The notes below the pieces were generated by a model that did no database searches, was not told the origin of the DNA, and saw only the letters and a program-made list of their open reading frames with translations. The position numbers and the translations under genes are program-made. This document shows, in pieces, positions 1 through 64,000 of a DNA stretch of 64,000 nt (position 1 is its first letter; the number at the start of each line of letters is the position of its first letter). The stretch lies in the NCBI GenBank assembly GCA_016778895.1, contig JADHOR010000001.1:1-64000 (forward strand), read 5' to 3'. This DNA is from Candidatus Puniceispirillum sp. Its GTDB lineage: Bacteria; Pseudomonadota; Alphaproteobacteria; Puniceispirillales; Puniceispirillaceae.

Positions 1-684
1 GCCATCAAATGACAGGGTGAAATTGCCAACTTGACCGCCGTCAGCATTAAGCCGTTTTGCGCGCAGGCTGCCCCTAACCTGGTCATTATCACGCGATTTC
101 ACATCAATATGAATATCAGCAAACGTTAGTTTTGGCAGGCGACCAGCCTCATCTGATAACGACAGACGGTCAGTTTCAACCGCAATGAGCTTTAGCCCAC
201 CCAGGCGGTTTTCAATCACGCCTGATTGCAGCAAATTTCGGTTATTTCGACCCGACTGTTTCACCAACTGATCAAGAAAAATTATCGCTGGTGACCCTGA
301 CCAGCCCGATGATTTTTTCACCAGATCAAGTTTGATCCCGCGTAACAAAACCGTTTCTGGCCCACCACTACGCAGGCTTTTTAAGCCAAAACTTATGTCG
401 GCGCTTGGCAAATCAATCTGATCACGCTCGAGTTTGACAACGATATCTTCGGCTGCAAGATGAAGCGGCTGGCGTGATAGTGACAGTCTGAGACGCGCGC
501 CGCCAACGGTTACCGACCCGTTGCCCACAATGCGGGTCAACTCACTCTCAAGCAGACGGCGCAGCCCTCCTGCCTCGTTTATATAAAGATAACCGGCGCC
601 AAAAATCAGTGCCGCCATCAATATTGCAGTGATGATAAAGGTCTTGAAAACGCCCAATACCGTGATATGTCGAACAGCAGACAC
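1..684 (-). CDS. AsmA/DUF3971-like envelope protein, N-terminal part (cut by window edge)
   Basis: Open frame of 228 codons on the minus strand running off the left edge. The GTG start is chosen because an AAGGAT ribosome-binding site lies about 6 bases upstream. The first ~35 residues form a short charged N-terminus and one hydrophobic segment (FIITAILMAALIFGAGYLYI), so the protein is probably anchored in the inner membrane with the rest in the periplasm. What follows is beta-rich, with repeated 'L-R-G-I-K-L-D-L'-like strands, as in AsmA/YhdP-type (DUF3971) proteins implicated in lipid transport between membranes. It is divergent from bcp, an arrangement I recall from other alphaproteobacteria. 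Family assignment rests on N-terminal architecture only, since the diagnostic C-terminus is outside the window. Confidence 0.6.
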   Translation of the reverse strand, partial: MSAVRHITVLGVFKTFIITAILMAALIFGAGYLYINEAGGLRRLLESELTRIVGNGSVTVGGARLRLSLSRQPLHLAAEDIVVKLERDQIDLPSADISFGLKSLRSGGPETVLLRGIKLDLVKKSSGWSGSPAIIFLDQLVKQSGRNNRNLLQSGVIENRLGGLKLIAVETDRLSLSDEAGRLPKLTFADIHIDVKSRDNDQVRGSLRAKRLNADGGQVGNFTLSFDG

Positions 685-844
685 GCCGTATCCTTTAAAA
701 CTTTATAATTTGATCTTGTTTATCATGCCAGAACTGGGCTGTCTTGCGATCTTCATTAAACATATTATCTATCATTGGTAACAATTTAAACACCAAACAA
801 ACCGCGCATTATCCACGGCGTCAAAGTGAGAGTTAGGACATTTC

Positions 845-1303
845 ATGCTTGCGATTGGCGACCTTGCCCCCACCTTATCAATTCCAACCGATACCGATCA
901 TTTTTCAATAGCCGAACAAGGTGGCAAAAAAGTGGTCGTGTTTTTCTTTCCGCGCGCTGATACGTCTGGCTGCACAAAGGAGGCCCAACAATTTTCGGCG
1001 CTTGAGGAGGAATTTGCTGCAGAAAATGCGATTGTAATCGGCGTTTCCAAAGACACCGCGGTAAAACAGGCAAAATTTCGCGCAAAATATGATCTGACCT
1101 GCCTTCTGGGCGCTGATAATGACACGAGTTTTTGTGAGGAATTTGGCGTCTGGGTTGAAAAATCAATGTATGGGAAAACCTATATGGGCATCCAGCGAGC
1201 TAGCTTTATTATTGATGCTGAGGGTAGGATTGTTGCCATATGGCCAAAGGTAAAGGTTGATGGTCACGCTGCCGAGGTTCTGAAGAGGTTAAAGGCGCTG
1301 TAA
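845..1303 (+). CDS. bcp: Bcp/PrxQ-type peroxiredoxin (thiol peroxidase)
   Basis: 152 residues, the normal size for a Bcp/PrxQ peroxiredoxin, which reduces H2O2 and organic hydroperoxides in the cytoplasm with electrons from thioredoxin. The active-site block is at residues 36-50 (PRADTSGCTKEAQQF), giving peroxidatic Cys43 in the T-x-x-C context, and the thioredoxin-fold strands (VVVFFFPR, IVIGVSKD, SFIIDAEGRI) are in order. The common resolving Cys five residues after the peroxidatic Cys is replaced by Gln48. Other cysteines are Cys86 and Cys97, so the enzyme is either 1-Cys or uses an unusual resolving residue. AGGA lies about 8 bases before the ATG. The DUF455 gene starts two bases after the stop, so the two are probably cotranscribed. 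Confidence 0.9.
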   Translation: MLAIGDLAPTLSIPTDTDHFSIAEQGGKKVVVFFFPRADTSGCTKEAQQFSALEEEFAAENAIVIGVSKDTAVKQAKFRAKYDLTCLLGADNDTSFCEEFGVWVEKSMYGKTYMGIQRASFIIDAEGRIVAIWPKVKVDGHAAEVLKRLKAL

Positions 1304-1305
1304 TC

Positions 1306-2154
1306 ATGCCAGACCCCACCAGAAAAACCCTGAGCGGCGCGATATCCGGCATAATTGCGATCAAGGACGCGCGACAAAAGGCTAGGGCAACCCGCGATCT
1401 TGTTACCGCATGGACGGCGAAAGCACTGCCACTTGGCAGGCAGATGCCGCCGGATCGTCCGGGTCGGCCTGGCCGCCCGCTATTGCGCCCGCCGCGCGAG
1501 GTACCGCGCCGCCGCATTACGCAATCGGTACACGGCCGGATCGCGCTGCTTCACGCAATCGCGCATATCGAGTTGAATGCTGTTGATTTGGCACTAGATA
1601 TGGCAAGCCGTTTTACCGGGACATCGCTACCGCTTGATTTCTATCACGACTGGCTTAGGGTTGCCGATGATGAGGCGCGGCATTTTCTAATGCTCAGCGA
1701 CCGGCTGGCCGATCTTGATGCCGCTTATGGCGACCTTGCCGCCCATGATGGGCTGTGGCAAGCAGCCGATGCAACCAAACATGACCTTCTGGCGCGGCTG
1801 GCAATCGCGCCGCTGGTGCTGGAGGCACGCGGTCTTGATGTTACCCCGACCATGATCGCGCGTCTGCAAGCGGTTGGTGATGCGGAAACCGCGGCGGCGC
1901 TAAACATCATAATGACAGATGAAATCACCCATGTTTTAGTGGGAAAACGCTGGTTCGATTATGTATGTGGCCTAGATCGTCTTGATCCGGTTAGCACATG
2001 GCATAACTTGGTAAAACGCTATTTTCATGGTGATCTAAAGCCGCCATTCAATATTGCTGCGCGCAATGCGGCGCGGTTTTCTGCGGCATTTTATGGCTCG
2101 CTTGCAGTTCGTGATGATCTAGTGGCATCCTCATCAAGACGCCATGACGCCTAA
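1306..2154 (+). CDS. DUF455 family ferritin-like protein
   Basis: 282 residues matching the DUF455 (COG2833) family, four-helix-bundle proteins of ferritin-like fold related to the MiaE type of di-iron oxygenases; the substrate is unknown. Candidate metal ligands occur in helical blocks: H-x-E around residues 87-89 (AHIELNAVDLALD), D-D-E-A-R-H at 121-126, E173 (LVLEARGLD) and E206/H209 (TDEITHV). The N-terminal ~70 residues are basic and proline/arginine-rich (RPGRPGRPLLRPPR), probably a flexible extension. The ATG lies two bases after the bcp stop, so it is translated as part of that operon. Its TAA stop overlaps the TAG stop of convergent prfB by two bases, leaving no room for a terminator between the genes. 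Confidence 0.85.
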   Translation: MPDPTRKTLSGAISGIIAIKDARQKARATRDLVTAWTAKALPLGRQMPPDRPGRPGRPLLRPPREVPRRRITQSVHGRIALLHAIAHIELNAVDLALDMASRFTGTSLPLDFYHDWLRVADDEARHFLMLSDRLADLDAAYGDLAAHDGLWQAADATKHDLLARLAIAPLVLEARGLDVTPTMIARLQAVGDAETAAALNIIMTDEITHVLVGKRWFDYVCGLDRLDPVSTWHNLVKRYFHGDLKPPFNIAARNAARFSAAFYGSLAVRDDLVASSSRRHDA

Positions 2155-3257
2155 CGCTGATTGCCGACGCGTGCTGCAAGGCTGGCTTCGATGAAATCGT
2201 CGAGATCACCATCTAGAACGCCCTGTGCATTACCCTTTTCAACGTTAGTGCGAAGGTCTTTTACCATTTGATAGGGATGCAGAACATAAGACCGGATCTG
2301 ATTTCCCCAGCCAATATCAGTTTTGCTTGACGCCGCATCATTTGCCGCATCTTCACGGCGCTGCAACTCCAACTCATATAAACGCGCCTTTAGCATACTG
2401 AATGCAGTGGCACGGTTACGATGCTGCGAGCGATCATTTTGGCATTGCACAACAATATTCGTTGGCAAATGGGTAATCCGGATCGCCGAGTCTGTTTTAT
2501 TGACATGCTGGCCGCCTGCGCCAGATGCGCGGTAAGTATCAATCCGTAAGTCCTTATCTTCAATCTCGATTTCGATATTTTCATCGACGACCGGATAGAC
2601 CCAAACACTGGCAAAGCTGGTATGACGGCGTGCCGAACTATCATAGGGAGAGATTCGTACCAGACGATGCACGCCTGACTCGGTTTTCATCCAGCCATAG
2701 GCGTTCTCACCCTCAATTCGTATAGTGACTGATTTGATGCCAGCCTCTTCACCGGCACTCTCTTCGATGATCTGTAACTTAAAGCCACGCGCCTCGCTCC
2801 AGCGGCTATACATCCGCATCAGCATTAACGCCCAATCCTGCGCCTCGGTACCGCCAGCACCGGCATGAACCTCGATAAAGCAGTCATTACCATCAGCCTC
2901 GCCCGACAACAGGCTTTCGAGCTGGCGTTTTTCGGCAACGGTCACCAGTTTGCTGAGGATTTCCTCGGCATCAATGACGATTTCATCATCTCCCTCGGCT
3001 GCCCCCAGTTCCAGCAATTCCAGCGCATCATCCATTTCAGATTGCAAATTATCAATCACCGATAACTGGCGTTCAATCCGGTTTTTTTCGCGCATGGTTT
3101 CCTGCGCACTGGCCTGATCATTCCAGAAATCACCATCCGAGATGGCCGCCTCAAGGCTGGTCAGACGCGCCTTTGCATCATCATATTTGACGTGTTTGCG
3201 CAACAGGTCGATTGCCGTTTTGATGATCTCGATTTTTGCTGCGGTTTCGGCCTGCAT
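2151..3257 (-). CDS. prfB: Peptide chain release factor 2
   Basis: 368 residues. RF2 recognises UGA and UAA in the ribosomal A site and triggers peptidyl-tRNA hydrolysis. The catalytic GGQ motif is at residues 248-250 in the context RASGAGGQHVNKTDSA. The codon-recognition loop reads R-I-S-P-Y-D-S (S203-P204-Y205) where the enterobacterial protein has SPF. The first 30 residues (LLRKHVKYDDAKARL) align through the place where many bacteria, including E. coli, have an in-frame UGA and a programmed +1 frameshift. Here the frame is continuous, so that autoregulation is absent. prfB follows amiC and mrcA on the same strand, the usual alphaproteobacterial order. Confidence 0.96.
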   Translation of the reverse strand: MQAETAAKIEIIKTAIDLLRKHVKYDDAKARLTSLEAAISDGDFWNDQASAQETMREKNRIERQLSVIDNLQSEMDDALELLELGAAEGDDEIVIDAEEILSKLVTVAEKRQLESLLSGEADGNDCFIEVHAGAGGTEAQDWALMLMRMYSRWSEARGFKLQIIEESAGEEAGIKSVTIRIEGENAYGWMKTESGVHRLVRISPYDSSARRHTSFASVWVYPVVDENIEIEIEDKDLRIDTYRASGAGGQHVNKTDSAIRITHLPTNIVVQCQNDRSQHRNRATAFSMLKARLYELELQRREDAANDAASSKTDIGWGNQIRSYVLHPYQMVKDLRTNVEKGNAQGVLDGDLDDFIEASLAARVGNQR

Positions 3258-3395
3258 GAAGTGATGATCCAGCGTAAAATTAGAATTTTATAACGCTTGT
3301 TCCTAACGCGCTGAAGGGGGCTGTGGCAAGTCCCCAATTATCATCGGCACGCAACAAGCATCCGTCGCCGCACGGCAAAACGCAGCGATAAAGAC

Positions 3396-5846
3396 CTAAT
3401 ACAGGCCTTTTGTGTATATCTCTTGTGTTGTTATTGTCTGGCCGGTTGAACTGGCCTCGCCACTCATGCCGGGCGCCATATCAATTAGCACCCCGCCTGG
3501 CCGTTGCCCGGGTTTGAAAATTTCCAGAATGGCCTGTTGATCCTTTGGCAGAACACGTTCTCCGCTCTCGGCATGAACCGGAATAACCTGAACATTATTT
3601 GGCCGCCGGAACGGAATAATCGGCTTCCCGATTTGCGAGCGCATTACAAAATCACCAAAAACTGGTACCGCTACACTTGAGCCGGTTTCCCTCTTGCCAA
3701 GCGGTCGCGGCAGGTCATAACCGATGAAGACGCCAATCGCCAGATCCGGAGTAAAACCGATAAACCAGCCATTTGTATTGTCGTTGGTGGTGCCGGTCTT
3801 GCCCGCAACGACCAGCCCAAGATCATTGATCGAATTGCCGGTTCCGCGTTTAATCACACCTTCCAGCATCGACACCATCTGGAACGCCGATGCTGGATCG
3901 GTAAGCTGTTCACGCGCATCGCGCAATGCCGGAATTGACTGATTTGACCAGCCATCTGTTGCGATACAGGACGTGCATTGCCGCGCATCGTGCCGATAAA
4001 TGGTTTGGCCATTCCGGTCTTGAATCCGGTCAATCAGGCTCGGGGTGATTTTCTTGCCACCATTTACCAACATGCCATAGGCCGCCGTCAGCCGAAGCAA
4101 AGTGGTCTCGCCAGCGCCAAGCGACATTGACAGCAACGGCGGCAAATTATCATTAAGGCCAAAGCGTTTTGCATAATCTTGAACACGGTCCATGCCGATT
4201 GTCATGGCCAATCGCGCCGTCATCAGGTTTCGTGATTTTTCTATCCCAACCCGCATGATAGATGGACCATAAAATCGCCGAGTGTAATTGGCCGGCTTCC
4301 ATTTTGGCTTGCCCGGCCCCTGATCAACAACCAATGGCGCGTCGAGAATACGGGTCGTTGGGCTGTAGCCGGCATCCAGCGCCGCCAGATAAACAAAAGG
4401 CTTGAACGCCGATCCAGGCTGACGCATGGCCTGAACCGCACGGTTAAATTCTGACTCGGCGTAATTATAGCCTCCGCTCATCGCCAACAGGCGGCCGGTA
4501 TGCGGATCAAGCGCGACAATCGCACCCTCTACATCCGGGCGTTGACCAAGTGCAAAATGATTAGGTGCTGGTTTAAAGTCATTGCGGATCAGATCCGGCG
4601 TAAAGCCGGGCGGCTGAACAATAACTATGTCACCTTTCGAGAGGGCATGGCGGAGATCCTGAAGCGGCGGCGGCCGCACCCCGTCATCACGGCGCGGCGG
4701 ATAGGCCCAAAAAGCAAGCTCAAAAGGGATCATGGCCGGCCGCCCGTTGACATAGATTTCTGCACGTCGCTGTTCAACCTTTGTAACCAACGCGGCATAA
4801 TGATTTGGACGTAATTTTGAAGTCTGATCGGCGAGCACTTTATCAATATCGGCACCAGCTTGCATTTCCCCCAGGGGGCCGCGCCACCCTTGCCGCCGAT
4901 CAAGCGCCTCGAGCCCACGCTCAAGCGCATTATCGGCAATCTGCTGCAGAAAAGGATCCAGTGTCGTGCGCACCGATAAACCGCCATCATAAAGTGATGT
5001 CTCACCAAACTGGCGAATTAGCTGGCGGCGTACCTCTTCGGTAAAATACGGCGCTTCGGCTGCATCAAACCCGCTTTGCCCCCGCATCTCCAGCGGCATT
5101 GCCTTGGCCGTATCAGCTTCATCTTGAGTGATATAGCCATTCTGCTGCATTTCATCCAATACCCAGTTCCGCCGAATTGTGGCAGCCCTCAGATTACGGA
5201 CCGGGTGGTAATTATTCGGAGCTTTTGGCAAGGCAGCAATGTAGGCAATTTCATGCAACTCAAGTTGTCCCAGCGATTTGTCGAAATAATTTAGTGCCGC
5301 CGCTGCAACCCCGTAACTGCCCCGACCAAGATAGATTTCGTTCAGATATAAAGACAAGATCTGGTCTTTGCTGAAAGCCCGCTCCATGCGCAGCGACAAG
5401 ATTGCTTCCTTGATTTTTCGATCGATCGAAACCTCATTGGTCAACAAGAAGTTTTTCGTTACCTGCTGGGTAATTGTCGAGGCGCCGACTGGCCGGCGGC
5501 CACTACCATAATTCAAGATATTGGTTACCACCGCACGCGTCAACGCACGAAGATCAATGCCGAAATGGCTATAAAAAGCCTTATCCTCAGCCGAAATAAA
5601 GGCATGAATCAGCCGTGGCGGGATCGCCTCAACCGGCACGAAAAGCCGCTTTTCACTCGCATATTCGGCTAAAAGGGCACCGTTGCCAGCGTGAACACGG
5701 GTTACGACAGGCGGCTCGTAATTGGCCAGCTGCTGATAGTCGGGCAAGCCTTTTCCATAGGTCCAGAACACCCAAACTATGCCGGCTCCAGCGAGCATGA
5801 AAACCAAGAATACAAGAGATAATACGACTGAAACGAATCTTACCAT
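3396..5846 (-). CDS. mrcA: Penicillin-binding protein 1A (bifunctional class A PBP)
   Basis: 816 residues, typical for PBP1A, which polymerises lipid II glycan strands and cross-links the stem peptides at the periplasmic face of the inner membrane. A single N-terminal membrane anchor spans residues ~5-28. The GT51 glycosyltransferase domain (~60-230) has catalytic Glu87 in SAEDKAFYSHFGID and the downstream STITQQVTKN motif. The transpeptidase domain (~440-720) has S479-x-x-K482 (PGSAFKPFVYL), S538-x-N540 (EKSRNL) and K683-T-G-T (AGKTGTTND). An OB-like insert lies between the domains. It sits between amiC and prfB, all leftward, with a 129-base gap to amiC, so it may have its own promoter. Confidence 0.97.
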   Translation of the reverse strand: MVRFVSVVLSLVFLVFMLAGAGIVWVFWTYGKGLPDYQQLANYEPPVVTRVHAGNGALLAEYASEKRLFVPVEAIPPRLIHAFISAEDKAFYSHFGIDLRALTRAVVTNILNYGSGRRPVGASTITQQVTKNFLLTNEVSIDRKIKEAILSLRMERAFSKDQILSLYLNEIYLGRGSYGVAAAALNYFDKSLGQLELHEIAYIAALPKAPNNYHPVRNLRAATIRRNWVLDEMQQNGYITQDEADTAKAMPLEMRGQSGFDAAEAPYFTEEVRRQLIRQFGETSLYDGGLSVRTTLDPFLQQIADNALERGLEALDRRQGWRGPLGEMQAGADIDKVLADQTSKLRPNHYAALVTKVEQRRAEIYVNGRPAMIPFELAFWAYPPRRDDGVRPPPLQDLRHALSKGDIVIVQPPGFTPDLIRNDFKPAPNHFALGQRPDVEGAIVALDPHTGRLLAMSGGYNYAESEFNRAVQAMRQPGSAFKPFVYLAALDAGYSPTTRILDAPLVVDQGPGKPKWKPANYTRRFYGPSIMRVGIEKSRNLMTARLAMTIGMDRVQDYAKRFGLNDNLPPLLSMSLGAGETTLLRLTAAYGMLVNGGKKITPSLIDRIQDRNGQTIYRHDARQCTSCIATDGWSNQSIPALRDAREQLTDPASAFQMVSMLEGVIKRGTGNSINDLGLVVAGKTGTTNDNTNGWFIGFTPDLAIGVFIGYDLPRPLGKRETGSSVAVPVFGDFVMRSQIGKPIIPFRRPNNVQVIPVHAESGERVLPKDQQAILEIFKPGQRPGGVLIDMAPGMSGEASSTGQTITTQEIYTKGLY

Positions 5847-5975
5847 GTGATCATTGGTAACGTCGAAATTTGGCGCAGATATGGCAGAGCGGTAATTTTA
5901 TCAATTCGACACCAGCCTGTTTATCAATTTTTTACAGCACTTATCAAAATAGTTCCCATAACAGCCCTCGCACAC

Positions 5976-7334
5976 TCATATTTTAGGCCCATATTCGCCA
6001 AGATAGGTCAGGATAGCCCGGGTCAGCCGCCTAGATAAATCCTTCCGGTAAGACTCTCTTTTGAGGTTGGCTTCATCCTTCCGGTTTGACAAAAACCCCA
6101 TCTCGACCAAAACCGACGGCATATCAGGCGCTTTTAGAACAGCAAAACCGGCAAAGCGATGACCCCGTTTGTCACCGCCCGGCAGATCCTGAATTTCCGC
6201 CAGTATGGCCGCGGCGAAACGCGCTGACTGGTTCATCGACTCACGCTGGAACATCCGCACAAGCGCACCAGCCGCATCGGGGTCCTCGGTTGATAAATCC
6301 GGGCCGCCAATCAGATCGGCACTATTTTCTTGACGAGCCAATGCCGCTGCTTCCTTATCTGACGCCTTATCTGACAAGGTAAAGACTGAAATACCGTGTG
6401 CCGATGATGTGCGCGCCGAATCTGCATGAAGCGAGATAAACAGATCAGCCTGATTCTGGCGTGCCAGCCGGATGCGCTGGCGAAGTCGCAGATAACGGTC
6501 ATCATCGCGCACCAAAATTGGCGTTATCTTGCCGGTGGCAGTCAATTGTCTGGCAAGCTCGCGTGCCGCCGCCAGTGTGATCGCCTTTTCTTGCGTGCCA
6601 GCCTTGCCAATGGCGCCCGGATCCTTGCCGCCATGTCCGGCATCGATAACCACAACCCATTTCCGCGGGCGTGGTTTTGGCAACGCCAATTGCGCTGGCG
6701 CCATTTTTCCCGCGGCCCGGGCCGGTTTCGATTTTGGCAATTGCATCGACAACGGCATTGCCAGGGGAGTATTATCGTCATCTCTGGCTAAATTCTGATT
6801 GGTCAAATTTTCTGACAAATCGATATTTGGGTTTTTTTCCAATGCTGATGAGGCCAACAGAAAGGCGGTTTTGCCGCGATCAAGCAAATCAATGACGAAA
6901 CGGTTACTACCGTCCAACTGTGGCAGAGAAAAGGCGCGCACCGGTGCTGCCGGTTTTGCTAACTCGATTACTAATCGGCCGATATCAGTCTGTGGATTGC
7001 CAAAACGATAGGCTTTGCCCGGTGTTACATCCAGAGTGCCGCGCGGCGCCAATTGCGCGACCCTCCAGCTGGTTTCCGGCATATCAATGACCAGCCGATA
7101 GGGTGATTGCAGCAATAATAATCGCGCTCGCAGAGGTGATTTTGTTTCAATAACCAGCCGCAGACCATGACGATCATCCATCTTGATCGCGCCGAGCCGC
7201 ATTCCGGTCACAGTATTTTCGGCAAAGGCCTGCCCACTTGCCACAAACATTAATGTTATCAACAATAAAGCGACCAAACGGCTAAAGGCAGCAAATCTTG
7301 CCGTCACGGTTTTTATCGATGGCATTGTTACCAT
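5976..7334 (-). CDS. amiC: N-acetylmuramoyl-L-alanine amidase with AMIN domain (AmiC type)
   Basis: 452 residues. This periplasmic zinc amidase cleaves the bond between N-acetylmuramic acid and L-Ala during septal splitting. A Sec signal peptide ends near AFA-EN (residue ~39). The AMIN septal-targeting domain spans ~40-150, followed by a low-complexity linker (~160-222). The Amidase_3 catalytic domain starts at ~226 with zinc ligands H234 (DAGHGGKDPGAIG), E249 and H303 (SLHADS) and catalytic E411 (LVEMGFLSN). A second ATG three codons downstream of the chosen start is equally possible. It is head-to-head with rne across a 550-base gap. Confidence 0.95.
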   Translation of the reverse strand: MVTMPSIKTVTARFAAFSRLVALLLITLMFVASGQAFAENTVTGMRLGAIKMDDRHGLRLVIETKSPLRARLLLLQSPYRLVIDMPETSWRVAQLAPRGTLDVTPGKAYRFGNPQTDIGRLVIELAKPAAPVRAFSLPQLDGSNRFVIDLLDRGKTAFLLASSALEKNPNIDLSENLTNQNLARDDDNTPLAMPLSMQLPKSKPARAAGKMAPAQLALPKPRPRKWVVVIDAGHGGKDPGAIGKAGTQEKAITLAAARELARQLTATGKITPILVRDDDRYLRLRQRIRLARQNQADLFISLHADSARTSSAHGISVFTLSDKASDKEAAALARQENSADLIGGPDLSTEDPDAAGALVRMFQRESMNQSARFAAAILAEIQDLPGGDKRGHRFAGFAVLKAPDMPSVLVEMGFLSNRKDEANLKRESYRKDLSRRLTRAILTYLGEYGPKI

Positions 7335-7884
7335 GTTCGACCTTCTTTGCTATCGAGCATCACCCTCGCTGGAACCTAGCCCATGCGCTGCTCTGATCAA
7401 AGGCAAATTCATTCTAATTATCAAAACGGCATTACTTTGTTGGCAAAGATGCTTTTAAGGGTATATAAGGGATGTGTGTTCGGTAAAAAGAGCTGTTTAC
7501 CTGCCTTGATTGGCGCTGAAGCGCGATTAACAGGGAATAAAACGACCCTTTGCCCGCCGAAGCTGAAACTGAATTATTCGCCTGATAGTGTCTGCCGCGA
7601 CTATCATTGCCGAGCCGTTATTGAAAGAAATTTTGATTGACGAGCAACGTCACTGACCCCCAGCGAACTGCATGATCAGGCGCCGACAACGCTAATTGAA
7701 ACCACCGGATTATTCCAAATGATACAGCTAAACCGACCATATGACCAAAGCAGCCACAACGGCCACAGCTTTTTAGGTGGTCGTGCGCGCGGATTTGGTC
7801 CGGATATACAATGCCTGCCATGCCTGATTTCCCTGCAGTCAATAGATGACGGCAGGACACAGATGGCCGGGGAAAGACAAATAA
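7335..7884. other. Long divergent intergenic region amiC/rne (rne leader)
   Basis: This 550-base stretch has no convincing gene on either strand. It must hold the divergent promoters of amiC and rne. If the candidate promoter near 7440-7469 is used, rne mRNA would have a ~400-base untranslated leader, which fits the long structured leader through which RNase E limits its own synthesis in enterobacteria. The last 90 bases contain CCTGCC (from 7815) and its complement GGCAGG (ending near 7857), about 30 bases apart, a possible leader stem. Confidence 0.4.
7440..7469 (+). promoter_or_regulatory. Candidate sigma70-type promoter for rne
   Basis: TTGGCA (7440-7445; 5/6 match to TTGACA), an 18-base spacer, then TATAAG (7464-7469; 5/6 match to TATAAT). 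It points toward rne, 416 bases upstream of its ATG. The assignment is by eye and no start site is known. Confidence 0.35.
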
Positions 7885-10473
7885 ATGACAAAACGCCTTT
7901 TAATAGATGCACGCCAAGCCGAAGAAACGCGGGTGGTGCTGCTGAGCGGAACACGCATTGAAGACTTTGATTATGAAACGGAAAACCGGAAACAGCTAAA
8001 GGGAAATGTCTATCTAGCACGGGTCACACGGGTCGAACCGTCACTACAGGCAGCCTTTGTAGAATACGGCGGCAATCGCCAGGGTTTTCTGGCTTTTGGC
8101 GAAATTCATCCAGATTATTACCGCATCCCAGTGGAAGACCGCGAAGCACTGCTCGAGGCTGAAGACGCCGAAAACGACGATGAAAATGTCGAGACCAAGG
8201 CTGACGGCACACTAGAAACGCTTGGCGGTGAAGGTGCCGACGAAGAGGATATTCGGCCAAAGCGGCAGGTAAAGCGCTATAAGATTCAGGAAGTGATTTC
8301 CCGCAAACAGATCATGCTTGTGCAGGTGGTCAAGGAAGAGCGCGGCAACAAAGGCGCTGCGCTGACGACTTACCTGTCACTTGCGGGCCGCTATTGCGTA
8401 TTGATGCCAAACAATAACCGTGGTGGTGGCGTCAGCAGGAAAATCACCAACGTGGCAGATCGTAAGCGACTAAAGACCGTTGTTGGCGGGCTGGACATCC
8501 AATCTGGCATGGCCGTGATTGTGCGCACTGCCGGCGCAAAACGCACCAAAACCGAAATTGCCCGCGATTTCACCTATTTGTCAAAACTATGGGATGATAT
8601 CCGCACGCGTACACTGGAATCACAAGCGCCCTGCCTGATCCATGAAGAAGGCAATCTGATCAAACGGTCAATCCGTGACCTTTACACAAGCGAGGTTGAT
8701 GAAGTGCTTGTTGAGGGAGAGCATGCCTATAAGATTGCCCGCAACCAGATGAAAATGCTGATCCCCAGCCATCTGAAAAAAGTGCAGAAATATGAAGGCT
8801 CTCAGCCGATTTTCCAGAATTTTAATGTCGAAAATCAGATGGGTACCATTCACAGCCCGCAAGTGACGTTGAAATCGGGCGGCTACCTTGTTATCAACCA
8901 GACCGAAGCATTGGTCGCGATTGATGTGAACTCGGGCAAATCGACCCGTGAGCGGAACATAGAAGAAACCGCGCTGAAGACCAATCTTGAGGCAGCGGAT
9001 GAATTGGGCCGCCAGCTTCGTCTTCGCGATCTTTCCGGATTGATAGTTGTCGATTTCATCGATATGGAAGAAACCCGCAACCAGCACGCCGTTGAACGCC
9101 GGATGAAGGATGCGATGCGAAATGACCGTGCCCGTATCCAGATCGGCTCTATCAGCCATTTCGGCCTGCTGGAGATGTCACGTCAGCGCCTGCGGCTGAG
9201 CATTAACGAGTCAATCAGCAATCTCTGCCCGCATTGCGAGGGTACCGGCCGCGTGCGATCAATTGATACAGCTGCCTTGCAATTGCTGCGGTCAATCGAA
9301 GAAGAAGCGCAAAAAGGCAAGATGGATGAACTGCATATCACCGCCCATCGTGATGTGGTGCTGTTCATCTTGAACCATAAGCGCAGCGCCGTTGCCGAAA
9401 TTGAAACCCGCTTTGGCCTGACCGTTATATTGCTATCAGATGACAGCCTGATTGCACCAGAATACCGGGTTGAACGCGTTGGATGGCAGGCCAAATCATC
9501 GGCCAAACAGCCACCGCGCCAGCCACAACGTCAGAATAACAAAGCGACTATCAACAACCTGGCCGTAGACATCGACGCCGAGCCTGACACCGATACCGAA
9601 ACCGAAAAAAGTACGGCAGCGCACCCGGATAATGAAGAAAACGGCAGCGAGGACGGCAATACAAAACGTCGGCGGCGCGGACGGCGCGGCGGGCGGCGGC
9701 GGCGGCGCAACGGTGAAGATGGACAACCATCTGATCAGCAGGCCAATGATAATCAGTCCGACGCTCAAACTACTGATGCGAGCAGCCCGGCCGAGCATAG
9801 AGATGACAACGGCGAAACCGGTGATAACGCAGCAGCCAGCAACGCTGATAACGCAGCGCCAAAGGCCAAAACTGGCCGCGGCCATGGACGTGGCCGCAAT
9901 GTCGCAAAGGTTGATCCCGCCAGTCCTGATGCTGCCGCTCGTGAAACTGCCCAACTCGCCACCGATGGGAATACCCCCAGGCCGACTGTGACTGAGGCAA
10001 ATGGGGCTGAGGCAATTGCGGCTGACGTGACCGCAACTGCACCAGCGAAAAAGCCATCGCAAAGTCGAAAAAAGCCGGCTGGCAAGGCGCAAAAAGCTGC
10101 CATGAAAGCAGCTGAAGGCGCAGCTAAAATCATTGACGAGGCTGGCACTGGCGAAATAGTGGCCAAAAAGCCGACAAAAAGGCCAGCCCGCGGCCGCAAG
10201 CCAAAGAACAAGACTGCGGCCACTGCTGATAAGGATGACACATCTGCTACAACAGCCGCCAAAAAGCCAGCCCGTAAAGTAGCCAAAAAGGCAGCTGTCA
10301 AAGCGACTGGCAAAGCGTCTGATAATGCCGCGGCGAATAACGCCCCGGATGATGCAAAAGATGGTGCCGCCACATCATCAAGAGCGGCAATAAGCTCAGT
10401 CCCGTTGGATATTGTCGAAATCGGCAGCGGTGAGCCAAAATCACCACGTCGCGGGTGGTGGTCACGCAACTAG
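7885..10473 (+). CDS. rne: Ribonuclease E
   Basis: 862 residues. RNase E is the membrane- or degradosome-associated endonuclease for mRNA decay and rRNA/tRNA maturation. The N-terminal catalytic half has an S1 domain (~35-190) split by an acidic insert (~95-125, rich in Glu/Asp), a feature I associate with alphaproteobacterial RNase E. The DNase I-like site has Mg ligands D347 (VAIDVNSGKST) and D390 (VVDFIDMEE), spaced 43 residues exactly like E. coli D303/D346. The Zn-link CPHC is at 448-451. After ~residue 545 the protein is disordered: an Arg-rich block (KRRRRGRRGGRRRRR), then Ala/Lys/Asp low complexity with repeated KKPAR-like motifs, expected to bind RNA and degradosome partners. GGGGAAAG precedes the ATG. 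Confidence 0.96.
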   Translation: MTKRLLIDARQAEETRVVLLSGTRIEDFDYETENRKQLKGNVYLARVTRVEPSLQAAFVEYGGNRQGFLAFGEIHPDYYRIPVEDREALLEAEDAENDDENVETKADGTLETLGGEGADEEDIRPKRQVKRYKIQEVISRKQIMLVQVVKEERGNKGAALTTYLSLAGRYCVLMPNNNRGGGVSRKITNVADRKRLKTVVGGLDIQSGMAVIVRTAGAKRTKTEIARDFTYLSKLWDDIRTRTLESQAPCLIHEEGNLIKRSIRDLYTSEVDEVLVEGEHAYKIARNQMKMLIPSHLKKVQKYEGSQPIFQNFNVENQMGTIHSPQVTLKSGGYLVINQTEALVAIDVNSGKSTRERNIEETALKTNLEAADELGRQLRLRDLSGLIVVDFIDMEETRNQHAVERRMKDAMRNDRARIQIGSISHFGLLEMSRQRLRLSINESISNLCPHCEGTGRVRSIDTAALQLLRSIEEEAQKGKMDELHITAHRDVVLFILNHKRSAVAEIETRFGLTVILLSDDSLIAPEYRVERVGWQAKSSAKQPPRQPQRQNNKATINNLAVDIDAEPDTDTETEKSTAAHPDNEENGSEDGNTKRRRRGRRGGRRRRRNGEDGQPSDQQANDNQSDAQTTDASSPAEHRDDNGETGDNAAASNADNAAPKAKTGRGHGRGRNVAKVDPASPDAAARETAQLATDGNTPRPTVTEANGAEAIAADVTATAPAKKPSQSRKKPAGKAQKAAMKAAEGAAKIIDEAGTGEIVAKKPTKRPARGRKPKNKTAATADKDDTSATTAAKKPARKVAKKAAVKATGKASDNAAANNAPDDAKDGAATSSRAAISSVPLDIVEIGSGEPKSPRRGWWSRN

Positions 10474-10558
10474 ATAAAAGTAGCTAAAAAGACATAGCCA
10501 GAAACGCACTATGCCTGAAACTGCATGAATTAGGCTGGCGGCTGGTATTTCACGGTCG

Positions 10559-11722
10559 CTAGCGCTGCTGAATTGCCAGCCAATCATTTAGCCGTTGAAC
10601 CGCCCGTTTGATATCTCCGGTGGCACCAGCATAAGACAACCGTAAATGCGTGCGACCTTCAGTTCCATCGAAATCAACACCCGGAGTGATGGCAACGCCG
10701 GTTTCAGCTAGAATACGATCAGCAAAGGCAATCGAGTCGTCAGTAAAGGCGCTGACATCGGCATAAAGATAGAATGCGCCGTCGGATGGCGCGTAATTGC
10801 CAAGAAACTCAGCAGGCAGACCCCGACAAAGAAGATCACGGTTTTCTTGATAGCGCGGAATATGCTGGTCCAGCTCGTCATAACAGTCAAAAGCAGCAAT
10901 CGCACCAAGCTGGTTGATCGTCGCCGCCGAAATATACATATTCTGCGCCAATATCTCGGCGGTCGGCACCAGGTCTTCGGGCAAAACCATCCAGCCCAGC
11001 CGCCAGCCAGTCATACAGAAATATTTTGAAAATGAATTAATGATAATCGCACTGTTGGTGTAGGCCAGCGCAGTTTGGGTTCGCGCGCCAAAAGTCAGAC
11101 CGTGATAGATTTCATCCATGATCAGGCGTACACCATGTTTGTCACACCAGCGGCAAACAGCCTCCAATTCATCATCACGCATCACAACACCGGTTGGATT
11201 GGCCGGGCTTGCAAGCAACAGCCCATCGGGAATATCGCCGCTCGCAACCAGCGCATCTAAATCGGGCATCCAGTTCTGCTCGGCGCGGGCTGGCAGCAAT
11301 TGTGGCGTGATCCCAAGTGCCAGCATCAGGTTTAGATAAGCAGGGTAGCCCGGTGTCGCAATTGCAATGCGGTCACCCTTGTCAAAAGCCGATATAAAGG
11401 CAATGGCAAAGCCGAGTGATGATCCCGGCGTAATCGCAATGCGCTGCCAATCCACCGGCCGGTGATACCAGTCCTGATAATGCACAGAAACCCTTTGCCG
11501 CAGGTCAGGCAATCCCATTCCAACCGAATAGCCATGCGATGCTGTCTGTGGCAATGATGCCGCTAACGCCGTTAACACGGCGGCTGGTGGCGGGGTTGAG
11601 GGCTGGCCAATTTCAAGATGGACAAGATCGACCCCCTGTGCCTGCATCTCGTTCGCACGTTTCATAACCTGCATGGCGAGGAAAGCGGGGATTTCGCGTG
11701 CTTGACTTATTTTTAAGGCCAT
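10559..11722 (-). CDS. Class I/II PLP-dependent aminotransferase
   Basis: 387 residues of fold-type I aminotransferase. The PLP Schiff-base lysine is K233 (NSFSKYFCMTGWRLG), preceded by the N-P-T-G motif (ASPANPTGVV, ~172-181) and by D203-E-I-Y for the pyridine nitrogen. Conserved Arg in HLRLSYA near the C-terminus would bind the substrate alpha-carboxylate. This matches the aspartate/aromatic aminotransferase I-gamma group. Substrate cannot be read from the sequence: aspartate, alanine, aromatic amino acids or a biosynthetic keto acid are all possible. It is monocistronic, convergent with rne and divergent from the M48 protease gene. Confidence 0.88.
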   Translation of the reverse strand: MALKISQAREIPAFLAMQVMKRANEMQAQGVDLVHLEIGQPSTPPPAAVLTALAASLPQTASHGYSVGMGLPDLRQRVSVHYQDWYHRPVDWQRIAITPGSSLGFAIAFISAFDKGDRIAIATPGYPAYLNLMLALGITPQLLPARAEQNWMPDLDALVASGDIPDGLLLASPANPTGVVMRDDELEAVCRWCDKHGVRLIMDEIYHGLTFGARTQTALAYTNSAIIINSFSKYFCMTGWRLGWMVLPEDLVPTAEILAQNMYISAATINQLGAIAAFDCYDELDQHIPRYQENRDLLCRGLPAEFLGNYAPSDGAFYLYADVSAFTDDSIAFADRILAETGVAITPGVDFDGTEGRTHLRLSYAGATGDIKRAVQRLNDWLAIQQR

Positions 11723-11865
11723 TGTTCATTCCCATGAATTAGTGCCATGATCGGATGGTTACGCCAAGGCAGCAGATGAATAAGCCTGCGAAAAGCACGC
11801 TTTAGGCAGAGGGCTATAGCAGAGCTGCCATAAACAGGCCATTATTTTGTCGGAAAATTTATAGC

Positions 11866-13197
11866 ATGAAACCTGAATCACTCCTGCGACTTGCGCTTTC
11901 ATCGGTGTTTTTAACGTTCATGATGCAGATTGCACAGGCCGGATTAATTCGCGACACCGAACTAGAAACGGGCCTTCAATCGCTCGCTGCACCGCTGGTA
12001 AAGGCCGCCAGTTTTTCGCCAAATAGCATTGATATTCGGATTATTATCGACAGCAGCTACAACGCATTTGTGGCTGGCGAACAGGTTATCTATGTCCATT
12101 CCGGCCTGCTATTAAACGCCCAATCTGCCGAGGAAATTCTCGGGGTCATTGCACATGAGCTTGGCCATTTGAAGGCTGGTCATGTACCGCGCCGTGATGC
12201 GGCACTCCGGGATGCCGGTACCGCTGGCGCGCTGGTGGCGATTGCAGCGATCGCGCTGGCGACGGTCGGCGCGCCAAATGATGCGGCGGTCGGGGTGATG
12301 GTTGGCGGCAACGATCAGGCCAAGCGCAAGATGTTGCAATCATTCCGCTTTGATGAGGCTGTCGCCGATGAGCTGGGGCTGGATTATCTTGCCGCCGCGG
12401 GCATCAGCTCGGCCGGTCTTGAGCAGATGATGCGCCGCATGGCCGCCCAGCGGGCATTGCCGGAAAATCGGCAAAGTCAATATTATCAAACCCACCCGGA
12501 CTCGGCTCTACGGCTTGGCGTCTATCAGGATCATGTCCGTCAGGCTGGTCAATATGCCGCGCCACTGCCGGCCAAGGCCCAGCAATTGATGCAGCGCCTA
12601 ATCACCAAGCTACGCGCCTATAGTGAACCTGCGCTGACCATTTTGCACCGTGACGGTGGGGACGTTACAGCTGATGGGCAATATAGCCGCGCCATTGCAG
12701 AATATCGGCGTGGTGACTTGCAAGCGGCAAAGACGTTGATGGATCAGCTTTCCACCGCCTATCCAGATGATGCGTTCTATCATGAGTTTCGCGGCGATAT
12801 CCTGTTATCAATGGCCGATGCCAATGCCGCAGCGGCGGCCTATGAGGCGGCATTGGCCCGACGGCCTGAAAGCCCTCAAATTCTGGTGAGTCTGGGGCGC
12901 GCACTAATTGCAACAAATGATAAGTCACGCCTGCCCCGCGCAATTGAAGCAATAAGTAAGGCGAAAGACGGTGAACCGAAATGGACTTTTGTCCGGCGGC
13001 AATTGGCCATTGCCTACGGGCGTAGCGGCAATATTGCTGCTGCCGATCTAACGCTGGCAGAAGAGGCCATCCTGCTTGGCGATGAACGACAGGCGGTCCG
13101 TATGGCAAAACGGGTTTTGGCGCGTAATGATCTGGTGAGCGATATCCGTAATCGCGCCAATGACATCCTATTCCGCTTTGGCAAGACAACACCCTGA
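11866..13197 (+). CDS. Periplasmic M48 metalloprotease with C-terminal TPRs (BepA-like)
   Basis: 443 residues. An N-terminal signal peptide ends around Q-A-Q-A-G (residue ~26). The zinc site is H97-E-L-G-H101 with the third ligand E164 (RFDEAVADELG), followed by a helical TPR region (~260-420: two-helix repeats such as AEYRRGDLQAAKTLMDQL and ADANAAAAAYEAALARRP). This is the architecture of BepA/YfgC, a periplasmic chaperone-protease that clears stalled LptD/BamA assembly intermediates at the outer membrane. The specific client is inferred from family. The dsbA-like gene follows in the same direction, as commonly seen. Confidence 0.9.
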   Translation: MKPESLLRLALSSVFLTFMMQIAQAGLIRDTELETGLQSLAAPLVKAASFSPNSIDIRIIIDSSYNAFVAGEQVIYVHSGLLLNAQSAEEILGVIAHELGHLKAGHVPRRDAALRDAGTAGALVAIAAIALATVGAPNDAAVGVMVGGNDQAKRKMLQSFRFDEAVADELGLDYLAAAGISSAGLEQMMRRMAAQRALPENRQSQYYQTHPDSALRLGVYQDHVRQAGQYAAPLPAKAQQLMQRLITKLRAYSEPALTILHRDGGDVTADGQYSRAIAEYRRGDLQAAKTLMDQLSTAYPDDAFYHEFRGDILLSMADANAAAAAYEAALARRPESPQILVSLGRALIATNDKSRLPRAIEAISKAKDGEPKWTFVRRQLAIAYGRSGNIAAADLTLAEEAILLGDERQAVRMAKRVLARNDLVSDIRNRANDILFRFGKTTP

Positions 13198-13319
13198 TGA
13201 CTTTGCAATAATCATATTAATCCGATATAAGGGTGAGAGCCAGACGGGCCGTTGGCGGGTATGCCGACCCGAAGCTATCGCCCCGCCATTATAGGATCCG
13301 GCATCAAAGGATAATCGGA

Positions 13320-14045
13320 ATGATACGCTTGCTTGCCTCAACCTTCGCCCTATCCGTGATGATGATCGCAATATTGCACACGCCGTTAAAGGCGGATCTT
13401 GACGCGGATCAGCGCGACCAGATGCGCCAAATGATCGAACAATTTATCAAGGATAACCCCGAGTTGCTCCGTGATGCGCTAGTTTCGCTGGCCGCCCGCG
13501 AAGAGGCTGAAAGAATGCAAGCTGGTATTATGGCGGTACGGGACGATGCCGGCGATCCGGTGTTGGGCAACCCTGACGGCACCATAATTCTTTATGAATT
13601 TTCCGATTATAATTGCGGCTATTGCAAACGTATGTTTGCCACGGTTCAGCAAATGCTCGCGAAAAACAGCGATGTGCGGATGGTTATTAAGGAATTTCCG
13701 ATTCTAAGCCAAACATCTGTTATCGCTGCAAAGGCGGGAATTGCCGCCCAGAAACAAGGAAAATTTGAGCTTTTCCACACTGAAATGATGACCTACCGCG
13801 GTCAGGTAAGCAACGACGCAATCATGGCAGCGGCGCGCAAAGCCGGGGTCGACCTCAATCAGTTTCAGCAAGATATAGACAGTCCCGAAACAACCGCTAT
13901 TATTGGCCGAACACGACGCGCCGCGGCGGCCTTGAATATTAATGGCACGCCCGGTCTCGTAATTGGAAATAACGTGGTTCCGGGCGCCATCGGCATTGAG
14001 GAATTGCAAAAGCTGATTGATCAGGAACGCAGCAAGCAGGGCTAG
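13320..14045 (+). CDS. DsbA-family periplasmic thiol-disulfide oxidoreductase
   Basis: 241 residues from the ATG preceded by AAGGAT (7 bases). An upstream in-frame start would add 29 residues ahead of the signal peptide and is less likely. The signal peptide is residues 1-25, followed by a short charged helix (~28-68) found in DsbA-like ScsC/Com1-type proteins. The thioredoxin fold has the active site C99-G-Y-C102 (SDYNCGYCKRM) and cis-Pro211 (NGTPGLVIG). CGYC with this N-terminal extension suggests the BdbD/Com1 or ScsC-like subgroup; whether it oxidises or isomerises is not visible. No dsbB or dsbD partner occurs in the window. Confidence 0.9.
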   Translation: MIRLLASTFALSVMMIAILHTPLKADLDADQRDQMRQMIEQFIKDNPELLRDALVSLAAREEAERMQAGIMAVRDDAGDPVLGNPDGTIILYEFSDYNCGYCKRMFATVQQMLAKNSDVRMVIKEFPILSQTSVIAAKAGIAAQKQGKFELFHTEMMTYRGQVSNDAIMAAARKAGVDLNQFQQDIDSPETTAIIGRTRRAAAALNINGTPGLVIGNNVVPGAIGIEELQKLIDQERSKQG

Positions 14046-14088
14046 GCTAATTGCTTGGCTGACGAAGCAGGGGTAAATTAACCGCACA

Positions 14089-14538
14089 ATGGCAAAAGCA
14101 ACCAACATTTGTGTACTCAATGGACCAAATCTTAACATGCTCGGCATGCGTGAGCCCGGCATTTATGGCCATGCAACACTTGCCGATATCGAAGCCAAAT
14201 GCCGCCAATTAGCCGCCGAACAATCAATTGTTATCGACTGGTTTCAGTCAAACTCGGAAAGTGCCTTGATCGACAAGATCCAAAACGCCGTAGACAAGGT
14301 GGATTGGATCATTATCAATGCTGCCGGCCTTACCCATACATCAGTCGCACTGCGTGACGCGCTGTCGTTATTCCCGGGGGGTGTAATCGAGGTTCATCTC
14401 TCCAATATTCATACCCGCGAGGCATTCCGACATAATTCGCTGATCTCAGCCGTGGCCAAAGGCGTGATCGCCGGTTTTGGCCCAACATCCTATTACATGG
14501 CAATTAACGCCATTTTCAACCTGACTTCGGAGACATGA
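14089..14538 (+). CDS. aroQ: 3-dehydroquinate dehydratase, type II
   Basis: 149 residues, the standard size. It converts 3-dehydroquinate to 3-dehydroshikimate in the shikimate pathway as a cytoplasmic dodecamer. Landmarks are VLNGPNLNMLGMREPGIYG with catalytic Tyr26, FQSNSESALIDKIQ, INAAGLTHTSVALRDA, and EVHLSNIHTREAFRHNS with general acid His103. The stop is six bases before accB, and the aroQ-accB-accC order is common in alphaproteobacteria, implying one transcript with the acetyl-CoA carboxylase subunits. No close Shine-Dalgarno is seen before the ATG; the nearest purine run (AGGGG) is about 17 bases upstream. Confidence 0.96.
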   Translation: MAKATNICVLNGPNLNMLGMREPGIYGHATLADIEAKCRQLAAEQSIVIDWFQSNSESALIDKIQNAVDKVDWIIINAAGLTHTSVALRDALSLFPGGVIEVHLSNIHTREAFRHNSLISAVAKGVIAGFGPTSYYMAINAIFNLTSET

Positions 14539-14544
14539 TCAGAA

Positions 14545-15054
14545 ATGGCAACGACACCTAAAAAACCAGCGGAAAAGACCGCTGCTCCAAACAATGACGT
14601 CGCCTTTGTCAGAGATCTTGCGGAGATTTTGGATAGGGCTGGACTTGCCGAGCTTGAATATGAGAGCGATGCGGTTGCAATCCGGCTTTCAAGGGTAACT
14701 TCGGCGGCGCCGGTTGCCGCTGTTGCCCCAGTTGCCGCCGCGCCGTTTGCTGCTGCGGCTCCTGCTGCGGCCGCCGTTGTGGACAACGCGGCTGACATAG
14801 CTGCCAATCCGGCCGACCACCCGGGCGCGGTTACCTCACCGATGGTTGGCACTATTTACACAGCGCCCGAGCCTGATGCGCCGGCATTTATCACCGAAGG
14901 GGTCAGCGTCACCGCAGGTCAGACCCTGTTCATTGTCGAGGCAATGAAGGTGATGAACCCGATTACCGCGCCAAAATCTGGAACGGTTGTCAAAATCTTT
15001 GTCCAGAACGCCCAGCCAGTTGAGTTTGGCGAAGCGCTTGTGATCGTCGAATAG
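14545..15054 (+). CDS. accB: Biotin carboxyl carrier protein of acetyl-CoA carboxylase
   Basis: 169 residues. BCCP carries carboxybiotin between AccC and AccA/D for malonyl-CoA synthesis. The biotinyl-lysine is K135 in [10 protein letters not shown]. The C-terminal barrel (~95-169) includes [16 protein letters not shown] with the thumb-like insertion. An Ala/Pro-rich flexible linker (~52-90, runs of Ala-Pro-Val) connects to the N-terminal helix that binds AccC. accC follows five bases after the stop. Confidence 0.97.
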
Positions 15055-15059
15055 TTGCT

Positions 15060-16403
15060 ATGTTCAAAAAGATCCTGATAACCAATCGTGGTGATGTGGC
15101 ATTGCGGGTGCTTCGCGCTTGTAAAGAGCTGAATATTCCAAGCGTGGTGGTGCATTCGACTGCCGACGCAGACTCGATGCCTGTACGCCTTGCCGATGAG
15201 TCTGTTTGTATTGGCCCGCCGAGCAGTGCCGAATCTTATCTGAACATTCCCTCGATCTTATCAGCGGTTGCGATTACCGGCGCAGATGCGGTGCATCCCG
15301 GGGTTGGCTTTTTATCGGAAAACGCCGATTTTGCCGAGATTGTCGCGGCGCATGGCTTGACCTTCATTGGCCCTGAATCCCGCCATATCAGGGCGATGGG
15401 TGATAAGGTCGAGGCCAAAATAACGGCAGCAGCAGCGGGTTTGCCTCTGGTTCCGGGATCACCGGGCGCGGTCCATACCCTTGCCGAGGCCACACTTATT
15501 GGTGATGAGGTTGGCTATCCGCTTTTGGTTAAAGCCGCATCAGGCGGTGGTGGCCGCGGAATGAAGGTGGCCGAAACAGCTGCGCAGCTGGGCGAGGCTT
15601 TTTCCGCCGCCCGCGCCGAAGCCAAAGCCGCGTTTGGTGATGATACGGTCTATCTGGAACGTTATCTTGGCCAGCCGCGCCATATCGAGGTGCAGATTAT
15701 TGCCGACTCGCATGGTAATGTCGTTCATCTTGGCGAGCGTGAATGTTCGGTGCAACGACGGCATCAAAAGCTGTTTGAAGAAGCCCCCTCGCCAGCGTTA
15801 AGCGCCGAAGAGCGCGAACGTATTGGCACGATCGCCGCTGAAGCCACGCGCCAGATGGGATATCTTGGCGTTGGCACGATGGAATTTCTATATGAAGATG
15901 GCGAGTTTTTCTTCATTGAGATGAACACCCGCTTGCAGGTTGAACATCCAATCACTGAAGAGATCACCGGCATTGATCTGGTGCGCGAACAAATCCGTAT
16001 CGCAGCTGGCTTAGCATTATCTTTCAGCCAAGAAGATGTCAAATTTACCGGCCATGCCATCGAATGCCGGATCAATGCCGAACATCCCGAGACTTTCATG
16101 CCAACGCCGGGCAAAGTCACTGCCTTTCACGCCGCTGGCGGGCCCGGTGTTCGCGTGGAGTCCTGCCTTTATTCAGGCTATTCGGTACCGCCCTATTATG
16201 ACAGCCTGATTGCCAAGCTGATCGTCCATGGTGATGACCGTGAACATTGTCTGGCAAGGCTGCGGCGCGCCTTGCAGGAATTTATTGTCGAGCCGATTCC
16301 AACTACTCTGGCATTGCATAAGCGTCTGGTGGATGCCGAGGCGATCAAGGATGGAAGCTATAATATCCGCTGGCTTGAAGAAGTTTTTTTGAACGAGCAG
16401 TAA
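15060..16403 (+). CDS. accC: Biotin carboxylase subunit of acetyl-CoA carboxylase
   Basis: 447 residues. AccC carboxylates BCCP-biotin with ATP and bicarbonate. It shows the N-terminal Rossmann-like domain (KKILITNRGDVALRVLRA), the ATP-grasp domain with glycine-rich loop (SGGGGRGMKVAE), the biotin-carboxylase signature ECSVQRRHQKLFEEAPSP, metal/catalytic block FIEMNTRLQVEHPITE, and the C-terminal domain ending IRWLEEVF. The first codons follow accB by five bases, so it is cotranslated. aat follows 27 bases downstream. Confidence 0.98.
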   Translation: MFKKILITNRGDVALRVLRACKELNIPSVVVHSTADADSMPVRLADESVCIGPPSSAESYLNIPSILSAVAITGADAVHPGVGFLSENADFAEIVAAHGLTFIGPESRHIRAMGDKVEAKITAAAAGLPLVPGSPGAVHTLAEATLIGDEVGYPLLVKAASGGGGRGMKVAETAAQLGEAFSAARAEAKAAFGDDTVYLERYLGQPRHIEVQIIADSHGNVVHLGERECSVQRRHQKLFEEAPSPALSAEERERIGTIAAEATRQMGYLGVGTMEFLYEDGEFFFIEMNTRLQVEHPITEEITGIDLVREQIRIAAGLALSFSQEDVKFTGHAIECRINAEHPETFMPTPGKVTAFHAAGGPGVRVESCLYSGYSVPPYYDSLIAKLIVHGDDREHCLARLRRALQEFIVEPIPTTLALHKRLVDAEAIKDGSYNIRWLEEVFLNEQ

Positions 16404-16430
16404 GCTTGTGCCCCGTTGCGGAGGCATTGC

Positions 16431-17111
16431 ATGGCTGATCACTATATATATGCGCCTGAAACTATCATCAAAGCCTATTCGCTGGGCCTGTTTCCGATGG
16501 CTGATAGTCGTCACAGTGTCGAGATAAAATTCTACGAACCTGACCGGCGCGCATTGATCCCGATTAACAGCTCGCTTGGTGGGGGTGTGCATATTCCACG
16601 CCGCCTGCAGCGCCGTGTTCGCCAAGCCCCGTTTGAAGTGTCAATTAATCAGGATTTTACCGCAGTGATTGATGCCTGCGCGGCGCCAAGCGATCGGCGC
16701 ACCGATACTTGGATAAATAAAGATATACGCCAGCTCTATATCGCCCTTCACAAGATGGGTTTTGCCCACTCGCTCGAGGTCTGGTCGCACGGTACCCTGA
16801 TCGGCGGGCTTTACGGGGTTGCCTTACGGGCGGCTTTTTTTGGCGAGTCGATGTTTTCACGACAGCGTGATGCATCGAAAATTGCCCTTGTTCATTTGAT
16901 GGCAAGACTATGGAATGGCGGGTTCTTGATGCTTGACGCCCAATTTACCAACGACCATCTGACCCAGTTTGGCGTGACCGAAATTGACCGCGCGGATTTC
17001 CAAGGCCACCTCGCCGCCGCGCTTGCCAGCAATGGCGACTTGCATTTTGAAACACCAAGCAGCGCCCTGATCGCGCCGTTTCTCGACAGCCTTAAAAAAC
17101 CCACCCTATAG
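16431..17111 (+). CDS. aat: Leucyl/phenylalanyl-tRNA-protein transferase
   Basis: 226 residues from the ATG with GGAGG six bases upstream; an in-frame TTG five codons earlier lies on that ribosome-binding site and is rejected. Aat transfers Leu or Phe from tRNA to proteins with N-terminal Lys/Arg, making them N-degrons. Family blocks are APETIIKAYSLGLFPMA, W-indicator WWSP-like region replaced here by FYEPDRRALIP, VIDACAAPSDRRTDTWI, AHSLEVWSHGTLIGGLYG and FFGESMFSRQRDASKIAL. It connects functionally to ClpA/ClpS at 24.6-27.2 kb, which recognise and degrade such substrates. Confidence 0.95.
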   Translation: MADHYIYAPETIIKAYSLGLFPMADSRHSVEIKFYEPDRRALIPINSSLGGGVHIPRRLQRRVRQAPFEVSINQDFTAVIDACAAPSDRRTDTWINKDIRQLYIALHKMGFAHSLEVWSHGTLIGGLYGVALRAAFFGESMFSRQRDASKIALVHLMARLWNGGFLMLDAQFTNDHLTQFGVTEIDRADFQGHLAAALASNGDLHFETPSSALIAPFLDSLKKPTL

Positions 17112-17137
17112 GTGTCAGTCTTGCCGTGGCACAACGG

Positions 17138-17599
17138 CTATTTGTCGAAACAGGCGAGAAGCGTCAAATCATAAACCGGGTGTTCCAACGCCGAGACAGC
17201 GGGGCTGGATGAAAACACCCAGCCCGAAAATACCAGTTTCGGCTGGCGGCCATCATAGCCACGATCAAGCACCGTGATGAATGCAGCGTTTTCCGGCGGT
17301 TCTTCGGGCGGATGAAACGCACAGCGGTTGACCGTAATCTCCAACGTACCAAAAAATCGTGCCGCGCCGACCGGCGTTTCAAGCGTCGAAATCCGCGCAG
17401 TAATCTTATCAAGTGCCTGCAGCCGCGCATTGCCGCCGTCGATCCATGTAACCGCATTGGCAGGCGCGGCGCCGAAAGCGAAAAGAAGAATGGCCGCGGA
17501 AAATTGGGTTGATTTCACCGGTGGCCAGAACATCTGACAGAGGCTAAGAATTAATCGCCGGATCATCGCCAAGCGGGTTTGGCAATTTGCCATTGGCAT
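17138..17599 (-). CDS. DUF2155 domain-containing periplasmic protein
   Basis: About 153 residues if it starts at the ATG one base after the mlaD stop (translational coupling). Other in-frame ATGs at 17593, 17566 and 17533 are possible; the last would leave a compact signal peptide ending FGAAPANA. The mature part matches DUF2155: WIDGGNARLQALDKITARIST, FGTLEITVNRCAFHPPEEPPENAAFI, FSGWVFSSSPAVSALEHPVYDLTLLAC. Function is unknown. The conserved neighbourhood (aat, mlaD, NDUFA12) is typical of alphaproteobacteria and hints at an envelope role. Start is uncertain; identity is good. Confidence 0.82.
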   Translation of the reverse strand: MPMANCQTRLAMIRRLILSLCQMFWPPVKSTQFSAAILLFAFGAAPANAVTWIDGGNARLQALDKITARISTLETPVGAARFFGTLEITVNRCAFHPPEEPPENAAFITVLDRGYDGRQPKLVFSGWVFSSSPAVSALEHPVYDLTLLACFDK

Positions 17600-17600
17600 T

Positions 17601-18053
17601 TTAATTCGCCGGATTATTTGATGAGAATACAGCCTTGCCAAGCAGGTCACTAAGGCTAACGGGATCACGGGTATCATAAATAACCCCGCCGGCAGACAGG
17701 GTTTCGGTGGCCGCGCCCGGCAATAATTCAAGATAGTTTCCGCCAAGCAGGGAGGCTGCGGTAATCCGCGCGCTGCTGTCACTGGGGATTTTAATTGCCG
17801 GATCAATCGCCATCGATATTTTGGCAACATAGGTCACCGGATCGAGATGCTGTGCGGTGATTTGGCCGACTTTTATACCCGAAATGCGAACATCATCACC
17901 AATGGAAAGCCCGCCAGTGCTGCCAAATTCAGCAGCGATTTCATAACCGCCACTGCCTTTCATGTCGGCCGCTTCATATGCCAGCGCAACAAATCCAGCC
18001 GCCGCTAGCAAAACGATGGCGCCCATAACGGTTTCCAAAGTATTGCGCTGCAT
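17601..18053 (-). CDS. mlaD: MlaD-type MCE domain protein (outer-membrane lipid asymmetry)
   Basis: 150 residues from the ATG preceded by GAGGAGA nine bases upstream; an in-frame start ten codons earlier lacks such a site. One N-terminal membrane helix (~10-28) is followed by a single MCE domain (GSTGGLSIGDDVRISGIKVGQI, ARITAASLLGGNYLELLPGA). MlaD binds phospholipid at the periplasmic face of the MlaFEDB ABC transporter. Separation of mlaD from mlaE/mlaF is usual in alphaproteobacteria, and none of the partners is in the window. The C-terminal DPVSLSDLLGKAVF is typical of the alphaproteobacterial form. Confidence 0.92.
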   Translation of the reverse strand: MQRNTLETVMGAIVLLAAAGFVALAYEAADMKGSGGYEIAAEFGSTGGLSIGDDVRISGIKVGQITAQHLDPVTYVAKISMAIDPAIKIPSDSSARITAASLLGGNYLELLPGAATETLSAGGVIYDTRDPVSLSDLLGKAVFSSNNPAN

Positions 18054-18131
18054 GGCTGTTGTCTCCTCGCTACTGAATTTCAAATCAATGGGATCGCTAT
18101 GCTGGAGCCTGACCCCAAATAATCAGATGAG

Positions 18132-18488
18132 TTACGCCGGGTTCCACGGCTCATAATCACCTGTTGCCGCCTTGCGCTTTCCGCCCTTTAGCATGTGGCC
18201 TTGCGGGCGATAAGCATGGGTTGTTCCGGTAACATTCGGCTGATGCTCTTGCTGCCAGTCATGTTTGTTATAGCCTCCTTCGGGCGGCGGAGTCGCTTCG
18301 GTGTGATGCAACCAGCCATGCCAGTCAGCCGGCACCTTTGACGCTTCGGCAATGCCATTATACCGGACATAGCGGCGCGGCGGCTTGCCCGGGCGGGCGC
18401 GGCGCTCTTCATAATAGCGATTGCCAAACTGATCAGTTCCAACCTGTTGTGCGGTCAGTTTCAACGTCATCAAAGTTACCAGATCCAT
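18132..18488 (-). CDS. NDUFA12 family subunit of NADH:ubiquinone oxidoreductase
   Basis: 118 residues, homologous to the mitochondrial complex I supernumerary subunit NDUFA12/B17.2. In alphaproteobacteria this is a peripheral complex I subunit encoded away from the nuo operon. Landmarks are VGTDQFGNRYYEERR, PRRYVRYNGIAEASKVPADWHGWLHH and YRPQGHMLKGGKRKAATGDYEPWNP. It heads the set NDUFA12-mlaD-DUF2155, with about 80 bases to mlaD. Its presence supports the alphaproteobacterial assignment. Confidence 0.93.
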   Translation of the reverse strand: MDLVTLMTLKLTAQQVGTDQFGNRYYEERRARPGKPPRRYVRYNGIAEASKVPADWHGWLHHTEATPPPEGGYNKHDWQQEHQPNVTGTTHAYRPQGHMLKGGKRKAATGDYEPWNPA

Positions 18489-18828
18489 TAAACGTCTGCC
18501 TTTTGTACGTTATAAGGTTAGGGTTTTCACCGTTCCCACTATAGGCGCAAGCAACCCAGCGCGTCCAGCCATCAACCGGCTAAAGCCAGAAATTATTTAC
18601 GTCGATGCCGGTGGCTAGTTTGATCATATTTCCTGAATTATTAGAGGCCCATATTCTATCGATCATCACCATCTTTTTTTAACATTTTTTTGTCCTGATT
18701 TCTCTCCGCGGCGCCAGTGTAAAAACAATTTTTCATCAGATACTTACTATCAAGAGTCACACTTAACTTGGAAGAGCTAAGCCGCTAATTTAGTTTCTTT
18801 CATGGCGATTTTTAGCCGCACCGCCTTT

Positions 18829-18858
18829 TTGGCTATTGTCCACAACCAGCTAGATAAT
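18829..18858 (+). promoter_or_regulatory. Candidate nrdJ promoter
   Basis: TTGGCT (18829-18834), an 18-base spacer, and GATAAT (18853-18858; 5/6 to TATAAT), pointing toward nrdJ. The -10 element lies inside the upstream NrdR box, the geometry expected for repression. The wider 500-base gap 18489-18988 shows no gene, and I see no cobalamin-riboswitch B12 box despite the B12-dependent product. Confidence 0.4.
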
Positions 18859-18862
18859 GTAG
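18847..18862 (+). promoter_or_regulatory. NrdR box 1 (upstream)
   Basis: CAGCTAGATAATGTAG compared with the NrdR consensus ACACWATATATWGTGT: 9 of the 11 central positions (CTAGATAATGT against CWATATATWGT) match. NrdR is the ATP/dATP-sensing repressor of ribonucleotide reductase genes. This box alone is weak; the exact tandem spacing to box 2 carries the argument. Confidence 0.5.
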
Positions 18863-18878
18863 TTTAGTTCGCAGGCGC

Positions 18879-18894
18879 ACCCTATATGTTGTGG
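18879..18894 (+). promoter_or_regulatory. NrdR box 2 (downstream)
   Basis: ACCCTATATGTTGTGG matches the NrdR consensus ACACWATATATWGTGT at 13 of 16 positions. It starts 32 bp after box 1, the three-helical-turn spacing usual for tandem NrdR boxes, and lies 95 bases before the nrdJ ATG. Confidence 0.65.
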
Positions 18895-18988
18895 CTTCAC
18901 CCACTAAATTCGACGGTAAAGCCAAGTAATCAAACGAAATTCTCAGCCTAGTCGGTTGACCCAAAACACACGATGAAGGAATAGATAA

Positions 18989-21900
18989 ATGCATTTTGAA
19001 AGACGGTTTACCACATCTGGCCAAGACGCCTATGCGAACATCGAGTTCAGATCAGCGACCAGTGAGATTCGCAACCCAGATGGTACAATCGTGTTTCGGG
19101 CTGAAAATATTACGGTTCCGGCTCAGTTTTCGCAGGTTGCAACAGATATTCTGGCGCAAAAATACTTCCGCAAAGCTGGCGTTCCGGCAGCGTTAAGGCG
19201 GGTTGAGGAAACCTCAATCCCCTCGTGGCTCTGGCGCAGCGAAGCTGATTCGCAGGCGCTGGCCAAACTGCCCGAAGATAAGCGCTATTCAGGTGAGGTG
19301 TCTGCCAAGCAAGTGTTTGATCGACTGGCCGGCACGTGGACATATTGGGGTTGGAAAGGCGGCTATTTTACCAGCGAGGAAGATGCACAAACCTATTTTG
19401 ACGAGATGCGCTATATGCTGGCGACCCAGATGGCCGCGCCGAACTCACCGCAATGGTTTAACACCGGAATGCACTGGGCATATGGTATCGACGGCCCAAG
19501 TCAGGGGCATTTCTATGTTGATTACAAAACCGGCAAGCTGACCCGCTCAACCAGTGCCTATGAGCATCCGCAGCCCCATGCCTGCTTCATCCAGTCAGTC
19601 AGTGATGATCTGGTGAATGAAGGCGGCATCATGGATTTGTGGGTACGCGAAGCGCGCCTGTTCAAATATGGCTCAGGCACCGGGTCTAACTTTAGCCGCC
19701 TGCGCGGTGAAGGTGAGAGCCTTTCCGGCGGCGGCAAATCGTCTGGTCTGATGAGCTTTTTGCGCATTGGTGACCGTGCCGCTGGTGCAATCAAATCGGG
19801 TGGCACAACCCGCCGCGCTGCAAAAATGGTGACCGTTGATGTCGACCATCCGGACATCGAGGCCTATGTCGACTGGAAAGTCGTCGAAGAGCAAAAGGTT
19901 GCAGCCCTTGTTGCTGGCTCAAAGCTGGCGCAAAAACACATGGGTGCGGTGATGGCTGCCTGTCAGATTACCGAGAGTATGACCGATGATGAACGGTTCG
20001 ATCCAAAGGTAAACAAGGCGCTGAAAAAGGCCATTTTGGCTGCCCGCAAATCGATGATTCCGGAAAATTATGTGCAACGTGTTATCCAGTTTGCACAGCA
20101 AGGTTTCACCGATATTGAATTCAAGACTTATGATACAGACTGGGACTCAGAGGCCTATCTGACAGTCGCCGGGCAAAATTCGAACAATTCAGTGCGGGTC
20201 AGCAACGAGTATTTGCAGGCGGTTCTGGATAATGGCGATTGGGAATTGATCAAGCGCCGTGATGGCGGCGTTGCCAAGCGTATCAAGGCAACCGATCTGT
20301 GGGAAAAAATTGCCCATGCGGCATGGGCTTGCGCCGATCCGGGCCTGCAATATGACACCACGATCAACGAATGGCACACCTGCCCTGAAGGCGGCCGGAT
20401 CAACGCATCAAACCCTTGCTCGGAATATATGTTCCTCGATGATACGGCGTGTAATCTGGCGTCATTGAACCTGATGCAGTTCCGTAAAAAAGACAGGAGC
20501 TTTGATATTCCCGCGTTCGAACATGGTGTGCGATTCTGGACATTGACACTGGAAATCTCAGTTCTGATGGCCCAATTCCCATCAAAGGAGATTGCCCAGC
20601 TGTCATATGAGTACCGCACCCTTGGTCTGGGCTTTGCCAATATTGGCGGCTTGCTGATGGCAGAAGGTCATTCCTATGACAGTGCTGAAGGCCGCGCGAT
20701 TTGTGGCTCAATCTCGGCGATCATGACCGGTATTGCCTATGCGACCTCGGCCGAGATTGCCAGCGAGGTTGGCGCGTTCCCGAATTATAAAAAGAACGCC
20801 AAGCATATGCTGCGGGTGATGAATAATCACCGGCTTGCCGCGCATGGCAAAATCAGTGGTTATGAAGGGCTGCAAATCTTGCCAGTACCGCTTGATATTA
20901 AATCCTGCCCTGATCAGAAGCTACCTGCCGCGGCAAAGGCGGCATGGGATCTGGCGGTTGAGCTTGGCAAAAAACATGGCTATCGCAACGCCCAAGCCAC
21001 GGTTATTGCCCCAACCGGCACCATTGGCCTGGTGATGGATTGCGATACTACCGGCATCGAACCGGACTTTGCCATCGTCAAATTCAAAAAACTTGCTGGC
21101 GGTGGTTATTTCAAGATTATCAACCGTGTGGTTCCCGAGGCGTTACAGCGGCTTGGTTATCAGCAAAGCCAGATTGACGACATCATCGCCTATGCGGTTG
21201 GATCAGGCAGCCTCAAAAACTGCCAGTCAGTGTCGATTAATGCGCTGAAGGATAAAGGCTTTGGTGATGCAGAAATTGCTAAAATTGAAGCCGGCCTCAG
21301 CAGTGCTTTTGATGTGAAATTTGTATTCAATCAATTCACATTAGGAGCTGATTTCTGCAAGACCAAACTTGGCATGACCGATGCGCAGCTTAATGATTTC
21401 AGCTTTAATCTGCTAGAGCATATGGGCTTTAGCAAAGACGAGGTTGAAGCCGCTAATATCCATGTTTGTGGGGCGATGACCCTTGAAGGGGCACCGCACC
21501 TAAAAGATCAGCATCTGCCGATCTTTGATTGTGCAAATGTCTGCGGCCGGATTGGCAAGCGCTTCCTTTCCGTCGAAAGCCATATCACCATGATGGCTGC
21601 GGCACAGCCATTTATTTCCGGCGCCATTTCAAAAACCATTAATATGCCAAACTTGGCAACGGTTGAGGAATGTGGTGAGGCCTACATGCAATCATGGCGG
21701 CTTGGCCTGAAGGCCAATGCACTCTATCGCGATGGCTCAAAACTCAGCCAGCCTTTGTCATCGGGTTTGGTTGACGACATGGACGATGAAGAAGAAGATG
21801 CTGTCGATGCGCCAATCGTCGCAGTAGCGCCGCAAATCATCGAAAAAGTCGTCGAAAGGGTGATCCGCGCCGAACGCGAACGCCTGCCGCATCGCCGTAA

Positions 21901-22648
21901 AGGCTATACGCAAAAGGCCACTGTTGGCGGACACAAGGTGTATCTGCGCACCGGCGAATATGAAGATGGCCGTATTGGCGAAGTGTTCATTGATATGCAT
22001 AAAGAGGGTGCTGCCTTCCGCTCGCTGATGAACAATTTTGCCATCGCGGTTTCGATTGGTCTGCAATATGGGGTGCCGCTGGAGGAGTTTGTCGAGGCCT
22101 ATACCTTTACCCGGTTTGAGCCACAAGGCATCGTCACCGGCAATGATGCAATCAAGATGTCGACTTCGATCCTTGATTATACATTCCGCGAGCTGGCCAT
22201 TTCCTATCTTGACCGCAGTGACCTTGGTCATGTGAATGTCGATGATTTGGACGTTACCACAACCGGCACTGGCGACAATCAGTCAGAATTGATGAATCGC
22301 GTTGCCAGCCACGGCTTTATTCGGCGGCAAGGGCTGGTCGTCTACTCGAATGACCGGGGTGCAGCGGTTGCAGCCGCGTCCGAAGATCAGGCCAAAACCA
22401 TGCGGGTAAAACAGCCGGCTCCGGCAACAGCAGCAACCGAAATCGGACTTGCAAGCGACACCGCAAGCGAGGTTGCCAGCGGTGCCAATGTGATGAATGG
22501 CAATCAGAAAGCAGCAGATCTGGTACAGCAGGCCCGGATGCAGGGCTATGAGGGGGAGGCATGTCCCGAGTGTCAGAACTTTACCCTTGTGCGCAACGGA
22601 ACCTGTTTGAAATGCAATACCTGTGGCGGAACCACAGGCTGCAGTTAA
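18989..22648 (+). CDS. nrdJ: Vitamin B12-dependent (class II) ribonucleoside-diphosphate reductase
   Basis: 1219 residues, the size of the large adenosylcobalamin-dependent NrdJ form. It reduces ribonucleotides to deoxyribonucleotides with a cobalamin-generated thiyl radical, with or without oxygen. The active-site block [22 protein letters not shown] holds Cys477, and [22 protein letters not shown] is the family block further on. The C-terminal redox tail has [23 protein letters not shown]. The later region [28 protein letters not shown] is a domain found in this subclass. GAAGGA precedes the ATG by eight bases. Transcription is probably NrdR-controlled, and a strong terminator follows. No class I reductase genes are seen in the window. 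Confidence 0.97.
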
Positions 22649-22677
22649 GCTCTCCCTGCAGTGCAACCTGCAGACCT

Positions 22678-22705
22678 GGCCCCACGTTTTCCGTGGGGCC
22701 TTTTT
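22678..22705 (+). terminator. Rho-independent terminator of nrdJ
   Basis: Perfect 9-bp stem GGCCCCACG / CGTGGGGCC with a five-base loop, followed directly by TTTTT. It lies 30 bases after the nrdJ stop. Confidence 0.9.
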
Positions 22706-22866
22706 CTTGCGAAAACCAACCAAGGCAAAAACGATCATGCTCGCACTGATCCAGCTTGCCATACCGCATTGATTATGCCAGCTTCGCAATCAGGATATAA
22801 ACGCCAGTTGACCGCCGAATTAGCAGTATGGTCAGCCGGCACGACCATCATGTGAGAGGAAGTATT

Positions 22867-23334
22867 ATGACAAGTACGGTAGAACAGCGGTTAAAGGAAA
22901 TCGACGTCAGCATTCCCAACGCGCCAACACCTGCGGCCAATTACTTGCCCTTTACCCGTACCGGCAATCTGGTTTTTGTTTCAGGACAGGTGCCTTTTGT
23001 GGATGGCAAGCTAAACGTTACCGGAACCGTTGGTGCCAGTGCCAGCATCGAGGATGCGCAAGGTCAGGCCAAAATCTGTGCAATCAATTTGCTGGCACAA
23101 TTGAAGGTGGCCTGTGATGGCGACCTTGACCGGGTTGTGCAGGTGGTCAAGCTGGGCGCATTTGTCGCCTCGGCAGATGATTTCCACAGCCAGCCTGTTG
23201 TGGTGAATGCGGCCTCGGATTTGATGGTTGCCGCCTTTGGCGATGCCGGCCGTCACGCAAGGTTTGCGGTTGGCAGTAATGCTTTGCCGTTGAACTGTCT
23301 GGTCGAAATTGATGGTATTTTTGAAATTGCTTAA
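22867..23334 (+). CDS. RidA/YjgF family protein
   Basis: 155 residues from the ATG with AGAGGAAG upstream; an earlier in-frame start adds 13 residues without a ribosome-binding site. RidA proteins hydrolyse reactive enamine/imine intermediates of PLP enzymes. Visible family features are PAANYLPFTRTGNLVFVSGQVPF, EDAQGQAKICAINLLAQL and the C-terminal strand CLVEIDGIFEIA. The arginine that binds the substrate carboxylate in archetypal RidA is not at its usual place (the segment reads SNALPLNCLVEID), so this longer YjgF subgroup may not have RidA deaminase activity. It is separated from nrdJ by a terminator. Confidence 0.87.
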   Translation: MTSTVEQRLKEIDVSIPNAPTPAANYLPFTRTGNLVFVSGQVPFVDGKLNVTGTVGASASIEDAQGQAKICAINLLAQLKVACDGDLDRVVQVVKLGAFVASADDFHSQPVVVNAASDLMVAAFGDAGRHARFAVGSNALPLNCLVEIDGIFEIA

Positions 23335-23366
23335 GAGCATTTCTTGACCCGACATTTTTTGCAACC

Positions 23367-23390
23367 AGCCACGCCCGACGGGGTGGCTTT
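23367..23390 (+). terminator. Possible terminator after the RidA-family gene
   Basis: AGCCAC-G-CCC / GGG-GTGGCT stem with one bulged G, a three-base loop (GAC) and a short T run (TTT). It lies 33 bases after the stop. The weak U tract lowers confidence. Confidence 0.45.
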
Positions 23391-23416
23391 GCCATTAGAT
23401 ATGTTGTTAAAGCCAT

Positions 23417-24562
23417 ATGGATGGTAGCGCGTTAAATCTTCACATAAGCGCCGCTATGGCGGCTATTGACGTCGACGAATGGGACGCCCTTACCGACGGC
23501 GGCAACCCGTTTGTGAGTCATGCGTTCTTGCTGGCACTAGAGGATGGCGGCGCCGTTGGCGGGGATAGTGGATGGGATCCGATGCATCTATTGCTGCGCA
23601 ATGATGACGGTCAGTTGCTCGGCGCCGTGCCCACTTATCTAAAGCATCATTCATATGGCGAATATATTTTTGATCATGGCTGGGCCAATGCGTTTGAACG
23701 CGCCGGCGGTGCCTATTACCCCAAATTGCTGGTTGCAATACCCTTTACACCGGCAACCGGCCCACGTCTGCTTGTGAAAGATAATCGCGATGATCTGAAA
23801 ATTGCGCTCGCCAGAGGTTTGGAGAGCCTACTGGAAAAATACCAGTTATCCTCTGCGCATGTAAATTTTCTGCCCAGTGGTGACGCCGATATTCTTAGTG
23901 CCGCCGGCTGGTTGCAACGCAGCAGCATTCAGTTTCACTGGCATAATCGGGGCTATGCTGATTTTGATGATTTTCTGGCCAGCCTATCCTCACGCAAGCG
24001 CAAGAATATTCGAAAAGAACGCGCCGCTATTGCCGCGGCCGGGGTGACCATGCGGCCGTTGACGGGGTCTGCAATCAACCAAGATCATATCGATTATTTT
24101 TACCGGTTTTACCTGTCAACGATCGACCGGAAATGGGGTGGGGCATATTTGACGCATGCGGTCTTTAGTCAGCTTCGCCGCACCATGGCAGACCGTATGC
24201 TTTTGGTTATGGCCGAATATAACGGACAGATTATTGGCGGTGCGTTGAATTTCATCGGGCATGATGCGCTTTATGGCCGTAATTGGGGGGCGGACATCGA
24301 CATCCCCAATCTGCATTTCGAGGCCTGCTATTATCAGGCAATCGAGTTTGCTATCGCCACTGGCCTGTCGCGGGTTGAGGCCGGTGCCCAGGGTATTCAC
24401 AAGGTACAGCGCGGCTATTTGCCAGTCACAACCCATTCAGTGCATCATATCGCGCATGATGGTTTTCGTGAGGCAGTATCCCGTTTCCTTGCATCCGAAA
24501 CGCGCGGCGTCGAAGCCGAAAAAAACCATATAGCGATGACAAGCCCGTTTAAAGCCAGCTAG
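23417..24562 (+). CDS. COG3146/DUF482 GNAT-fold acyltransferase-like protein
   Basis: 381 residues. It matches the COG3146 family of predicted acyltransferases with tandem GNAT folds related to FemAB peptidyltransferases. Recognisable segments are GNPFVSHAFLLALEDGGAVG, WDPMHLLLRNDDGQLLGAVP, SYGEYIFDHGWANAFERAGG, RKRKNIRKERAAI, and ARVEAGAQGIHKVQRGYLP-like text near residue 330. Substrate and pathway are unknown; roles in peptidoglycan or N-acyl transfer have been proposed for the family. It converges on clpA with only 16 bases between the stops. Confidence 0.85.
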   Translation: MDGSALNLHISAAMAAIDVDEWDALTDGGNPFVSHAFLLALEDGGAVGGDSGWDPMHLLLRNDDGQLLGAVPTYLKHHSYGEYIFDHGWANAFERAGGAYYPKLLVAIPFTPATGPRLLVKDNRDDLKIALARGLESLLEKYQLSSAHVNFLPSGDADILSAAGWLQRSSIQFHWHNRGYADFDDFLASLSSRKRKNIRKERAAIAAAGVTMRPLTGSAINQDHIDYFYRFYLSTIDRKWGGAYLTHAVFSQLRRTMADRMLLVMAEYNGQIIGGALNFIGHDALYGRNWGADIDIPNLHFEACYYQAIEFAIATGLSRVEAGAQGIHKVQRGYLPVTTHSVHHIAHDGFREAVSRFLASETRGVEAEKNHIAMTSPFKAS

Positions 24563-24578
24563 TCTGCACCTAAAGACC

Positions 24579-26876
24579 TTAATTTTCCTGCGGCGCCGGC
24601 AATGCGGGACGTTTGCTTCCACCGGTAATCGCCTTTTGTGGCGGTGCCTTTACCGATACCAACAGGCCATCATCGACAACATCAACAAAGACCAATCCGC
24701 CGCCAACTAGCCCGCCAAACAGCATTTCATCTGCCAGCGGCTTTTTAATATGTTCTTGCACGACACGCGCCAATGGCCGCGCGCCATATTTTGAGTCGTA
24801 ACCGCGCTCGGCAAGCCAGTCCAATGCCGCATCGCTCAATTCAATCTCGACATCACGATCAGCAAGCTGTGCATCCAGCTGCATAATAAATTTATTAACC
24901 ACCAAACGGATCACGTCCTTGCCAAGCGGCGCGAACGGAATAATCGCATCCAGCCGGTTGCGGAATTCCGGCGTAAACATCTTTTCAATGGCTTCGATAT
25001 CGGCCCCCTCATTATGCTCGCGATTGAATCCAATGGCGGATTTTGACAATTCCTGAGCCCCGGCATTTGTCGTCATAATCAGGATTACATTTCTGAAATC
25101 AACAACCTTGCCGTTATTGTCAGTTAATTTGCCATGATCCATAACCTGCAACAAAATATTAAAAAGGTCAGGATGTGCCTTTTCAATCTCGTCAAGCAAC
25201 AACACCGCATGTGGTGTCTGATCAACCGCATCGGTCAACAGCCCGCCCTGATCAAAGCCGACATAGCCCGGAGGGGCACCAATCAGGCGCGATACAGTAT
25301 GACGCTCCATATATTCCGACATATCAAAGCGCATGAGCTTGATCCCAAGCGCCTCGGCCAGTTGGCGTGCAACTTCGGTTTTACCAACCCCTGTTGGCCC
25401 GGAAAACAGGTAATTGCCGACCGGCTTTTCCGCGTCGCGCAAGCCAGCCCGCGAGAGTTTTATCGCAGATGCCAGCGCGATAATCGCTTGATCCTGACCA
25501 AACACCATGCGCTTTAAATCACCCTCAAGCGAGGCCAGCACCGCCTTATCATCACGGCTAACATGTTTTGAGGGGATCCGCGCCATCGTTGCCACAGTCG
25601 CCTCAATTTCCTTTTGTCCGATGGTTTGCCGGCGCCGTGACGGCGGCACCAGATTCTGCGCGGCGGCCGCTTCGTCAATCACATCAATGGCCTTGTCCGG
25701 CAATTTCCGGTCGTTGATATAGCGCGCCGACAAATCAACTGCAGTTTTTAATGCGGCACCGGTGAAGCGTACCTTATGGTGATCTTCATAGCGACTTTTC
25801 AATCCGTTCAAAATCTTGATCGTATCGGCTATCGTTGGCTCGGCAACATCGATTTTCTGAAACCGGCGCACCAGTGCACGATCCTTTTCGAAATGGCCAC
25901 GATATTCCTTATAGGTTGTTGATCCGATACAGCGAAGCGTGCCTTCCTGCAACGCGGGTTTCAACAGGTTCGACGCATCCATGGCTCCACCAGATGTCGC
26001 ACCCGCACCAATCACCGTGTGAATCTCGTCAATAAACAGAATCGCATTTTCATCATTTGCCACGGCTTTCATCACTGCCTTTAGCCGTTCTTCGAAATCA
26101 CCACGATAGCGTGTTCCGGCAAGAAGCTGGCCCATATCCAGGGCATAGATCACTGCCGTGGACAGCACCTCGGGGATATTGCCCTCATAAATACGCAGAG
26201 CCAGCCCTTCAGCGATCGCGGTTTTCCCAACCCCAGGGTCGCCAACATAAAGCGGATTATTTTTGGTGCGCCGGCATAAAACCTGAATTGTGCGATCTAA
26301 TTCACGGTCACGGCCGATCAGCGGATCAATTCTACCTGCCGCCGCCTTACTGATCAAATTCACCGCAAACTGGCTCAGCGGATCTTTTTCATCATCGCCA
26401 CCTGTTTCAGCATTCTGCTCGTCGCCAGTGCTTTTTGCCACGCTGCTTTCGGCACCGTGACTAAGGTAGGACACCGCGTCAAGGCGGGTCATATTCAGTG
26501 ATTTAAGGAACCAGACAGCGTGGCTTTCACGTTCGGAAAAGATCGACACAAGCACATTCGCACCGGTGGCAACTTCGCGCCCCGATGATTGCGTATGGAT
26601 AATCGCCCGTTGGATAACCCGCTGAAAACTTGCAGTTGGCTGGACATCGACATTGCCATTCGGATCGATGATTGACGCCAGTTCGACCTTGATAAATTCA
26701 CTCAGCTTTGCAACCAACTTCTCGATGTCTACATTGCAGGCGTGCAAGACTTCCACTGCGTCACTATCTTCCGTTAGCGCCAACAAAAGATGTTCCAGAG
26801 TGGCGAATTCATGCGAACGCGTTGCCGCATTTGACATGGCGCGGCGCAATGTTTCTTCGAGTTCGCGTGACAGCAT
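24579..26876 (-). CDS. clpA: ATP-dependent Clp protease ATP-binding subunit ClpA
   Basis: 765 residues. ClpA unfolds substrates and feeds them to ClpP. It has the N-terminal double Clp repeat (LSRELEETLRRAMSNAATRS), a first AAA module with Walker A GDPGVGKTAIAEG and Walker B ILFIDEIHT, a second with GPTGVGKTEVARQ and VLLLDEIEKAHPD, and the ClpP-docking loop A-I-G-F. An acidic linker after the N-domain (~145-165) is normal. It lies five bases after clpS. clpP is not in the window. Confidence 0.97.
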   Translation of the reverse strand: MLSRELEETLRRAMSNAATRSHEFATLEHLLLALTEDSDAVEVLHACNVDIEKLVAKLSEFIKVELASIIDPNGNVDVQPTASFQRVIQRAIIHTQSSGREVATGANVLVSIFSERESHAVWFLKSLNMTRLDAVSYLSHGAESSVAKSTGDEQNAETGGDDEKDPLSQFAVNLISKAAAGRIDPLIGRDRELDRTIQVLCRRTKNNPLYVGDPGVGKTAIAEGLALRIYEGNIPEVLSTAVIYALDMGQLLAGTRYRGDFEERLKAVMKAVANDENAILFIDEIHTVIGAGATSGGAMDASNLLKPALQEGTLRCIGSTTYKEYRGHFEKDRALVRRFQKIDVAEPTIADTIKILNGLKSRYEDHHKVRFTGAALKTAVDLSARYINDRKLPDKAIDVIDEAAAAQNLVPPSRRRQTIGQKEIEATVATMARIPSKHVSRDDKAVLASLEGDLKRMVFGQDQAIIALASAIKLSRAGLRDAEKPVGNYLFSGPTGVGKTEVARQLAEALGIKLMRFDMSEYMERHTVSRLIGAPPGYVGFDQGGLLTDAVDQTPHAVLLLDEIEKAHPDLFNILLQVMDHGKLTDNNGKVVDFRNVILIMTTNAGAQELSKSAIGFNREHNEGADIEAIEKMFTPEFRNRLDAIIPFAPLGKDVIRLVVNKFIMQLDAQLADRDVEIELSDAALDWLAERGYDSKYGARPLARVVQEHIKKPLADEMLFGGLVGGGLVFVDVVDDGLLVSVKAPPQKAITGGSKRPALPAPQEN

Positions 26877-26881
26877 CGTGG

Positions 26882-27199
26882 CTATTCCTTTTCCAGTTGC
26901 AATTGCAGCGGATGATCATTCTTCCGCGCATAATCAATGGTTTTTTGCGCCTTGCTCTCGGCAATTTCAAAACTATAGACACCGCAAACCCCGACCCCGC
27001 GCTGATGGACATTCAGCATGATCTGGGTTGCCTCGCCTGATGAACGGCCAAAAAACTTTTGTAAGACATGCACAACGAATTCCATCGGCGTGTAATCATC
27101 ATTTAGCATAATGACCTTATACATTGATGGCTTTTTCGTCTTGGTTCGGCTGTCGAGGACTAGCTGGCCATTACCATTTTTATCGTCATCATTCTCCAT
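26882..27199 (-). CDS. clpS: ClpS adaptor for N-end rule proteolysis
   Basis: 105 residues. ClpS binds N-terminal Leu/Phe/Tyr/Trp residues and delivers the proteins to ClpA. Family landmarks are the disordered acidic N-terminus, [25 protein letters not shown] with the ND-D-x-TPM-E pocket, and [23 protein letters not shown]. It overlaps nothing and is followed by clpA after five bases. Together with aat at 16.4 kb the window encodes both the tagging and reading steps of the Leu/N-degron pathway. Confidence 0.96.
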
Positions 27200-27346
27200 G
27201 GACTATCAACCAACCCTTCGATCAGATGGATCATATATATTCATAACACCATAGCATATAATGAGGAACTCTGCCCCTTCTTTTGATATTGGTATTACGG
27301 CCAAGTGGTAAAAGAGGTTAGGGCGGAAAAATATCATCGGATTTTG

Positions 27347-27367
27347 CGATATTACGCCGCAATATCG
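27347..27367. promoter_or_regulatory. Inverted repeat CGATATT-N7-AATATCG between clpS and the carboxypeptidase gene
   Basis: Perfect 7-bp arms separated by seven bases, in the 262-base divergent gap. The arm length and one-helical-turn spacing suit a dimeric regulator, but no regulator is known to bind this sequence. Confidence 0.35.
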
Positions 27368-27476
27368 GTTAATCGTCCAAAATTGGGCAAGATTCTTGAA
27401 TAGATTCATAATTGCGTTATGCTTCGCCCAGCAACGTTATGAGTATTATGTTTAATTTGTTATGGGGCAGGCGTTA

Positions 27477-28862
27477 ATGGCACGATTAAGCCCAGCCAAA
27501 CCGCCGCCAATCACGCAATCACCCCACCCAGCCAACCACTGGCTTGAGGGCGCAGCTTTACTGTTGATAGGGTGCTGTCGCTTGGTGCTGTCATATCTGC
27601 GGCTATCCGGAACCATAAAGCCCTCGCTGGTGATCGCCTTAACCGTATTAACAATGGCGAATTTTGGCTTAACTGCAACCCCCGCCAAAGCCAGCAAATA
27701 CGCGTCGATCGTTATTGAAGAGGCAAGTGGTAAAGTACTATTTTCGCGAAATGCCGACAATCTGCGTTATCCGGCGTCGCTTACCAAAATCATGACACTT
27801 TATCTGCTATTCGAGGATATCGAAGCCGAGCGTATAACGCTGAAGAGCCGCATTCCGGTATCGAGAAAAGCCGCTGGCCGTTCGCCATCAAAACTATATT
27901 TAAAACCGGGCCAGTCGATCAGCGTCGAGCAGGCCATCTATGCGCTGGTAACAAAATCAGCCAATGATGTTGCTACAGCGGTTGCCGAAAAACTGTCAGG
28001 CACCGAGCGTAAATTTGCCAAACGCATGACCCGTAAGGCCAGATCGCTTGGAATGAACCGCACCACATTTATGAACGCGTCTGGCCTGCCTAACAGCCGA
28101 CAGAAATCAACCGCACGTGACATGGCCGTTCTGGCGATTGCAATGCGGCGTGATTTTCCGCAATTCTATAAATATTTTAGCGCTCAGAGCTTTAACTGGA
28201 AGGGTCAGAAATATCGTAATCACAATAGATTACTGGCAAACTATCGTGGTACAGACGGCGTCAAGACCGGTTACATCAACGCATCGGGGTTCAACCTTGT
28301 TGCCACGGTCGAGCGCAATGGCGTTCGGCTGATCGGCGTAGTATTTGGCGGCAAAACCTCAAAAAGTCGTGACCGCCACATGATGCAAATTCTGGATGAT
28401 CAATTCAAACGGGCAAAGAGCATTCGGGTACGCCGCGCCGCCCTTGCGCCGCCTCCGACACTGCCGTTGGCGCCGCCTGATCGCGGCCTTAAACTGCCCG
28501 AATCCTTGCCGAGCAATAAAGCCAAACTCACGCCCGAACCAGCCCCAGAATTTATAGATCTTAATGTTGCCAGCGCCACCAGCCCCGACACTATTAGCAA
28601 AACTAGCTGGAGCGTACAGATCGGTAATTTTACCCAGCGCGTTACTGCGCATCGTGCCGCCATTGTGACGCGGCGAATAGCAGATGATGTGCTTGGCATG
28701 ACGCCAGCCAATCTGCATCTCGTAACCAGCGGCGCGATACCATTATGGCGGGTTCGATTTGATGATTTAGAAGAAGATCAGGCACGTGCAGCTTGCGCCG
28801 CTCTTTTTGCTGCGGACCGGCCTTGCATCGCGATTGCAGTCAACGCCGCATCGCGCGGTTAG
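27477..28862 (+). CDS. D-alanyl-D-alanine carboxypeptidase (S11) with C-terminal SPOR domain
   Basis: 461 residues from the ATG with GGGGCAGG five bases upstream; an ATG five codons earlier has no such site. The enzyme trims the terminal D-Ala of peptidoglycan stem peptides in the periplasm. Active-site motifs are S101-x-x-K104 (YPASLTKIM), S161-A-N163 and K263-T-G. Two hydrophobic segments precede the mature protein (about 24-45 and 50-73), so the export signal is unusually far from the start; a more internal start is possible. The linker (~330-385) is Pro-rich, and the C-terminal ~75 residues (SWSVQIGNFTQRVTAHRAA) look like a SPOR domain, which binds denuded septal glycan and points to division-site targeting. 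Confidence 0.9.
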   Translation: MARLSPAKPPPITQSPHPANHWLEGAALLLIGCCRLVLSYLRLSGTIKPSLVIALTVLTMANFGLTATPAKASKYASIVIEEASGKVLFSRNADNLRYPASLTKIMTLYLLFEDIEAERITLKSRIPVSRKAAGRSPSKLYLKPGQSISVEQAIYALVTKSANDVATAVAEKLSGTERKFAKRMTRKARSLGMNRTTFMNASGLPNSRQKSTARDMAVLAIAMRRDFPQFYKYFSAQSFNWKGQKYRNHNRLLANYRGTDGVKTGYINASGFNLVATVERNGVRLIGVVFGGKTSKSRDRHMMQILDDQFKRAKSIRVRRAALAPPPTLPLAPPDRGLKLPESLPSNKAKLTPEPAPEFIDLNVASATSPDTISKTSWSVQIGNFTQRVTAHRAAIVTRRIADDVLGMTPANLHLVTSGAIPLWRVRFDDLEEDQARAACAALFAADRPCIAIAVNAASRG

Positions 28863-28946
28863 CGTTGCGCCTCGCATCATTGCTGATCGGCATCATTGGT
28901 GACTCATTCGATCAGCCGTAATTATCCGCAATCACGAGATTAAGCA

Positions 28947-31900
28947 TCAATGAAAATCGCGGCTTTTCATCCGAACCGCACCCTTAGTGCCCGTGCTGGC
29001 ATCAATATGACGCAGAAACCCATTCAGATTAAACAGTGACTCGGCAATGAAATGTACCACCGCTTGTTGGCGTTGTACGCGGCCAACCAATCCCAAAATC
29101 TGTGCGCGCAACAACGCCTCGCGGTAAGTTTCGGTTAGTTTGGGCCAGATAATCACATTGGCTGTGCCCTGCCCGTCCTCAAGCGTTATGAACACAGTGC
29201 CACTGGCCGTACCAGGTCGTTGGCGCATAGTTACAAGACCAGCGATTCGAAGCCGTTTGCCGTCGGGCGCTTGTTGCACATTGCTACAAAGCTGCCACCC
29301 CGCCACACCAAGCGGTTTTACCAACAGGTCAAGCGGATGCGCCTTTAATGACAGGCCGAGACTACGGTAATCTTCAGCCACTGCCTCGCCAAGCGGGGTC
29401 TTTGGTAAGGCAATCACCGGCTCGTCGCCGGCAAGCCGTTCATGCTGACGGCCAGCATGGGCAAATAGTGGCATATCATGCAGCCGGTGCCGGGCCAGCC
29501 CACGCGCCGCCCAAAATGCCTGTCGCCGGTCAATGCCCAGACTGGAAAACCCATCAGCATTTGCAATCGCTTGTAATGATTTAGCCGACACATCGGCTTT
29601 TCGCATCACATCATCTAGGCTGGAAAATGTCAGACCCTGCCGCCCTTTAACGGCATCATTGCCGATAACCTGACTGGCAGCAATCCTCTCACCTTCACCG
29701 CGTGCCAGCCCTTTGACCAGCCGCAGCCCAAGCCGCAAGGCATGATGCCCGGTTTTATTATCGGGGTCGGTTTCAAGACGGTGATCCCAGCCAGAAAAAT
29801 TCACATCAACCGCCCGAATTGCAATACCGCTTCGCTTCGCCTCGGCAATCAATTGTGACGGTGCATAAAATCCCATTGGCTGGGCGTTCAGCAATGCACA
29901 GATGAAAATATCGGGATAATGGCATTTCAACCATGCCGAAACATATACCAAAAGAGCAAAACTCGCCGCATGGGATTCTGGAAATCCATATTTGCCAAAG
30001 CCCTCAATCTGGCGAAAACAGCGCAAAGCAAAATCTTCATCATAACCACGCTCGATCATGCCGGTAACCACCTTCTGGCGGAAATGACTGATATCAAACT
30101 GTTTTTTAAAGGTCGCCATGGCGCGGCGTAATTGATCGGCCTCACTTCCCGAAAATCCTGCGCCAACAATGGCAATTTGCATTGCCTGTTCCTGAAAAAG
30201 TGGTACGCCAAGAGTACGCTCTAGCACCTTGCGCAGGGCTGGTGACGGATAGTCAACCTTTTCCAGACCGGCGCGCCGCCGCAAATAGGGGTGTACCATA
30301 TCGCCCTGAATTGGCCCCGGACGGACAATCGCCACCTGCACAACAAGATCATGAAAACATCGTGGCTGTAACCGCGGCAACATCGCCATTTGTGCCCGCG
30401 ATTCCACCTGAAAGACGCCAACCGATTGGCCCCGGCATAGCATATCATAGGTTGCTGCATCTTCAGGCGGCACCGAGGCCAGTGTCAGCGTCTGGTTATA
30501 ATGAACCCGCAACAGATCAAAACCGCGTCGAATACAGCTAAGCATGCCAAGCGCCAGCACATCGACCTTTAGCAATCCCAGCGCGTCGAGATCATCTTTA
30601 TCCCACTCAATGACCGTCCGTCCGGCCATTGCGGCAGGGCTGATCGGGCACAGATGATCAAGCCGCCCCCGGGTAATCACAAAACCGCCAGCATGCTGCG
30701 ATAAATGTCGCGGAAACCGGCTAATTTCAGCGACTAATTGCAGCACCAGCCGGAGGCGGCGATCATGTGCATCCAGCCCTGCCGCCGTCAACGCATTATC
30801 ATCAAGACCGGTTTTTTCACGCCCCCATACTTCGCTGGCCAAAGCCGCTTGCACATCACGGCTAAGACCAAACACCTTGGCAACTTCACGAAAGGCACTA
30901 CGCCGCCGATAGGTGATAACGCTTGCGGCAAGTCCGGCACGATTACGACCATATTTCGCATAGATATACTGAATGACCTCTTCGCGGCGCTCATGTTCAA
31001 AATCAACATCAATATCCGGTGGCTCGCCACGCGCCTCACTGACAAACCTCTCAAATAAAGGCCGCGAGCGCGCCGGATCAACCGCGGTGATGCCAAGACA
31101 GTAACAAACGGCTGAATTAGCCGCCGAACCGCGCCCCTGACATAGAATACCGCGCCCCCGGGCAAAGCGCACAATATCGAACACAGTTAGAAAATAAGGC
31201 GCGATATTCAATCGTTCGATCAATATCAATTCATGTTTTAAATAGGCACTCACCTGATCAGGGATTGCGTCGGGATAACGTTTTTCTGCCCCACGCCAAG
31301 TCTGAAAAGCAAGCTCCTGCATGGCGGTTCGCCCACCAGGCTTTAGCTCGTCTGGATATTCATAAGACAGATCATCCATTGAGAAATGACACAGGTCAGC
31401 CAGCGCCCTTGCCCCATCAAGCGCCTCTGGCACCTGCCGCCAACGCCGAACCGCCTCATCACAATCAATCAAATGACGTTCAGCATTACGCGATAAAAGA
31501 TAGCCCGCATTATCAAGCTGTTTTTTCTCGCGGATACAGGTCAGCACGTCAGCCAGCGGGCGACGATCGGGACTGTGATACAGCGCATCTGCCGCCGCTG
31601 CGATACGCAGCTTTAACGACGCTGCTGCTGCCATCAACATCTGGCACCGTGCCTCATCAGCCCCATCACGATAAAGACATAAACCGGCAAATAAGTGCCC
31701 CTTGGCAATTTGCTGAATGCTTTGCAAATGCGCCTGATACTGCGCATCGGGATGGCGCGGCGGCATGACCAGCAATGTGGTGCTTGCCGGCAGACGGGCA
31801 ATATCAGCAAGATACAGAATTGGTGCTGCCTTACTGCCGCGCATATTGGCCTCGCTTAGCAGCATAGACAGCCCTTCATACCCAGCACGGTCTAACGGAT

Positions 31901-32162
31901 GCACCAGAATATCAGGCCCATCGACAGGCCGCAATCTAGCCCCTACAACCAGCCTGATCTGATGATCACGCGCCACAACATGCGCGCGCACAATACCGGC
32001 TAGTGAATTCACATCAGCAATGCCAATCGCCGCCCATCCAAGCGCGGCCGCCTTTGCCACCATTTCATCAGGATGCGAGGCGCCTTTTAAAAAGGTAAAA
32101 TTGCTATAACAGCCAAGCGCCACGTGCCGTTTGGGCTGTGCCGATGATCGCGCCGGTATCAT
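28947..32162 (-). CDS. dnaE2: Error-prone DNA polymerase DnaE2 (ImuC)
   Basis: 1071 residues, the DnaE2 size, shorter than replicative DnaE. It is the translesion polymerase of the ImuA-ImuB-DnaE2 mutasome. The N-terminal PHP domain (LGCYSNFTFLKGASHPDEMV), the palm acidic residues in CQGRGSAANSAVCY...PDIDVDFEHERR, the helix-hairpin region and a C-terminal OB domain (RIAGLVTMRQRPGTASGTVFITLEDGQGTANVIIWP) are visible. Its ATG overlaps the imuB stop by one base (TGATG), implying translational coupling. Expression is probably SOS-controlled through the LexA box before imuA. Confidence 0.96.
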   Translation of the reverse strand: MIPARSSAQPKRHVALGCYSNFTFLKGASHPDEMVAKAAALGWAAIGIADVNSLAGIVRAHVVARDHQIRLVVGARLRPVDGPDILVHPLDRAGYEGLSMLLSEANMRGSKAAPILYLADIARLPASTTLLVMPPRHPDAQYQAHLQSIQQIAKGHLFAGLCLYRDGADEARCQMLMAAAASLKLRIAAAADALYHSPDRRPLADVLTCIREKKQLDNAGYLLSRNAERHLIDCDEAVRRWRQVPEALDGARALADLCHFSMDDLSYEYPDELKPGGRTAMQELAFQTWRGAEKRYPDAIPDQVSAYLKHELILIERLNIAPYFLTVFDIVRFARGRGILCQGRGSAANSAVCYCLGITAVDPARSRPLFERFVSEARGEPPDIDVDFEHERREEVIQYIYAKYGRNRAGLAASVITYRRRSAFREVAKVFGLSRDVQAALASEVWGREKTGLDDNALTAAGLDAHDRRLRLVLQLVAEISRFPRHLSQHAGGFVITRGRLDHLCPISPAAMAGRTVIEWDKDDLDALGLLKVDVLALGMLSCIRRGFDLLRVHYNQTLTLASVPPEDAATYDMLCRGQSVGVFQVESRAQMAMLPRLQPRCFHDLVVQVAIVRPGPIQGDMVHPYLRRRAGLEKVDYPSPALRKVLERTLGVPLFQEQAMQIAIVGAGFSGSEADQLRRAMATFKKQFDISHFRQKVVTGMIERGYDEDFALRCFRQIEGFGKYGFPESHAASFALLVYVSAWLKCHYPDIFICALLNAQPMGFYAPSQLIAEAKRSGIAIRAVDVNFSGWDHRLETDPDNKTGHHALRLGLRLVKGLARGEGERIAASQVIGNDAVKGRQGLTFSSLDDVMRKADVSAKSLQAIANADGFSSLGIDRRQAFWAARGLARHRLHDMPLFAHAGRQHERLAGDEPVIALPKTPLGEAVAEDYRSLGLSLKAHPLDLLVKPLGVAGWQLCSNVQQAPDGKRLRIAGLVTMRQRPGTASGTVFITLEDGQGTANVIIWPKLTETYREALLRAQILGLVGRVQRQQAVVHFIAESLFNLNGFLRHIDASTGTKGAVRMKSRDFH

Positions 32163-33781
32163 CAGGCAAAAAACCCATGCAGAAACCAGACTGGCGTTTC
32201 ATGGCGTTCTGGCAAGCCCTCACGGTACAGCCAAAAGCCAGCCCCCTGATCATCCCGCAACCGGAAATAATCACGCGTACGGGTCCCCGCCGGTGCCTGC
32301 CACCATGCAGGGGCAATCCGTTCCGGCCCCGTTGCATGAATGACCTTATGGACACGCCGCCGCCAGATGAATTGAGCTGGGGGATGGTCGGGCAAAAGTG
32401 CCACAACATCAACCGACTGCGGATAGGCAAGCAGGCGTATAGGGCGCGGCGCGGCGGTTCTCGACGCCGGATCACCAAGCCAGCCAGATTTCTGCGCGCA
32501 ATCAGACAAAGCCCGGTCCAGATCAGGCAAATCAAATGATTGTGCTGCCTCAGGTTGCCAACAGCTTTGCGGCGCCAGACGAACCACCGCACCATAACCA
32601 AGACGCGCTACCAACCGGTCAACAAGGCTGGCATAAACTTCGTCAGCCGCATCATAAATGGCATCATTCTGACGCTCTATCGTCAGGCGCGGCAATGCCG
32701 TATCAAGCGGGGCAAGCGGGCTGCAATCAAGCGATTCCATCCACCCCATTTCAAGACCAAATTCCGGATTGATCTTATCGCTCACATTCGCCAGCAACCG
32801 GTGAAACAGACGCACATCGCGGCTTGGCCGTGAGAGATGAACATCATGGGCAAACACCATCCCATCAACCAGTTGCCAGCCAAGCCGCAAACGACGTGTC
32901 GCTAGTCCGGTTTGCTCAAGCAAGGCCGCAACATCTTTTGCCAGCTGGCGGATCATCGCCTTGATATCATCAGGGGCGCCGATTGGCTCGGCAAATTGAC
33001 GGCATATATAAAGCGGCTTGGGCGGGCTGATCGGGGTAAAGCTTTCATCCTGATCACCAAGCGCCTGATCAAGCCGAAGCAGTAAATCACGCCCAAAACG
33101 CGCCGCTAATGGCGCGCGGGCAAGGCCGATAATATCGCCAATAACCCTTAAACCTGCCCGTTGCATATGACCCGTTATCGCGGCATCTAGGCGTAATGCG
33201 GCGATTGGTAATGGCGCCAAATGGCGGCGCAAGCGGGCGCGGCTAAAGCTGGATCGTGTTATTTCCGGCGCCGTTTTTGCAGCTGTCATCAGGCGCTGCG
33301 ATGGACGCCCATAATGCGCTAACGCCCATGCCGCACCGCAAGTTGGCGCCGCGGCCATGATCACGCGAAGACGGCTTTTATGAAGGCGTTTTGCACAATC
33401 GGCGAGCAACCCCCGCATCCCGCCAAAAATATGCTCAGCCCCAGCAACATCAATCCATATTCCATGAGACTGATGATCAACAGCGGTAAGCGGGCTATAG
33501 CGGCGCGCCCATAATGCCAGATGCTGCAGATCGGCATGATCAGCCGCCGGATCGCATATCTCGGTTCTGACTTGTGGAAATAACGCACGAGCATCGGCAA
33601 GCCGCATACCAGCGTTAAGACCAAGCGTCGCCGCCTTGGCACAGCCTGCCACCACAATATCAGCCCCATTGATTTTCTGGATCAGCAAAAGCGGTACATC
33701 CAGCCGGTTTGTCCGCTGAAAACGCGATGCCGCCAGATAGGGAAACCGAATATAGAGAATATGACGATAAGCTGCTGGCAT
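32162..33781 (-). CDS. imuB: ImuB, Y-family-like mutasome scaffold protein
   Basis: 539 residues from the ATG with AGG nine bases upstream. An ATG at 33808 would extend it by nine residues into imuA without a ribosome-binding site. ImuB resembles Y-family polymerases but lacks their catalytic acidic residues; it bridges DnaE2, ImuA and the beta clamp. The N-terminus (ILYIRFPYLAASRF) replaces the acidic SxxxDxDxFF-type motif of active Y-family enzymes, while the palm/finger text LLIQKINGADIVVAGCAKAA and the conserved GMRLADARALFP remain. It is the middle gene of a three-gene operon with overlapping junctions. Confidence 0.93.
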   Translation of the reverse strand: MPAAYRHILYIRFPYLAASRFQRTNRLDVPLLLIQKINGADIVVAGCAKAATLGLNAGMRLADARALFPQVRTEICDPAADHADLQHLALWARRYSPLTAVDHQSHGIWIDVAGAEHIFGGMRGLLADCAKRLHKSRLRVIMAAAPTCGAAWALAHYGRPSQRLMTAAKTAPEITRSSFSRARLRRHLAPLPIAALRLDAAITGHMQRAGLRVIGDIIGLARAPLAARFGRDLLLRLDQALGDQDESFTPISPPKPLYICRQFAEPIGAPDDIKAMIRQLAKDVAALLEQTGLATRRLRLGWQLVDGMVFAHDVHLSRPSRDVRLFHRLLANVSDKINPEFGLEMGWMESLDCSPLAPLDTALPRLTIERQNDAIYDAADEVYASLVDRLVARLGYGAVVRLAPQSCWQPEAAQSFDLPDLDRALSDCAQKSGWLGDPASRTAAPRPIRLLAYPQSVDVVALLPDHPPAQFIWRRRVHKVIHATGPERIAPAWWQAPAGTRTRDYFRLRDDQGAGFWLYREGLPERHETPVWFLHGFFA

Positions 33782-33791
33782 AGTCACACGC

Positions 33792-34733
33792 CTATTGGGC
33801 AATAGCATGCGGCGGCGTTTGATCTGTCACGACTGGCCACCCCTGCGCCAACAAAGGCTTTACCGAAATTTGCTTTGATCCGGCAGCCTTTGCCGGCCAT
33901 TGATTGATTGCTAATTCGGCCTGTACTGGCGCACTGGTCGATATATCGACATGATCAAGAGCATATAAATGATTACCACCTGCCTGCCAGCCAACTCGGC
34001 ATATATAGGGCCGGCCGCCCCGCGCACGTTGCAGGCTTAAATCCCAAATATGATGCTGCAGGCCGTTAGAATTTGACCATATATTAAGATCAGCCGCCGG
34101 TTTGATCTGCCATGCTGTCTCAAACCCAGACCCGCCAATCGGTGCGCCAAGCAAAAAGGCTGTTGCGCCACTTTCCTCGGCTGCAAGCTGTGCCCGCCTA
34201 GCCAGGCGCATCCAGTAATCAGCGGATTTCTGTACCCCGTCATATTCCATCACGACCGCAGCCACGCCTTCGGTGCGCAGAATATCATCAAGCGCCGCCA
34301 GCCGGCGTGATGGGCTTGGCGTATCAACAATCAGCAGGCGCGCCGGATCCAGTCCAGCCGCCGCCAGCCCATGCCCATATAGCATACCATTGCCGCCGCG
34401 TTGGCTAGCCGGACACCATACAATCAGGCCATTATCACCTGCACCTGCTGTTTTGGGTGGGCTGGTTGTTGCGACCTGTTGGCAGGCATGATGCTGCAGC
34501 ACAGCAAGAAGCGCTATGGTAAAGCCGCTAACCGCCCCATGCGCCTGCATCGCCCCTGATAAAAGATGCACCCGACCAAGCGCCAATCCACCGGCTAACG
34601 CCTGATCCAGCGAATCGATACCAAGCGGTAAACGCGCACCACCCTTATGCCCGTCAACCAGCGCCATTTCCTGGCGCAAGCGAGCCAAATCATATATCTT
34701 TTTTTCTTTTTTAATCTGATGATTAGATGGCAT
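33792..34733 (-). CDS. imuA: ImuA, RecA-like mutasome protein
   Basis: 313 residues. ImuA is a RecA/SulA-related protein needed for induced mutagenesis with ImuB and DnaE2. Recognisable features are LPLGIDSLDQALAGGLALGRVHLLSG at the start of the RecA-like core, the strand-loop LIVWCPASQRGGNGMLYGHGLAAAGLD, and RARGGRPYICRVGWQAGGNH in the C-terminal part. AGGAG precedes the ATG. The leader holds a perfect 15-base hairpin and a LexA operator 83 bases upstream. The stop lies 10 bases before the chosen imuB start. Confidence 0.92.
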   Translation of the reverse strand: MPSNHQIKKEKKIYDLARLRQEMALVDGHKGGARLPLGIDSLDQALAGGLALGRVHLLSGAMQAHGAVSGFTIALLAVLQHHACQQVATTSPPKTAGAGDNGLIVWCPASQRGGNGMLYGHGLAAAGLDPARLLIVDTPSPSRRLAALDDILRTEGVAAVVMEYDGVQKSADYWMRLARRAQLAAEESGATAFLLGAPIGGSGFETAWQIKPAADLNIWSNSNGLQHHIWDLSLQRARGGRPYICRVGWQAGGNHLYALDHVDISTSAPVQAELAINQWPAKAAGSKQISVKPLLAQGWPVVTDQTPPHAIAQ

Positions 34734-34760
34734 TAGGCCAGATTCTCCTGCTGTTTATAT

Positions 34761-34775
34761 AGGCTGATTCAGCCT
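34761..34775. promoter_or_regulatory. Hairpin in the imuA leader
   Basis: AGGCTGA-T-TCAGCCT is a perfect 7+1+7 inverted repeat between the LexA operator and the imuA ribosome-binding site, 28 bases upstream of the ATG. It could be a second operator or an mRNA structure. The one-base spacer makes the RNA hairpin loop tight, favouring a DNA-binding site. Confidence 0.35.
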
Positions 34776-34815
34776 CTGCATATCGCCTACACCTCGCCTT
34801 ATATATGCATATTTT

Positions 34816-34830
34816 GTTCATGTTTTGTTC
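34816..34830 (-). promoter_or_regulatory. LexA (SOS) operator upstream of imuA-imuB-dnaE2
   Basis: GTTCATGTTTTGTTC fits the alphaproteobacterial LexA site GTTC-N7-GTTC exactly. A third half-site in inverted orientation (GAAC, 34838-34841) follows at the same 11-bp period, so 34827-34841 is also GTTC-N7-GAAC. The operator is 83 bases from the imuA ATG. lexA and recA are not in the window. Confidence 0.85.
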
Positions 34831-34964
34831 TAGTTTAGAACAACATATAAGTCAAGATTTTCCAGCGCCGGAAAGAGGCAAGGCAGCGCGGCCGGACAAC
34901 ATCGCAGCCACGGACGCTAGCAGCTCCCAAATTGCCCAAAAAGACTGGCTCATAAAACCGGTGA

Positions 34965-36134
34965 TTATTTGGGCAGCTCGCTCTCGACCAGTCGCGCCCA
35001 ATAGCTCGCACCGGTTGCAAGCACATCATCATTAAAATCATACCTGTCATTATGCAGCATCGCGCCATTTTTAGCTGGTCCAGCACCAAGCCAGATATAG
35101 GATCCGGGCTTTTCGGCCAGCATATAGGCAAAATCTTCCGCCCCCATTGATGGCGGAAGATCAGTAATGATATTTTCTGCTCCCAGAATATCAGCCGCAA
35201 CCGCCCCAGCGCGGGTTGATTCATCAGCATGATTGACCGTTGGTGGATAGCCCGGTTGCCAGTCAACCTCGATTGCGCACCTGTAGGCCAAAGCTGTTGA
35301 TGTCGCAACCTCACGGATTGAGTCTTCCAGTAATTTTCGGATATGTGGAGAAAATGACCGCGCTGTACCGCCAAGCCTCGCAGTACCGGGAATCACATTC
35401 AGCGCACTACCAGATTCAAAAATTGTTACTGAAACAACAGCAGGCTCCAACGCTGCGACGCGCCGTGAGACGATTGATTGCAGCGATTGCACAATTGCCG
35501 CCCCACACGGGATCGGGTCAATTGCCAGATCGGGGATCGCCGCATGACCGCCAGATCCAGTGATGTGAATTTCAAACATATCCGCCGCCGCCATACAGGC
35601 ACCACTATGCACGCCAATTTTACCAACATCCATCCCTGGCCAGTTATGCATTCCCCACACGGTCTGCATGTCGAACTGATCAAACAGCCCGTCTTTAATC
35701 ATCGCCTCACCACCCTTGCCACCTTCTTCGGCTGGCTGAAAGATGAAATAGACAGTGCCGTCAAAATTCTGTGTTTCCGCAAGATATTGCGCTGCACCAA
35801 GAAGCATTGTGCTGTGCCCATCATGACCACAAGCATGCATCCGGCCCGGGGTTTTCGACGCATGGGTAAACTCGTTCATTTCCTGCATTGGCAACGCGTC
35901 CATATCCGCACGAAGACCAATGGCAGCAGGGCTATTACCAGTACCACGCAACACCCCGACAACGCCGGTTTTGCCCATTCCGCGATGGATTTCAATCCCA
36001 AATGACTGCAGCTTTTCAGCAATGAAATTAGATGTCCAAACTTCTTCGTAACTCGTCTCGGGATGTTGATGCAATAAATGCCGCCACGCCTTCATATCCT
36101 GCTCACGGTCTGCAATCGAATTAATTACCGCCAT
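34965..36134 (-). CDS. M20 family amidohydrolase (HipO/aminoacylase type)
   Basis: 389 residues from the ATG preceded by AGGA nine bases upstream; the frame extends 28 codons further without support. It is a two-metal peptidase-fold hydrolase of N-acyl amino acids. Metal-binding blocks are GLRADMDALPM, HACGHDGHSTMLLGAA, FQPAEEGGKGGEAMI with the catalytic Glu pair, and MHNWPG / SMGAEDFAYML near the C-terminus. Substrate is unknown: N-acetyl or N-benzoyl amino acids are typical. It is divergent from soxBDAG, whose product is glycine, so a role in releasing glycine or another amino acid for the same route is conceivable but only inferred. Confidence 0.88.
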   Translation of the reverse strand: MAVINSIADREQDMKAWRHLLHQHPETSYEEVWTSNFIAEKLQSFGIEIHRGMGKTGVVGVLRGTGNSPAAIGLRADMDALPMQEMNEFTHASKTPGRMHACGHDGHSTMLLGAAQYLAETQNFDGTVYFIFQPAEEGGKGGEAMIKDGLFDQFDMQTVWGMHNWPGMDVGKIGVHSGACMAAADMFEIHITGSGGHAAIPDLAIDPIPCGAAIVQSLQSIVSRRVAALEPAVVSVTIFESGSALNVIPGTARLGGTARSFSPHIRKLLEDSIREVATSTALAYRCAIEVDWQPGYPPTVNHADESTRAGAVAADILGAENIITDLPPSMGAEDFAYMLAEKPGSYIWLGAGPAKNGAMLHNDRYDFNDDVLATGASYWARLVESELPK

Positions 36135-36485
36135 AATGACTGTCCTGACTTGATGTTGAAGGTGGCTCTGGATCCGGAATTGATTGCCGCCTAAACCCTG
36201 CAGGTAACAGTGCCGCAACTAAGCCCCCAAGGTCAAGCAGCAGCCACTGAAAAGACCGGATTAGGGACACTCTTTAGCGCCAATGAATCAGCTTATTATC
36301 GGCGAATTGACAAGCACCGCGCTTGCAGCCTAAAACCGAAGGCTGTCATGTCGACTGGACTATACCCGATGTCGTTGTTGGGCTAGGGATTTATTGCGAA
36401 ATGCGCAGCATGGCGGGGCAAAAATTAGTGACGATGTTTACGCGGTCATTTTGGCTGCTTTTACAAAGATCAAAGGGTGAGGTAC
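36135..36485. other. Divergent intergenic region M20 hydrolase / sox operon
   Basis: 351 bases without a convincing gene. It should hold the promoters for both divergent transcripts. The only element I can name is the candidate promoter at 36307-36336. No glycine-riboswitch-like core was recognised by eye. Confidence 0.35.
36307..36336 (+). promoter_or_regulatory. Candidate promoter of soxBDAG
   Basis: A perfect TTGACA (36307-36312), 18-base spacer, then TAAAAC (36331-36336; 4/6 to TATAAT). It lies about 150 bases before the soxB ATG. The weak -10 keeps confidence low. Confidence 0.3.
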
Positions 36486-37784
36486 ATGGCACAAAATCAG
36501 CCAGATCGTGGTCAACGCGGATTGCCGGGCGGCACCCCGCGCTATTCGGCTTTTGCACTTGCCAAAAAGGCGATGAATTATCATCAGGACTGGCAGCGCG
36601 CCTGGCGAGACCCCGCGCCCAAGGCTGAATATGATGCGGTGATCATCGGCGGCGGCGGCCATGGGCTTGCCACGGCTTATTACCTTGCCGCGGTGCATGG
36701 CATGACTAATATTGCGGTGATCGAAAAAGGCTGGATTGGCGGCGGTAATACGGGCCGCAATACCACAATTATTCGCTCTAACTATCTTTGGGACGAGTCT
36801 GCAGCGATTTACGAGCATTCGATGAAACTGTGGGAAGGCATGTCGCAGGATCTGAATTTTAATGTCATGTTCAGCCAGCGCGGGGTTTTGACCATTGCGC
36901 ATAGCGAGCATGAATTGCGGGAAATGTCACGGCGCGTTCATGCGATCCGGTTAAACGGCATTGACTCAGAAATCCTTGGCCCTGCCGAAATCAAAAAATT
37001 CGTGCCGACAATTAATATCGACCAGTCGATTCGCTATCCGGTAATGGGCGGTTTCCTTCAGCGCCGCGGCGGTACCGCGCGCCATGATGCAGTTGCATGG
37101 GGGTACGCGCGTGCCGCTGATGATCTGGGGGTTGACATCATCCAGAAATGCGAAGTCACCGGACTGCGCCGTCAAGGCCGCAAGATTGTTGGCGTTGAGA
37201 CCAGTCAGGGCTTTATCAAAACCAAAAAGGTTGGCTGTGTTGTTGCAGGTCACTCCAGCGTTGTCGCGGCGATGGCCGGTATCCGTCTGCCGATTGCCAG
37301 CCGCCCGTTACAGGCGCTTGTATCCGAACCGATCAAGCCAATCCTCGATACGGTGATTATGTCGAACGCGGTGCATATGTATATAAGCCAGTCCGACAAG
37401 GGCGAAATGGTGCTAGGTGCAGGTGTTGATAAATATAATTCATACGCCCAGCGCGGTTCTTTCCCGGTTCCAGAACATATGCTGGCGGCTGCGGTTGAAC
37501 TGTTTCCGGTGCTGTCACGCCTGCGGATGCTGCGCCATTGGGGCGGCATTGTTGACACTTGCCCTGACGCCTCGCCGATCATTTCCAAAACCGATATTGA
37601 GGGGCTGTATTTTGATTGTGGCTGGGGCACTGGCGGGTTCAAGGCAACCCCTGGTTCGGGTCATGTATTTGCCGATCTTATTGCCAATGACCGGCCAAAC
37701 AAGATTGCCGCGCCTTACACATTGGATCGGTTCCGAACAGGTTTGCTGATTGATGAACATGGCGCGGCTGGCGTTGCGCATTAA
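36486..37784 (+). CDS. soxB: Sarcosine oxidase beta subunit (heterotetrameric)
   Basis: 432 residues from the ATG with AAAGGG eight bases upstream. SoxB holds the non-covalent FAD where sarcosine is oxidised and a covalently bound FMN. The dinucleotide motif is at 51-68 ([18 protein letters not shown]). The conserved His in [13 protein letters not shown] (His200) corresponds to the covalent FMN site. An N-terminal block before the FAD domain ([20 protein letters not shown]) is typical of these beta subunits. It is the first gene of soxBDAG, with soxD 21 bases downstream. The reaction gives glycine, H2O2 and a one-carbon unit as formaldehyde or methylene-tetrahydrofolate. Confidence 0.95.
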
Positions 37785-37805
37785 ACCGGGTCCAAGGAGA
37801 CTATT

Positions 37806-38174
37806 ATGTTGATTATCACCTGCCCGTTTTGTGGGCCTCGTGACGAAGCTGAATTTGCCTGTGGTGGTGAGGCGCATATTGCCCGCCCGCTTGCCGAAAA
37901 CAAAATTTCCGACGCGCATTTTGCCGATTACCTCTTTATGCGGGATAATCCAAAAGGGCTGTTTCTGGAGCGCTGGCGGCACAGTGCCGGATGCCGGCGC
38001 TGGTTTAATGTGGCGCGTGATACAGTTAGTCACGAAATCATAGAAATCTATCCAATGGGCAGCTTGCCCAAAAAGGCCTCCCCAAAAGCCGCTTATAAAG
38101 CGAGCTGGCGCCGCGATACGGCTGCAGAAAAAGCCGCAGTTCGATCACCCAACAAAGCTGGAGGATCGAAATAA
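37806..38174 (+). CDS. soxD: Sarcosine oxidase delta subunit
   Basis: 122 residues. The small zinc-containing subunit of tetrameric sarcosine oxidase. C6-P-F-C9, H59 and C63 (RWRHSAGCRRWF) match the Cys3His zinc site known for the family, and VARDTVSHEI follows. The C-terminal ~40 residues are basic and Ala/Lys-rich. AAGGAG lies eight bases before the ATG. Its TAA shares one base with the soxA ATG (TAATG), so the two are coupled. Confidence 0.95.
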   Translation: MLIITCPFCGPRDEAEFACGGEAHIARPLAENKISDAHFADYLFMRDNPKGLFLERWRHSAGCRRWFNVARDTVSHEIIEIYPMGSLPKKASPKAAYKASWRRDTAAEKAAVRSPNKAGGSK

Positions 38175-41100
38175 TGGCATTTCGCACTAACGCATCCAGC
38201 GCCCAGCCTATGACACGTTCAAACACAGCCGCAAGAATTGACCGGAACAAGCCGATAGAATTCACCTTTGATGGCCGCAGTTACACCGGATTTGCCGGTG
38301 ATACTCTGGCATCGGCATTGCTTGCCAATGATGTTCACCTTGTTGGCCGATCGTTTAAATATCACCGCCCACGCGGCATTCTATCGGCTGGTTCTGAAGA
38401 GCCGAACGCCCTAATCAGGCTTGGCAAAGGGGCTTATGCAGAGCCAAATTTGCGCGCCACGCAAATTGAGATTTTTGATGGTCTATATGCAGAAAGCCAA
38501 AACCGCACCCCATCATTGAAGTTTGACATTGGCGCGATTAATTCAGTGCTTGGCCGGTTTTTCCCTGCTGGTTTTTATTACAAAACCTTTATGTGGCCAG
38601 CCGCTATGTGGATGAGCTACGAGCATGTTATTCGCCATGCCGCCGGTCTTGGCAAGGCAGCTGAGGATCATAATGATCCTGACCGCTATGAAAAAACCCA
38701 CGCGCATTGCGATATTCTTGTCGCCGGTGGTGGGGCGGCCGGATTGATGGCCGCGATGCAGGCCGCCCAGAGCGGTGCCCGGGTTATTCTGGCTGATGAG
38801 CAAAATGAATTTGGCGGCTGGCTGCTTGGTGAGGCTAATATCTCGATCGGTGGTGTTCCGGCGTTAGTCTGGGTCAGCGCGATGCTGACTGATTTAGCCG
38901 CATTGCCAAATGTGACCTTACTGCCCCGCACCACGGTTTTTGGCTATATGGATCACAATTACCTAACCTTAAATGAGCGGGTTACCGACCATCTGCCAAC
39001 CCGTCCGGCGCATTTGCCGCGTCAACGGCTGTGGAAAGTGCGGGCAAAGCAGGTCATCATTGCACAAGGCGCGCATGAGCGGCCATTGGTATTTGCCGGC
39101 AATGATCTTCCGGGCGTTATGCTGGCTGGTGCGGTGCGGACCTATATCAACCGATATGGAGTCTGCCCGGGGCGGCGCGCCATCGTGGTCTGTAATAATG
39201 ACGATGCCTATCGTACCGCCCTTGATCTTTATAACGCCGGCGCCGACGTGGTGATTACCGATCTTCGCAACGACGCAAAAGGCCCGCTGATCACTGCAGC
39301 GCGGAACGCTGGCATTGAAATTCTGCGCGGTCATGCAATCATTGCCGCCTATGGTAACCAACGGGTTGCGCGCGTTGAAATTGCACCGGTTGACGACAGT
39401 GTTACCGCAATTTCTGGCGATATTCTGCACCGGGATTGCGATCTGATTTCAATGTCAGGGGGTCTGTCACCTGCGGTTCACCTGCATTCACAGGCACGCG
39501 GTAAATTGCAGTGGGATGGCGCCAAATTATGTTTCCGCCCGTCAGCCACGCATGAACCCAGCTTTAATATCGGCGCCTGTAACGCCAGCTTTGACCTTGC
39601 CACCGCCCTGAAAGAGGCAATTCGCGCTGGCACCAAGGCAGCCGCAGCCACTAATCACCAAACAATCGCCCTTACCGCGCCTGATGTTGTCAGTGCGAAC
39701 CAAAACTGGAAGCCGCTTGCCGCGTGGAAAATTCCAAATGGGCATGGGGCAGGACGCGGGCCAAAGGCGTTTGTCGATTTCCAGAATGACGTGACGGCCA
39801 GCGATGTATCGCTTGCCGCGCGTGAGGGCTATCAGTCAGTTGAGCATCTCAAACGCTACACCACAACCGGCATGGGAACCGATCAGGGAAAAACGTCTAA
39901 TATCAACGCATTAGCTATTCTTGCTGATGCGCTTGGCAATGAAATTCCCGAGGTTGGCACAACCACCTTCCGAATGCCCTATACCCCATCCAGTATTGGC
40001 GCCATTGCTGGTCGCGATATCGGCGATCTTTTTGATCCGGTTCGCCTGACCCGCATGGATGCATGGCATCGCGCAAATGGCGCAAAATTTGAACATGTCG
40101 GGCAATGGATGCGCGCTTGGTATTACCCCAAAGGCGATGAGACCATCCATGAAGCGGTTAACCGCGAGGTCAAGGCCGCGCGCACGACCGCCGGCCTGCT
40201 TGATGCCTCAACACTTGGCAAGATTGATATTCGTGGACGCGACGCAGCAGAATTCCTCAACCGCCTTTACACAAACGCGTGGAGCAAGCTTGGCGTTGGT
40301 AAATGCCGCTATGGATTGATGCTGAAAGATGACGGCATGGTCATGGATGACGGGGTCACAACCCGACTTGGCGAAAACCATTTCCATATGACCACAACCA
40401 CTGGCGGTGCCGCCGGAGTTCTGGACTGGATGGAAGAATGGCTGCAAACCGAATGGCCCGATTTAGAGGTTTACCTGACATCAGTAACCGAGCAATGGGC
40501 AGTGGCAACCTTATCCGGACCGAATGCCGGTAAAATTCTGCAGGATGCCGGTATCGACTTTGATCTTTCACCGGCAGAATTTCCCTTCATGTCAATGAAG
40601 GAAGGACATATTGGCGGCCTACCAGCGCGTATTTTCCGCATTTCCTTCACCGGCGAGCTGTCTTATGAAATCAATGTGGCGGCACGACATGGTCTGGCGT
40701 TATGGACGCATCTGATGACGGCCGGTAAACCGCACGGCATTACCCCTTACGGTACCGAAGCCATGCATGTTCTGCGGGCCGAAAAAGGCTTTATCATCGT
40801 TGGGCAGGAAACCGATGGATCGGTCACACCTCATGACCTTGGCATGGATTGGATCGTCTCAAAGGCCAAATCCGACTTCATCGGCAAACGTGCATTGGCG
40901 CGTGAAACTATGGCATATGACAACCGCAAGCAGCTTGTCGGGCTGCTATGCAGCGAGCCATCAACTGTTATTCCTGAGGGGGCTCATGCGGTTCTTGACC
41001 CTGATCAGCCGATGCCGATGGAAATGTTAGGACAGGTCACTTCATCCTATTTTTCACCAAATTGCGGGCGCTCGATTGCCATGGCCATGCTAAAGGGTGG

Positions 41101-41215
41101 CCATGCGCGAAAAGGTCAGACTGTATTCTTCCCCATGCTTGACGGCACGGTGCTGAAGGCCGAAATCGTTGACCCAGTATTTTTTGATCCAAAGGGGGAG
41201 CGTATCGATGGCTAA
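38174..41215 (+). CDS. soxA: Sarcosine oxidase alpha subunit
   Basis: 1013 residues, the standard length. The N-terminal part resembles a 2Fe-2S-like/FdhC ubiquitin-type domain (FDGRSYTGFAGDTLASALLANDVHLVGRSFKYHRPRG) without a cluster. It is followed by an NAD-binding flavoprotein fold (ILVAGGGAAGLMAAMQAAQSGA) and a C-terminal GcvT-like tetrahydrofolate domain from ~640 (NREVKAARTTAGLLDASTLGKIDI, ISFTGELSYEINVAARHGLALW). The GcvT part takes up the methyl carbon as 5,10-methylene-tetrahydrofolate. soxG starts inside its last codons. Confidence 0.96.
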   Translation: MAFRTNASSAQPMTRSNTAARIDRNKPIEFTFDGRSYTGFAGDTLASALLANDVHLVGRSFKYHRPRGILSAGSEEPNALIRLGKGAYAEPNLRATQIEIFDGLYAESQNRTPSLKFDIGAINSVLGRFFPAGFYYKTFMWPAAMWMSYEHVIRHAAGLGKAAEDHNDPDRYEKTHAHCDILVAGGGAAGLMAAMQAAQSGARVILADEQNEFGGWLLGEANISIGGVPALVWVSAMLTDLAALPNVTLLPRTTVFGYMDHNYLTLNERVTDHLPTRPAHLPRQRLWKVRAKQVIIAQGAHERPLVFAGNDLPGVMLAGAVRTYINRYGVCPGRRAIVVCNNDDAYRTALDLYNAGADVVITDLRNDAKGPLITAARNAGIEILRGHAIIAAYGNQRVARVEIAPVDDSVTAISGDILHRDCDLISMSGGLSPAVHLHSQARGKLQWDGAKLCFRPSATHEPSFNIGACNASFDLATALKEAIRAGTKAAAATNHQTIALTAPDVVSANQNWKPLAAWKIPNGHGAGRGPKAFVDFQNDVTASDVSLAAREGYQSVEHLKRYTTTGMGTDQGKTSNINALAILADALGNEIPEVGTTTFRMPYTPSSIGAIAGRDIGDLFDPVRLTRMDAWHRANGAKFEHVGQWMRAWYYPKGDETIHEAVNREVKAARTTAGLLDASTLGKIDIRGRDAAEFLNRLYTNAWSKLGVGKCRYGLMLKDDGMVMDDGVTTRLGENHFHMTTTTGGAAGVLDWMEEWLQTEWPDLEVYLTSVTEQWAVATLSGPNAGKILQDAGIDFDLSPAEFPFMSMKEGHIGGLPARIFRISFTGELSYEINVAARHGLALWTHLMTAGKPHGITPYGTEAMHVLRAEKGFIIVGQETDGSVTPHDLGMDWIVSKAKSDFIGKRALARETMAYDNRKQLVGLLCSEPSTVIPEGAHAVLDPDQPMPMEMLGQVTSSYFSPNCGRSIAMAMLKGGHARKGQTVFFPMLDGTVLKAEIVDPVFFDPKGERIDG

Positions 41216-41825
41216 TTCATCTAACAGCAGACCTGATTTTTCCGGCCAGGCCGCTCTGGCAGGTATTGCCGGCAGCAGCAGCGACAACCCAAATGGTGGT
41301 GACGCCGGGCTGGTGTTTCGGGAAATCTCCCATCTTGGCAAGCTGAACCTGCGCGGGGATAAAAACCTTGCCGCCGCGATCAAAGCAGCGACCGGTTGCC
41401 CCTTCCCGCCAAAGGCAAATCAGTTTCAATCGGCTGGCGAACGGCACGTGCTGTGGCTTGGCCCGGATGAATATTTAATATTGTGCGAGGCCGGCAAGGA
41501 AAAGCAATTAGAGGACACTCTTGCGAGCACGACCAAATCATCACAGCGTTATGCCATAACGGATGTCAGCGACAGCCTATGCGCGCTGGCACTCAGTGGG
41601 CCAAAGACCCGCGCCGTTCTTGCCAAGGGCTGTGGGCTGGATCTGCACCCGTCATATTTTCCATCTGGCGATTGTGCGCAAACTCTGCTGGCGCTTGCTG
41701 GCGTTACCTTGATGGCACTGGCAGATGATGAATTTATCGTGATTTGCCGGACCAGCTTTGCGCCCTATATCCAGCGCTGGCTGGCTGATGCAGCGTTGGA
41801 ATATGGCTATCAATTTGTCGCCTAA
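41208..41825 (+). CDS. soxG: Sarcosine oxidase gamma subunit
   Basis: 205 residues from the ATG that overlaps the soxA stop by eight bases and has GGGGGAG about seven bases upstream; an earlier in-frame start would lie well inside soxA. The gamma subunit has a GcvT-like fold and packs against SoxA. Recognisable parts are VFREISHLGKLNLRGD, VLWLGPDEYLILCEAG, RYAITDVSDSLCALALSGPKTRAVLAKGCGLDL and FIVICRTSFAPYIQRWL. It is the last gene of the operon, facing the methyltransferase gene with 55 bases between stops. Confidence 0.93.
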   Translation: MANSSNSRPDFSGQAALAGIAGSSSDNPNGGDAGLVFREISHLGKLNLRGDKNLAAAIKAATGCPFPPKANQFQSAGERHVLWLGPDEYLILCEAGKEKQLEDTLASTTKSSQRYAITDVSDSLCALALSGPKTRAVLAKGCGLDLHPSYFPSGDCAQTLLALAGVTLMALADDEFIVICRTSFAPYIQRWLADAALEYGYQFVA

Positions 41826-41880
41826 CTTCAGGTGACCAAGCTCTGTTGCCCAACCTTTTATCGTCAGCTAAACCCTAGGA

Positions 41881-43434
41881 CTAGTAATCTGTGTCGGGTA
41901 ATTCTGCCATGCGCCGGTCAATAAAGGCGCGTAAAGCCTCATCGATTGCCGGATCAATTGGCGGCGCTTCATAAGCCGCCAACATTTCACCAGCGCGTTT
42001 ACGTGCTCGTGCACTGCTCTCAACACTGCCCTCGGATGACCATTGCTCGAACGTGGTGTTATCAGCCATTTGCGATCGCCAGAAAGCGTCCTCAAAATTT
42101 GCCTGCGTATGGGCAGATCCCAGAAAATGCTGACCAGGGCCAGTTTCCCGAAGCGCGTCCATCGCCTGCCCATTCTCACTGAGATCGATACCATTGACCA
42201 GCTTTGGCGTCATCGTCAACTGATCGGCATCAAGCATCAGCTTGGCGTAATCGGCAACCAGCCCACCTTCCATCCAGCCGGCTGAGTGCAGCACAAAATT
42301 GGTGCCGGCCATGATTGTCGGGATCAGCGTGTGGGTGGATTCGTAAGCAGCCTGGGCGTCGGCGGTTTTGGACCCAGTCAGGGATCCACCAGACCGGAAC
42401 GGCACCTCAAGACGACGTGCTAGCTTGGCGCAAGCATAAAGCACTTTTGCCGGTTCCGGCGTGCCGAATGTAGGCGCACCTGTTTGCATCGACATCGAGC
42501 TGGCAAAACTGCCGAAGATAACCGGCGCACCCGGAGTAATCGCCTGCGCAAAAGCAATTCCGCTCATCGCCTCGGCAAGGGTCTGCGCCAACGTGCCGGC
42601 AACCGAAACCGGCGACATCGCACCAGCCAGAATGAACGGCGAGATTACGGTCGCCTGATTATGCCGCGCATAAACCTTTAACGCCCCAAGCATGGTATCA
42701 TCCCAAGTCATCGGAGAATTGGCGTTGATCAGGCTTGTCAGTACCGTGTTATTGGCAACAAAATCATCGCCAAACAGGATTTTTGACATATCGATCGTGT
42801 CTTGGGCACGGCTTGGCGCCGTGACTGACCCCATATAGGGCTTGTCAGAAAACCGTTGATGCGCATAGACCATTTCGAGATGGCGTTTGGTCACTGGCAA
42901 ATCAACCGGCTCGCAGATAGTGCCGCCAGAATGATGCAGACCCGGATGCATGTAGGCCAGCTTTACCAAATTTTGAAAATCCTCCATCGTGGCATAGCGG
43001 CGCTCATTATTCAGGTCGCGCACGAATGGCGGGCCGTAAACCGGGGCAAAAACTGTGTTCATCCCGCCAATCTCAACCGAACGCTCGGGGTTACGGGCAT
43101 GCTGGGTATAGGTAGATGGTGCGGCTGCGCAAAGCTGGCGCGCCAGGCCACGCGGGAAATGTACGCGCTCGCCCTGAACGTCACAGCCAACATCACGTAA
43201 AATGGTCAAGGCTTCGGGATCATCGCGAAAATCAATACCAATTTCCTCGAGGATGATTTCGGCATTGTTTTCAATGATCTCGGCGCCTTCATCGCTGAGG
43301 ATATCAACTGGCGCGATGTTCCGGGTAATAAAGGGAGTTGCAGCTTCCTGGTTACCCGATGACCGCGCGCTTCGGCGTGCATCGCGGCCGCCACCACGGC
43401 GGCTTTTGCGATCTGGTGAATTTATCTCAGTCAT
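41881..43434 (-). CDS. MttB-family (trimethylamine/quaternary amine) methyltransferase, non-pyrrolysine
   Basis: 517 residues of the MttB/COG5598 family, TIM-barrel enzymes that transfer a methyl group from tri- or quaternary methylamines to a corrinoid protein. The frame is uninterrupted, so there is no in-frame UAG for pyrrolysine. This resembles the MtgB glycine-betaine type rather than archaeal trimethylamine MttB. Recognisable text is ILEEIGIDFRDDPEALTILRDVGCDV, GMNTVFAPVYGPPFVRD, EPVDLPVTKRHLEMVYAH, GTPEPAKVLYACAKLARRLEVPFRSGG, and NFVLHSAGWMEGGLVADYAKLMLD. The N-terminal 30 residues are Arg/Ser-rich and disordered. It lies 34 bases after the FAD dehydrogenase with its own GAGG site, so the two form an operon. 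No corrinoid protein or reductive activase is in the window. Substrate is unproven; glycine betaine fits the neighbours. Confidence 0.88.
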   Translation of the reverse strand: MTEINSPDRKSRRGGGRDARRSARSSGNQEAATPFITRNIAPVDILSDEGAEIIENNAEIILEEIGIDFRDDPEALTILRDVGCDVQGERVHFPRGLARQLCAAAPSTYTQHARNPERSVEIGGMNTVFAPVYGPPFVRDLNNERRYATMEDFQNLVKLAYMHPGLHHSGGTICEPVDLPVTKRHLEMVYAHQRFSDKPYMGSVTAPSRAQDTIDMSKILFGDDFVANNTVLTSLINANSPMTWDDTMLGALKVYARHNQATVISPFILAGAMSPVSVAGTLAQTLAEAMSGIAFAQAITPGAPVIFGSFASSMSMQTGAPTFGTPEPAKVLYACAKLARRLEVPFRSGGSLTGSKTADAQAAYESTHTLIPTIMAGTNFVLHSAGWMEGGLVADYAKLMLDADQLTMTPKLVNGIDLSENGQAMDALRETGPGQHFLGSAHTQANFEDAFWRSQMADNTTFEQWSSEGSVESSARARKRAGEMLAAYEAPPIDPAIDEALRAFIDRRMAELPDTDY

Positions 43435-43468
43435 TTAACACATCCTCGTTCGGTGTTGTTTTAAAACG

Positions 43469-45907
43469 CTAGGCCCGCAGCCGCGAATTATCTGGGTCGA
43501 AGGGTGAGTCCTCAAGCACGGTAACCGGCAAACGCTGATCAAGGATATCAATCATCAATTTGGTTCCGGGAACGGCCAAATCCGGCCGTACCATTGCAAG
43601 GGCAAGTGATTTTTTAAGCCGGAAGCCATAGCCGCCGCTGGTGGCACGGCCAACTACAGTGCCACCCTCGATCAAGATTGGATTACCGCCAATTGCATCA
43701 GCGTCAGTTGTATCATGCACCTCAAGCGTAACCATCGAATTGGCAAAACCGCGTTCCTGCCATTCGGTCAATTGCCGCTGACCTTTAAAGTCACCCTTAT
43801 TAAGATGCACAAAACGGTGCAAACCGCTCTCCAACGCCGAATATTCAATAGATAATTCAGTGCCAACAAGCCGATAAGATTTTTCCAGCCGCATCGCATC
43901 CATCGCGCGAATACCAAATGGTTTCAGACCGAACTCGGCACCATCCGTCATCAATGCATCGAAAATATGGTTCTGATATTCAATCGGGTGATGCAGTTCC
44001 CAGCCTAATTCACCAACAAAATTCACCCGGATTGCCATCGCCGGTGCCAAATTTACATCAATCATCTGGCCTGAAAGCCATGGAAACGACGCATTCGATA
44101 GATCTGCACGGGAAATCTTTGCCAGAATTTCCCGCGCTTTCGGGCCTGCCAGAACCAGAACGCCAATCGAATTGGTTAAATTGTCAAACCGAACCGAACC
44201 ATCATCCGGCATATGTTTTTTGATCCAGTCATGGTCAAGCCGCTGCCCCGCCCCGGCAGAAACCAGGTAAAAGCTCGTCGCGCTCTCGCGCTGAATGGTA
44301 AATTCAGAATGTACTCCGCCGCGTTCGGTCAGCGCATGGCACAGCGCCACCCGTCCAACTTTCTTGGGCAGTTTATTGGCAACAAGATAATCGAGAAACG
44401 CCTCGGCACCCGGGCCAGAAATGCGCGCTTTGGCAAATGCCGACATATCGAGCAAACCAGCATTAGTGGTCACATTGCGGACTTCATTGCCAACATGTTC
44501 GAAATAGCTTGACCGACGAAAGGACCAATGATCCTCCTGCGGCACACCTTCGGGCGCGAACCAGTTAGCCCGCTCCCAGCCAAATTTCTGTCCGAAGACG
44601 GCGCCTAGCGCCTTTAACCGGTCATAACAGGGTGCGGTGCGAAGCGGCCGGCCCTCAGTGCGTTCTTCATCCGGGAAATGCGTAACAAAGACATTCGCGT
44701 AGGCTTCTTCGTTTTTCACCTTTAAATAGGACTGCGTGGCGTAGCTGCCGTAACGGCGCGGATCAACCCCCAGCATATCAATCGTCGGTTCGCCTTCAAC
44801 AATCCATTCGGCAAGCTGCCAACCGGCACCACCAGCTGCGGTAATGCCGAAACTATGTCCCTCATTCAGCCAGAAATTCGGCAGATCCCACGCTGGCCCG
44901 ACAATCGGATTACCGTCAGGCGTATAGGCAATTGCACCATTATAAACCTTTTTCACCCCGCATTCGCCAAAGGCAGGAACACGCTGCATCGCCGACTCAA
45001 TATGCGGCTCAAGCCGTTCTAGATCTTCCTGAAACAACTCATATTCTGAATCGTCACTCGGCCCATCCATATAACAAACTGGCGCGCCTTTTTCATATGG
45101 GCCGAGGATCAGCCCACCAGCTTCTTCACGCATATACCACTGCCCTTCGGAGTCGCGAAGGACGCCCATCTCATGCTTGCCGTCACGATGACGTGCCTGA
45201 ATATCGGGATGCGCTTCGGTAACGATATATTGATGTTCAACCGGAATAACCGGAATATTCAGCCCCACCATCGCACCAGTCTTCCGAGCAAAGTTACCGG
45301 TTGCGCTGACCACATGCTCGCAGGTGATGTCGCCTTTTTCGGTGGTGATTTTCCACAAGCCATCATCGGTTCGTGAAATCGCCGTTACCGCCGTATTTCG
45401 GTATATTTCCGCACCACGATCACGCGCCCCCCGCGCCAGCGCTTGGGTCAGGTCGGCTGGCTGAATATACCCATCTTCGGGATGACGAATGGCCCCGACA
45501 AGCCCTTCGATATTTGCCAATGGCCAATAATCAAGAACCTGTTCCGGGGTCAGAAAATCAACCTTGACCCCGATGGTGCTGGCAACACCGGCATATTGGC
45601 GATATTCATCCATCCGGTCCCGATTGCTGGCCAGACGGATATTGGAAACATTGCGGAAACCAACATTCATGCCGGTTTCTTCCTGCAGTTCCTGATAGAA
45701 CTTGACCGAATATTTGTGAATCTGGCCGACTGAGTATGACATATTAAACAGCGGCAATAGACCGGCAGCGTGCCATGTTGAGCCTGACGTTAATTCCTTG
45801 CGTTCAACCAGAACGACGTCACTCCAGCCTTTTTTCGCCAGATGATAAAGCGTACTAACACCAACAACGCCACCACCAATAACAACAACACGCGCATGCG
45901 ACTTCAT
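43469..45907 (-). CDS. Dimethylglycine/sarcosine dehydrogenase-like FAD enzyme with GcvT domain
   Basis: 812 residues. The N-terminal DAO-type domain has VVVIGGGVVGVSTLYHLAKKG and SGSTWHAAGLLPLF with His46, the residue family that carries covalent FAD in dimethylglycine dehydrogenase. The C-terminal ~380 residues are a GcvT-like tetrahydrofolate-binding domain (LLDMSAFAKARISGPGAEAFLDYLVANKL, FVGELGWELHHPIEYQNHIFDALM, IRAMDAMRLEKSYRLVGTELSIEYSALESGL). It would oxidise an N-methyl group and hand the carbon to tetrahydrofolate. Closest described functions are dimethylglycine dehydrogenase and related demethylases; the exact substrate cannot be read. GGGAGA precedes the ATG, and the methyltransferase gene follows in the same operon. 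Confidence 0.9.
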   Translation of the reverse strand: MKSHARVVVIGGGVVGVSTLYHLAKKGWSDVVLVERKELTSGSTWHAAGLLPLFNMSYSVGQIHKYSVKFYQELQEETGMNVGFRNVSNIRLASNRDRMDEYRQYAGVASTIGVKVDFLTPEQVLDYWPLANIEGLVGAIRHPEDGYIQPADLTQALARGARDRGAEIYRNTAVTAISRTDDGLWKITTEKGDITCEHVVSATGNFARKTGAMVGLNIPVIPVEHQYIVTEAHPDIQARHRDGKHEMGVLRDSEGQWYMREEAGGLILGPYEKGAPVCYMDGPSDDSEYELFQEDLERLEPHIESAMQRVPAFGECGVKKVYNGAIAYTPDGNPIVGPAWDLPNFWLNEGHSFGITAAGGAGWQLAEWIVEGEPTIDMLGVDPRRYGSYATQSYLKVKNEEAYANVFVTHFPDEERTEGRPLRTAPCYDRLKALGAVFGQKFGWERANWFAPEGVPQEDHWSFRRSSYFEHVGNEVRNVTTNAGLLDMSAFAKARISGPGAEAFLDYLVANKLPKKVGRVALCHALTERGGVHSEFTIQRESATSFYLVSAGAGQRLDHDWIKKHMPDDGSVRFDNLTNSIGVLVLAGPKAREILAKISRADLSNASFPWLSGQMIDVNLAPAMAIRVNFVGELGWELHHPIEYQNHIFDALMTDGAEFGLKPFGIRAMDAMRLEKSYRLVGTELSIEYSALESGLHRFVHLNKGDFKGQRQLTEWQERGFANSMVTLEVHDTTDADAIGGNPILIEGGTVVGRATSGGYGFRLKKSLALAMVRPDLAVPGTKLMIDILDQRLPVTVLEDSPFDPDNSRLRA

Positions 45908-46115
45908 GCCAGGTCTCCCGCAAAGAGTTAGCTAAATTTACGGCGTGCCAAGGAAAGCTACCCCGCAATCGCGCCAAGTTTACGAGAAAAAACTGGCGAA
46001 AAGCGTCTAACAAACGACCGTATTTTGACAAAAATAGGCGCAGCATACCGCAATCAGACAAAAACCCACCCGGCTAGGCCTTTTTAGCTCTATACCAAAA
46101 CCTGCAATCAGCCGA

Positions 46116-46706
46116 TTACGGGTTTAACCGCTTGATATCCCAGCTGCCGTCGTTTTGAAGCAGAAAGCGGAAACGGTCATGCAACCGGTGTTCACCATCA
46201 TGCCAGAATTCAATTTCCTGCGGCTTCAGACAAAAGCCACCCCAATGCGGCGGGCGGTCAACTGCGGCGGGGAATTTTGCCTCATAGCGTTTAACCTCGG
46301 CCGCAAGTGCACTGCGGCTCGCCAGCGGGCGCGACTGTGCCGACGCCCAGGCGCCAATCTGGCTTCCGCGCCCACGACTGTTAAAATATTCATCAGACTG
46401 CGCAGTAGTCGCCTTGCCTACATCGCCGATAACCCGAACTTGACGCCGCTGGCTTTTCCAATGGATGCAAAAGGCTGCCTTGCCAGTGGCAAGTAATTCA
46501 TCAGCCTTCCGGCTTTCATAATTGGTAAAAAACAGAAACCCGTCGGGCGACCAACGCCGCAACAGAACCATCCGCACCGAGGGCACACCGGCAGCATTCA
46601 CCGAGGCTAGTGCGATAGCGTCAGGATCATTGATCTCAGTTTTGACAGCGCCGTCATACCAATCTTGGAACAGGGCGAAAGGGTCGGTTTCGGCAATAAT
46701 GTCCAT
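46116..46706 (-). CDS. pdxH: Pyridoxine/pyridoxamine 5'-phosphate oxidase
   Basis: 196 residues, slightly shorter than E. coli PdxH. The FMN enzyme makes pyridoxal 5'-phosphate in the cytoplasm. Family blocks are DPFALFQDWYDGAVKTEINDPDAIALAS, PSVRMVLLRRWSPDGFLFFTNYESRKADEL, QVRVIGDVGKA, FNSRGRGSQIGAWASAQSRPL, and the C-terminal WGGFCLKPQEIEFWHDGEHRLHDRFRF with IKRLNP end. It is divergent from the zipper-fabI-aroC group. Its product serves the aminotransferase at 10.6 kb and other PLP enzymes. Confidence 0.95.
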   Translation of the reverse strand: MDIIAETDPFALFQDWYDGAVKTEINDPDAIALASVNAAGVPSVRMVLLRRWSPDGFLFFTNYESRKADELLATGKAAFCIHWKSQRRQVRVIGDVGKATTAQSDEYFNSRGRGSQIGAWASAQSRPLASRSALAAEVKRYEAKFPAAVDRPPHWGGFCLKPQEIEFWHDGEHRLHDRFRFLLQNDGSWDIKRLNP

Positions 46707-47076
46707 TGGGGCTGTCTCCAGTTAAACTATCTTAAATTAAACCATCTACAAGATGCAGCGGCAATGAGCGAGGCAGATAAATATCAGACGCATAGCAGCC
46801 CGCGTCACCTAGATGTAGGATGCCGCCCTGCAACGTGCAACGGAGGCTCGCCCGAATTTTGATCTTTCTTTCAATCGAATGACGAAAGCAACCATAGATT
46901 TGCCATAATCGTTCCAGATGATATTCTAACAACAAGTAGTAAAATCGCTTCGGCGTGACGCACGTGATTACCAGCTAAGGCTTTATCTGCGCCAACGCTG
47001 TCAGCGAAAAAAGAAAACAGAAAGACTGGCCGAAACATCAGGCCAGAATATTAGCCCGAAACCCAAGAGGTGTAAC
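46707..47076. other. Intergenic region pdxH / glycine-zipper gene
   Basis: 370 bases without a convincing gene. It contains two perfect small inverted repeats close to the right-hand gene: CGCTG-T-CAGCG (46996-47006) followed by an A-rich run, and CTGGCC-N9-GGCCAG (47026-47046) that would form a 5'-leader hairpin 30 bases before the start codon. On the minus strand the second is followed by a T-rich tract, which would look like a terminator for leftward transcription, but no gene feeds it. Confidence 0.35.
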
Positions 47077-47649
47077 ATGACCAAAATGACAATCAAAATG
47101 CCAGTTTGCAGTTGCTTTGCGCCCGCCATGGCGATTTTAGCCGGATCACTCGCAATAAGCAGCGCGGTCGCTGAAACACGCATTGAAACGGTGGTTGGTA
47201 CAGTGGTTGATAATATTACACTAACATCAACCTACATTCGCAAAACACCAACTGATCAGCGTAGTTGCCGTACTGTCGATGTGCCGATTTATGCCGAGAG
47301 CGAGGGCAAGTCAGAGCTTGGCTCAATGATTATAGGCGGCCTGATCGGCTCGGCCGTTGGCAATAAATTTTCCGACAATGATGGGGCTGGTGCCGCTGGA
47401 ACGGTTGCTGGTGCGTTGCTTGGACGTGAACATGCCAAAAACCAGAAAAATGGCCGTGTGGTCGGTTATAAGCAGCAGGAGTCTTGCAGCGTAACCACAG
47501 TGATGCTTGAGGAAAATGTCAGCGAAATCACCGGTTACCGCAACCATATCGAACTTGATGGCAAGATCGTCAAGCTGGAAAGCAAAACCCCATTGACTGT
47601 TGGTTCACGCGTCGAGGTGGTACGCCGTACCAGCTATTCGCTTCGCTAA
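47077..47649 (+). CDS. Glycine-zipper (17 kDa surface antigen-like) envelope protein
   Basis: 190 residues. A signal peptide ends near SSAVA-ETR (residue ~32); no lipobox is evident, so it is probably soluble periplasmic or outer-membrane associated. The glycine-zipper segment SMIIGGLIGSAVGNKF and AGAAGTVAGALLGREHAKN (~87-130) forms a membrane-inserted hairpin in Rickettsia 17 kDa antigen/SlyB relatives. Cysteines flank the zipper (RSCRTVDVPIYAES and QQESCSVTTV) and could form a disulfide. GAGGTG lies upstream of the ATG. Function is unknown; structural envelope support is the usual inference. Confidence 0.82.
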   Translation: MTKMTIKMPVCSCFAPAMAILAGSLAISSAVAETRIETVVGTVVDNITLTSTYIRKTPTDQRSCRTVDVPIYAESEGKSELGSMIIGGLIGSAVGNKFSDNDGAGAAGTVAGALLGREHAKNQKNGRVVGYKQQESCSVTTVMLEENVSEITGYRNHIELDGKIVKLESKTPLTVGSRVEVVRRTSYSLR

Positions 47650-47693
47650 TTCAAGAACCAGCCCTTTTAACAAAAAACAGACCAGAAACATAG

Positions 47694-47726
47694 AAGTGAT
47701 GATCCGTGATTCTCACGGCATCACTT
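47694..47726 (+). terminator. Long hairpin after the glycine-zipper gene
   Basis: Outer stem AAGTGATG / CATCACTT, a two-base bulge (AT), then inner stem CCGTGA / TCACGG with loop TTC, 14 paired positions in all, 45 bases after the stop. There is no strong T run (GTATGTTTGG follows), so it may terminate inefficiently, stabilise the mRNA 3' end, or act in the fabI leader. Confidence 0.5.
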
Positions 47727-47744
47727 GTATGTTTGGCATGTGTT

Positions 47745-47756
47745 GGAGTAAACTCC
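47745..47756. promoter_or_regulatory. Inverted repeat upstream of fabI
   Basis: GGAGT-AA-ACTCC, perfect 5-bp arms with a two-base spacer, 61 bases before the fabI ATG. It overlaps a possible -35 element (TTGGAG, 47743-47748). It may be an operator, but the regulator is unknown. Confidence 0.3.
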
Positions 47757-47816
47757 GGCGACCAGTGTAGATTATTATCTTGTGTAACCATCTTTCGATG
47801 AAAAGGGCAGTCACTT

Positions 47817-48638
47817 ATGTCAAACACAGCATCATCATCTGGCGTCATGGCGGGCAAAAAAGGCCTGATCATGGGCGTTGCCAATGACCGCTCAATTGCT
47901 TGGGGTATTGCAGCCAAGCTTGCCGAACAGGGAGCTGAGCTTGCTTTCACCTTTCAGGGTGAGGCTTTAGAAAAGCGTGTTGGACCGCTTGCTGCCTCGG
48001 TTGGCAGCGATCTTGTGATGCCATGCGATGTAACCGATGAAGCCAGCATGGATGCGACTTTTGCTAGATTGAAGGAAAAATGGGGTACGCTGGATTTTGT
48101 GCTTCACGCGATTGCCTATTCGGACAAGGAAGAGCTGAAGGGCGGCTATGTCGATACAAGCCGCGATAATTTTGCCCGCACAATGGATATTTCGGTCTAT
48201 TCCTTCACCGCGGTTGCACGCCGCGCCGCCGCCATGATGAATGATGGCGGCTCGATGCTAACCCTGACCTATTATGGCGCCGAGCGGGTGATGCCACATT
48301 ACAATGTCATGGGTGTTGCCAAGGCCGCGTTGGAGGCGTCGATCCGCTATCTGGCGGTTGACCTTGGCGGGCGTAATATTCGGGTGAACGGCCTGTCAGC
48401 TGGCCCGATGAAAACGCTTGCGGCATCGGGCATTGGCGATTTCCGCTATATCCTGAAATGGAACCAGTATAACTCACCACTCAAACGCAATGTTACGCTT
48501 GCGGATGTTGGTGGGGCCGGCATGTATCTTTTGTCTGACCTCGCGTCAGGCGTCACCGGCGAAACTCATCACGTCGATTGCGGCTATCATGTTGTTGGCA
48601 TGAAAGCTGTCGACGCCCCTGATATTTCAGTTGTCTAA
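47817..48638 (+). CDS. fabI: Enoyl-[acyl-carrier-protein] reductase [NADH]
   Basis: 273 residues of short-chain dehydrogenase fold. FabI performs the last reduction of each fatty-acid elongation cycle. The dinucleotide segment is [23 protein letters not shown], and the catalytic Tyr-x6-Lys is Y162-NVMGVA-K169, with the preceding [13 protein letters not shown] characteristic of Fab[17 protein letters not shown] is the substrate loop and [21 protein letters not shown] the C-terminal block. AAAAGGG lies ~10 bases before the ATG. aroC starts one base after the stop. Confidence 0.97.
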
Positions 48639-48639
48639 G

Positions 48640-49737
48640 ATGGCAGATAATAGCTTTGGCACGCTATTTAATGTAACCAGCTTTGGCGAAAGCCATGGGC
48701 CGGGCATTGGCTGTATTGTTGACGGTGTGCCACCAAATCTGCCGCTAAGCGAGGCGCTGATCCAGCCCTATCTCGATCGCCGCCGCCCCGGCACCTCTAA
48801 ATTTGTTACTCAGCGGCAGGAAGATGATCAGGTCGAGATTCTATCCGGGATTTTTGACGGCAAAACCACCGGCACCCCGATCGCTCTTTTGATCCGTAAC
48901 AAGGATCAGCGCTCGAAAGATTATGGCGAGATCGCTAACCAATTCCGTCCCGGGCACGCTGATTACACCTATCAGATGAAATATCGCAATCGCGATTATC
49001 GCGGGGGCGGCCGTTCATCTGCGCGTGAAACCGCTGTCAGAGTTGCGGCCGGCGCAATTGCCGATCTGTTTCTAAAGGCTGTTCTTGGTGATGCATATCA
49101 GGTTCGTGGCATGGTAACCCAGATTGGACCTCATGCCATTGACCGTAGCAAGATCGATTGGGACGAACGGCAGAATAACCCGTTTTTCTGTGCCGATGCA
49201 GCAACGGCCAAAGAGTGGGAGACCTATCTTGACGGCGTGCGCAAATCCGGATCTTCAGCCGGGGCGATTCTTGAGATTGTTGCAGACGGTGTTCCCGTCG
49301 GCCTTGGACAACCAATTTATGGCAAGCTGGACGGCGAATTGGCCGCAGCGATGATGAGCATTAACGCAGCCAAAGGTGTTGAAATTGGCGGCGGCTTTGC
49401 CCTTTCGGCCATTGATGGCAGCGTTGCCAGTGATGAGATGCGGGCTGGCGACAACCTGGAGACACCAAGGTTTCTAAGCAATCAGGCTGGTGGTATTCTT
49501 GGCGGTATTTCCACCAGCCAGCAAATTGTAGTGCGTGTTGCAATCAAGCCGACATCTTCAATCCTAACGCCGCGGCGCTCGATTGATCGTGATAACCAGA
49601 ATGTCGTTGTTGTTACCAAAGGGCGGCATGACCCTTGTGTTGGCATTCGCGGCGTGCCGGTTGCCGAAGCGATGATGTCATTGGTACTTGCTGATCTGTT
49701 GATGCGGCACAAAGCACAGTGCGGGTTTAACCTCTGA
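48640..49737 (+). CDS. aroC: Chorismate synthase
   Basis: 365 residues from the ATG one base after the fabI stop; a TTG three codons upstream is possible but would overlap fabI. It converts EPSP to chorismate with reduced FMN, the last shikimate step (aroQ at 14.1 kb is an earlier one). Signatures are [23 protein letters not shown], the [23 protein letters not shown] block, [43 protein letters not shown] and [18 protein letters not shown]. Confidence 0.97.
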
Positions 49738-49801
49738 TCACGTCAGGAAACCCCTGGATTAAGCCGGGAAGTGCTCGCGAGGTCAGGCTTATCCATTGTG
49801 C

Positions 49802-50599
49802 CTAGTCAGGCTTTTTGCCAGCCAGCAGAAATTCGCGATTCCCGTCAGGCCCATCAATCGATGACGGAACAGTGCCGATATGTTGCCAGCCCATTTCAGT
49901 GATCAGCCAGCCTTCGATATCGGCGATTACCATGTCATGCAGATGTGGCTCGCGGACAATCCCGCCCTTGCCGACAAGTCCTTTGCCAACTTCGAATTGC
50001 GGTTTAATCAGCGCCAATAGATGCGCACCGGCAGTCGCCATATCCATCGCTGCCACAAGCACTTTTTTTACCGAAATGAAGGATGCGTCACAAACCATTA
50101 GCTGGGGCGGCTGATCCAGCATTTCAGGCCGAAGATAACGCGCATTTGTCGCATCCAGCACGGTGACGCGGGCATCGGCGGCCAATCCGGCAGCCAATTG
50201 CCCAGTGCCAACATCAATCGCCACCACATGACCCACATCATGCGACAACAAAACCTCGGTAAAGCCCCCCGTACTGGCACCGATATCAAGCGCATAACGA
50301 CCCTTTACCTTGATCATCGGAAATGCTGCCAGCCCACCCGCCAGCTTCATGCCCGCACGGCTAACCCACGGATTACCCGTCGATGTCACCACCAGATTAC
50401 AATCCATTTCCAGCAGCTTTGAGGCTTTGCGAACCGGTTGACCATCAACCAGAACCGCACCTTCGGCAATAAGGTCGCGGGCACGGTCACGCGATCGGGC
50501 AAGTCCACGCGCCAACAACAGCGCATCAGCGCGCAGCTTTGATGCCAGCCCGACCTCAGCTGGCATCCTACGCGCATTTGGCTTTCGTGATTTTCCCAC
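49802..50599 (-). CDS. tlyA: TlyA-family rRNA 2'-O-methyltransferase
   Basis: About 265 residues. An S4 RNA-binding domain at the N-terminus (SKLRADALLLARGLARSRDRARDLIAEGAVLVDGQPVRKAS) is followed by an FtsJ-like methyltransferase domain (ALDIGASTGGFTEVLLSHDVGHVVAIDVGTGQLA; DASFISVKKVL; IKPQFEVGKGLVGKGGIVREP). TlyA methylates cytidines in 16S/23S rRNA; some relatives are called hemolysins for historical reasons. The GTG start is chosen for AAGGG ten bases upstream. TTG at 50632 and ATG at 50566 are alternatives, and the S4 fold begins only after the latter. It follows dxs in the same direction. Confidence 0.9.
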   Translation of the reverse strand: MGKSRKPNARRMPAEVGLASKLRADALLLARGLARSRDRARDLIAEGAVLVDGQPVRKASKLLEMDCNLVVTSTGNPWVSRAGMKLAGGLAAFPMIKVKGRYALDIGASTGGFTEVLLSHDVGHVVAIDVGTGQLAAGLAADARVTVLDATNARYLRPEMLDQPPQLMVCDASFISVKKVLVAAMDMATAGAHLLALIKPQFEVGKGLVGKGGIVREPHLHDMVIADIEGWLITEMGWQHIGTVPSSIDGPDGNREFLLAGKKPD

Positions 50600-50659
50600 G
50601 CCCGATAAACCCTTATACCCGATATGACGCAAAAAATAATTGGGCCGGTAATTACCGCA

Positions 50660-52588
50660 TTATGCAGTGGTGCCTTTGCGGCTCTGGCTACCGGTCTTTA
50701 TTGTTGGCCGCGGCATTAACTTTGTTGCCGCCGCACAGATGCCATCAGCATCAAGACCGGCCATGGCCAGTTGCCCTTGCTGGCTGTCATGGTCGATAAA
50801 CGCATCCGGCAAGGTCAGGGTGCGCGCCCTCAGCCCCCCGTCAAGATGGCCCTTATTCGCAAGATAGCTCATCACGTGGGCAGAAAATCCACCCGGACTT
50901 CCCTCTTCGACGATTAATAACGCTTTATGTTGCAGCGCCAATTTATCAATCAAGTCAGTGTCCAGCGGCTTGGCAAACCGCGCATCGGCAACGGTGACAT
51001 TAACACCCCCGGCAGCAAGCCGATCGGCCGCATCAAGTGCCGCAGCAGCCCTCGTGCCCAATGACAAAATCGCTAGACCAATACCCTCGCGCAAAATCCG
51101 TCCCTTGCCAATTTCCAGCGGCTTACCCGCCTCTGGCATGGCGCATCCAACCCCTTCACCGCGTGGGTAACGTAATGCCGACGGTCCATCATCATAAGCA
51201 GCCGCGGTCGCAACCATATGCGCCAATTCCCCCTCATCAGACGGGCACATAATGACCAGATTGGGCAGACAAGACAAATAGGCCAGATCATAAACACCAG
51301 CATGGGTTGCCCCATCGGCCCCAACCAGCCCGGCCCGATCAATGGCAAAACGCACTGGCAGATTCTGCACCGCAACATCATGCACAAGCTGATCATAGCC
51401 GCGCTGTAGGAAGGTCGAATAAAGTGCGCAAAATGGTTTCATGCCCTCGCATGCCAGTCCCGCGGCAAACGTCACCGCATGCTGCTCGGCGATACCGACA
51501 TCAAAAACACGGCTGGGAAAACGGGTTTTAACCTTATCAAGACCGGTACCTGACGGCATTGCCGCGGTAATCGCCACAATTTTTGGATCAGCCTCGGCGG
51601 CGGCGATAAGGCTATTGGCAAAAACCGAGGTATAGCTGGGCAGGTTTCCGCCAGATTTTTGCTGGGTACCGGTGATAAGGTCAAATTTCGGTACCGCGTG
51701 ATATTTTTCGGAAGACGGACCGGCAAATGGATGCCCATGGCCTTTTTCTGTGACCACATGAACTAGCACCGGCCCGTGCGAGGTCGAGTCACGCAGATTT
51801 TTGAGAACTGGCAGCAAATGCCCCATATCATGCCCGTCAATCGGTCCAATATGGGTGAAACCCAACTGGCTGAATACCGAATTGCCGCCCATCAGATCAC
51901 GCGCTGCATCTTTAGCACGCCGTGCGGTGCGTTCAATCTCGGCCGGGAAATGACTCGCCACTTCACGCATCAAGTCACGGATTGAATGATAGGGCTGCGA
52001 CGTAATCAGCCGGGAAAGATAGCTGCTCATCGCGCCAACCGGCTGCGAAATCGACATATCATTATCGTTCAAGATAACAATAAGCCGATTATTCATCGTG
52101 CCGGCATTGTTCATCGCCTCATAGGCCATGCCAGCGCTCATTGCGCCATCGCCGATCACCGCAATAACATTGCGCGAGACCCCCTGCAATTCACTGGCAA
52201 CCGCCATACCGAGGCCAGCCGAAATTGATGTCGAGGAATGCCCCGCACCAAAGGGATCAAATTCAGACTCGCTGCGCTTGGTAAAACCGGATAGGCCGCC
52301 CTTTTGCCGCAAGCTGTTGATGCGATCACGCCGACCGGTAAGGATTTTATGGGGGTAGGCCTGATGTCCAACATCCCAGATCAAACGGTCTTCGGGGGTC
52401 GAAAACACATAATGCAGCGCCACCGTCAGCTCAACAACGCCAAGCCCTGCTCCAAGATGACCGCCAGTTTTCGACACAGCCGAGATCGTCGCCGACCGCA
52501 ATTCATTTGCCAGCTGCGGTAAATCGGCCTCATTAAGACGCCGAACATCATCAATCTTGGTTATGTGATCAAGCAATGGTGTCCGCAT
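50660..52588 (-). CDS. dxs: 1-deoxy-D-xylulose-5-phosphate synthase
   Basis: 642 residues from the ATG (a TTG one codon earlier is the alternative). DXS condenses pyruvate and glyceraldehyde 3-phosphate, the first MEP-pathway step, using thiamine diphosphate. Features are [21 protein letters not shown], the GDG-x-N-type cofactor motif as [57 protein letters not shown] with the catalytic Glu, and [14 protein letters not shown]. Upstream lies a 217-base gap to ispA containing a 14-bp palindrome, so dxs may have its own promoter within the xseB-ispA-dxs-tlyA group. Confidence 0.97.
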
Positions 52589-52726
52589 CAACCCTAATAT
52601 CCCGTAATCCTAAACTCGGTAATCTTAAAACCAGCAATTGATGGTTTCGTTTCGGGGCGTTGTATCGCACCTTGCAATCACTTATTCATGTTCCCAGACT
52701 TGACCGTTCATACGGCCTTGAGCACC

Positions 52727-52740
52727 ACCATATATATGGT
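52727..52740. promoter_or_regulatory. 14-bp perfect palindrome in the ispA-dxs spacer
   Basis: ACCATATATATGGT is its own reverse complement and lies about 140 bases before the dxs ATG, in the 217-base spacer that also contains a second AT-rich run (TTATATATAG). It could be an operator for dxs or a promoter-like AT tract. Confidence 0.35.
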
Positions 52741-52805
52741 CTCGTAGATTGCCTTGGTCAACCGCAAGCACGTCCGACCTGATTATATATAGACGTCTAA
52801 TTTTA

Positions 52806-53768
52806 TCACGTTTTGCGCGTAATGGCGAATAAAGCAAGATTTTTCATATAGTCACCCGCGCCTTGCCATGGGACAAGAGCCTGGTTTGCCTCATCAATCA
52901 GTCGCCTCGCCTCAGCTGCGGCCGCCTGCGCCCCCATCAGTGCAACAAATCCGGCCTTGCCGCGTGCCTCATCCTGCCCGACAGGCTTGCCAACCAGTGC
53001 GGCATCACCGTCATGATCCAGCAAATCATCAGCAATCTGAAACGCCAGCCCAAGATTTTTGGCATAGGCAGCTTGCGCGGCCAATAACGCACTGTCCGCA
53101 CCACCAACAATGCCGCCAGATTTGACTGCGCATGAGATTAATGCGCCAGTTTTCATCATTTGCATTTCGCTGGTTTGAGCAAGGTTAAAAGGCCGGGTTT
53201 CGGCCTCTAAATCCAGCATCTGTCCACCAGCCATACCGGCCAACCCAGATGACTTTGCCAATTCGGTGATCAGCCACACTCGCACTGCCGGATCTGCGTG
53301 TGTTGCATCATCGGCCAGAATCTCGAACGCCATTGTTTGCAAAGCATCACCAGCCAGAATAGCGGTGGCTTCATCAAATTTCTGATGACAGCTTGGCTGC
53401 CCACGCCGCATATCAGCATCATCCATCGCCGGAAGATCATCATGCACAAGCGAATAGGCGTGCAGACATTCAATCGCAGCTGCGGTGCGAAGCGGGCCAT
53501 TCGTGCGATTCACACCAGCCGCGTCAGCGGCATCGTCAGCGGCGTCACTGGTCTTCACGACATCTTTAGCGGCGTCACTGGCGTCACCGGCCATTCGCGC
53601 CGCGCCAAGAACCATCGCCGCACGCATCCTCTTGCCACCATTCAGAACTGCATAATTCATCGCCGCATTCAGCCGGCTGGCTGGCCCAGCCATATTTATA
53701 ATCATTTGCTTTAACAGCGCCTCACAGGCTGCAGCATCACGCTGTAATTGTTTTTGAAATTCAGCCAT
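52806..53768 (-). CDS. ispA: Farnesyl (geranyl) diphosphate synthase
   Basis: 320 residues, about 25 longer than usual. The prenyltransferase chain-elongates dimethylallyl diphosphate with isopentenyl diphosphate. First aspartate-rich motif DDLPAMD at 110-116 followed by RRG, second motif DDLLDHDGD near 240. The excess length is a Asp/Ala-rich insert at ~61-91 (MAGDASDAAKDVVKTS and SDAADDAADAAGVN) between two core helices, encoded by a 30-bp duplication. It follows xseB by nine bases, the common alphaproteobacterial pair. The chain length (C15) is inferred from family. Confidence 0.94.
   Translation of the reverse strand: MAEFQKQLQRDAAACEALLKQMIINMAGPASRLNAAMNYAVLNGGKRMRAAMVLGAARMAGDASDAAKDVVKTSDAADDAADAAGVNRTNGPLRTAAAIECLHAYSLVHDDLPAMDDADMRRGQPSCHQKFDEATAILAGDALQTMAFEILADDATHADPAVRVWLITELAKSSGLAGMAGGQMLDLEAETRPFNLAQTSEMQMMKTGALISCAVKSGGIVGGADSALLAAQAAYAKNLGLAFQIADDLLDHDGDAALVGKPVGQDEARGKAGFVALMGAQAAAAEARRLIDEANQALVPWQGAGDYMKNLALFAITRKT
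53538..53581. repeat. 30-bp imperfect tandem duplication inside ispA
   Basis: AGCGGCGTCACTGG occurs at 53538-53551 and again at 53568-53581, a 30-bp period (10 codons) within the coding sequence; a degenerate further copy (GTCAGCGGCATCGTC) lies just to the left. It encodes the Ala/Asp-rich insert of the protein. Confidence 0.7.
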
Positions 53769-53777
53769 GCGCGGGAA

Positions 53778-54044
53778 TCAGGCCTCGCCAAGGTCGAAAT
53801 CACTGGCGCTCTCGGCTGCATCGCCAGTCGCCGGCACTTTAATTTTTTCAACTTTCATCCGGGCTTCTTCAAGGCGCGCCTGACAATGCGACTTTAGTTC
53901 AGTGCCTCTCTCAAAAGCGGCAATCGCATCTTCTAATGACACCTCGCCGCGTTCAAGCGACGCGACAATGGTTTCGAGTTCACGAAGCGCATCTTCAAAG
54001 CTCAGCTTTTCCAAAGCGGAAGGTTTGGCTGGCGTGTCATTCAT
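53778..54044 (-). CDS. xseB: Exodeoxyribonuclease VII small subunit
   Basis: 88 residues. XseB pairs with XseA to degrade single-stranded DNA. Its family block FEDALRELETIVASLERGEVSLEDAIAAFERGTELKSHCQARLEEARMKVEKI covers most of the protein. The C-terminal tail (ATGDAAESASDFDLGEA) is acidic. It heads xseB-ispA-dxs-tlyA; xseA is not in the window. Confidence 0.95.
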   Translation of the reverse strand: MNDTPAKPSALEKLSFEDALRELETIVASLERGEVSLEDAIAAFERGTELKSHCQARLEEARMKVEKIKVPATGDAAESASDFDLGEA

Positions 54045-54076
54045 TATATTTATCCCATCAAGATTGTAGGATTAGA

Positions 54077-54478
54077 TTATTCGCCAGCCAGCGTTGTGGC
54101 AATTGATTTTACCATTTCAGCTACGCGTTTGCGGACCACCAGCTTTTCAATCGTGTAGTAAGCGCGTGCCAATTCCAGCGTTTCACGCCGTGCCATTTGG
54201 TCTTTGAGTGGTTGTCTGGTCATCGTATCGATAGCGTCACTGCGGCTGAGCCAGCGCGACGAGCTACGCATCGTATTTTCTGATATATCATCGAAAAAAT
54301 AGCTTATTGGCACATCAAGAATCTGGCTGATGTCCCACAAGCGTGACGCACTGATCCGATTGGCGCCGCGCTCATATTTATGCACCTGTTGGAAAGTGAT
54401 GTTCAATTCGACACCAAGCTGTTCCTGACTCACTCCAAGCAGTGTCCGCCGGAGCCGCACACGTTTGCCAACATGCAT
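54077..54478 (-). CDS. XRE-type helix-turn-helix regulator (possible N-terminal frameshift)
   Basis: 133 residues. A Cro/CI helix-turn-helix fills residues ~5-60 (GVSQEQLGVELNITFQQVHKYERGANRI), followed by DVPISYFFDD and a helical C-terminus. This is a compact regulator class abundant in alphaproteobacteria. The ATG at 54478 has only a weak AAAG upstream and an in-frame stop sits three codons before it. A different frame just upstream begins at 54543 with a better ribosome-binding site (GGTAGG) and reads MAVSSDDVVERDFRITDNNAK, which looks like the short N-terminal extension of family members. A shift of one base would join them. Targets unknown. Confidence 0.85.
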   Translation of the reverse strand: MHVGKRVRLRRTLLGVSQEQLGVELNITFQQVHKYERGANRISASRLWDISQILDVPISYFFDDISENTMRSSSRWLSRSDAIDTMTRQPLKDQMARRETLELARAYYTIEKLVVRKRVAEMVKSIATTLAGE

Positions 54479-54677
54479 ATCTTTGCATTATTATCAGTGA
54501 TACGAAAATCGCGCTCAACGACATCATCACTTGAGACCGCCATCTACACCTACCCCTGTTCCAGAATTGACACAAACTAAGTTTCACGAACAGGCCATTT
54601 GCTCTGGCAGGAACCAACAATTGCCATATGATATGTCGCTTTAATGAATTCGTGACAGTATAGCGATTTGAATTTAT

Positions 54678-55619
54678 CTAGATTTCATCCAACGCCGCCA
54701 TCAAGGCGTGTGCAATCCCACTTTCAAACGTCGAATGCCCAGCTGCATCAATAATTTGCAGCTTGGCATTAAGGCCCCACTTTGCTGCTAGGCGTTTAGC
54801 TGTAACCGGGGGGCAGATAACATCATGCCTCCCTTGAACGATCGTCGCTGGCAAGTGGCAGATACGCCCGACATTCTCGATAATATGATCGGCGGGCATA
54901 AAACAGTCATTCATAAAATAATGCGCTTCAATACGCGCCATTGTTAGCGCACCAGCACCACCCATATGCCGGTTTCCTGCCCGTAAAGTTGAGCAGGAGG
55001 TCTCGTAGGACGCCCAGAATTCCGCAGCCTTCTGGTGAATTGCCGGATCGGGGTCGATAAGCCGTCGGTAATAGCTGGTCAGAACATCATCACGTTCGCC
55101 CACATCAAGATGGCTGATGAACCTGTCATGAGCCTCGGGGAAAAACCGCCCCATATCATGCAGGAACCAGTCAACTTCGGCACGCGTGCCAAGGAAAATA
55201 CCACGTAAGATCAGCCTTGCGACATTTTCCGGATAGGCAATAGCATAAGCCAGTGCCAGCGTGCTGCCCCATGAGCCGCCAAACAAAATAAATTTATCGA
55301 TCCCAAGCGACTGGCGTAACGCCTCAATATCACCGATCAGAGCATCAGTCTGGTTGCTGTCAAGGCTGGCATGGGGACGCGACTGCCCACAGCCCCGCTG
55401 ATCAAATAGTACCAAGTGAAATCGGTCTGGATCAAACAGGCGGCGATGCGCCGGCGCTGTTCCCGCACCCGGACCACCATGCAAAAACAGCAAGGGCTGG
55501 CCGTCGCGGCTGCCACATTGTTCATAATAAATTTCGTGATTGTCACGCTGAAGAAAGCCGCTACGGAATGGCATCGACGGGGGAAATAATTCACGCTCTT
55601 GAATAAACGCATTTACCAT
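54678..55619 (-). CDS. pip: Proline iminopeptidase
   Basis: 313 residues from the ATG; a TTG six codons upstream is the alternative. The alpha/beta-hydrolase releases N-terminal proline from peptides. Motifs are LFLHGGPGAGTAPAHRRLFDP (oxyanion region), LVLFDQRGCGQSRPHA, the nucleophile elbow LFGGSWGSTLAL, and the catalytic His in IIDAAGHSTFE; the acid is probably the Asp in VQGRHDVICPP. It lies downstream of carD, separated by a terminator, so it should have its own promoter. Confidence 0.94.
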   Translation of the reverse strand: MVNAFIQERELFPPSMPFRSGFLQRDNHEIYYEQCGSRDGQPLLFLHGGPGAGTAPAHRRLFDPDRFHLVLFDQRGCGQSRPHASLDSNQTDALIGDIEALRQSLGIDKFILFGGSWGSTLALAYAIAYPENVARLILRGIFLGTRAEVDWFLHDMGRFFPEAHDRFISHLDVGERDDVLTSYYRRLIDPDPAIHQKAAEFWASYETSCSTLRAGNRHMGGAGALTMARIEAHYFMNDCFMPADHIIENVGRICHLPATIVQGRHDVICPPVTAKRLAAKWGLNAKLQIIDAAGHSTFESGIAHALMAALDEI

Positions 55620-55700
55620 ATAAAGAACCCACTCCAAGCAAGCATAGCCGGCCTCCCATCACGCTTGATGAGCGCAAAATTCCAAGGGGGCCACCGCGGC

Positions 55701-55724
55701 AAAACGGGCAGCCGAGCTGCCCGT
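55701..55724 (-). terminator. Rho-independent terminator of carD
   Basis: Read leftward: ACGGGCAGC / GCTGCCCGT with loop TCG, a perfect 9-bp stem followed by TTTTG. It lies 118 bases after the carD stop. Confidence 0.75.
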
Positions 55725-55841
55725 AAATAATGGGACTTATATAATCCCTTAACACCTATGGTCGCCGTTGCAGCCCTTAACCGCCTGACGCTGGCAAACG
55801 CCAGCATATTTTCGCAAACCAGCGGTTGCCAATCCTGCCGG

Positions 55842-56345
55842 CTAGGCAGCGTCCATAAGATCTTCAAGACGAAGCGCAGCAGCATCCTGATCAATCTTTT
55901 CAATTGCGGCGAACTCACGAGCCAAACGCTCAAGCGCGGCCTGATACATCTGGCGCTCAGAATAAGATTGCTCTGACTGGTTACCACGGCGGTGAAGGTC
56001 ACGGACGACTTCGGCGATTGAAACCGGATCACCTGATTTGATCTTTGTTTCATATTCCTGTGCACGGCGTGACCACATGGTGCGACGCACTTTGGCCTTG
56101 CCTTGCAATGTTGTAATGGCCTGTTCCATCTGTTTTTTTGAACTAAGGGTTCGCAAGCCCAAGCTGCGCGCTTTTTCCATCGGCACCCGTAATGTCATCC
56201 GGTCATGCTCAAACCGCACGACGAGCATTTCGAGCTTAATCCCTGCAACTTCACGGTTTTCTGTGCCTAATATACGGCCAACACCATGTGTTGGATAAAC
56301 AACAAAATCGCCCTCTTCAAACGAACTCTCACTTTTCCGTGCCAT
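55842..56345 (-). CDS. CarD family transcription regulator
   Basis: 167 residues from the ATG with GAGGGAAAA directly upstream; the frame stays open a further 43 codons without support. The N-terminal CarD/TRCF RNA-polymerase interaction domain is clear (SFEEGDFVVYPTHGVGRILGTENREVAGIKLEMLVVRFEHDRMTLRVP), followed by a helical DNA-binding C-terminus (KQMEQAITTLQGKAKVRRTMWSRRAQEYETKI). CarD binds the RNA polymerase beta subunit and stabilises open complexes, affecting rRNA and stress promoters. The neighbourhood (ferredoxin, TerB, S4, helicase) is conserved in alphaproteobacteria. Confidence 0.94.
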   Translation of the reverse strand: MARKSESSFEEGDFVVYPTHGVGRILGTENREVAGIKLEMLVVRFEHDRMTLRVPMEKARSLGLRTLSSKKQMEQAITTLQGKAKVRRTMWSRRAQEYETKIKSGDPVSIAEVVRDLHRRGNQSEQSYSERQMYQAALERLAREFAAIEKIDQDAAALRLEDLMDAA

Positions 56346-56612
56346 TTTTCCCTCAGCGCTGCGACTTGCAAACCCGTTTTGCGTCTCACCAGCCTTAAAA
56401 ATAAACCATGACGAAGATGATGCGTCGACCAAAGCATTGATCAGCAAAACAGCATAGTCTGGACGCACGCCCAAAAGTCCGTGCGCACCGGCTTCATCTC
56501 TAATTTCTGAAAAAAACCATAGCTTAATTTTGCGGAAAAATCAATCACCTGACAAGCAAAGCAATCTAGGCCACGCCCACAGCATAGGGATGCAAAGGGG
56601 ATAAGGATTTAT

Positions 56613-56951
56613 TCAAGCGCCCTTACCCGCAGCTTTGCTGAAATATTTGTCGAATTTTCCGGTTTCGTCCTGCATTTTTTCGGCGTCAGGCATCGCCTCA
56701 ATCTTTTGGCCAATATTCGGCCAGATTTCAGACATTTCGCGGTTAAGCTCTAGCCATTTTTCCGCTTCAGGTTCAGAGTCTGGCAAAATCGCCTCAGGCG
56801 GGCATTCAGGTTCACAGACACCGCAATCAATACATTCATCAGGGTGGATAACGAGCATATTCTCGCCCTCATAAAAACAATCTACCGGGCACACCTCAAC
56901 GCAATCGGTATATTTGCAATTAATGCAGTTATCATTGACGATGTAGGTCAT
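56613..56951 (-). CDS. fdxA: Seven-iron ferredoxin (FdxA type)
   Basis: 112 residues. The cysteine pattern C9, C17, C21, C40, C43, C46 and C50, with the additional C12 and C25, matches Azotobacter-type 7Fe ferredoxin: C9/C17/C50 for the 3Fe-4S cluster and C21/C40/C43/C46 for 4Fe-4S. The acidic middle ([23 protein letters not shown]) and C-terminal helix are normal for alphaproteobacterial FdxA. It is a one-electron carrier; the partner is unknown. It lies between TerB-like and carD genes on the same strand. Confidence 0.95.
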
Positions 56952-57042
56952 CTGTGGCCTTGCTCCTCTAATTTTATTTTTTGAAAAAGCCGCGACGAAG
57001 CCCTTTCATCCCAGCTCTTTTACCTATCTATCGCAGATGCGG

Positions 57043-57507
57043 CTAATCAGCAAGACCAAGACGTTTTTGTGCCCGCTTTGCAGCCAAGCCTGAGGCAACA
57101 TCATCAATAAAGAGCAGACCTGCAAGCCGCCGCATCAATTGCTTTTCGTGCTGGTCAATCTGGTTGTCGGCAAGCACTACCATCCAGATCATTTCCAGAA
57201 TAATAATCCGGTCTTCCATTTCAGTATCGCTACGGATCTGGCGAATAAGACTGTGTATCTCAATCCGCGATTCATGCGCCTCAACTGCCTCATTTAAACG
57301 GGCATTCGCAGTATCCGCATCAAGCTCCAGCTGTTCCGTCATCAAATGCAGAATGCGGCTACGTTCACGCTCGTCAAGCGTGCCATCTGCCATGCCTGCC
57401 TCGACCAAAAGCGCAGTAATGGTGGCCGCAAATTCTGCGTCCTCGCAAGGCACAATAGCCTCATCACTGGCAAAACCTTTAACCCATTCGGAAACTCGAT
57501 TTAGCAT
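57043..57507 (-). CDS. TerB-like (DjlA N-terminal-like) protein
   Basis: 154 residues, all helical, of the TerB/COG4103 family. Family text is ATITALLVEAGMADGTLDERERSRILHLMTEQLELD and EDRIIILEMIWMVVLADNQIDQHEKQLMRRLAGLLFI, with the paired D-G-x-L-D-E-R-E and D-N-Q-I-D-Q-H-E acidic loops that resemble metal-binding sites. A link to tellurite resistance is historical; function is unknown. Its ATG follows the S4-protein stop directly (TAAATG), so the two are coupled. Confidence 0.88.
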   Translation of the reverse strand: MLNRVSEWVKGFASDEAIVPCEDAEFAATITALLVEAGMADGTLDERERSRILHLMTEQLELDADTANARLNEAVEAHESRIEIHSLIRQIRSDTEMEDRIIILEMIWMVVLADNQIDQHEKQLMRRLAGLLFIDDVASGLAAKRAQKRLGLAD

Positions 57508-57921
57508 TTAACTCTCATCACTTTCTAATCCTGTTTTCAGCCGGTCAGTTTCCCGACGCTGGCGTTTCGTTGGTCGTCCACTGCCTTTACCGCGCGCCTC
57601 AAATTCCAGCGGTTTAGGGGCCAATTTTTCTGGCACTGCCGGTGCCGGTGCCAAATCTTCGTAGAGCAGCGCGGCCTCAGTTGCCGGCCCCCGGCGACTG
57701 CCAAGTGCAACAATTTTTATAACCCGAACCCTTGTTCCTTGCACAAAGGTCAACACCTGCCCACAAATCGCTTGTCGGTGCGGCTTTGCCATAACCTGCC
57801 CATCCAGCCGAAACCGCCCACCGGAAATGGCTTTGCTGGCGGCACTACGGGTCTTAAAAAACCGCGCATACCAAAGCCATTTATCAAGCCGCAAGACCGC
57901 TTCCGGCGCCGCAGCGTTCAT
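57508..57921 (-). CDS. S4-domain RNA-binding protein (Hsp15-like)
   Basis: 137 residues. The S4 domain (RLDKWLWYARFFKTRSAASKAISGGRFRLDGQVMAKPHRQAICGQVLTF) is followed by a basic tail (KGSGRPTKRQRRETDRLKTG). Hsp15 relatives bind stalled 50S subunits carrying peptidyl-tRNA. It begins four bases after the helicase stop and abuts the TerB-like ATG, forming a helicase-S4-TerB operon. Confidence 0.92.
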   Translation of the reverse strand: MNAAAPEAVLRLDKWLWYARFFKTRSAASKAISGGRFRLDGQVMAKPHRQAICGQVLTFVQGTRVRVIKIVALGSRRGPATEAALLYEDLAPAPAVPEKLAPKPLEFEARGKGSGRPTKRQRRETDRLKTGLESDES

Positions 57922-57925
57922 CGTC

Positions 57926-60796
57926 TCAGACTTTTGTTTTCAGCGCAGCCAGAACCGCAAAGGGTGAATTCGGATCAGGCTGTTTTTCGGCCGGCCGGCG
58001 GGAGGCCGACTGCGGTTTGTTGCCAGCCGGTTTGTTGCCAGCCAGTTTGTTGCCAGCCGGTTTGTGGCGCCGTTTATCGGCGTTGCGGTCAGTCTTTATC
58101 TTGCCTGAACGGGGCTGGTTTGGCGCTCCCGCTTTATCATTACGCGGCGGCCTCGCTTTCCGCTTTCGCTCAAAAATCTGCAAGGCGGGCTTATCTGCAT
58201 CTTCGGCTGGCTCTTCACCAACCACAGCACAGCCAAGATCAAGCAGCATCTGCCCCATCTGTTCGCGGGTTGCCCCGGCCAAAGACAGCATATCTTCGGT
58301 AATCTTAAACGGCCCTTCACGCGCGGCAGTGCGAACCAGCATGGCCACACGCTCTACCATATCAACGCGCATTACCCGCTGACCCAGCCGCCGATACCCA
58401 ACTGCCAGCCAATAGGCATCCGGAACGTCAGCCACCGAGTCAATCGCAACCCGGCCCGCAGGTGGCGGGGTAGCGTCATAGAACTGGCCATTAGCAAGAC
58501 TGAATAACAGGCTACGCAATTCGATCTGCGCCGGCTTCAATAATTCGGGCATATAGACCGTTTCGACGCCAAACCGCAGCCCCAACTGCGCCAAACGCGG
58601 CTTGTCACTCTCATGCATCGCTCGTAATAGATGCCCGATCTCGGCAGTCGGTACTGATCCAAGGCGCTCAAACAGGATAAAGGCAATGCCCTTAGCCGCC
58701 CCACTTAACCCAGCCGGCGCCTGATCAGCAGCGATCGCACCAGCATTTTTTTCTGGCGCATTGACAGGCATATTGTCGGACGTTGCAGCAGGCGCACCCG
58801 CATCCGTACCCGCATCCGTACCAGCATCCTTGGGTGTTTCCGCATTTGACGCCGCATTTGGCGCCGCATCGGGCTTGATCTTTGGCTCGCTAACCCACGC
58901 TGCATCAGGCGTTTCCAGAATGGTCAGCCGGCCAAGAACTGTCTCGACATGCGTGGCGACAAAGGCGGCCAGCCGCTGGACCATACGCTGGGTTTGGTCG
59001 ATCGACAGCAGATCACTGGTCACAAGTTCGGGGCGCGGCACATAAAGCCCGTCGCCTTTAACCAGCCGCGCAACCTCGGCCTCGCGCCATTTTACCACCC
59101 CATCAGCACCAAGGCGAAACGCCGGATCAGCCGACGCCACAAAGGCCCGAACCCGGCGTTCTATTTCATCGGGTAACCCGCGTCTCGCAGCAGCTAGAAT
59201 AGGGGCTTTATCTTCACCATCGGCCAGTGTCGGATGAAAGATAAAACCGTCAAGCCGTCCGACCTCCTCACCTTCAACAAGAACCGTGCCATCATCTTTT
59301 ACAGAGGCAATCAAATTTTTCGTTTCCTTCAATCTTCGACTCAAATGCGCGGCACGTCTATCAACAAAGCGCTCCGATAGCCGACTATGCAGACAGTCAG
59401 ACAGCCTGTCTTCAATTAACCTAGCGCGATTCTGCCACTCGTTGGGGTTATCTGTCCAGTCAGAACGATGCGTGATGTATGTCCAAGTTCTAATATATGC
59501 AAGGCGCGTCATTAATGTATCAATATCGCCGTCAATCCGATCGAGCTGGGTCATGGCCTTGGCAACCATGTCATTGCCAAGAACCCCCTGTGCCACAAGC
59601 GTTTTGAAGATGTTGGCAAGCATTTCATAATGGTTTTCATGGAGGCTTTGCCGGAAATCGGGAATCGACGCCACCGCCCATAAAAGCCGCACATCACGCG
59701 CGCCAGAGACCGCAGCGCGGAGTTCTGGACGGGCGGCAAGTGCTGTAAGCGCCTGATGATCCAAAGCATCACCTTTGCGAAACAGAAACGGCAATGGCGG
59801 CGGCGCCTCAAGCGAGGCAAGCAACTGATCAATTGATGCAAAGCCAAGATCACGGCTTCGCCAGTAAAAGGCGCGAAGCGGGGCAAATCGGTGCTGTTCG
59901 ATCGCATCAATCATCTCTGGCTCTAATGGCCGGCATCCATCAGTTACACCAAAACTGCCATCATTCATGTGCCGGCCAGCACGGCCAGCGATCTGCGCCA
60001 TTTCAGATGGCAACAGCTTGCGCATCCGCCGCCCATCAAACTTGACGTCAGCAGACAAGGCAACATGGCCAAGATCAAGATTAAGCCCCATGCCAATGGC
60101 GTCAGTCGCAATCAGGAAATCGACATCACCGTTCTGGTATAATTCGACCTGTGCGTTGCGGGTACGCGGGCTAAGCCGCCCCATAACCACCGCAGCGCCG
60201 CCGCGTTGACGCTTGATGAATTCGGCAATCTGATAAACATCCGCGGCGCTAAAGGCGACAACGGCACTGCGGCGCGGAAGGCGTGTCAGCTTTTTCGATC
60301 CAGCATAGCTTAGCCGCGACATCCGGTCACGGAATTCAAATTTCGCATCTGGCAATAATGCCTTTAACAGCGGAGCGGCAGTTTCTGCCCCCATGAACAT
60401 CGTTTCAAACGCGCCTCTTGCATGCAGGATACGGTCAGTAAAAATATGGCCACGCTCACGGTCACCGGCAAGCTGCACCTCGTCAACGGCGATGAAATCA
60501 AACCGGCGCTTGGCAAGCTCGGCATCGGCATTGACATCCAGCGGCATCGATTCAACCGTGCAGCAAAGATAGCGCGCACCAGCAGGCAAAATACGCTCCT
60601 CGCCAGTGATAAGCCCGACCTTATCAGCACCGATCTTGGCAACCAGCCGATCATAATTTTCACGCGCCAGTAGCCGCAGCGGAAAGCCGATCATGCCGCT
60701 AGCATAGCCGGTCATTCGTTCAAGCGCGAGATGGGTTTTACCCGTGTTGGTCGGGCCAAGAACCAGCGTCAGATTTTGAGATGAATGGATCGACAT
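57926..60796 (-). CDS. Suv3-like DExH-box RNA helicase
   Basis: 956 residues. The helicase core has Walker A GPTNTGKTH (14-22), motif II DEVQ (in VDEVQLAGDRERGHIFTDRIL), the SAT-like AFSAADVY and motif VI QIAGRAGRHMNDG, close to the mitochondrial Suv3 helicase of the degradosome and its alphaproteobacterial relatives. A long C-terminal region carries two low-complexity repeat stretches, (D-A-G-T)n and (A-G-N-K-P)n, then a basic tail. It is the first gene of an operon with S4 and TerB-like proteins. Given rne in the same window, a role in RNA turnover is a reasonable inference. Confidence 0.92.
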   Translation of the reverse strand: MSIHSSQNLTLVLGPTNTGKTHLALERMTGYASGMIGFPLRLLARENYDRLVAKIGADKVGLITGEERILPAGARYLCCTVESMPLDVNADAELAKRRFDFIAVDEVQLAGDRERGHIFTDRILHARGAFETMFMGAETAAPLLKALLPDAKFEFRDRMSRLSYAGSKKLTRLPRRSAVVAFSAADVYQIAEFIKRQRGGAAVVMGRLSPRTRNAQVELYQNGDVDFLIATDAIGMGLNLDLGHVALSADVKFDGRRMRKLLPSEMAQIAGRAGRHMNDGSFGVTDGCRPLEPEMIDAIEQHRFAPLRAFYWRSRDLGFASIDQLLASLEAPPPLPFLFRKGDALDHQALTALAARPELRAAVSGARDVRLLWAVASIPDFRQSLHENHYEMLANIFKTLVAQGVLGNDMVAKAMTQLDRIDGDIDTLMTRLAYIRTWTYITHRSDWTDNPNEWQNRARLIEDRLSDCLHSRLSERFVDRRAAHLSRRLKETKNLIASVKDDGTVLVEGEEVGRLDGFIFHPTLADGEDKAPILAAARRGLPDEIERRVRAFVASADPAFRLGADGVVKWREAEVARLVKGDGLYVPRPELVTSDLLSIDQTQRMVQRLAAFVATHVETVLGRLTILETPDAAWVSEPKIKPDAAPNAASNAETPKDAGTDAGTDAGAPAATSDNMPVNAPEKNAGAIAADQAPAGLSGAAKGIAFILFERLGSVPTAEIGHLLRAMHESDKPRLAQLGLRFGVETVYMPELLKPAQIELRSLLFSLANGQFYDATPPPAGRVAIDSVADVPDAYWLAVGYRRLGQRVMRVDMVERVAMLVRTAAREGPFKITEDMLSLAGATREQMGQMLLDLGCAVVGEEPAEDADKPALQIFERKRKARPPRNDKAGAPNQPRSGKIKTDRNADKRRHKPAGNKLAGNKPAGNKPQSASRRPAEKQPDPNSPFAVLAALKTKV
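58016..58060. repeat. Three 15-bp tandem repeats in the helicase C-terminus
   Basis: TTTGTTGCCAGCCGG, then TTTGTTGCCAGCCAG, then TTTGTTGCCAGCCGG, in frame (five codons each), encoding the A-G-N-K-P/L repeat. A partial fourth unit follows. Confidence 0.85.
58797..58832. repeat. 12-bp tandem repeats in the helicase coding region
   Basis: CCCGCATCCGTA twice in a row (58797-58808 and 58809-58820), then a degraded third copy (CCAGCATCCTTG). The unit encodes D-A-G-T and sits in the flexible linker after the helicase core. Confidence 0.75.
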
Positions 60797-60913
60797 TTGA
60801 CGCTAACTTTTCCATATCACTAAAGCAGAATATATCCCGCCACTATAGGCAGCCTCGCCAGCGAAAATCCAGCCCAATAGCCCCGTATAAGGCAATAAGA
60901 AAGTGCCGACACG

Positions 60914-60948
60914 AAAAACCCCGCACCATATACAACCATAGCGCGGGG
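60914..60948 (-). terminator. Rho-independent terminator of acnA
   Basis: Read leftward: an 11-bp stem starting CCCCGCGCTAT, pairing with ATGGTGCGGGG (two G-T wobbles), eight-base loop, then TTTTT. It lies 67 bases after the acnA stop and before the helicase operon. Confidence 0.85.
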
Positions 60949-61015
60949 CAATCTTAGCCAATCCGTCAGACAACGGCGTTACCGCCGCGTGGACTGGATA
61001 TTTCTTGTTTCCTGT

Positions 61016-63688
61016 TTAAGCGGCGAGCTGGCGAAGCACATATTGAAGGATGCCCCCATTCTTGAAATAGGTGGCTTCACCATCAGTGTCAATCCGTGCC
61101 AGCAGATCAACGGTTTCGCTGCGCCCATCGGCAAAGGTAAAGGTGGCTTTCACCGTCATGCTCGGCGAGACACCATCGGCAAGCCCGGTGAGGTTAATCA
61201 CCTCGTCACCAGTCAAACCAAGAGTTTCACGCGTAACACCGGCCAGGAACTGCAACGGCAACACACCCATACCGATCAGGTTAGAACGGTGGATCCGCTC
61301 AAAGCTCTCGACGATGACCGCCTTAATGCCAAGCAAGCAAGTGCCTTTGGCCGCCCAGTCACGGCTGGAACCAGTCCCATATTCCTTGCCACCAACAATC
61401 ACCAATGGCGTCCCCTCATCCGCATAGCGTGACGCTACATCAAACAGGGGCGCAATATCACCCGATGGCACATGGCGTGCAAATCCGCCTGTGGTACCGG
61501 CGGCTGCCATATTTTTCAGGCGGATATTGGCAAAGGTTCCACGCATCATCACCTGATGATTACCGCGGCGCGCACCAAATGAGTTGAAATCAACTGGCCG
61601 AACCTGATGGCTTGTCAGGAAATCGGCAGCCGGTGTATCGCGGGCAATACCACCAGCAGGCGAGATATGATCGGTTGTAATCGAATCACCCAAAAGTGCC
61701 AGAACACGCGCACCAGTAATGTTACTTGCGGTTTCTGGAATTTCGCGAGTCATGCCCGCGAAATAAGGCGGGTTCTGCACATAGGTTGATCCATCATTCC
61801 AATTATAGGTTAGGCCGCCAGATGTCTGGATTGCCTGCCATTCCTTGGTGCCTTTAAACACATCGGCATAGCGTGACCGGAACATTTCAGCGGAAATAAC
61901 CGCATCAACCACCGCGCGGATTTGCTCATTGCTCGGCCACAGATCCTTTAGATAGACATCATTACCGTCACTATCAGTGCCAAGCGGCTCATCACTCAAA
62001 ACCTTGGTAACCGACCCTGCCAATGCATAGGCCACAACCAGTGGCGGCGATGCCAGATAATTAGCCGCAGCGTGCGGGCTGACCCGGCCCTCAAAGTTAC
62101 GGTTCCCCGAAAGCACCGCGCTAACCACGAGTTCATTTTCGTCAATAGCCGAAACGATTGCCTCATCAAGCGGGCCAGAATTACCGATACAGGTGGTGCA
62201 TCCATAACCAACCGTGTTGAACCCAAGCGCATCAAGATGCTGGGTAAGACCTGCCGCATCAAGATAGGCCGATACAACTTGGCTGCCGGGCGCAAGCGAG
62301 GTTTTCACCCATGGCTTGACTTTCATCCCTTTTTCATGTGCGGCCTTTGCCACCAGACCAGCCGCCACCAGAACCGACGGGTTCGAGGTGTTGGTACATG
62401 AGGTGATCGCTGCAATCATTACATCACCATCGGCGATTTCATAATTGGCACCATCGACGGCCACAGATTTTGCCTGAGTTCGGCCAGTGCTTTCGGCCAA
62501 TGTGCTTGCAAATGACGCAGCAACGTCAGGCAATGTCACACGGTCTTGCGGGCGTTTTGGTCCGGCAAGTGACGGCACCACAGACCCAAGATCCAATGAC
62601 AAGCTATCGGTGAAATGCGGATCAGCCGCGTTTGATTCGCGCCACATACCTTGTGCCTTGGCATAGGCCTCGACAAGCGCAACCCGGTCATCATCACGGC
62701 CGGTTAGCCGCAGGTAATTCAACGCTTCTTGGTCAATCGGGAAAAAGCCGCAGGTCGCGCCATATTCCGGTGCCATATTGGCGATCGTTGCGCGGTCGGC
62801 CAACGACAATTGATCAAGCCCAGGGCCAAAGAATTCAACGAATTTTCCAACAACGCCGCGTTTACGAAGCGCTTCAACGATCATCAGCACCAGATCGGTT
62901 GCCGTTGCGCCTTCGGGCAATTTGCCATCAAGACGGAACCCGATTACATCTGGCACCAGCATTGAAATTGGCTGGCCGAGCATCGCTGCTTCGGCTTCAA
63001 TACCGCCAACACCCCAGCCAAGAACAGCAAGGCCATTGACCATTGTTGTATGACTGTCAGTACCAACAACCGAGTCAGGATAGGCAAAGGTTTTGCCATC
63101 CTCTTCGCGCGTCCAGACGGTTTGCGACAGAAACTCGAGATTGACCTGATGGCAGATGCCCGTTCCGGGCGGCACAACGCGGAAATTATCGAACGCACCT
63201 GCGCCCCAGCGTAAGAATTCGTAGCGTTCCTGATTGCGCGAGAATTCAAGTGCAACATTCTTTGCAGCTGCATCCTCGCCGCCCGAATGATCAACCATAA
63301 CCGAATGGTCAATCACCAGATCGACAGGTGACAGCGGGTTAATTTTCTCAGGGTTGCCGCCAATTGCCTGCATCGCGTCACGCATTGCGGCCAAATCGAC
63401 AACGGCTGGAACACCCGTAAAATCTTGCAAAAGAATACGCGATGGGCGAAACGCGATCTCGCCTTTTTCACCATTTTCGGACCAGTTTGCCAAGGCTTCA
63501 ATATCCGCCTTCGTGACCGAACTGCCATCTTCATTACGCAGCAGGTTTTCCAACAGAACTTTCAAAGAGTAAGGCAGCTTATCCAGCGCTGGATAGGTCT
63601 TAGCCAATTCGGCTAGCGAATAATAATGATATGTTTTTCCGGCCGCATCTAGGCTGGCACGGCATGCATCGCGCAATGTCTCTGACAT
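61016..63688 (-). CDS. acnA: Aconitate hydratase (AcnA)
   Basis: 890 residues from the ATG with AAGGAG seven bases upstream; the open frame extends 22 codons further without support. It interconverts citrate and isocitrate through a 4Fe-4S cluster. Visible blocks are [69 protein letters not shown], the cluster cysteines in [14 protein letters not shown] and [13 protein letters not shown], and GSRNFEG-like and [12 protein letters not shown] motifs. It is divergent from the probable ccmA and ends in a strong terminator. Confidence 0.97.
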
Positions 63689-63918
63689 GGCGTTCTCCTT
63701 TTCCAGGTCGAACCCTACAATAAATTGAAACGGCCAACTCGAGGGGTGCCTCAAAGCGGTCAGGCATTGTTATAGCCAAAACAGGCAGAACTTGCCAGAG
63801 GGTATTTGCCGCCACTCATGCGGCTAAAACGCCATTGCGACACCAAAGCCCCTAGACCAGCACGGCCAAGCACGGCTAGAAATGGATAATGGATAATCAG
63901 ACCCAAACCAGAAACGCC

Positions 63919-64000
63919 ATGACGCCCACCAACACGGCCGGTGAAGATGGTCTGCGCATTGACCAGTTAAGCGTGCTTCGTGGCATGGCGCTGGTCATCA
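63919..64000 (+). CDS. ccmA: Probable CcmA, cytochrome c biogenesis ABC exporter ATPase (5' end only)
   Basis: The last 27 codons before the right edge begin at an ATG and read LRIDQLSVLRGMALVI, matching the first strand of an ABC ATPase of CcmA type (D-x-L-x-V-x-R-G). The acnA-ccmA divergent pair is common in alphaproteobacteria, which supports the call. The Walker motifs lie beyond the window, so the identification rests on a short N-terminus and context. Confidence 0.55.
   Translation, partial: MTPTNTAGEDGLRIDQLSVLRGMALVI

Follow-up and report, generated by a model that had tools for sequence, protein, structure and literature searches.

A predicted LexA operator upstream of imuA-imuB-dnaE2 in Candidatus Puniceispirillum and the unconserved third half-site beside it

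Three LexA-type half-sites stand in a row upstream of the imuA-imuB-dnaE2 cassette of Candidatus Puniceispirillum sp., which raises the question of whether they make up two overlapping operators or a single operator with an incidental neighbor. In the 64,000-nucleotide stretch of DNA that was analyzed, referred to in the following as the window, positions 34816–34830 of the plus strand read GTTCATGTTTTGTTC, an exact GTTC-N7-GTTC, and positions 34827–34841 read GTTCTAGTTTAGAAC, an exact GTTC-N7-GAAC, the middle half-site being common to both pairs. The surrounding region, 34812–34844, is TTTTGTTCATGTTTTGTTCTAGTTTAGAACAAC. The three half-sites and their 11-bp steps had been noted in a preliminary description of this DNA, and its sequence and positions proved exact. 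Read in the sense of imuA, the predicted LexA box (34816–34830, minus strand) is GAACAAAACATGAAC, or GAAC-N7-GAAC, and the third, inverted half-site (34838–34841, GAAC on the plus strand) becomes GTTC.

Neither pair was remarkable by number. GTTC-N7-GTTC was found twice in the 64 kb against 1.18 expected, with two or more copies in 31 of 100 shuffled sequences, and the inverted GTTC-N7-GAAC was found once against 0.59 expected. The three-part pattern also occurred once, against an expectation of 0.01 (1 of 100 shuffles) that has to be read knowing that the pattern was picked only after it had been seen. A GTTC or GAAC falls in either flanking 11-bp slot at 706 of 63,959 window positions (1.1%), which makes an additional half-site next to a known box unusual, though not exceptional. 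Across the organism's own genome, the two-part pattern showed no enrichment, with 36 matches compared to 77 for a backward control.

The cassette itself has the expected composition. All three genes lie on the minus strand with overlapping reading frames: imuA at 33792–34733, imuB at 32162–33808 and dnaE2 (imuC), encoding the error-prone polymerase, at 28947–32162. The dnaE2 product matched NF004225 with 1316 bits (cut-off 939). The Y-family-like imuB product matched Pfam IMS_C (PF11799) with 25 bits (cut-off 20.7), while its score for IMS (PF00817), 22.6 bits, fell just below the cut-off of 23.2. The imuA product had no match in Pfam and a score of 37.3 bits (E = 2.5e-9) for the NCBIfam ImuA model NF033429, for which the cut-off is 150, and the gene order fits this assignment. 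Seven named records carry this ImuA, three labeled Candidatus Puniceispirillum, one SAR116 cluster and three Alphaproteobacteria only. Upstream of imuA, on the same strand, is a gene for an M20-type amidohydrolase (34965–36218). The genome also encodes LexA (TIGR00498, 176.5 bits, cut-off 110.95) and RecA (TIGR02012, 571.2 bits, cut-off 325.3).

We then compared the region upstream of imuA between related genomes. Matches in 33 genomes gave 30 loci, of which 29, all of the same family, were examined; one locus (L049) was left out because of a contig edge, and three genomes (G019, G031 and G036) had a match but yielded no locus. GAAC-N7-GAAC, in the imuA sense, was present upstream of imuA in all 29. 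It stood directly before imuA in 28 of them and before the first piece of a split imuA in the remaining one (G022), an assembly in which imuA is divided across two frames and the SOS box is still present. When changes were counted on the ImuA tree for the 13 loci from the genus, both half-sites of the box had 0 changes over 4 columns. The alphaproteobacterial SOS box that the preliminary description had placed before the cassette is supported by its presence at 29 of 29 related loci and by the LexA and RecA encoded in the genome analyzed here. Three genomes of another genus (G017, G033 and G027) have, in addition, a GTTC-N7-GTTC pair of opposite orientation that begins 54–56 bp upstream of the imuA box.

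The first half-site of the box is the GAAC of a presumed −10 hexamer, TAGAAC (34827–34832, minus strand), which was found in 26 of 29 loci and fits what we take to be the alphaproteobacterial −10 consensus. A presumed −35 hexamer, TTGACT (34850–34855, minus strand), lies 17 bp before it. In all 13 genus loci, TTGACY was present at exactly this position, with 1 change over 6 columns (0.17 per column) on the ImuA tree. Over all loci, TTGAC was present there in 19 of 29, but in only 6 of the 16 outside the genus. An E. coli-type scan of the intergenic region found no promoter, and a terminator scan of the same region found none.

Taken together, these comparisons support LexA control of imuA, and from them we infer the identity of the −10 and −35 hexamers, LexA binding, repression and induction by damage. 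The imuA promoter would be TTGACT-N17-TAGAAC, with the GAAC-N7-GAAC box beginning inside the −10 hexamer and extending downstream. Bound to the direct repeat, a LexA dimer would occupy the −10 hexamer and block RNA polymerase; upon DNA damage, RecA-stimulated self-cleavage of LexA would lead to its release, and imuA-imuB-dnaE2 would be switched on.

This leaves the third half-site, which lies in the spacer of the presumed promoter, 11 bp upstream of the half-site within TAGAAC. In the preliminary description, it completes an inverted operator that overlaps the direct one at the middle half-site, so that LexA could bind in alternative registers or as two dimers, with tight repression as the prediction. 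The three half-sites are indeed exact and separated by equal 11-bp steps, and the same three-part site precedes imuA in three other members of the genus (G006, G010 and G013). With the genome analyzed here (G000), this amounts to an exact third half-site in 4 of 13 genus loci, and it was exact in 0 of 16 outside the genus. The proposed second operator is thus absent from 9 of 13 genus loci and 16 of 16 others. An alignment of the imuA upstream regions had been suggested as a check on the third half-site, and its outcome is the one named there as refuting the idea. Close relatives do not keep the half-site, and the two nearest ones (G004 and G015, 92% ImuA identity) have ATTC in the slot.

The pattern of change within the slot gave a more graded picture. 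In the genus, the slot was GTTC in four loci, ATTC in three, GGTC in two, and GCGC, TTTC, GTTT and GGTT in one each; the consensus is GTTC, and 11 of 13 loci are within one mismatch of it. Such a GTTC-like consensus could be explained by drift from a GTTC ancestor and by weak constraint alike. On the ImuA tree, the third half-site underwent 8 changes over 4 columns (3, 3, 1 and 1), or 2.0 per column, compared to 2.75 in the outer spacer, 2.1–2.3 downstream and 3.6 far upstream, all for the same 13 loci. The two outer bases, with 3 changes each, behaved like their unconstrained neighbors, as neutral columns would, which speaks against the two-operator arrangement; the two inner bases, with 1 change each, were better kept. 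The organism's own genome contains GTTC-N7-GAAC at seven places, and only the imuA site also overlaps a GTTC-N7-GTTC, which likewise counts against that arrangement.

The full pattern, GTTC-N7-GAAC-N7-GAAC, was also tried as a genus-wide code and rejected. It had five matches in 16 genus genomes, four of them at imuA and one elsewhere (in G012), compared to four for the backward control.

The better-kept inner bases belong to a longer conserved stretch. TCTAAA (34834–34839, minus strand) lies just upstream of the box and takes in the final TC of the third half-site. At imuA, an exact copy was present in 10 of the 13 genus loci and in none of the 16 others. These inner columns, −9 to −4, underwent 3 changes over 6 columns on the ImuA tree, compared to 2.75 per column farther out. 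In context, the conserved flank is TCTAAA-N-TA. A search for the extended element, TCTAAANTAGAAC-N7-GAAC with at most one mismatch, gave 17 matches, distributed over 13 of the 16 genus genomes; the backward control gave 0. Twelve of these were at imuA, and the other five preceded one other gene, encoding a small cysteine-rich protein (P0004).

From 16 matches to this second gene, 14 promoters of the family were read. GAAC-N7-GAAC was present in all 14, and for this reason the gene is probably an uncharacterized SOS gene; the longer reading of its product had no match in Pfam. The flank, CTAAATTA, accompanied the box in 8 of 14 loci, three of them in other genera (G017, G018 and G019), and was missing from the other six (G006, G009, G014, G016, G020 and G021). 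In the slot corresponding to the third half-site, GTTC was found in 0 of 14 loci and TTTC in 5 of 14. At locus L007, the box lies at 1501–1515 and the open reading frame runs from 1587.

The presence of the flank, in part of the genomes, at a second gene that lacks GTTC in the slot suggests that at imuA the third half-site owes its last bases to this conserved flank, and that the preceding GT is free to vary. Since the third half-site is not kept at imuA and GTTC occurs in none of the 14 slots at the second gene, the reading as two overlapping operators is unsupported, and we regard it as very unlikely.

Two further explanations address the flank, and both are compatible with a single box. One is that TCTAAA-N-TAGAAC-N7-GAAC is an extended operator in which the inner part of the inverted half-site (TTCTA opposite TAGAA) gives LexA a weak accessory contact and the outer G is not needed. 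The slow change of columns −9 to −4, the zero matches to the element in the backward control and the recurrence of the flank before the second gene in other genera would all fit this. However, the lexA and recA boxes of the genus have no such flank, it is missing from the six second-gene loci named above, and exact TCTAAA is not found at any of the 16 imuA loci outside the genus. Furthermore, the flank may serve the promoter instead of LexA. We consider an accessory contact of this kind improbable.

The other explanation is that the flank is a promoter element at the upstream edge of the −10 region, unrelated to LexA, which would explain the flank only. At imuA, it adjoins the presumed −10 TAGAAC, and within the genus the −35 hexamer is fixed 17 bp upstream; at the second gene, however, no comparable −35 hexamer could be seen by eye at that distance. 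A promoter role is thus possible, though on balance we would not favor it.

A different arrangement was found at lexA. The lexA gene of this genome (G000:C45:17375–18010; LexA, P0005, 212 residues) is preceded by GAAC-N7-GAAC-N7-GAAC, with all three half-sites direct (contig coordinates G000:C45:17324–17349; locus L080, 1450–1475). The lexA set comprised 30 loci, with the truncated G044 omitted and with no start located for seven loci from other families within the order. The comparison was done with 13 of them, 11 from the genus plus G016 and G020. The direct triple was exact in 10 of the 11 genus loci, the exception being G004, in which the first half-site is AAAC, and it was likewise exact in G016 and G020, which represent two further genera. 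On the LexA tree of the 11 genus loci, which is poorly resolved (1 of 10 inner branches starred), the first half-site underwent 1 change and the second and third 0 each, compared to 3.0–3.95 changes per column in the flanks; for the two 7-bp spacers, the values were 0.86 and 2.0. A fourth GAAC, 10 bp after the triple, was kept in 8 of 11 loci or fewer, depending on the column.

At lexA of G017, G018, G019 and G021, which represent four other genera of the family, only a pair was present in the 11-bp register. A class-wide sample was made up of the 29 best-scoring genomes among 117 that, apart from G000 and G024, had a lexA match. In its 29 loci, read as far as 250 bases from the family match, the pair was present in 21 and the triple in 0. 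As a pattern enriched genome-wide, the direct triple was rejected, with 14 matches in 37 genomes compared to 17 for the control; 12 of the 14 were just upstream of lexA.

An invariant CTTG at lexA places a TTGNNN hexamer 17 bp ahead of TAGAAC, and the lexA half-site farthest upstream therefore occupies the slot of the extra half-site at imuA. The comparison thus locates this clade's constrained ladder of three half-sites at lexA, not at imuA, and the lexA ladder is the more unusual of the two features. In a literature search that reached few subscription papers, we saw no account of a LexA operator with three half-sites.

Boxes were also noted upstream of other genes of the genus. At recA, two one-mismatch boxes, GAAC-N7-GAAA and GAAC-N7-GTAC, start 30 bp apart in all 14 genus loci read, out of 16. 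A GAAC-N7-GAAC was also observed ≈300–330 bp ahead of mraZ, with which the division and cell-wall cluster begins. It was present in 7 of the 10 genus loci whose upstream sequence reached 479 bases or more (in this genome at G000:C32:138504–138518; locus L019, 1501–1515). Possibly, this box represents a LexA input to cell division.

The conserved direct half-site at lexA bears on imuA in that LexA might possibly contact the same slot there, which would count against a single operator. The clade's LexA (the SAR116 clade) may even read more than two half-sites, as a direct ladder at lexA and through a weak inverted third contact at imuA and the second gene, with promoter-specific contacts tuning repression, but we consider this doubtful. 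The two genes differ in this respect, with a conserved, direct third half-site at lexA and an unconserved, inverted one at imuA. Further observations weigh against the single-operator reading, namely that the genus consensus of the slot is GTTC with 11 of 13 loci within one mismatch, that columns −9 to −4 are kept, that no E. coli-type promoter was found and that the −35 hexamer is fixed in just 6 of 16 loci outside the genus.

Weighing all of this, we conclude, with a probability of roughly 0.8, that the imuA site is a single canonical alphaproteobacterial LexA operator and that the third half-site is incidental. The inverted GTTC, 11 bp upstream, would be a by-product of the variable spacer; its last two bases are part of the conserved TCTAAA flank, and the G and T in front of them would drift freely.

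The operator at imuA belongs to an already known kind, the alphaproteobacterial LexA operators. GTTC-N7-GTTC is given as the alphaproteobacterial LexA motif in three papers (PMC8565304, PMC9578287, PMC3091678), and imuABC is described as an early SOS operon in Caulobacter in PMC12700426, PMC9578287 and PMC8565304, the first of which reports a single LexA box at ≈97% of Caulobacter SOS promoters. According to PMC3901139, imuABC expression is almost exclusively under LexA, and such cassettes have an SOS box upstream. The imuA operator has the direct repeat, spacing and target cassette of the Caulobacter crescentus SOS regulon, from which it differs in the extra inverted half-site, an unconserved addition in this genome. 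Relative to known imuABC mutagenesis cassettes, the gene order and the upstream SOS box are the same; here, the reading frames overlap, and nothing else is notable except the divergent ImuA (37.3 bits, cut-off 150). Compared to the lexA operator of the same clade, both sites have half-sites at 11-bp steps, with the upstream one in the same slot.

An eye-catching third half-site in one genome was thus settled by comparison as not being a conserved operator. In this marine group, lexA is the gene that does seem to have a LexA operator with three half-sites. That site opens the question of how a symmetric LexA dimer sits on direct repeats, and whether a third half-site might strengthen autorepression.
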